Shown here piece by piece: positions 1 to 20,991 of a stretch of 20,991 nucleotides of DNA. The DNA comes from a virus. The notes below the pieces were generated by a model. The model made no database searches and was not told the origin of the DNA. It worked only from the letters and a program-made list of their open reading frames with translations. Where the stretch lies: the IMG/VR virus record IMGVR_UViG_3300030110_003233, positions 3,613 through 24,603 of that record. One strand, 5' to 3'. How positions within the stretch are numbered: position 1 is the stretch's first letter; every line of letters begins with the position of its first letter. Made by a program: the position numbers and the translations under genes.

Positions 1-55
1 TGATTTCATGGTGTTAGTTGGAGAGAACGGGACTTACGCAATAGCCGCCCAAGGT

Positions 56-691
56 TTAAAAACCTGACGCAGGCGGCAAAGATCCAGAACGAAAATTAAC
101 CACATCAAGCGACTTGCATTTGCCCTTTGCTTTGACGGTTTTCAAAGTCTTTTCAGTTATCTCAATTGATCTCTTCATCTTTTTGTGAAGCTCTAAAAGC
201 TCAGAATAAAAAGAGGAAACAGATCTAGCCATCCCGAAAAGTATATCTTCCTTAGATTCGTCTTTATGCAAAGCGACGCACTCAAGAGCATTTTCAATCA
301 TTTCAACTTTTTCTACCTGCGTGGTGCTATCAAAAGAATCGTTATACATGTCAAGAAAGTCTTCAATGATTATCCTTTGATCAGGTATTTTTACGGTGTA
401 ATCAACGGTGCCATCATTGCGCCTGTACTTGCGAACTATTCCAACCCCACCTATTTTTTTGAACGTTGAAATACGTTGCTTGGGCATCTGCTTTTGATCG
501 CCTGTTAGCCAAAGGTGGTCAAACCTATGGCCATTCTTTCTTTTTAGAGATTCTTGCACAGAACCATCTTTATCCCACGGCACTACATAAGGCTTGGACA
601 AGCAAATCCATGCTCTATTGTGTCGCGTGCCTGTCTCCCATCCTCCGAATGCGACAAATTTGTTTTCAAAAAAGGCAAGTGTTTTTCTCAT
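56..691 (-). CDS. Hypothetical early protein, 211 aa
   Basis: I do not recognise this family. It is the last visible gene of the leftward early operon and starts 3 bp after the winged-helix gene ends. The N-terminal half is rich in aromatic and basic residues. Residues about 60-105 (including LWLTGDQKQMPKQR and a later RKYRRNDGTVDYTVKIPD) could form a winged-helix-like DNA-binding fold with a beta hairpin, but this is only an impression. Residues about 155-190 look like a basic amphipathic helix or short coiled coil (SELLELHKKMKRSIEITEKT). There is no signal peptide, membrane segment or recognisable catalytic motif. The reading frame is long, uninterrupted and placed exactly where an operon gene is expected, so it is probably real. 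A DNA-metabolism or regulatory role is inferred only from its neighbours. Confidence 0.7.
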   Translation of the reverse strand: MRKTLAFFENKFVAFGGWETGTRHNRAWICLSKPYVVPWDKDGSVQESLKRKNGHRFDHLWLTGDQKQMPKQRISTFKKIGGVGIVRKYRRNDGTVDYTVKIPDQRIIIEDFLDMYNDSFDSTTQVEKVEMIENALECVALHKDESKEDILFGMARSVSSFYSELLELHKKMKRSIEITEKTLKTVKAKGKCKSLDVVNFRSGSLPPASGF

Positions 692-694
692 AGG

Positions 695-1012
695 TCAAAA
701 ATCAAACAATTCGGGTTGTTCGATAGTTGTAGGCTTCTGAGGCAAAGCCCATAGGTGCTCTTTTTTGCCGTAAATACCTTTTGTTGTTTTCTGTGTTTTG
801 ACGATTTTTTCGTCATCAGTCAAGTTTGTCATTGCTCGCCTAATCGACGTGATGGGCCACTCTTGGCCAAGGGCCTTGTAAACCATCGACGGGCTCATGG
901 GCGTCCTTGTCATTTCAAACAGTCCAAGGATGACGTCTGATTGTTTCGCAGCTTTTGCAGACGACTCAGAAGCCTCCTCAAGGTTTTCTTGATTAGTGTT
1001 GTAAAAGGGCAT
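695..1012 (-). CDS. Winged-helix DNA-binding protein with EL-F-DF tail
   Basis: A 105-aa protein whose residues about 24-95 read as a winged helix-turn-helix: helix 1 (SDVILGLFEM), then MSPSMVYKAL, a recognition helix (TSIRRAMTNL) and a wing with TKGIYGKKEHLWAL. This pattern is typical of phage and plasmid regulators and of replication-accessory DNA-binding proteins. The N-terminus is short and acidic. The protein ends in EQPELFDF. The same EL-x-DF ending occurs on the nuclease at the head of this operon and on the ATPase at 2715-4331. The Q-x-x-L-F core also resembles a bacterial sliding-clamp binding peptide. The start codon overlaps the stop of the upstream membrane-peptide gene (TAATG), so the two are probably translationally coupled. 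The fold is a fair call; its DNA target is unknown. Confidence 0.75.
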   Translation of the reverse strand: MPFYNTNQENLEEASESSAKAAKQSDVILGLFEMTRTPMSPSMVYKALGQEWPITSIRRAMTNLTDDEKIVKTQKTTKGIYGKKEHLWALPQKPTTIEQPELFDF

Positions 1013-1197
1013 TAGCGCAACCCTTTACAAGCGCGTTGCCAGCCCTGCTCGCAGTGTGTGACCTGTTGCTGGTTGTGAACGCTGGTCAATGTGACCCAAG
1101 TAGCGGCACAAAAAAGCACACCAAACACAGCGCAAACAAGGAAGTTTGTCTTTTCAGGCTTGTTGCCAGGGTTGTAATAGCGGGGACGTGATTTCAT
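1012..1197 (-). CDS. Small single-pass membrane protein, 61 aa
   Basis: I chose the internal ATG at 1197, giving MKSRPRYYNPGNKPEK and so on. The longer frame from 1245 adds a Pro/His/Phe-rich stretch that looks untranslated and lies over the putative promoter region. The 61-aa product has a basic N-terminus, one hydrophobic segment at about residues 19-38 (starting FLVCAVFGVLFCAATW), and a polar tail with two cysteines (HCEQGWQRACKG). With a positive N-terminus, an inside-N, outside-C topology is likely. It could be an early membrane peptide that affects the host or superinfection, but nothing in the sequence fixes a function. It is not a recognisable holin or spanin. A 63-bp gap containing two GGTATGCC repeats separates it from the gene before it. 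Confidence 0.6.
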   Translation of the reverse strand: MKSRPRYYNPGNKPEKTNFLVCAVFGVLFCAATWVTLTSVHNQQQVTHCEQGWQRACKGLR

Positions 1198-1235
1198 GAA
1201 GAAGAAGGGATGATGTGGGGCTCTCGCCTGAACAA

Positions 1236-1264
1236 ATGGTGGCATACCCGGGCATACCTGTCAA
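1236..1264 (-). promoter_or_regulatory. Putative promoter/operator with tandem GGTATGCC repeats
   Basis: On the minus strand a perfect -35 (TTGACA, 1259-1264) overlaps the TGA stop of the zinc-ribbon gene. It is followed by two direct GGTATGCC repeats (1251-1258 and 1241-1248) spaced 10 bp apart, one helical turn. The -10 at 17-bp spacing is poor (CACCAT, 1236-1241). The same octamer sits in the spacer of the strong promoter at 4961, which suggests a shared operator. It would drive the membrane-peptide, winged-helix and 211-aa genes. Confidence 0.45.
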
Positions 1265-1590
1265 GCAACGTGCTTCCACGTCCTGCCAACAATTGCATTC
1301 CAAGCCACCTTCTGGGATACATCCCAAATCAGCCCGCACTCAAAAGAGCTGACACCAGTGGCTGCAAGTGCTCTCATTTCGCGCACCGTGTCATCAGTCA
1401 GTTTTGAATTGGGCTGTTCTTCTCCCTTGCGATAAAGAACCTGCTTCCTTTGTGCGATCTCTTCTGGGCCTTGAGTGGTCACAAACTTGTGGTCACAGAC
1501 AGTGCATTTCCTGTAACGACGAATTTCTCCTGGCTTTTTTTTGTTGATAGAGATGACACGACTGCTGCTCGAGCACTTTGGGCAATCCAT
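1261..1590 (-). CDS. NrdR-like zinc ribbon fused to a helix-turn-helix
   Basis: A 109-aa protein with two parts. Residues 1-40 form a four-cysteine zinc ribbon (C3-P-K-C6 and C29-T-V-C32) with an RRYRKC...CDHKFVTT pattern. This closely matches the N-terminal zinc ribbon of the bacterial ribonucleotide-reductase repressor NrdR. The NrdR ATP-cone is absent. Instead, residues about 62-109 (KLTDDTVREMRAL, a GVSSFECGLIWDVS turn, then a WKHVA end) match the HTH found in many phage proteins and attached to HNH endonucleases, with the usual KLT...VR start and W-x-H-V end. It is therefore a small two-domain DNA-binding protein, probably a phage transcription regulator rather than true NrdR. Its ATG follows the nuclease stop directly (TGAATG), so it is translated with the nuclease. 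Confidence 0.75.
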   Translation of the reverse strand: MDCPKCSSSSRVISINKKKPGEIRRYRKCTVCDHKFVTTQGPEEIAQRKQVLYRKGEEQPNSKLTDDTVREMRALAATGVSSFECGLIWDVSQKVAWNAIVGRTWKHVA

Positions 1591-2238
1591 TCAGAAATCA
1601 GGCAACTCAACAGAAAATCGATCCCAAGCCTGCTGCCAGGCTTCGAGGCATTCTTCTGGGTCTTGCTTGATCACCTTACATTTTTCGGGGCCGCTTACAA
1701 CGGTGACGCACATCCCAACCGTGATATTTGGCTGGCAACCAGAAAGCAGGCTGCAATATGCCCCTAGCTGGGCCGTTGCTGGCTTGCGGGCTGCAATTGC
1801 TTTTTTGCTGCTGACCGTTTTCAGATCTCCCAAGATGACCAGTTGCTTGCTGGGCTCCAGCCCTTCCTCTTTCAAGCGAATCAAAAAGTCAAAGCTGCCG
1901 CCGAGGCTTTTGTATCTGTCCATGACCCTGTATTCAGTGGCCAAGGTTTCAACGCCTTTGAAAAATGGATCGTCAAGCAGTGGATCAAGCCACGGCGACC
2001 ATTTGTCATCAACAATCTGTGGCTCATTAAGAAGCTGCAGTTCCAGCGCCTTATGGATTGCTGTTCCTCTGGCAGCCCATCCATCAGGGCCGTCTTTGTA
2101 TTTGTCGATCATTGCTCGCTTGAACGGCGTCATGTCAACGTTCAACACATCAGAAACGTTGTGCGCTAGCCATTCGCCGCGCCATCGATAACGATGGGAA
2201 GGCTCATGAAGCTCAAGCTCTGGGACCGGGTCAAGCAT
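1591..2238 (-). CDS. PD-(D/E)XK exonuclease, RecB/Cas4-type
   Basis: This is a 215-aa nuclease if started at the ATG at 2238 (MLDPVPELEL). An ATG at 2271 would add 11 residues but would lie over the divergent promoter. Visible motifs of the RecB/Cas4/lambda-exo-like superfamily are GTAIHKALE (H62), E102 in TEYRV, GGSFDFLIR (D117), VILGDLKT (D138 and K140) and AQLGAY (Q157, Y161). This is the complete metal-binding set expected for an active DNA nuclease. Phage enzymes of this kind resect double-stranded DNA ends for recombination or replication. There is no Cas4-type cluster of four cysteines. It heads the leftward early operon and is transcribed away from the RHH/ATPase genes. It ends in SVELPDF, a variant of the tail seen on two other early proteins in this window. 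Confidence 0.85.
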   Translation of the reverse strand: MLDPVPELELHEPSHRYRWRGEWLAHNVSDVLNVDMTPFKRAMIDKYKDGPDGWAARGTAIHKALELQLLNEPQIVDDKWSPWLDPLLDDPFFKGVETLATEYRVMDRYKSLGGSFDFLIRLKEEGLEPSKQLVILGDLKTVSSKKAIAARKPATAQLGAYCSLLSGCQPNITVGMCVTVVSGPEKCKVIKQDPEECLEAWQQAWDRFSVELPDF

Positions 2239-2245
2239 TAAAGGG

Positions 2246-2274
2246 TTGCAGACTGTGCGCAGTATGGGCATAAT
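2246..2274 (+). promoter_or_regulatory. Putative divergent control region and early promoter
   Basis: A -35-like TTGCAG (2246-2251), a 17-bp spacer and a good -10 (CATAAT, 2269-2274) point rightward to the RHH gene at 2299. The spacer contains an inverted repeat, ACTG-TGCG-CAGT (2252-2263), ideally placed for a repressor. The leftward nuclease operon starts in the same 60 bp, so one bound regulator could control both directions. The RHH protein at 2299 is the obvious candidate. The -35 is weak and no transcription data are available. Confidence 0.45.
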
Positions 2275-2298
2275 TTGCCAGCAAAGCAATAGCAAACC

Positions 2299-2463
2299 AT
2301 GCGCGAATTGGAACCAATTGCAGGTACTCACGTAAGGCTGGATCCTCGCGTGCTGGAGGCCGTAGAGGCCAAGCGTCCTATAGGGGTGTCTCGAACCGGG
2401 TGGGTCAACCTGCTGCTTCAAAAAGCCATCGCATCAGAGCCGGATGCACTCCCTCGTGACTGA
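2299..2463 (+). CDS. Arc/CopG-like ribbon-helix-helix mini-protein, 54 aa
   Basis: A 54-aa frame beginning MRELEPIAGTHVRLDP and ending PDALPRD. It reads as an N-terminal beta strand (GTHVRLDP), helix A (RVLEAVEAKR), a turn (PIGVSRT) and helix B (GWVNLLLQKAIA). This is the layout of an Arc/CopG/MetJ-type RHH dimer that binds operators through its paired strands. It is the first gene of the rightward early unit, and its start is only 60 bp from the divergent nuclease start, the usual place for an autoregulator. The next frame starts inside it (20-bp overlap). Its short length makes the call less certain, but the hydrophobic pattern fits the fold well. No Shine-Dalgarno sequence is visible. Confidence 0.65.
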   Translation: MRELEPIAGTHVRLDPRVLEAVEAKRPIGVSRTGWVNLLLQKAIASEPDALPRD

Positions 2464-2887
2464 TCTCAACGCAGAAGAGCGAGCCTTTGATCTGTTGCAG
2501 TGGGTGCCGTATTCGCTGCCGTCGGAATACGACGAAGAGAAAGCAATGTGCGGCAAATACAGCGCCATGCAACGGCAACGCTCAGACGCTGCGCTAGACG
2601 CATGGGATTTAAAAAACCCTTATGAGTCGAGCGAAGAGCTGACATCCTTTCGCGAGTTGAGACGCCTTGGCGTTTACACCGACGACGATTATTTTTCACC
2701 ATCATTGGCCTCTGATGCCTTCTACCGAAAAACCCTTAAGCAGCACGCCACCACTTCAGCAAGCGTTAACAGCCCTAGCTCTGCACGCGGAAACGTTGAT
2801 CCAGTCCGAAAGGGAACGGGATTGGATGCCCCTAATGCGAAACAAGGCTTTCGACCTCGCCGTTCACGACGATGCTCGCGATCCTGA
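2444..2887 (+). CDS. Hypothetical acidic protein overlapping the ATPase gene
   Basis: A 147-aa frame that fills the space between the RHH gene and the ATPase. No other plausible frame covers 2464-2714. Residues 1-95 look like a genuine protein, acidic and helical, with pieces such as EERAFDLLQWVPYSLPSEYD, SSEELTSFRELRRLGVYT and DDDYFSPSLASDAFYRK. I recognise no family. The last 50 residues are Ser/Arg-rich (RPRRSRRCSRS). They lie on the opening codons of the ATPase gene and look like an out-of-frame shadow. Either the two genes truly overlap by about 170 bp, or the ATPase starts later (ATG at 2826), or a frameshift or sequence error truncates this gene. It starts 20 bp before the RHH gene ends. 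Confidence 0.5.
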   Translation: MHSLVTDLNAEERAFDLLQWVPYSLPSEYDEEKAMCGKYSAMQRQRSDAALDAWDLKNPYESSEELTSFRELRRLGVYTDDDYFSPSLASDAFYRKTLKQHATTSASVNSPSSARGNVDPVRKGTGLDAPNAKQGFRPRRSRRCSRS

Positions 2888-4331
2888 GCTAAAGGCATAT
2901 CTTGACGCAGCAGAACGTCGACTTCACAAAGGCAACGTTTACAGAGCAGGTCAACAGCTACAGGCCACCGAATCTGTTTTCTTGCTCGACGGCATGATCA
3001 AGCTTGGCGAGTCCAACGTAATTATTGGTCAGCCCAAGGTTGGCAAGTCATCCTTTTCAACCGGTCTGATTGCAGCACTACGCGATCGCATACCTCAGTT
3101 TTTGGGGCGTGATTTAGCAACGCCAAATGAGCGCATGCCTGTTCTTGTATTTGGCACAGACCAAAGCGAGGGTGACTGGCTGCATTTGTTGCATCGCGAA
3201 AGCTTGGTTGCAGAAGATCAAACACTGAAAAGTGACTCGGTTGATTTTTTCTGCAGCATGGAAACTGGCGAGCAATACAACTTTACGAAAGATGGTATTC
3301 GTCGGATGCGTGAGGAGATTGAAAAGCACCAATTTCCGCTTGTAATTATTGACTCGTTGAGTTCAATGATGGAGCCAACTGGCATTGAAGAAAATACGTC
3401 GCGTTATGCACAACCCATACGAAATGCGATTAGCCAGTTACGCAAAACTGGGGCCACTTTGGTTGTTATCCATCACTCTGTAAAACGCCCGACGACGTGG
3501 GATTGGATCACGGAATGTCGGGGCAGCAGCTCGATCAGCTCGGTTTTTAGCTGGGGCGTTTTGATGCGCTGGGTTGCACAAGAGGAAGAGGGCTTAGCCC
3601 GCATCGACAAGCGCGTGGGATTTGCTGGCAAGGGTCGCGGCGCCAATGAGTCTGGCGGGGTGATGGGCCAGTACATGCCAGAAGGCGGTTGGACCTACCT
3701 AGATGGATTGGAAGAGGCTCAAAAAGTTGAGCGTGCTGGGCAGCGCATTATGGAACTGGGCGGGGTACGCGCATCGGTCTTTGATTACCTGACCCTGCGG
3801 ACAGGATTAAACGCAGACGTATCGGCTGAGGAGCTTGCTACGGAGCTGGACAAGCAAAAAGGCCATGTTTCGCGTGAGCTGAGAGCACTCAAGGCGAAGG
3901 GTTTGGCTGAGCCTGTAAGGACAGAAGAAACAGGATCAAGGCCACGAATTTATTGGATGGCGAGCCCTGCGGCGATGGAATGGTCCCTGGGGGGCTCAGA
4001 ACCAGGATCTAATGGATCTGTTGGATCTTTTCCAATTAAATCCATTAAATCCAATATATCTAACTCCCAGGACGATACAAGCGTACTACCCTCTGAAGCA
4101 AAAGATCCAAGCTCAAAATCAATAGATCCAAAGACCAAAGTCGAAATCCGCAGGGGTGACGAATGGGCCGGTGGGTTTATCGTTCGCAACGGCTCTGACC
4201 TCAACAAGATTTCTGTTGAGCGTCTTGGCAATCCAATGGTGACGATTAGCAACCTGCGTTGGGAGCTAGACGTGCGCCCTTGTCAAACTGGCTCGCAAGA
4301 GCCTGAACCAACTGAACTATTTGATTTCTAA
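2715..4331 (+). CDS. RecA/RepA-type replication ATPase (AAA_25-like helicase)
   Basis: A 538-aa protein if started at the ATG at 2715; an upstream ATG at 2667 and an internal one at 2826 are alternatives. The central RecA-like core has Walker A GQPKVGKS (105-112), VLVFGTDQSEGDW (the family's TxEx-like strand), Walker B LVIIDSLSS (D213) and LVVIHHS (253-254) as sensor. This matches RepA/KaiC-like hexameric ATPases used as replicative helicases by plasmids and phages. Residues about 365-420 add a winged helix (SAEELATELDKQKGHVSREL), followed by a Ser/Gly/Lys linker and a compact C-terminal piece. The protein ends in EPTELFDF, matching the tails of the nuclease and the winged-helix protein. Its stop overlaps the next start (TAATG). 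Replication helicase or loader is the likely role; the exact reaction is inferred. Confidence 0.8.
   Translation: MPSTEKPLSSTPPLQQALTALALHAETLIQSERERDWMPLMRNKAFDLAVHDDARDPELKAYLDAAERRLHKGNVYRAGQQLQATESVFLLDGMIKLGESNVIIGQPKVGKSSFSTGLIAALRDRIPQFLGRDLATPNERMPVLVFGTDQSEGDWLHLLHRESLVAEDQTLKSDSVDFFCSMETGEQYNFTKDGIRRMREEIEKHQFPLVIIDSLSSMMEPTGIEENTSRYAQPIRNAISQLRKTGATLVVIHHSVKRPTTWDWITECRGSSSISSVFSWGVLMRWVAQEEEGLARIDKRVGFAGKGRGANESGGVMGQYMPEGGWTYLDGLEEAQKVERAGQRIMELGGVRASVFDYLTLRTGLNADVSAEELATELDKQKGHVSRELRALKAKGLAEPVRTEETGSRPRIYWMASPAAMEWSLGGSEPGSNGSVGSFPIKSIKSNISNSQDDTSVLPSEAKDPSSKSIDPKTKVEIRRGDEWAGGFIVRNGSDLNKISVERLGNPMVTISNLRWELDVRPCQTGSQEPEPTELFDF
4005..4062. repeat. Iteron-like repeats plus AT-rich stretch inside the ATPase gene (possible origin)
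   Basis: Three GGATCT repeats stand exactly 9 bp apart (4005, 4014, 4023). They are followed at once by three AT-rich units, TCCAATTAAA (4031), TCCATTAAA (4041) and TCCAATATA (4050). In the protein this is only a flexible Gly/Ser/Lys linker. Iterons followed by an easily melted AT-rich zone inside a replication gene recall the lambda origin within gene O. The alternative is simple low-complexity linker DNA. Confidence 0.35.
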
Positions 4332-4636
4332 TGTCTGAATCTGGTAGAAAATTCCCTATCAGGGTGGATGTCCGTTTGACCGTTGAGGAACGCGACGCCT
4401 TGAACGCTGAAGCAATGCAACGCGGCATTCCGCGCCAGGAGCTGCTCAGGGCTCGTGTGTTGAGCGAAGCGAACCAGCCTGCCCCTGTCCCGCCGATCAA
4501 GCCCGTGCATTACTCCAAAGGCCGCGATGTCATCGACAGGGCCATGGATGCTGTCAGCCGCCGCTATGACATTCCTAGCAAGCAATTAGAGCCGTTGATC
4601 TGCACGGTGATTTGCGCCCTGAACGCAAAAGGTTGA
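4331..4636 (+). CDS. Ribbon-helix-helix, MobC-like DNA-binding protein, 101 aa
   Basis: Residues about 10-45 read as an RHH domain: a strand IRVDVRLT, helix A (VEERDALNAEAMQRG) and helix B after the IPRQ turn (ELLRARVLSEAN). This resembles the RHH of plasmid MobC-type accessory proteins and phage regulators. A Pro-rich hinge (PAPVPPIKP) leads to a second helical segment (GRDVIDRAMDAVSRRYDIPS) that could mediate oligomerisation. It starts on the stop codon of the ATPase gene (TAATG), so it is coupled to it and may assist replication or act as repressor of the GGGTATGCC sites. Its own TGA is built into the -35 of the next promoter. The RHH call is fair; its target is unknown. Confidence 0.7.
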   Translation: MSESGRKFPIRVDVRLTVEERDALNAEAMQRGIPRQELLRARVLSEANQPAPVPPIKPVHYSKGRDVIDRAMDAVSRRYDIPSKQLEPLICTVICALNAKG

Positions 4637-4661
4637 CGCGGGTATACCCCCATGGTATTGT
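4633..4661 (+). promoter_or_regulatory. Putative promoter with GGGTATACCC palindrome
   Basis: The -35 TTGACG (4633-4638) contains the TGA stop of the RHH gene. A 17-bp spacer holds a perfect 10-bp palindrome GGGTATACCC (4640-4649), followed by a -10-like TATTGT (4656-4661). The design matches the promoter at 4961. It would drive the HTH gene at 4782 and leave an untranslated leader of roughly 115 nt (about 4668-4781) containing a small CGGC-GAAT-GCCG hairpin. No other gene is visible in that stretch. Confidence 0.5.
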
Positions 4662-4781
4662 TGGCATGCCACAAGCCGGATGTATGGCCCGGATTCTCGG
4701 CCCCTAGACAAGAGAGGTGAGCTGTCGGCGAATGCCGGGGGCGGTACAAGAGACCCGCCCAACCATTTCGCAATCAAACTG

Positions 4782-4964
4782 ATGACCTGTTTTTTCGTAT
4801 GGGTCGCGGTCATCCTGTCCTTGCCTGTAGTGCTGTTGCTTCGCGCTACCGAGACCAAGGGTGCCCGGATCTGTCGCCTGCGGGCGAACAATCACAAATG
4901 GAAATCAATCGCTTCCCGCTATGGCGTGAGCGTAACAACGGTGCGCCGTTGGTCTATGGCTTGA
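4782..4964 (+). CDS. Small helix-turn-helix protein with N-terminal hydrophobic segment
   Basis: A 60-aa protein from the ATG at 4782. Residues 3-20 are strongly hydrophobic (FFVWVAVILSLPVVLLL) and could span the membrane. Residues about 28-58 form a classic HTH of the transposase/RNAP-sigma-region-4 type (ARICRLRANNHKWKSIASRY then GVSVTTVRRW). If the start is right, this is a tiny membrane-tethered DNA-binding protein. An in-frame GTG at 4830 would remove most of the hydrophobic part and leave a plain 44-aa HTH peptide. The frame is open upstream to 4680, but that stretch has Gly/Pro-rich, non-protein-like composition, so I excluded it. It sits between two promoter-like sites carrying GGGTAT motifs and may regulate them. 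Confidence 0.55.
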   Translation: MTCFFVWVAVILSLPVVLLLRATETKGARICRLRANNHKWKSIASRYGVSVTTVRRWSMA

Positions 4965-4989
4965 CGCTTGCTTGCGGGTATGCCATACT
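4961..4989 (+). promoter_or_regulatory. Strong-looking promoter with GGGTATGCC operator
   Basis: The -35 TTGACG (4961-4966, overlapping the TGA stop of the HTH gene), a 17-bp spacer and the -10 CATACT (4984-4989) make the best sigma-70-type promoter in the window. The spacer ends in GGGTATGCC (4976-4984), also found twice at 1241-1258 and related to the palindrome at 4640. Expected transcription start is near 4996, just upstream of the gene at 5024. Confidence 0.6.
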
Positions 4990-4990
4990 T

Positions 4991-5013
4991 TGATCAAGCG
5001 GGAGACCGCATCA
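4991..5013 (+). other. 5' leader hairpin with GAGA tetraloop
   Basis: GCGG-GAGA-CCGC (4998-5009) forms a tight stem with a GNRA loop. It is extended by TGAT/ATCA pairing (4991-4994 with 5010-5013) around a 3-nt bulge. It lies at the expected 5' end of the transcript from the 4961 promoter and may protect the message from decay. Confidence 0.45.
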
Positions 5014-5023
5014 TCAAAAACAA

Positions 5024-5353
5024 ATGACCGTCGCAACTGCTCAAGCTCAAACCTTTCAGCCAGGTCAAATCGTTTACGCGCAATCAGGCTGCACGATGAC
5101 CCACGTCAGCTTTTTTGTTGTTGACCGAGTAACCGCCAAAAGCGTTTGGTTTCGTTCAATCAGCAAGTTCACAACTGACACGTCCCACGGCCAAGGAACA
5201 GTTGTTCCAAACCCACTGCGTCAAGCTCCTGATCATTGCGTTTTTCGCATGAAGATCCAGCTCAACGACGACGGCTCACAATGCGCTTTTGATCGCATTG
5301 ACGTTTTTCAAATCTGGGACGGCCAACCCTGCTACGTCAATTCCTGGGATTAA
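5024..5353 (+). CDS. Conserved small phage protein, 109 aa
   Basis: The pattern FQPGQIVYAQSGCTMTHVSF, then VVDRVTAKSVWFRSISK, resembles a widespread small phage/plasmid family. In that family a strand with G(D/Q)I(V/F) is followed by a T-x-V-x-FY strand, a 'TAKSVWLR' strand and a late basic segment. I recall this family only as uncharacterised and predict an all-beta fold. Three cysteines are scattered and do not form a clear metal site. There is no signal peptide. The gene has its own promoter (4961), leader hairpin and downstream terminator (5364-5394), so it is expressed as a single-gene unit, much like a phage 'moron'. A host-interaction role is possible but unsupported by sequence. Confidence 0.7.
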   Translation: MTVATAQAQTFQPGQIVYAQSGCTMTHVSFFVVDRVTAKSVWFRSISKFTTDTSHGQGTVVPNPLRQAPDHCVFRMKIQLNDDGSQCAFDRIDVFQIWDGQPCYVNSWD

Positions 5354-5363
5354 TTACACCCTC

Positions 5364-5394
5364 GGCTCTGGAGACAGGGCCTCTCTTTTTCCTT
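5364..5394 (+). terminator. Rho-independent terminator
   Basis: A 7-bp stem, GGCTCTG/CAGGGCC with one G-U pair, encloses a GAGA tetraloop (5371-5374). It is followed by a T-rich tail (TCTCTTTTTCC). It lies 10 bp after the stop of the 109-aa gene. Confidence 0.8.
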
Positions 5395-5406
5395 TGCTTT
5401 AATACC

Positions 5407-5664
5407 ATGCTTGGCTACCACCACACCAGCCTTAACTTGTTCGAAGCTTTCGAGCGTCATCAAGATGAGCTTCAATCACGTAACAGCCTGTTAGCTCTTG
5501 ACGCCGCGCCAAGTCACACCTTTTACGTCGAGGCATTCTTTAACGGCAATCCTGAATGGACTGAGTACGCCTACGACGAACGTGAGCTTCAAAACCTCAA
5601 AAATGACGCTATCGACTCTGGCTGTACTTTTACTGTTCGCCTAGAGGACGACGACAATGCCTGA
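5407..5664 (+). CDS. Hypothetical acidic protein, 85 aa
   Basis: I do not recognise it. It has two parts: a helical N-terminus (TSLNLFEAFERHQDELQSRN) and a C-terminal alpha/beta piece (THTFYVEAFFNG-like strand, then DERELQNLKNDAIDSGCTFT and an acidic end EDDDNA). The second half reads like a small beta-alpha-beta unit. The start lies 12 bp after the terminator T-tract. The AT-rich TTTAATA just before the ATG could be a -10, which would make the message nearly leaderless; this is speculative. The 3' end overlaps the next gene by 8 bp, so the two are probably coupled. Confidence 0.6.
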   Translation: MLGYHHTSLNLFEAFERHQDELQSRNSLLALDAAPSHTFYVEAFFNGNPEWTEYAYDERELQNLKNDAIDSGCTFTVRLEDDDNA

Positions 5665-5902
5665 ATTAAACGACAGTCAACTTGACAACTTATGTTCTGC
5701 CATGTGGCACATCGCAAGCTCATTAAAAAGCATAGAGCTAAACCTAGAAGCTCTTAATAGCCATAGCTCTGCGTTAAGCGACATCAGCCTTTCTTTAGAA
5801 GCTTTTTCGCCTGCTTTTTCAGAAACGCACCCTAAAGGCAGGTTTGGTCGCTTAGTTGAATTGTTAGAAGAAGCGGAGTACATGAAACGACAAAAACCGT
5901 AA
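5657..5902 (+). CDS. Hypothetical helical protein, 81 aa
   Basis: Unrecognised. It is predicted to be almost wholly helical, with regular Leu/Ile spacing (LDNLCSAMWHIASSLKSIEL, NLEALNSHSSALSDISLSLEAF) and a C-terminal amphipathic helix (LVELLEEAEYMKRQ), so a small coiled-coil oligomer is plausible. It overlaps the preceding gene by 8 bp. After its stop the -1 frame stays open for another 42 codons with protein-like composition, described separately. The phage-genome position suggests an accessory early protein. No function can be given. Confidence 0.6.
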   Translation: MPELNDSQLDNLCSAMWHIASSLKSIELNLEALNSHSSALSDISLSLEAFSPAFSETHPKGRFGRLVELLEEAEYMKRQKP

Positions 5903-6059
5903 TTATTCCCGTCGGGGCGCCTGATGCCCAGTCTCTTCCAGGGCTGAAAGCCATACAACACCCACCCCCGTGGGAAAAGCAGGGCGGGCCTGATGTCCCG
6001 ATCAATACCCCGACAACTAAAAATTAATTAACTACTACTGTTTTTTTATTTTCAAAACC
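5903..6059. other. 157-bp gap with a short direct repeat and hairpins
   Basis: No start-to-stop gene is visible on either strand. The gap contains an imperfect direct repeat, GCCTGATGCCC (5919-5929) and GCCTGATGTCC (5988-5998), and a CCCAC-CCC-GTGGG hairpin (5971-5983). Near the next gene comes an AT-rich end with TTAATTAA and a T7 tract. One frame is open from 5860 to about 6028 but lacks a normal start codon. Confidence 0.5.
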
Positions 6060-6476
6060 ATGGCTTTTTTCTTTTACAAGGATTTGTTGCATGTAACACC
6101 TGCTGCCCAAAAAGCTTGGCTTTACATCTTTAGCTCTTGGGATCTTCACAATGAAGACGGCAGCGAAATTTTAGAAACTGAATGGTGTGATGGCTTTTAC
6201 CCTGTTTTGGCATATGCCACTGCCTGGAAACCAAAAGAAAATGAAACTCCTGCCTATATGATTGTTGACGATTGTGAAGGTGCTTTTTGGATTCTTCATT
6301 CGCAGGGCGAAGTTAAGACATTGCTTTTTTGCCAAGACAAACGGCCAAGCGCCGAGTATGCGCGGCAGCGAGTTGTGAAAATAGATTCTGAAGCCTTTGC
6401 AGGTAATTGGGTTGAAACAGCGCATCCCTTGGACTTGGACGGAGCAATGCCCCCCAGATTTGTTTGTGGCGGTTGA
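6060..6476 (+). CDS. Hypothetical protein, 138 aa
   Basis: No family recognised. The product is rich in aromatic and acidic residues (FFFYKDLLHV, WLYIFSSWDLHNEDG, TEWCDGFYPVLAYATAW, AFWILHSQGEVK). This pattern suggests a compact alpha/beta domain, cytoplasmic, without signal or membrane segments. The acidic, aromatic surface is reminiscent of small phage proteins that bind host partners, but that is only an analogy. The ATG lies after a T-rich stretch without a Shine-Dalgarno sequence. One base separates its stop from the next start, so it heads a small run of genes leading into the terminase. Confidence 0.65.
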   Translation: MAFFFYKDLLHVTPAAQKAWLYIFSSWDLHNEDGSEILETEWCDGFYPVLAYATAWKPKENETPAYMIVDDCEGAFWILHSQGEVKTLLFCQDKRPSAEYARQRVVKIDSEAFAGNWVETAHPLDLDGAMPPRFVCGG

Positions 6477-6477
6477 A

Positions 6478-6645
6478 ATGACTCAAGACGATTCCCTTCG
6501 CGCCAAAGCGCGTCAAAATACGCTCCGTGCCTTCCTTTCTTATGAAGCCAAGCTCAAGCTCGCTTATGCCCGCAGCCAGAATCCGAAACCTCGAAGACGG
6601 CACAGTGCAAATAAGCCTCGGGGCGCTGAAGGGCTATGTGAGTAG
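6478..6645 (+). CDS. Hypothetical small helical protein, 55 aa
   Basis: Begins MTQDDSLRAKARQNTLRAFL and continues with SYEAKLKLAYARSQNPKPRR. The first 35 residues make a convincing charged amphipathic helix. The last 20 are basic and lie over the start of the next frame. The gene begins 2 bp after the previous stop. It overlaps the 51-aa frame at 6566 by 80 bp in the +1 frame. It may be a real small gene, or the two frames may be halves of one protein separated by a frameshift. Confidence 0.45.
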   Translation: MTQDDSLRAKARQNTLRAFLSYEAKLKLAYARSQNPKPRRRHSANKPRGAEGLCE

Positions 6646-6721
6646 CCACCACCTAATCACTCCCAAGATTTATCAGATGCAAGAGGCTTACCGGAAAGCC
6701 CATCCACACCTTGATCTTTGA
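6566..6721 (+). CDS. Hypothetical small protein, 51 aa
   Basis: From the ATG at 6566: MPAARIRNLEDGTVQISLGA, then LKGYVSSHHLITPKIYQMQE and AYRKAHPHLDL. A short beta hairpin followed by helices is likely. I prefer this start to the ATG at 6527, because the extra residues there are Ser-rich and out of character. It ends 36 bp before the small terminase gene. It overlaps the preceding frame by 80 bp. A position just before terminase is common for small unnamed phage genes. No function is assigned. Confidence 0.5.
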   Translation: MPAARIRNLEDGTVQISLGALKGYVSSHHLITPKIYQMQEAYRKAHPHLDL

Positions 6722-6739
6722 CCGACCATCTTTTGTTTC

Positions 6740-6756
6740 CCCTGTTAACTTCAGGG
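6740..6756 (+). other. Hairpin touching the small-terminase start codon
   Basis: CCCTG (6740-6744), a 7-nt loop and CAGGG (6752-6756) form an inverted repeat that ends one base before the ATG at 6758. It could limit ribosome access to the terminase message. A similar arrangement precedes the scaffold gene. Confidence 0.35.
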
Positions 6757-6757
6757 C

Positions 6758-7078
6758 ATGGCTAAATCCACTAACGCGGAGATGGAGCACAGGGTTTCAA
6801 CTGTGTATGGCTTGTTTATCAAGTCATATTCCCGCTTTGAAATTTTGCAATATGCAGCCGAGCAGTGGGGTGTTAGCGAAAGAACTGCTGATATCTACAT
6901 GCAGCGGGCTCGCCTGTTAATTCAAAAAGACTCAGAGATTGAACGCCCTGAATGGTTAGCTGCTGCAATTGCACGCCTTGTTAAATATGAACAGAAGGCA
7001 GGGCGTGACGAAAATTTGCAGGTTGCAATCAAGGCTCTTGAGACTCAAGCCAAGCTCCTTCGCTTCGACATGAACTGA
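6758..7078 (+). CDS. terS: Terminase small subunit
   Basis: A 106-aa helical protein immediately before the large terminase. The N-terminal region has an HTH (residues about 18-52: GLFIKSYSRFEILQYAAEQW then GVSERTADIYMQRARLLI), the usual DNA-recognition domain of small terminases that bind the packaging site. The C-terminal half (RLVKYEQKAGRDENLQVAIK and ALETQAKLLRF) is the helical oligomerisation region that builds the ring. Its TGA overlaps the large-subunit ATG (TGATG), giving coupled translation. Length is normal for the shorter members of the family. Identity rests on the HTH and on position. Confidence 0.85.
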   Translation: MAKSTNAEMEHRVSTVYGLFIKSYSRFEILQYAAEQWGVSERTADIYMQRARLLIQKDSEIERPEWLAAAIARLVKYEQKAGRDENLQVAIKALETQAKLLRFDMN

Positions 7079-8424
7079 TGCCGTTGCTGACTGGTCTTTG
7101 CGAACCGACACGGCTCCTTGCATTTGCTGAGCCACCAGACCAAAAAGCAACCGAAGATATTCTCAACAGAATCAGGGCAGATTTACACCCTGGGCAGCGT
7201 CAGTTTGTAGACGACCAAAGCACCGAAATCATCGGTGTCTCTGCTGGGTATGGCGCAGGTAAGACGCGGGCCTTGTGTGCCAAAGCTGTATTCATGGCCG
7301 CGGCCAACCAAGGCTTTACAGGCTGCGTCATGGAGCCAACTGGGCCTTTAATTCGCGACATCTGGCAAACAGACTTTGAAAATTTTTTGGAGGAGTATGA
7401 AGTCCCTTACACCTTCCGAGCATCGCCGCTTCCTGAATACACACTGCACCTAGAAAAAGACACCAAGTTGCTTTGCCGCAGTTTTGAGAACTGGCAAAGA
7501 ATCATTGGCTCTAATTTTTCGCACATTCTTGCCGACGAAGTAGATGTTGTTTCGCCTGGCATTGCGAACAAAGCATTCCCCAAAATCCTTGGCCGTCTTC
7601 GCGCCGGGAACGTTCGACAATTCGCTGCGGTGTCAACGCCTGAGGGCTTCCGCTGGATGTGGAACACGTTCGGCACAGAAGAGGCACAACAGCGCCCTGA
7701 TCGGAAGCTGATTAAAATGCGATCGGTGGATAATCCCCACCTCCCAAAAGACTTCATCGAACGTCTCGAAGCCAATTACGATCCCAGCCTGTTGAAGGCG
7801 TATTTGCTTGGAGAGTTCACGAACCTGACAACCGGTCAGGTTTATGACCGTTTTGATCGCGCCAAACATGTAATCACCGATATTCCTGATGTCAGCAACG
7901 AGCCCCTTCGCGTCGGCGTTGACTTCAATATCGGGAACATGTCAGCAGTTATCGGTGTTCGTCTTGGGAACAACCTTCTCCTGATCGACGAGATCAGCGG
8001 TGCGCATGACACCGACGCCATGGCCCAAGAAATACAACGACGTGCTCAAGGACGCCAGGTTTACGTCTACCCTGACGCATCTGGCGGAAATAGAAGCACG
8101 AACGCCTCGCGAACTGACATCCAGATCCTTGAGTCCTATGGCTTCAGCAATCAATCGCCAAAGGCCAACCCTCCCGTCCGCGATCGGGTGGCTTCTGTTC
8201 AAGCTTTGTTGGAAAACGGAAAGGGCGAAGTCAGGTTGCAGGTCGCCGCAAATTGCAAACGAACGATCGAATGTTTAGAGCTGCAGAGCTATACCGAGGC
8301 CGGTGATCCTGATAAAGATGCGGGGTATGATCACATGAATGACGCTCTTGGTTATCTTGTCTACCGCGATTTCAGCATGATTCATGCTCGCGCTGGCCGA
8401 GGCACTGGCATCAGGCTTTACTAA
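7078..8424 (+). CDS. terL: Terminase large subunit
   Basis: The packaging motor and headful or site-specific nuclease, 448 aa. The ATPase domain has Walker A GYGAGKT (57-63), Walker B HILADEVD with D153-E154, and a coupling motif VSTPEG (S186-T187). The RNase-H-like nuclease domain has its three acidic positions: VGVDFNIG (D282), YPDASG (D333) and YDHMNDALGY (D418, with D422 nearby). All key residues are present, so the enzyme should be active. It works with the small subunit upstream and the portal downstream to translocate DNA into proheads and cut concatemers. The length is typical. A phylogeny of this protein would predict the type of DNA ends; the sequence alone does not. Confidence 0.95.
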   Translation: MPLLTGLCEPTRLLAFAEPPDQKATEDILNRIRADLHPGQRQFVDDQSTEIIGVSAGYGAGKTRALCAKAVFMAAANQGFTGCVMEPTGPLIRDIWQTDFENFLEEYEVPYTFRASPLPEYTLHLEKDTKLLCRSFENWQRIIGSNFSHILADEVDVVSPGIANKAFPKILGRLRAGNVRQFAAVSTPEGFRWMWNTFGTEEAQQRPDRKLIKMRSVDNPHLPKDFIERLEANYDPSLLKAYLLGEFTNLTTGQVYDRFDRAKHVITDIPDVSNEPLRVGVDFNIGNMSAVIGVRLGNNLLLIDEISGAHDTDAMAQEIQRRAQGRQVYVYPDASGGNRSTNASRTDIQILESYGFSNQSPKANPPVRDRVASVQALLENGKGEVRLQVAANCKRTIECLELQSYTEAGDPDKDAGYDHMNDALGYLVYRDFSMIHARAGRGTGIRLY

Positions 8425-8451
8425 ACTGACGGCATCGGGCGGGATTTAACT

Positions 8452-9885
8452 GTGTATTCAGGCTTTTCTGGTGGTCGCCAACGTGTTGGCAACGTTACGA
8501 CGGTAGATAGCCCGAACACAGCTTGGGCAAACATGGAGCCCCACTGGGAACTGTTAGAAGCATTGCAGGGTGGGACGTTTGCAATAAGAAAAGGCCATAG
8601 AAAATATCTTCCGCAGGAGCCCAGAGAGCAAGATTCCAGCTACGACGTCAGGCTCCAGCGATCCGTTTGTTCTCCTTTCACAATTCGAATCGAGCGGATG
8701 TTGGCGGGCATGTTGACCCGCAAACCGGTCAGGCTTGACGACGTAACTGATCAAATTCGCGAGCAATTATTTGACGTTGATTTGCAGGGCAACGACCTAC
8801 AAAGCTGGCTTTTTTCTACATCAAGGATTTGCCTGAGGTACGGTCACGTCGGTGTCCTTGTTGATGCGCCCAAGGCTGGCGAAGACGGAAGGCCATATTG
8901 GATTGCGATTTCTCCTCGCGACATCATTGGCTGGCGTTCAGAACTTAAAGACGGTAAACAAGAGCTGACGCAGCTTCGTCTTTCTGAAAAGATCATCGTG
9001 CCCGATGGATTGTATGGCGAAAAGCAAGTTGAACAAGTACGTGTTTTGACTCCTGGCGCATTTGAAATTTTTCAAAAAGATCAAAAAGGTGACTTCCGTG
9101 TTGTTGATGAAGGCACGACAAGTTTGAGCGAGATCCCGTTCAGCGTTGCCTATTCAAACCGAATTGGCGTTTTGGAGTCGTTCCCACCGTTGGCCGATAT
9201 TGCAGAGTTGAACCTGCAGCACTATCAAGTGCAATCTGATCTTGGGAATCAATTGCACATCAGCGCAGTACCGATGCTTGCGTTGTTTGGCTTCCCGCAG
9301 TCTGCTGAAGAGATCAGTGCCGGTCCCGGAGAAGCTTTTGCACTCCCCTCAGATGCAAGGGCCGAATATGTAGAACCGGCTGGCAATAGCTACGACGCGC
9401 AGTTTCGCAGGCTTGAACAAATCGAGTCGCAGATCAACGAGTTGGGTTTAGCTGCTGTGGTGGGCGCAAAACTTGTGGGTGAGACGGCCGAGGCTAAGCG
9501 CATAGATCGCAGTCAAGGCGATGCAACGATGATGCAAGTGGCTATGCAGATGCAAGACATGATCGACAACTGCTTGCGGTTCCATGCTGATTATCTGCAG
9601 GAGTCACAAGCTGGCAGCAGCCTTGTCAATCGTGACTTTATGGGCGCAAGGCTTGAGCCACAAGAGATTCAAGCGTTGTTGCAGCTTTACACCGCTGGCA
9701 CGGTGACACAAGAAACGTTGCTGTTACAGCTTGAAGCGGGCGAAGTGCTTGGCGATGATTTTGATGTTGAGGCCGAGCTTGAGGCAACGCAGGCTGGCGG
9801 ATTACTTGAAACACCGCAGCCAGTTCCGCAGCAAGAGGTCACAATGCCTGAAGGTGAACCGGAGGTAACCGATGGGGTGGCTTGA
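8452..9885 (+). CDS. Portal protein (DUF4055-type)
   Basis: A 477-aa protein directly after the large terminase, starting with GTG at 8452. It shows features of the DUF4055 portal group: an N-terminal W-x-x-L/ALQGG region, KYLPQEPREQDSSYDVRLQR, then PFTIRIERMLAGMLTRKPVR and a late helical wing/crown. Twelve copies would form the vertex channel for DNA packaging and tail attachment. The C-terminus (after about residue 440) is acidic and Gln/Glu/Pro-rich, common for portal tails inside the head. The last 14 bp overlap the next small gene. The family assignment is from memory of the pattern. The portal function is well supported by size and order. Confidence 0.88.
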   Translation: MYSGFSGGRQRVGNVTTVDSPNTAWANMEPHWELLEALQGGTFAIRKGHRKYLPQEPREQDSSYDVRLQRSVCSPFTIRIERMLAGMLTRKPVRLDDVTDQIREQLFDVDLQGNDLQSWLFSTSRICLRYGHVGVLVDAPKAGEDGRPYWIAISPRDIIGWRSELKDGKQELTQLRLSEKIIVPDGLYGEKQVEQVRVLTPGAFEIFQKDQKGDFRVVDEGTTSLSEIPFSVAYSNRIGVLESFPPLADIAELNLQHYQVQSDLGNQLHISAVPMLALFGFPQSAEEISAGPGEAFALPSDARAEYVEPAGNSYDAQFRRLEQIESQINELGLAAVVGAKLVGETAEAKRIDRSQGDATMMQVAMQMQDMIDNCLRFHADYLQESQAGSSLVNRDFMGARLEPQEIQALLQLYTAGTVTQETLLLQLEAGEVLGDDFDVEAELEATQAGGLLETPQPVPQQEVTMPEGEPEVTDGVA

Positions 9886-10168
9886 TGATTTGCGCAGACC
9901 AAAGGCAGAACAACCATCAGAGCAACCATCAAGTCGAGATTTCTTTTATTCGCATGACAGGCTTGCCAATCAATATTTTGCAGTCATCAGACTGACGTGG
10001 TATTTGGACGGCAAGGTTTGCGCCGTGACCGAAAGCAGTATTGCGACTTATGACAAAGATGTGGTGGAAGAATTTACGTCAATCTTGGATAACGCCTTAA
10101 AGCTTGGCGCTGATGCTTCTGTTGTTTGCATAGAAGAACCTCAAGCCCTTGGCATCTATGAAAAATGA
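9872..10168 (+). CDS. Hypothetical protein between portal and MuF, 98 aa
   Basis: Not recognised. After a charged, disordered start (DLRRPKAEQPSEQPSSRD), residues 25-98 look like a small alpha/beta fold: QYFAVIRLTWYLDGKVCAVT, SSIATYDKDVVEEFTSILDN, then ALKLGADASVVCIEEP. The 5' end overlaps the portal gene by 14 bp and the 3' end overlaps the MuF gene by 4 bp (ATGA), so it is translated with both. A role in head assembly is suggested by position only. Confidence 0.65.
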   Translation: MGWLDDLRRPKAEQPSEQPSSRDFFYSHDRLANQYFAVIRLTWYLDGKVCAVTESSIATYDKDVVEEFTSILDNALKLGADASVVCIEEPQALGIYEK

Positions 10169-12375
10169 GCACACCCGCCGAGCTTTACCGCAATGCCATC
10201 GACCTCAACCGCTATAGCAACAGCGTTGCTAAGCGGATCATCGTTTCATACAACGATTTACTTGTGGATACTGCTCAGCGCCTTGCTGGGCTTGATGCTG
10301 TTTCTGCGCCTGCAAAAGCTGCACGGTTAAGGGCCACGTTGGGCCAATTAAAAACATCCCTCAACGAGTGGGCGTCAAACAGCACGGCTTTGTCTGTGCG
10401 AGAGCTGGAAGAATTGGCAGGCGTTCAAGCTGGCTTTGTTGAAGAACAGCTAAGGGAAGCAATACCGCTTGAATTTCGCAATCAAGTCCGATCAGTTGAG
10501 ATTAGCCCGCGTTTCGCTGAGGCTGTAGCAACAGCAGATCCAACACAACAGGGGATCGTCTCACTTAGCGACGATTTAGAGGCCGCCGTAAAAGGGGCCA
10601 AAGATGTGGTCAGGGTCACGGTTGCTGATGGGGTGACGATGACGCTGCCTAACGGTCAGGTCTTAAAAAACTCGTTTGCAAACATGGCCCAAAAGGAGGC
10701 CGCGTTTTTTGGCCAAGCAGTTCGCAATGGGTTTTTAACGGGTGAGTCAACAGACTCAATTATTAGAAGGCTCAAAGGTCGCTTGACTGAAGGAGACGCT
10801 GGGCCTATTTCTCAGATCCTTCGTGCCGGTGGTGAGTCAACTGTTCGTGCCAATAATCAAATTCGCACGCTTGTCCGCACCAGTGTGAATCAAGTAGCCA
10901 ACGCGGCGAGCATGAAAGCTTATGAGGCCAACCAAGACATCACGACAAAGTATCGATACACAGCAACTCTGGACAGCAGGACTTCCCCTGTTTGTAGAGC
11001 CTTGGATGGTACGGAGCACCCTTACGGCAAAGGGCCAATCCCACCACAGCATTTCAACTGCAGATCAACCACAGTTCCAATTGTTGATTATGAAAAGCTT
11101 GGTTTTGATCCACCGCCACCAAGCAAATTAGGCAGGCCAGGTGGGGACAAAAACATTCCAAATGGCGAGAACTATGGCCCATGGCTGAAGCGGCAGCCGA
11201 AGGCTGTGCAGGAAAAAGTGCTTGGCGATCAAGGTCAGGTCGGTTACTTCAATGCGTTGTCGCGCAAGTACGGCCCTGATGGAGCGATCCGGCGTTTTGT
11301 GCGTGAGGACGGATCAGAGAAAACAATTGAAGATTTAAAGAGGGCTTATGGCGATCCATCAAAGATCAAAGCAAAGCCAAAAGCTAAACCCAAACCAAAG
11401 GTTGCACCTAAACCCAAGCCACAGCCTGCTCCTAAGCCTCAAACAACTAAACAGCTTCAGGCACAGCTTGACGAAGCTAAGAAAAATACTGCCAAAGCAA
11501 AAGCAGCGGCTGACACGGCCAAAGCAAAAGCTAAAAACTTAGAACAAGAACTAAAAGAAACACTGAAACCGCAAGCGAGCGCCCCTTTGGCTGCTTCTGA
11601 GAAACGGTTGGCAACATTGCAAACTGAGTTAAAAAACCTTACGCCAGAGCTAGTCAAAGCCAAGCCATCTAAAGACGTATTAACGAAATACAAGAAAGTA
11701 TCTGCAGAGCTGCAGGAGTTAAAAGCAAAAGTACAAGCTGATGCGAGCGTAAAAGCATCGAAAGAAGGCAGAATCAAATATCAAAAGGTCTTGAAAGAGC
11801 AATCAAAAACGTATAAATCAACAACAGCACCTAAAGAAGAAATTGAAGCATGGTCTGGTCGTGACTTCCGCAAGATGCGTGCGGAACAGTTCAAGATGGC
11901 CAAAGAGCAAGGCGTTGGGCTTAACTACTACGAAGATTTTCAGGTGTCTGTTTATGAGAAGACACCAAAAGGGTTAAGAAATAAAATTGCCAAGATGGAA
12001 GGATATTTAGAAGGCGGGCCCAAATATGAAGGCGTCGTAAAACGTGGAATGAATATGGATAACAATAGGCTGGAGCAGCTTGTCAAAGGAATTGAGTCAG
12101 GCAACGAGACCTTAGCGATGGAAAGCTGGACCAAGAATCCAACGTTGAAGCGAGAGTTTCTTAATGGCAACAATAATGAAGTTATTTTGTCTATGAAAAA
12201 CAAACGTGGTGTTGACATTTCAGGCGATGTTAAGAGCATATTTGAGGAAGAAGGCGAGGTCTTACAGCCTGCTGGTGCTAAATACAAAATCAAGAGCCAG
12301 AGGAAGGAGGAGATTGACGAATACAAAACCTCCCAGGGGGTGTATCGTTGGTTTATTGAGATAGAACAGCTTTGA
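10165..12375 (+). CDS. MuF-type head protein fused to an ADP-ribosyltransferase-like domain
   Basis: A 736-aa protein with three parts. Residues about 1-310 are a phage Mu gpF/SPP1 gp7-type minor head domain ending in the hallmark LDSRTSPVC (C277)...PPQHFNCR (H296, C299, R300). Residues about 400-560 are a Lys/Pro/Ala-rich linker (KAKPKAKPKPK) and coiled coil. Residues about 570-736 resemble an R-S-E class ADP-ribosyltransferase: GVVKRGM (R627), MESWTKN (S654-W-T656) and EEEGEVLQPAGAKYKI, giving E696-x-E698 before the typical 'VL-P-G-y-I' strand. This matches the known MuF-linked polymorphic toxins of temperate phages. MuF proteins are packaged in the head and can enter the cell with DNA, so the domain may act on a host protein, as T4 Alt does. 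The catalytic set looks intact; activity and target are inferred. Confidence 0.85.
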   Translation: MSTPAELYRNAIDLNRYSNSVAKRIIVSYNDLLVDTAQRLAGLDAVSAPAKAARLRATLGQLKTSLNEWASNSTALSVRELEELAGVQAGFVEEQLREAIPLEFRNQVRSVEISPRFAEAVATADPTQQGIVSLSDDLEAAVKGAKDVVRVTVADGVTMTLPNGQVLKNSFANMAQKEAAFFGQAVRNGFLTGESTDSIIRRLKGRLTEGDAGPISQILRAGGESTVRANNQIRTLVRTSVNQVANAASMKAYEANQDITTKYRYTATLDSRTSPVCRALDGTEHPYGKGPIPPQHFNCRSTTVPIVDYEKLGFDPPPPSKLGRPGGDKNIPNGENYGPWLKRQPKAVQEKVLGDQGQVGYFNALSRKYGPDGAIRRFVREDGSEKTIEDLKRAYGDPSKIKAKPKAKPKPKVAPKPKPQPAPKPQTTKQLQAQLDEAKKNTAKAKAAADTAKAKAKNLEQELKETLKPQASAPLAASEKRLATLQTELKNLTPELVKAKPSKDVLTKYKKVSAELQELKAKVQADASVKASKEGRIKYQKVLKEQSKTYKSTTAPKEEIEAWSGRDFRKMRAEQFKMAKEQGVGLNYYEDFQVSVYEKTPKGLRNKIAKMEGYLEGGPKYEGVVKRGMNMDNNRLEQLVKGIESGNETLAMESWTKNPTLKREFLNGNNNEVILSMKNKRGVDISGDVKSIFEEEGEVLQPAGAKYKIKSQRKEEIDEYKTSQGVYRWFIEIEQL

Positions 12376-12554
12376 TGGCTGAGGAGTCACGCGACGACAG
12401 GTTTGGCATGTCCCTCGAGATGGGGAAGGTCGATCCTGACTTCATGCCTGAGCTGACGGCTGAAGACCCAGATTTTATGGAAAAGTTCGCAGCAGCAAAC
12501 GGCATCAAGTTTGTTGACGACACAAAAAAACCTAAGAAGCCTGCTGTTGATTGA
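12375..12554 (+). CDS. Small acidic protein following the MuF fusion, 59 aa
   Basis: The ATG at 12375 overlaps the MuF stop (TGATG), so it is tightly coupled to that gene. A TTG one codon earlier is less likely. The peptide is acidic, with a repeated motif DPDFMPELTAEDPDFMEKF and a Lys/Pro-rich end. It has no recognisable domain. Three readings are possible: an immunity or antitoxin peptide for the upstream ADP-ribosyltransferase-like domain, a chaperone for head loading, or an unrelated head-region peptide. Only the coupling and acidity speak for the first. Confidence 0.55.
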   Translation: MAEESRDDRFGMSLEMGKVDPDFMPELTAEDPDFMEKFAAANGIKFVDDTKKPKKPAVD

Positions 12555-12606
12555 ACCGTGCTGCTGCAAGGGTTAGCCTAGAATCAGCTCAAACGCCTCA
12601 ATTCAA

Positions 12607-12720
12607 GTGGCAAAGCTTCATAGCAGATTTCAACTTACGCTTCCGGGCGAAGAGAAGAAGGCCAAACCTGCAGCTAAAAAAGCTGTAGCCAAGAAAGCAG
12701 AAGCTAAGGAGGAATCCTGA
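12607..12720 (+). CDS. Lys/Ala-rich mini-protein, 37 aa
   Basis: Starts with GTG at 12607: MAKLHSRFQLTLPGEEKKAK, then a histone-H1-like run of Ala/Lys (PAAKKAVAKKAEAKEES). It is too short for domain detection. Its stop overlaps the next start (TGATG), showing it is part of a chain of translated mini-genes. The basic, Ala-rich tail is similar to nucleic-acid condensing peptides. A role inside the head is possible, but this is inference from composition. The 52 bp before it show nothing beyond a TAGAAT that could be a -10. Confidence 0.5.
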   Translation: MAKLHSRFQLTLPGEEKKAKPAAKKAVAKKAEAKEES

Positions 12721-12797
12721 TGCCTCGTTATTCCGGACCCAAAAAGCCCCAGACGACTGCTTCTAAAAAGAAGAAAAAAGGAGGCAAGAAAAAGTGA
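12720..12797 (+). CDS. Very basic mini-protein, 25 aa
   Basis: MPRYSGPKKPQTTASKKKKK followed by GGKKK. It begins on the stop of the preceding mini-gene and overlaps the start of the next (GTGA). Twelve of 25 residues are Lys or Arg. The precise start/stop overlaps on both sides are the main argument that it is translated. It may bind DNA or a capsid surface. It could also be a mere translational bridge. Confidence 0.45.
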   Translation: MPRYSGPKKPQTTASKKKKKGGKKK

Positions 12798-13027
12798 GGG
12801 AAGGTTCTCGCGTTGCTTGGTCCTACGGAGGGGCCAAGACAACAGGAGTGGTTCAAAGCGTTGCCAAATCTAATCGCGTGTCAATTAAGACCCGCAGTGG
12901 TGGCACTGTTACCAGGGTTGGCTCTGCTGATGATCCGATTGTGCGGATCAAGTCAGACGTGACTGGCAACACTGTCTTGAAAAGGCGCTCAGAGCTGAGC
13001 CCTGCCAAAAAAGCCAAAAAAAAGTAA
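12794..13027 (+). CDS. DUF2945/HVA1-like small protein, 77 aa
   Basis: Starts with GTG at 12794, overlapping the previous stop. Residues 1-65 match the pattern of the DUF2945 (HVA1) family: REGSRVAWSYGGAKTTGVVQ (strand, turn, strand), a variable loop, then ADDPIVRIKSDVTGNTVLKR. The family is a small SH3/Tudor-like beta barrel of unknown function, found in bacteria and phages. The C-terminal tail is again Lys-rich (AKKAKKK), like the two mini-proteins before it. It lies between MuF and scaffold in the head operon. The family call is reasonable; the function is unknown. Confidence 0.7.
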   Translation: MREGSRVAWSYGGAKTTGVVQSVAKSNRVSIKTRSGGTVTRVGSADDPIVRIKSDVTGNTVLKRRSELSPAKKAKKK

Positions 13028-13041
13028 GGTAATAAGGCAAT

Positions 13042-13056
13042 TTAGCCTGTGGCTAA
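13042..13056 (+). other. Hairpin just upstream of the scaffold start
   Basis: TTAGCC-TGT-GGCTAA (6-bp perfect stem, 3-nt loop) ends three bases before the scaffold ATG at 13060, where a ribosome binding site would lie. It may tune translation of the abundant scaffold protein. It lacks a T-tract, so it is not a terminator. Confidence 0.45.
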
Positions 13057-13059
13057 TTC

Positions 13060-13731
13060 ATGTCCGAAGAACAAACTGCTCCTGTGGAGCAATCTGTTGA
13101 CACCAGCGAATTAAAAACAGAACTCGAATCAATGAGGCGTAAAAACGCTGAATTGCTGGATGAGTACAAAAAAGCAAAAGCTCAAGCAAAGGCTGTGCCT
13201 GATGGCGTTGATGTTCAGGAGTTACTGGACTTCAAAGCTAAGGCGGAACAAGCAGACCTGGAAAAGCAAGGCAAGTACGGCGAAGCCCGACAAGCTTTGG
13301 AGCAACAGTTCCGTGAGGCGACGGCGGAGAAGGACAAGCGCATTTCTGAACTCGAAGCGCGTGTTCGTGAGCTGGAGTTAATCACACCTGCTGTCAGTGC
13401 TTTGGCTGATGTTGTTCATGACCCTGACTTGATTTTAAAAACCAAGTTGACGAGTGAACAAATCGAGCGTGAGGCTGATGGCACCGTCGTTGTTGTTGAT
13501 GGCTATCAAAGAACGCCTGTCGGTGAATGGGCCAAGACTTTGCCAGCCTGGATGCAAAAGCAACCCAAGCCACAAGGCAGTGGCGCACCATCTGGCCGTG
13601 CAACAAGTGATTCTGTTGCTGGTGTCAAAAATCCATTCAGCAAAGAAACGTTCAACCTCACAGAACAATCACGCTTATTTAAAACTGATCGTGACATGTA
13701 TGAAAGGTTGAAAAACGCAGCTAACCGTTAG
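13060..13731 (+). CDS. Capsid scaffold protein
   Basis: A 223-aa protein just before the major capsid gene. Residues about 14-112 form a long charged coiled coil (SELKTELESMRRKNAELLDE, EQQFREATAEKDKRISELEA). A middle segment includes DPDLILKTKL and VDGYQRTPVGEW, and a Gly/Ser-rich hinge precedes a conserved-looking C-terminal helix (NPFSKETFNLTEQSRLFKTD). Coiled-coil body plus a short basic C-terminal capsid-binding segment is the design of scaffold proteins that template prohead assembly and then leave or are digested. No protease is visible here. Identification rests on architecture and gene order. Confidence 0.85.
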   Translation: MSEEQTAPVEQSVDTSELKTELESMRRKNAELLDEYKKAKAQAKAVPDGVDVQELLDFKAKAEQADLEKQGKYGEARQALEQQFREATAEKDKRISELEARVRELELITPAVSALADVVHDPDLILKTKLTSEQIEREADGTVVVVDGYQRTPVGEWAKTLPAWMQKQPKPQGSGAPSGRATSDSVAGVKNPFSKETFNLTEQSRLFKTDRDMYERLKNAANR

Positions 13732-13805
13732 TATGTGACCTAATGGCAAAGCTGTGCTGCGCCTAAGGGCTGTGCCCACACTGTAAACATTCTCTTTTTT
13801 GACAG

Positions 13806-14828
13806 ATGGCGACTCTTAGGAGCGACATCATCATCCCTGAGGTTTTTACCCCGTATTTGCTTGAGCAGACAACCCTTCGCGACGCCTTCTTGGCTAGCGG
13901 TGTTGTTCAGCCAATGGCGGAGTTGAACGCTGCAGAGGATGGTGGAGACTTCGTCCAAATCCCTTTTTACAAAGCCAACCTTTCTGGTGACTTTGAAGTT
14001 CTCACTGATAGTTCTTCACTGACCCCAGGCAAGATCACAGCCGACAAACAAGTTGGGGTCGTGCTCCACAGGGGTCGGGCCTTCGAATCACGAGATTTAG
14101 CCGCCTTGGCTGCTGGTTCTGATCCGATGGCTGCCATTGGCGCCAAGATTGCTGACTACATTGCCAACCAACGCCAAAAGGATCTTCTGGCATGTCTTGG
14201 TGGTGTGTTCGGTGCAGTTGGTGACACCGCTGGCGGTGCTTTCCTCGGCCTAGCCGTTGATGGCGCATCTGGTGACACTCCAACCTTGCTTGGACCACGT
14301 CAAATCGTGCAAGCCAAAGCATTGCTTGGCGATCAAGGCGAAAAGCTCGCTGCGATCTGCGTACACCCCAATGTGTACTACGACTTGATGGAGCGTCGAG
14401 CAATCGACTTCATCTATGACGACACCGGTGCTCCTGACACTGGGGCAACTCAAGGTTCAACTGCAAACGCATTCGGTCAGCCTCAAGTGCCCACATTTAT
14501 GGGTCTTCGAGTAATTATTAGTGCTGACGTACAAAGTGCAGGGGCTTCCCCGAACAAAGAGTACGTTTCCTATCTGTTTACCCAAGGTGCAATCGCTTCT
14601 GGCGAACAGCTTGGCCTTCAAACAGAAACGGATAGAGACATATTAGCTAAAAGTGATGCACTCAGCATCGACTTGCACTACGTCTACCACCCGGTAGGTT
14701 CGAAGTTCTCCTCTGCTGTTTCAAATCCAACTCGCGCACAACTGCAAACGGTTGGAAACTGGACGAAGGTTTACGAGACCAACAACATTGGGATCGTGCG
14801 GATTACTTCCACTTCTAACCTTGATTGA
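13806..14828 (+). CDS. Major capsid protein (HK97-fold)
   Basis: A 340-aa protein placed between scaffold and head-tail connectors. The start (MATLRSDIIIPEVFTPYLLE), then ASGVVQPMAEL, GGDFVQIPFYKANLSGD and a RGRAFESRDLAALAAGSDPM helix (spine/E-loop region), match the group of HK97-fold capsid proteins that work with a separate scaffold. The late segment (TQGAIASGEQLGLQTETDRD, LSIDLHYVYHPVGSKF) corresponds to the P-domain end of the family. There is no N-terminal delta domain, which fits the presence of a separate scaffold gene. The 74-bp gap before it contains a short GGGC-TGT-GCCC hairpin and a T-tract that may adjust expression. There is no strong Shine-Dalgarno. Confidence 0.9.
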   Translation: MATLRSDIIIPEVFTPYLLEQTTLRDAFLASGVVQPMAELNAAEDGGDFVQIPFYKANLSGDFEVLTDSSSLTPGKITADKQVGVVLHRGRAFESRDLAALAAGSDPMAAIGAKIADYIANQRQKDLLACLGGVFGAVGDTAGGAFLGLAVDGASGDTPTLLGPRQIVQAKALLGDQGEKLAAICVHPNVYYDLMERRAIDFIYDDTGAPDTGATQGSTANAFGQPQVPTFMGLRVIISADVQSAGASPNKEYVSYLFTQGAIASGEQLGLQTETDRDILAKSDALSIDLHYVYHPVGSKFSSAVSNPTRAQLQTVGNWTKVYETNNIGIVRITSTSNLD

Positions 14829-14842
14829 GGGAGTAATTAACC

Positions 14843-15208
14843 ATGGCATCCATTTTTGAGGCAACAGCGGGCAAACTTATTGGCCCGACAACTGGCGGTA
14901 CTGTCACCCAGGCCACCAGCAAAGCGACAGGTGTGACTCTGAACGCAGCTTCAGGTCAAATCACCCTTGACGATGCAGCCCTAGCGGCTGCCGCTGAGGT
15001 GACCTTTGTGGTCACCAACAGCGAGATCAGCGCCACTGATGTAGTGGTGGTGAATCACAGTTCTGCTGGTACTGCTGGCGCTTACTTGGCGCAAGCAACC
15101 AACATCGCTGCTGGTTCATTCAAGATCACCGTTGCGAACCTGTCCGCAGGTTCATTGGGCGAGGCAATTGTCTTGTCCTTCGTAGCTCTGAAGGGCGCAA
15201 GCTCCTGA
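14843..15208 (+). CDS. Capsid decoration-like beta protein, 121 aa
   Basis: An Ala/Thr/Val-rich all-beta protein with the widespread phage pattern GGTVTQATSKATGVTLNAAS, GQITLDDAALAAAAEVTFVV, TNSEISATDVVVVNHSSAGT. I know this module from many phage head and tail-fibre regions, where it is annotated as hypothetical or decoration/fibre-like. Directly after the major capsid gene, a surface decoration protein is the most likely role. A clear Shine-Dalgarno (GGGAG) precedes the ATG, in keeping with high expression. The stop overlaps the next start (TGATG). Confidence 0.75.
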   Translation: MASIFEATAGKLIGPTTGGTVTQATSKATGVTLNAASGQITLDDAALAAAAEVTFVVTNSEISATDVVVVNHSSAGTAGAYLAQATNIAAGSFKITVANLSAGSLGEAIVLSFVALKGASS

Positions 15209-15378
15209 TGGGTTTATTCGCTTTTAGGCGAATGAAGGAACGTGAGGCTGCTGCACAAGCGGTGGCCTCCGCCCCTGAAAAGCCAAAATCAAAGACTTCT
15301 GACGTGAAGCCCGATGGCAGTAACAATCAACGCAACAGCGGGCGACGCAAGCGCCAACAGCTACATAACGCTGGCTGA
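15208..15378 (+). CDS. Small head-region protein, 56 aa
   Basis: Begins MGLFAFRRMKEREAAAQAVA on the stop of the previous gene (TGATG). It continues with a Lys/Ser/Pro-rich tail and ends RRKRQQLHNAG. Peptides of the type 'MGLFAxRRxKExEAA' directly before the connector gene are common in siphoviruses. This gives confidence despite the short length. Its last 65 bp overlap the connector gene in another frame. The role is unknown; a basic peptide at the capsid-connector interface is plausible. Confidence 0.65.
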   Translation: MGLFAFRRMKEREAAAQAVASAPEKPKSKTSDVKPDGSNNQRNSGRRKRQQLHNAG

Positions 15379-15874
15379 GGCTGACGCTTTTGTTGAAGCG
15401 ATGGTTGAAAGCACTGACGCTGCCAAGTGGACGACAGGCAATGCAGATTCGCGCAATCGTGCGTTGACAGCAGCAACACAGCGGCTTGACCGCGAAAGGT
15501 TTTTAGGCGCACGCGCCACCGACACACAGGCACTGCAATGGCCGCGTACTGGCGTGCGAAAGCCCGATACTTACGTCAATACTTACGCGACCGGGTTTCC
15601 GTTCCGCATATCCGACGATTACTTCGCAGACACCGAAGTTCCTGATCAGGTCAAGCGTGCTCAAATTGAGCTTGCCGTTTATCTAAAAAACAATGTTGAT
15701 GGAATCAGCCTTGGCGGTCTTGAAGACTTTAAGAACGTCAAGATCGGCAGCCTTGACGTAACGCCTGACAAGACCGGTGCTGTTGGTGCGGATCGAATCC
15801 CGCCAATGGTCGAGCGTTACTTAACAGGGCTTAGAATTAGCGGACCAGGCAACATCGCAATCAAACGGAGCTGA
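15314..15874 (+). CDS. Head-tail adaptor (DnaT-like/connector family)
   Basis: A 186-aa protein with the pattern ANSYITLAEADAFVEAMVES, RNRALTAATQRLDRERFLGA, then TQALQWPRTGV and DQVKRAQIELAVYL. This matches the phage adaptor family, often labelled DnaT-like ssDNA-binding in databases although its gene position points to the head-tail connector (SPP1 gp15/HK97 gp6 class). It would attach below the portal. The start lies inside the preceding small gene. The C-terminal half (VKIGSLDVTPDKTGAVGADR IPPMVERYL) is also typical of the family. Confidence 0.82.
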   Translation: MAVTINATAGDASANSYITLAEADAFVEAMVESTDAAKWTTGNADSRNRALTAATQRLDRERFLGARATDTQALQWPRTGVRKPDTYVNTYATGFPFRISDDYFADTEVPDQVKRAQIELAVYLKNNVDGISLGGLEDFKNVKIGSLDVTPDKTGAVGADRIPPMVERYLTGLRISGPGNIAIKRS

Positions 15875-15876
15875 TC

Positions 15877-16122
15877 ATGGGCATGGGTTATTCGCCGTCA
15901 AAGGCAATCATCATTACTGATCAAGCTGCGCACACTGGCAGGTTTTACAAGGTGGAAGCCTTGAAAGACTCGGTTATTGCCGCGATGACCTCTGAAGGCA
16001 TCAAAGAAAACGGATCAGGTGCTCCGTCTGCAATCAACATTAATACTGGCGCTTGCATTGAAGGCGTAATTTTCACTTCGATTACTTTGACCTCTGGTCA
16101 TGTCGTTGTTTATAGCGTCTGA
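15877..16122 (+). CDS. Small beta-rich structural protein, 81 aa
   Basis: Contains IIITDQAAHTGRFYKVEALK, a variable middle, and INTGACIEGVIFTSITLTSG ending HVVVYSV. This is a compact beta fold of the sort found as short hypothetical proteins in head-tail regions and fibre modules. A GGAG Shine-Dalgarno six bases upstream favours the ATG at 15877 over that at 15883. The stop overlaps the next start (TGATG). It may decorate the head or neck. The family name is not known to me. Confidence 0.65.
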   Translation: MGMGYSPSKAIIITDQAAHTGRFYKVEALKDSVIAAMTSEGIKENGSGAPSAININTGACIEGVIFTSITLTSGHVVVYSV

Positions 16123-16478
16123 TGGGACTTGCTCAAAAGGCTGGGAACGCGGCCAAAACAGTTATCTCAAAGTTCGGCGGTGATGTGACAGTTCGTTACG
16201 TTTCTGCGGGCACGTATAACGCCACAACCGGCGCAATTACCGAGACAACCAGCGACACCGACGTGAAAGGTGTGCTGGAAGGCGTGAGCGTTCGCGAGGT
16301 AAATGAGCTTGTTCAACAAGGTGACAAGCGTTTGACGGTTGCCGCTACTGATTTGCCATCAGCCCCGGAAACCAAAGATCGCGTTGTGATCAGCACGATT
16401 GTGCATCAAATTATTCGTGTTGAAACTACGGAGCAAGACAACACGGCGATCACTCACGAACTAATCCTGAGGGCATAA
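16122..16478 (+). CDS. Head closure/head-tail joining protein
   Basis: A 118-aa protein with the usual head-closure pattern: DVTVRYVSAGTYNATTGAIT (strand, loop, strand), VKGVLEGVSVREVNELVQQG, DKRLTVAA, DRVVISTIVHQIIRVET and a final strand HELILRA. Proteins of this kind (SPP1 gp16/HK97 gp7 class) close the connector channel after packaging. Its position between adaptor and HK97 gp10-like gene agrees. The long Ala/Lys helix at the N-terminus is a normal variation. Confidence 0.8.
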   Translation: MGLAQKAGNAAKTVISKFGGDVTVRYVSAGTYNATTGAITETTSDTDVKGVLEGVSVREVNELVQQGDKRLTVAATDLPSAPETKDRVVISTIVHQIIRVETTEQDNTAITHELILRA

Positions 16479-16480
16479 CG

Positions 16481-16837
16481 ATGGCACGCAAAATTCAGCT
16501 CAATCAGGTTGCGCCATATTTTGCCAAGCAGGTTGAAACGCTCGTGAAAGTCACAACGTTTGAAGCTGAGGCACGAATTAAAACTGCAACGCCTGTTGAT
16601 ACAGGCACGTTGCGTAATGCTTGGCAAAGCAAGTTCAACGGACCATACGAAGGCGAAGTAATCAACAATATGGAATATGCCGAGCCTGTTTGTTATGGAA
16701 CCAACCTCCCACCTTCATGGAAAGGCGAATACAAAACACGGCAAGGCACGGTTCCGGGCTTCCCTGACTTGATTGCCAAAGAACTTGAATCATGGGCCGA
16801 AAAGGAATATCAAAAAATTGTTAGAGGTATGGGCTGA
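16481..16837 (+). CDS. HK97 gp10-like tail completion protein
   Basis: A 118-aa protein with the HK97 gp10 signature: an N-terminal helix, then ARIKTATPVDTGTLRNAWQS, a strand with GEVINNMEYAEPVCYGT, and a C-terminal amphipathic helix (IAKELESWAEKEYQKIVRG). The 'A-P-V-D-T-G-x-L-R' stretch is diagnostic. Family members act in head-tail joining or tail completion. The stop overlaps the next start (TGATG), in order with the tail terminator. Confidence 0.88.
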   Translation: MARKIQLNQVAPYFAKQVETLVKVTTFEAEARIKTATPVDTGTLRNAWQSKFNGPYEGEVINNMEYAEPVCYGTNLPPSWKGEYKTRQGTVPGFPDLIAKELESWAEKEYQKIVRGMG

Positions 16838-17262
16838 TGGCTGCTGCTGATCTGAATGCAATTAGGGCCACCATTGAAGGCAGGCTTGCAACCGAGCTGG
16901 CTGGCAGCCCTGCCATTCCAGTTGTGTTTCACAATATGGCGTATGAGCCAACGCCTAATTCGTCATGGGTGCAATGCCTTGTCAGCTTTGGTGCAAGCGA
17001 GTATTTAGGCCAAGGGCTTACAACTAATTCTCAAAATCGAATCGTTGGTCTTGTTGTAATCAGCATCTTTTCCGCGAAAGGTGTTGGCCCTGGAGCCAAT
17101 TTCGTTATCGGCAAAAGGATTCGAGACCTTTACAATAGGGTCATCGTGTCGGGGGTTTTCTTCGACGCTGCAACAGGTCCAGAGGCACTGCTTTCAGCAG
17201 CACCCGAGGGCTACTTCCAAACCCAGGTCCGTGTGACCTTTGAATCCATCGAGGAACTCTGA
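16837..17262 (+). CDS. Tail terminator protein (DUF4128-like)
   Basis: A 141-aa protein with an N-terminal helix (LNAIRATIEGRLATELAG), then IPVVFHNMAYEPTPNSSWVQ, SEYLGQGLTTNSQNRIVGLV, a central VISIFSAKGVGPGANFVIGK and a last strand YFQTQVRVTFESIEEL. This is the pattern of the lambda gpU-class terminators (DUF4128-like) that cap the tail tube at the correct length. Gene order (gp10-like, terminator, major tail protein) is exactly as expected. Confidence 0.82.
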   Translation: MAAADLNAIRATIEGRLATELAGSPAIPVVFHNMAYEPTPNSSWVQCLVSFGASEYLGQGLTTNSQNRIVGLVVISIFSAKGVGPGANFVIGKRIRDLYNRVIVSGVFFDAATGPEALLSAAPEGYFQTQVRVTFESIEEL

Positions 17263-17264
17263 CC

Positions 17265-17687
17265 ATGGCCACAATCCGAGGCGAACAAGGAGCAGTCCAG
17301 TTTTCAGCTTCTGGCGGCAGCAATGCAACAGTTGTTGGCACCCGTAGTTGGAGCTTAACCACTACGAAAGAAACGCTTGACACTTCAAAGCAGGGCGATA
17401 CCTTTCGCAGCTTTGTTGGCAGCATGGTTTCTGGCTCTGGCACCGTTGAGCTGGTTTACGACCCAGACGCAACAGGTCAAGCGGCGTTCCTTGAGGATGT
17501 GATCACAGCAGCAGATCCGGCAGACGCATCGTTCGAGCTGTTTACAACCGGAACCACTACAGGTACTGATTCTGTTGTTTTCACAGGCATCATTACTGAC
17601 ATGGAGATCACCTCAAATGTTGGTGAATTAGTTGTTGTGTCTTGCAGCTTCGTCACTAGCGGCACAATCGCTATGAACTTGCAATGA
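17265..17687 (+). CDS. Major tail (tube) protein
   Basis: A 140-aa Thr/Ser/Val-rich beta protein: TRSWSLTTTKETLDTSKQGD, FRSFVGSMVSGSGTVELVYD, a loop helix, then ELFTTGTTTGTDSVVFTGII and a final VGELVVVSCSFVTSGTI. The 'W-x-L-x-x-x-x-x-x-x-D-x-T' and 'G-S-x-V-S-G-S-G' elements are typical of siphovirus tube proteins. Multiple copies stack as the tail tube around the tape measure. It lacks a C-terminal Ig-like domain. It is followed by a 35-bp gap with a possible promoter. Confidence 0.88.
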   Translation: MATIRGEQGAVQFSASGGSNATVVGTRSWSLTTTKETLDTSKQGDTFRSFVGSMVSGSGTVELVYDPDATGQAAFLEDVITAADPADASFELFTTGTTTGTDSVVFTGIITDMEITSNVGELVVVSCSFVTSGTIAMNLQ

Positions 17688-17695
17688 TCTAGGGC

Positions 17696-17701
17696 TATAA
17701 T
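17696..17701 (+). promoter_or_regulatory. Possible -10 element before the tail chaperone genes
   Basis: A perfect TATAAT lies in the short gap after the major tail gene, 21 bp before the chaperone ATG. No good -35 is found at 15-19 bp spacing. It could be a phage-specific or weak promoter, or chance. Confidence 0.25.
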
Positions 17702-17722
17702 TTAAGCGCAAGCTTCTATTTA

Positions 17723-18076
17723 ATGGCTCAAAATCGCACCGTCGATCTGCTGGTTGGGGCGTTTGATCTCAACCAGCGTCGCAAGTTTGAACTAAAAAAC
17801 GCTGAAGGCAAGAAGGTTGTAGATCTGTTTTTTAAGCCGATCACACGCGCTGACCGTAAAAAAGCGCAAAGTCTTTCCGGCACTGAAGAAGCATTAGACA
17901 TCAGCACGCAGATGCTGTGCCAAATGGCAGAGCTTGAGGACGGCTCAAAAGCGTTTTCCTCTGCTGACGCCCCGAAGCTTCAGCGGCAGTTGCCTGAATC
18001 TGTGTTGAACGATCTTGAGCTGTTCTTGTTTGGCCTTGCAGAGCAAGAAGGTTTAGAAGAAGCAAAAAACGACTGA
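17723..18076 (+). CDS. Tail assembly chaperone G
   Basis: A 117-aa protein in the position of lambda gpG: after the major tail protein and before the tape measure. It has a beta-rich start (RRKFELKNAEGKKVVDLFFK), then a helical body (ADRKKAQSLSGTEEALDIST, LPESVLNDLELFLFGLAEQE). Such chaperones coat the tape measure while the tail assembles and are not found in the virion. The 3' end carries an A-AAA-AAC slippery site in the right phase, by which part of the ribosomes should make a longer G-T form (described separately). Confidence 0.85.
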   Translation: MAQNRTVDLLVGAFDLNQRRKFELKNAEGKKVVDLFFKPITRADRKKAQSLSGTEEALDISTQMLCQMAELEDGSKAFSSADAPKLQRQLPESVLNDLELFLFGLAEQEGLEEAKND

Positions 18077-18252
18077 AGCAGGACAGTTGGCTCAATTTTG
18101 AGTTTTTCTTGTGCTGCGAATTGGGAATGACGCTTAGCAGGCTTCGCACGGAACTGACCGATGCGGAGCTTGTGCATTTTGCTGCGTACTACGAATTGAA
18201 GGGTGAACGGGAACAGCAGGCAATGGATCGCGCAAAGACAAGACGGCGGTAA
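17723..18252 (+). CDS. Tail assembly chaperone G-T, made by -1 frameshift
   Basis: The G frame ends GCA AAA AAC GAC TGA. The heptamer A-AAA-AAC (18064-18070) is a classic -1 slippery sequence in exactly the phase needed. After slipping, reading resumes at 18070 and continues for 60 residues (RLKQDSWLNFEFFLCCELGM, TLSRLRTELTDAELVHFAAY, YELKGEREQQ...) to TAA at 18250-18252. The total is about 176 aa. The extension has the W...E...L-G-x-T...L...E-x-x-x-E-L...YY-x-L pattern of lambda gpT-like parts and has no good start of its own. The T part binds the tape measure. A small CTCA/TGAG hairpin lies downstream, but I see no convincing pseudoknot. Confidence 0.85.
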
Positions 18253-18276
18253 GATTGGTGCATTGCTAGAGGCGTT

Positions 18277-20772
18277 GTGGCAGAAACGAGTATTCGCTTT
18301 AAGGTCGAAACTCGTGATGCCAACAAAAAAGTTGCGCAGCTTGAAAAGCAAGTACAAAAGCTTGAAATAGCAGTTTTAAAAGCTGGCGGCACAACTAAAA
18401 CTGCAGGCTCTGGTTTTAAGGCTTTTGGTAGCAGTGCGCAAGCGGCCTCTGTTGGCGTTAAAGGGTTTGGGGCGGCACTATCAACAGCTCTTGGTCCGAT
18501 AACAGCGGTGGTTGCAGCGGTTGGTGGTTTAGGGCAGGTTTTTGACATTTTAAAAGCTCAAGACTTTGCGGAGGCAAAAGTCAGAACTCTTGGGGTCAAC
18601 AGCGAAGAATTAAAAGGACGATTAGCGGGCGTTAGTAGAGAGCTTTCAGGACAGGCCAGCGTTTTGGATTTAACCTCTGCGGCCTATGACGTAGCGTCGG
18701 CTGGATTTAACAATGCGGCTGATGCGTCGTTAATTTTAAAAGCAGCAAGCCAAGGGGCCACAGGTGGTTTTTCTGATCTTAATACCGTTGGAGACGCAAC
18801 GACTTCTGTTTTAAACGCTTACGGCTTAGAGGCTGACAAGGCGGCCAAGCTAGTAGATGGGTTTATTCAAACTCAAAACGACGGCAAGATTGTTATTGGT
18901 GAATATGCGGCCAATATCGCAAAAGTAGCTCCTGTTGCGGCTGCTTTAGGTGTACCGCTAGAAGAAGTTAACGCGGCTGTGGCTCAAATCACAGCAGGTG
19001 GTCAAGGAGCAGAAGTTACGTTCACTGCGTTGAAAACTGCATTGTCGCAGGTAGCAGCAGGCAAGGTTGGGAAAGAGTTTGAGGCTCTTGGCGTTGAAAT
19101 TAACGCTTCAACTTTGAAGTCTGATGGTTTAGCTGGCACTCTTGAAAAGATCAAAAAATCAGGCGCTGATGCTGGCACGGTGATCAAAGCTTTTGGCACA
19201 GAGGCGGGCCCATCTATTTTGGCGTTGTTAAATGACACAGAAAAATACAACAAATTACTTGAGAATCAGAAGAACGCTCAAGGGGCTGCTGGCAAGGCTG
19301 CTTTTGAAGCTTCTGACACGATTGAAGGATCAATTAAAAGATTATCAACAGCGTTTCAAAATATATTTTCAGATGGCTCTGAATTGGGTCTTTTGCTCAA
19401 GTCCACATTCAAAGTTGCAGCAGTCACTGTTGAAGTTTTTGGAGCCGCTATTAAGGCGTTATTAGCTCCTTTCCGTGGGGCAGCACAAGGCATTCAAGAT
19501 TTTATTAAGTCAGTTTCTCCATTGGAGGATTCAGTAAACATTGCTTACGAGCTTGAGGAGGGCTTCAAGGCGGTCATGAAAGCCGTTGAGTTTGGCACGG
19601 CTGTAATTGCTGGGTTTTTTCGCAAATTTTATGAAGGCGCTTTTACATTGGTTGGCAATTTTTTAAGTTTTGCGAATCAAATACGTGGTGGGATTGTAGA
19701 AACATTTAGTGGCATCGGACAATTTATTGGAGATCAACTTAAGTCGGTGTATGAAAATTTACCCGGTCCAATAAAATTTATTGTTGATCAGGCAATGAAT
19801 GCTGCTGGTGCAATCAGTAGTGCGGTTTCAAACGTTGTTGGAATTGGGGTTGGCAAAGCTCAAGGCGTTGTTCAGGATCTTGCTGCTGCTGGAGGATTTG
19901 GCACGACATCTACGCAACAGTCAAAACCTCAAAGCAATATTATTTCAACAAACAACAATTTAGTTACTTCATCTGCAGGGAAAACAGCTCAACAAAAAGC
20001 AAACGAGTTAGCGAAAATTGCTGAAGCACATGCCGATCGCGTAAGAAAGATGGAGCAACAAACATTACTGGCCTCTGCGCTTAATGAAGAAGAAGCAAAA
20101 AACTTTAAACGTCAAATTGCGATCAGCAATTTATTGCAGAATAAAAACAACTTAAGCGACACGCAACTTAAAAAAGAGCTTGATATTTTAACTAATCTGC
20201 ACGAACAAGAAGACGCAACGGCTGAAATCATTAAAAACAAAGACGCACAGACCAAACAGCTTGAAGAACAAGCCGTTGCTGCTGAAGCTTTAAAAGAGAA
20301 ATACAAGCAAGTTGGGGATGCAATTAAAAGTAAAGTTACCGATTCAATTATTGCTGCAATCGATGGGACTAAATCTCTTGGAGAATCGGCTATGGGGATT
20401 TTGAAAGATCTTGCTAGTCAGTTTTTGCGTTCTGGCATAAGCCAACTGTTTGGTGTAGTTGGCGGCATGGGACCAAGTGGTGGGCTTCTTTCAATGTTGT
20501 TTGGCGGTGGCAGGGCTTCTGGTGGCACTGTTAAAGGCGGCACGTCTTACATAATTGGCGAGAGTGGCCCTGAATTATTCACCCCTGGCCGTTCTGGCAG
20601 CATTGCGCCAAACAGTGCGATGGGTGGCGCTAATGTGACTGTGAACGTTGACGCCTCTGGCTCTAACGTGCAAGGCAACCAGCCTGACGCCAAAGCTCTT
20701 GGCTCTGCAATTGGTGCAGCCGTACAGGCTGAATTGATCAAACAAAAACGTCCTGGAGGTTTATTGAGCTGA
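18277..20772 (+). CDS. Tail tape measure protein
   Basis: An 831-aa protein starting at GTG 18277, 24 bp after the G-T stop. It opens with a coiled coil (ANKKVAQLEKQVQKLEIAVL). The TP901-type tape-measure core follows at about residues 95-300 (LDLTSAAYDVASAGFNNAAD, VGDATTSVLNAYGLEADKAA, AANIAKVAPVAAALGVPLEE). Next are a hydrophobic region (about 370-400) that may enter the host membrane, a second coiled coil (about 570-690) and a Gly-rich C-terminus with the common GGTSYIIGESGPELFTPGRS. Its length sets tail length, so by comparison with known siphoviruses a tail of medium length is expected. There is no lysozyme or peptidase motif. Confidence 0.92.
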   Translation: MAETSIRFKVETRDANKKVAQLEKQVQKLEIAVLKAGGTTKTAGSGFKAFGSSAQAASVGVKGFGAALSTALGPITAVVAAVGGLGQVFDILKAQDFAEAKVRTLGVNSEELKGRLAGVSRELSGQASVLDLTSAAYDVASAGFNNAADASLILKAASQGATGGFSDLNTVGDATTSVLNAYGLEADKAAKLVDGFIQTQNDGKIVIGEYAANIAKVAPVAAALGVPLEEVNAAVAQITAGGQGAEVTFTALKTALSQVAAGKVGKEFEALGVEINASTLKSDGLAGTLEKIKKSGADAGTVIKAFGTEAGPSILALLNDTEKYNKLLENQKNAQGAAGKAAFEASDTIEGSIKRLSTAFQNIFSDGSELGLLLKSTFKVAAVTVEVFGAAIKALLAPFRGAAQGIQDFIKSVSPLEDSVNIAYELEEGFKAVMKAVEFGTAVIAGFFRKFYEGAFTLVGNFLSFANQIRGGIVETFSGIGQFIGDQLKSVYENLPGPIKFIVDQAMNAAGAISSAVSNVVGIGVGKAQGVVQDLAAAGGFGTTSTQQSKPQSNIISTNNNLVTSSAGKTAQQKANELAKIAEAHADRVRKMEQQTLLASALNEEEAKNFKRQIAISNLLQNKNNLSDTQLKKELDILTNLHEQEDATAEIIKNKDAQTKQLEEQAVAAEALKEKYKQVGDAIKSKVTDSIIAAIDGTKSLGESAMGILKDLASQFLRSGISQLFGVVGGMGPSGGLLSMLFGGGRASGGTVKGGTSYIIGESGPELFTPGRSGSIAPNSAMGGANVTVNVDASGSNVQGNQPDAKALGSAIGAAVQAELIKQKRPGGLLS

Positions 20773-20991
20773 TGGCTGCATTCCCTTCTATACAACCGAC
20801 TTACGGCACTTCAAAAAGTAGTGCGCCAGCAGTGCGAACAATACGGTTCGGATCTGGTTACCAGCAACGCGCGACATTTGGAATTAACCAGAATCCCAAA
20901 GTGTATGGATTGACTTTTGAGGTCTCAGAAACTGATGCTGACACTATTGAAACATTTTTGGATGCTCGCGGCGGGGTGGAGAATTTTACTT
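20772..20991 (+). CDS. Minor tail protein (lambda gpM-like), 5' part
   Basis: Starts on the tape-measure stop (TGATG) and runs off the window after 73 codons. The visible part, MAAFPSIQPTYGTSKSSAPA, then VRTIRFGSGYQQRATFGINQ and KVYGLTFEVSETDADTIETF, LDARGGVENF, matches the start of the lambda gpM minor-tail family (F-P, F-G-x-G-Y-x-Q-R, W/F..V-x...A-x-x-I-x-x-F-L-x-x-x-G). These proteins form the distal tail region. The 3' end is not in this window. Confidence 0.85.
   Translation, partial: MAAFPSIQPTYGTSKSSAPAVRTIRFGSGYQQRATFGINQNPKVYGLTFEVSETDADTIETFLDARGGVENFT

Follow-up and report, generated by a model that had tools for sequence, protein, structure and literature searches.

An SSB-like C-terminal Asp-Phe tip common to replication and recombination proteins of marine phages

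The window, a stretch of 20,991 nucleotides from the IMG/VR record IMGVR_UViG_3300030110_003233 (positions 3,613 to 24,603), comes from a group of marine viruses that are relatives of known cyanobacterial phages, and it encodes three proteins with a common C-terminal end. The smallest is a winged-helix-like protein of 105 amino acids (695..1012, minus strand), which matched phrog_9069, of unknown function, with an E value of 3e-23; its match to the TBPIP/Hop2 winged helix was weak (E 0.015) and under the curated cut-off. The next is a PD-(D/E)XK-type exonuclease (1591..2238, minus strand), recognized by its match to the exonuclease family phrog_298 (E 1e-15); a Pfam search returned no match for its own sequence, and the PDDEXK_1 cut-off was passed by one of its relatives and missed by another. 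Its start, Met 2238, was chosen by homology from the alignment of relatives; the longest reading frame extends to 2421. As for the RepA-type (AAA_25) ATPase, a presumed helicase (2715..4331, plus strand), it matched AAA_25 with E 2e-18 and phrog_30286, whose function is unknown, with E 8e-79, and its relative in S-CBS3 carries the annotation "putative hexameric replicative helicase RepA"; translation was started at Met 2715, the longest reading frame beginning at TTG 2667.

Regarding their ends, the winged-helix protein terminates in TTIEQPELFDF, with the tip ELFDF (within QPELFDF) at 698..712 on the minus strand, encoded by GAA TTG TTT GAT TTT TGA; the nuclease terminates in DRFSVELPDF, with the tip ELPDF at 1594..1608 and the stop at 1591 on the same strand, encoded by GAG TTG CCT GAT TTC TGA; the ATPase terminates in QEPEPTELFDF, with the tip ELFDF at 4314..4328 and the stop at 4331 on the plus strand, encoded by GAA CTA TTT GAT TTC TAA and preceded by a variable linker. 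Translation bears out the three tails named in the original prediction, SVELPDF, EQPELFDF and EPTELFDF.

The conservation of these ends was assessed among relatives, with matches shorter than 60 amino acids dropped and identical stretches of the last 90 residues merged. The RepA relatives end in Phe or Trp in 72/76 cases, in Phe in 70/76 and in Asp-Phe in 59/76; the corresponding values for the nucleases are 58/64, 55/64 and 37/64, and among close relatives of the winged-helix protein, collected with an E cut of 1e-25 that left out more distant ones, both the final Phe and DF occur in 11/12. The penultimate residue is Asp in 60/76 RepA and 39/64 nuclease tails, and Pro, as in IPF-type ends, is rare at this position (4/76 and 1/64). 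When the tails were anchored at their right end, entropy was low at positions -1 to -3, and in the winged-helix protein at -4 too, while at -5 and -6 it was similar to or higher than that of the 20 residues upstream; the expectation that the last six residues would be better conserved than the 20 before them holds for the very end and fails for its upstream part. The conserved unit is the last two to four residues only, shorter than the EL[F/P]DF of the first reading. The tip is kept at about 30% identity among the RepA proteins and at 44-63% among the nucleases, and both Phe codons and both Asp codons are used in the nuclease and winged-helix genes. Selection on the peptide, as originally proposed, is supported, given that codons and linkers differ and just these residues are kept across families.

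That homologues keep the tail is true for most RepA proteins, nucleases and close winged-helix relatives, but not for distant winged-helix relatives: in the wider set 10/19 have no final Phe, and neither have the named relatives from P-SSP7, Steamy and Flavobacterium phage 1/32. The tip is also missing from the RepA of loci L204, L205, L230 and L252, the nuclease chain ends in Ile or Leu in 6/64 cases, and the S-CBS1 exonuclease ends PMDL. As for acidity, the mean net charge over the last 10 residues is -2.62 for RepA, -1.75 for the winged-helix protein and -1.2 for single-stranded DNA-binding proteins (SSBs), -0.96 and -0.69 for the two slot types described below, and +0.41 for other proteins; the nuclease tails, at -0.28, are barely acidic.

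Elsewhere in these phages the ending is scarce, and the prediction that the tail would not be equally common in other proteins proved right: 3/1428 other called proteins end in DF, and two of these three are SSBs (PF00436). Among the 96 families present in at least four contigs, five mostly end in DF; against the 3/1428 background, the binomial probability of this is 2e-6 when the three families that prompted the question are counted, and 0.017 when the calculation is limited to the other two. The common tip is not due to chance. The search of relatives for further tipped proteins, suggested at the outset, yielded SSB-slot proteins and a DUF4326 protein; in the cultured phage KBS2A, the SSB ends ENMPF, the annotated exonuclease SPEDF and the DUF4326 protein INNDF. 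The tip is conserved, lies at the chain terminus and is borne by unrelated proteins that include true SSBs. Ten families end in Phe or Trp in at least half of their members, and five of them were left out of consideration: a membrane-like protein of 82 aa (LPF/SPF), a beta-barrel-like protein (KYxF), a terminase (FVNxW) and two more proteins, with the ends VRF and VKW.

The SSB slot is the gene position beside that of the ERF annealase. In 49/56 distinct ERF loci it holds exactly one of three protein types, and in none does it hold two: the occupant is an SSB in 7 loci, a 106-aa type in 14 and a 92/101-aa type in 28. The final residue is Phe in 48/49 of these proteins, the single exception being a broken frame, so the tip is retained when the slot protein is exchanged; in the merged tail set, Phe or Trp ends 12/13 of the 106-aa type, 25/25 of the 92/101-aa type and 10/10 SSBs, and the penultimate residue of the 92/101-aa type is Asp in 20/25. 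Seven ERF loci have no slot gene; six of them (L041, L043, L051, L204, L224 and L241) extend no more than about 0.5 kb beyond the ERF gene, whereas L265 does not end so shortly after it.

The 106-aa and 92/101-aa proteins are candidate SSB substitutes by gene position and mutual exclusion, the basis for this label because no solved fold or SSB profile matched them. PDB structure searches found no relative with the 106-aa model (pLDDT 57.7) or with the 92-aa model (pLDDT 80.9; best Z of 3.0 at a second look), the 92/101-aa alignment had no profile match among PDB sequences, and hhalign to an SSB profile gave a probability of 1.5 with the 92/101-aa alignment and of 0.1 with the 106-aa one; an OB fold is accordingly not claimed. 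The sole SSB match for these types is a weak one, of S-CBS1 gp31 to phrog_18154. Although hhalign of one profile against the other gave a probability of 8, which is not convincing, the two types may be distant relatives, and three independent origins of the slot types are not claimed for this reason. Single-linkage clustering put the slot types in one family, counted as one among the 96. This linkage runs partly via a common reading-frame extension upstream of the start; two 106/92 links span 37 aligned residues at 76-78%, and the best three of five 106/101 links span 79 columns at about 40%.

Within single genomes, the tip type is associated between slot protein and RepA: a DF-ending slot protein goes with a RepA ending DF or NF in 30/30 cases, and other slot ends do so in 3/10, a count that ignores relatedness. 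True SSBs ending in DF occur in L028, L056 and L232, and RepA ends in DF in each; in L232 the SSB ends GGGFDF, RepA SDPFDF and the nuclease LQFDF. In L230 and L252 both RepA and nuclease end in Ile, and a slot gene looked for in the L252 record was not found. In L243 and L249 the slot protein ends in Phe, yet the nuclease ends in Ile.

Comparable ends are known from other replication systems, and the resemblance to the tails of SSB and of T7 proteins that had been pointed out stands, since the SSBs and slot proteins of the same phages are tipped. In phage T7, the SSB gp2.5 ends EDGDF, its C-terminal Phe being reportedly essential, and the helicase-primase gp4 ends NDTDF, so that, as here, both proteins of one phage end in DF; in P-SSP7, gp2.5 ends PDDDF and gp4 STDF. 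Passages of two papers describe the gp4 tails as touching patches of the gp5 polymerase (PMC8835902, PMC8472574). Unlike in T7, the helicase here is of the RepA/AAA_25 type, the tip extends to the exonuclease, the winged-helix protein and the DUF4326 protein, and the nuclease tails are not strongly acidic. A phage polymerase was sought in eight records, possibly fragments, with no match to PF00476, PF00136 or PF07733; the genome paper on the related KBS2A reports a putative DNA polymerase. The shared tail is a trick known from T7, found here on more kinds of protein, and to call it a new small system was too strong. The bacterial SSB C-terminus (DDDIPF), presented as a docking peptide for many partners in the parts concerned of PMC10143822 and PMC5928155, likewise has a terminal Phe and a short conserved end, but with Pro where the phage tip has Asp, and the tip here sits on enzymes as well as on SSBs.

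The common end is best read, with a probability of roughly 70%, as an SSB-type C-terminal docking tip of replication and recombination proteins. In this reading, a tail of variable sequence finishes with x-Asp-Phe (in many cases Phe-Asp-Phe), Phe being the terminal residue, and its carriers are the phage SSB or its slot substitute, the RepA-type helicase and the exonuclease, joined in some genomes by the winged-helix and DUF4326 proteins. From the tip we infer a binding pocket, common to its carriers, and the protein that might bear it; by analogy with the SSB and helicase tails in the T7 replisome, the carriers would probably share one or more docking pockets, and the enzymes would be gathered, or handed over, on single-stranded DNA.

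Three other explanations compete with this docking tip. The tails might mimic that of the host SSB and plug into host SSB-tip pockets (RecO, PriA, ExoI and others), recruiting or blocking these proteins; the host SSBs read, at 10 of the 20 SSB places that 10 genomes contain, do end E[IVM]PF, some phage RepAs end DDLPF or EHPF, and the S-CBS1 slot protein, ending DEMPF, resembles the host-type PF end. The prevalence of Asp over Pro at the penultimate position (60/76 RepA, 20/25 slot proteins of the 92/101-aa type) suggests instead a pocket other or broader than the host one, and the mimicry, although conceivable, is rather unlikely. Markedly less probable is that the tails are C-terminal peptides tethering the proteins to the beta clamp (DnaN) of the host, which would be the target since no clamp domain was found in eight phage records. 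The sliding-clamp peptide had been offered from the start, and QxxL[FL] is indeed present in 11/12 winged-helix tails, with two more distant ones that lack DF ending QQDLFA and QTKLFNI; the motif is nevertheless absent from all 76 RepA tails and all 48 SSB and slot tails and present in 1/64 nucleases, and was rejected on these counts as a feature common to all tips. Moreover, clamp-binding motifs are not required at the chain end, whereas the Phe here is the final residue, and the same tip is found on SSBs; the clamp reading stays alive for the winged-helix protein alone. Finally, a short 3' end might have spread by inheritance or recombination with no function, as might be indicated by two RepA types with an overall identity of about 30% whose C-terminal ends and tails are closely similar in some genomes; this is highly improbable in view of the differing codons and linkers, of the few residues kept, and of the persistence of the tip at the identities given above and on five families.

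As for the receptor of the proposed docking tip, the ERF annealase encoded next to the SSB slot is tentatively the single most likely candidate, by analogy with two other phages; a protein of the host that acts in replication or repair is equally likely. In phage lambda, the annealase Red-beta binds both lambda exonuclease and SSB. In HK620, whose SSB gene adjoins the annealase gene as here, the SSB tail NDYPPF recruits and stimulates the Sak4 annealase, according to a section of PMC5928155; unlike in these two phages, the annealase here is an ERF protein, and the exonuclease itself is tipped. A more speculative and somewhat less likely possibility is a private tail code, in which one receptor pocket would be tuned to -DF and not to the host -PF, with SSB, helicase, exonuclease and winged-helix protein taking turns; any tip-bearing protein would then be admitted to the phage replication-recombination factory, and SSB bodies would be exchangeable at one locus because only the tip must match.

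The docking tip would extend the T7 idea of a tail shared by SSB and helicase to siphovirus-like phages with no polymerase found in their records, and also to nucleases and to small proteins that bind DNA. Sequence alone would predict which phage proteins may enter one complex, and the search for a receptor is made simple, with a single peptide as bait. The tip also helps in recognizing SSB-like proteins that lack annotation, one of which is encoded in the phage record from which the window is taken, just beyond the window's edge.

The IMG/VR virus record is 24,603 bases long, the window being its bases 3613-24603, and the nuclease, winged-helix and RepA-type ATPase genes lie where the original prediction had placed them. 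The ATPase (RepA) matched AAA_25 (E 2e-18) and phrog_30286, and its named relatives are in Synechococcus phages S-CBS1 and S-CBS3; the nuclease matched the phrog_298 exonuclease (E 1e-15), with named relatives in S-CBS3 and marine virus AG-345-A17; the small winged-helix protein matched phrog_9069 and, only weakly, a winged-helix entry in Pfam, with named relatives in 39 phage records, 35 of them from Mycobacterium phages and the strongest in P-SSP7. All three are 100% identical to the proteins of one contig (G002; 39,280 bases). The relatives in S-CBS1 and S-CBS3 suggest a cyanobacterial host.

Regarding the tail ending in DF that the three proteins share, distinct C-termini of relatives from viral contigs and phage records were compared: 76 for RepA, 64 for the nuclease and, among close relatives, 12 for the winged-helix protein. 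The last residue is Phe in 70, 55 and 11 of them, respectively, and Trp in 2, 3 and 0; Asp precedes it in 60, 39 and 11. In RepA, right-anchored entropy is 0.55, 1.34 and 1.55 bits at positions -1, -2 and -3 and 2.28 to 2.61 bits at -4 to -6, with a mean of 2.66 over -7 to -26; in the nuclease it is 0.80 to 1.87 at -1 to -4, with a mean of 2.22 that -5 and -6 exceed. Given these profiles, the expectation that the last six residues are more conserved than the preceding 20 stands for a shorter unit, the terminal two to four residues, and not for all six. Both Phe codons and both Asp codons are in use in the nuclease and winged-helix genes; a single Phe/Asp codon pair occurs in 54/76 RepA genes. 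To judge from these sequences, the tail is real and under selection. RepA itself occurs as two types, ~30% identical, with closely similar C-terminal ends and tails in some genomes (alignment A1), as if its C-terminal part recombined as a unit.

The 1589 proteins called in the contigs were grouped, and 96 families are present in at least four contigs; DF is the majority ending in five of these, namely RepA (39/44 distinct sequences), the nuclease (25/45), the winged-helix protein (9/9), a DUF4326 protein (3/3), and a small protein whose gene immediately follows that of the ERF annealase (26/29). Elsewhere the ending is rare, occurring in only 3/1428 other called proteins; two of these are PF00436 SSBs (EASADF and EEADF), and another SSB, in contig G030, ends ENTADF. 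The DUF4326/phrog_464 protein (10642-11454 in locus L065; also in L047, L049 and L050) ends EANVDF or EEADADF, and that of Synechococcus phage KBS2A (14753-15598), a further carrier, ends INNDF.

The gene position following ERF is a slot for SSB. A sole profile type occupies it, on the same strand, in 49/56 distinct ERF-bearing loci: SSB in 7, a 106-aa type in 14, and a 92/101-aa type in 28; two profile types occur together in 0/56, and in S-CBS3 an annotated SSB sits there. For slot proteins other than true SSBs, predicted structures and profile comparison confirmed neither a fold nor an SSB match. The slot protein ends in Phe in 48/49 loci; the lone exception, L045, has a broken frame, and its 3' end reads STADF in another frame. 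The window phage's own member, of the 106-aa type, is encoded upstream of the window in the same record (1680-2000, minus strand) and ends SSVDF.

Within genomes, the endings of the slot protein and RepA are associated. Of 40 distinct loci that have both RepA and a slot gene, RepA ends DF or NF in 30/30 with a DF slot protein and in 3/10 of the others (Fisher p 6e-6, kinship ignored). One of these three is the broken L045; in L019 and L228 a PF slot protein is paired with RepA ending NF and DF. In the seven loci where DF is on neither protein, the slot endings are PF (4), AF, SF or LF, and those of RepA are GF, EF (2), TF, AF, PF or LW. The clearest single genome, L232, has SSB GGGFDF, RepA SDPFDF, and nuclease LQFDF. 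Since the host cyanobacterial SSB C-termini examined end E[IVM]PF in 10/10, Asp at the penultimate position seems to belong to the phages. In L230 and L252, Ile replaces Phe on both RepA (EDPI/ENPI) and the nuclease (QLRI/QPQI), possibly a coupled change; no slot protein was found in these two loci for comparison.

The best explanation is an SSB-type docking tip common to these replication and recombination proteins, with a probability of about 0.7, which allows for loss of the tip in winged-helix relatives and for loci without ERF. The final Phe is absent in 10/19 of a wider winged-helix set and also in the relatives in P-SSP7, Steamy and Flavobacterium phage 1/32, and the gene is present in only 10 of the grouped contigs. 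In four loci (L204, L205, L230, L252) the last residue of RepA is Ala, Leu or Ile, and the nuclease has Ile there in four cases and Leu in two; the exonuclease of S-CBS1 ends PMDL, nuclease tails have little net negative charge, and L243 and L249 have a Phe-ending slot protein with an Ile-ending nuclease. The sliding-clamp peptide also proposed for the tails fails as a common feature, QxxL[FL] being confined almost wholly to winged-helix tails (11/12, versus 0/76 in RepA, 1/64 in the nuclease, and 0/48 in the SSB and slot sets); it occurs within the last 12 residues of 23/1339 other distinct proteins. Two less closely related winged-helix proteins lacking DF end in QQDLFA and QTKLFNI, and a separate clamp contact by the winged-helix protein alone is possible.

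As for known systems, the proposed docking tip has the same DF end as T7 gp2.5 (EDGDF) and gp4 (NDTDF), and P-SSP7 gp2.5 and gp4 end PDDDF and STDF; the C-terminal Phe of T7 gp2.5 reportedly has an essential role, according to a study title cited in PMC9917605. In phages of the present set, ERF adjoins the SSB slot. Passages of PMC8835902 and PMC8472574 describe T7 helicase acidic tails that contact patches on T7 polymerase, and reduced processivity upon tail deletion; in passages of PMC5928155, the HK620 annealase Sak4 is brought to SSB-coated DNA by the SSB tail, and according to PMC8303780, Red-beta has both lambda exonuclease and SSB as binding partners. No statement of tail-sharing by helicase, exonuclease and SSB in such phages was found in the literature covered (including PMC5928155, PMC8835902, PMC9917605, PMC6157547, PMC8303780, PMC8472574, PMC10143822 and PMC3751600), a weak negative, with the S-CBS genome paper and most subscription literature outside its scope. 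Regarding the receptor, ERF and host proteins would rank level; L216 and L225 have no ERF match, though RepA and SSB end in Phe in both, so in some loci the receptor could be another protein. Eight phage records, possibly fragments, yielded no beta-clamp domain and no family A, B or III-alpha polymerase; a putative DNA polymerase is reported in the genome paper of the relative KBS2A.

Near window position 1 (3301-3800 of the full record), the 3' end of the winged-helix gene occurs again as an incomplete extra copy (TTTEQSVLFDF), next to a short N run and a brief repeat; two variants may have been joined in scaffolding here, rather than this being a true paralogue. Following the winged-helix gene, a 211-aa protein (window 56-691, minus strand) ends in Phe (PPASGF), and all eight matches among a first set of loci have the same end. 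Finally, 14 contigs (G008, G019, G021, G025, G030, G033, G042, G045 and others) encode a protein of ~120-157 aa with a signal-like start that ends K[YW]xF, an end that resembles the C-terminal signature of outer-membrane beta-barrels; the protein is an odd phage cargo.
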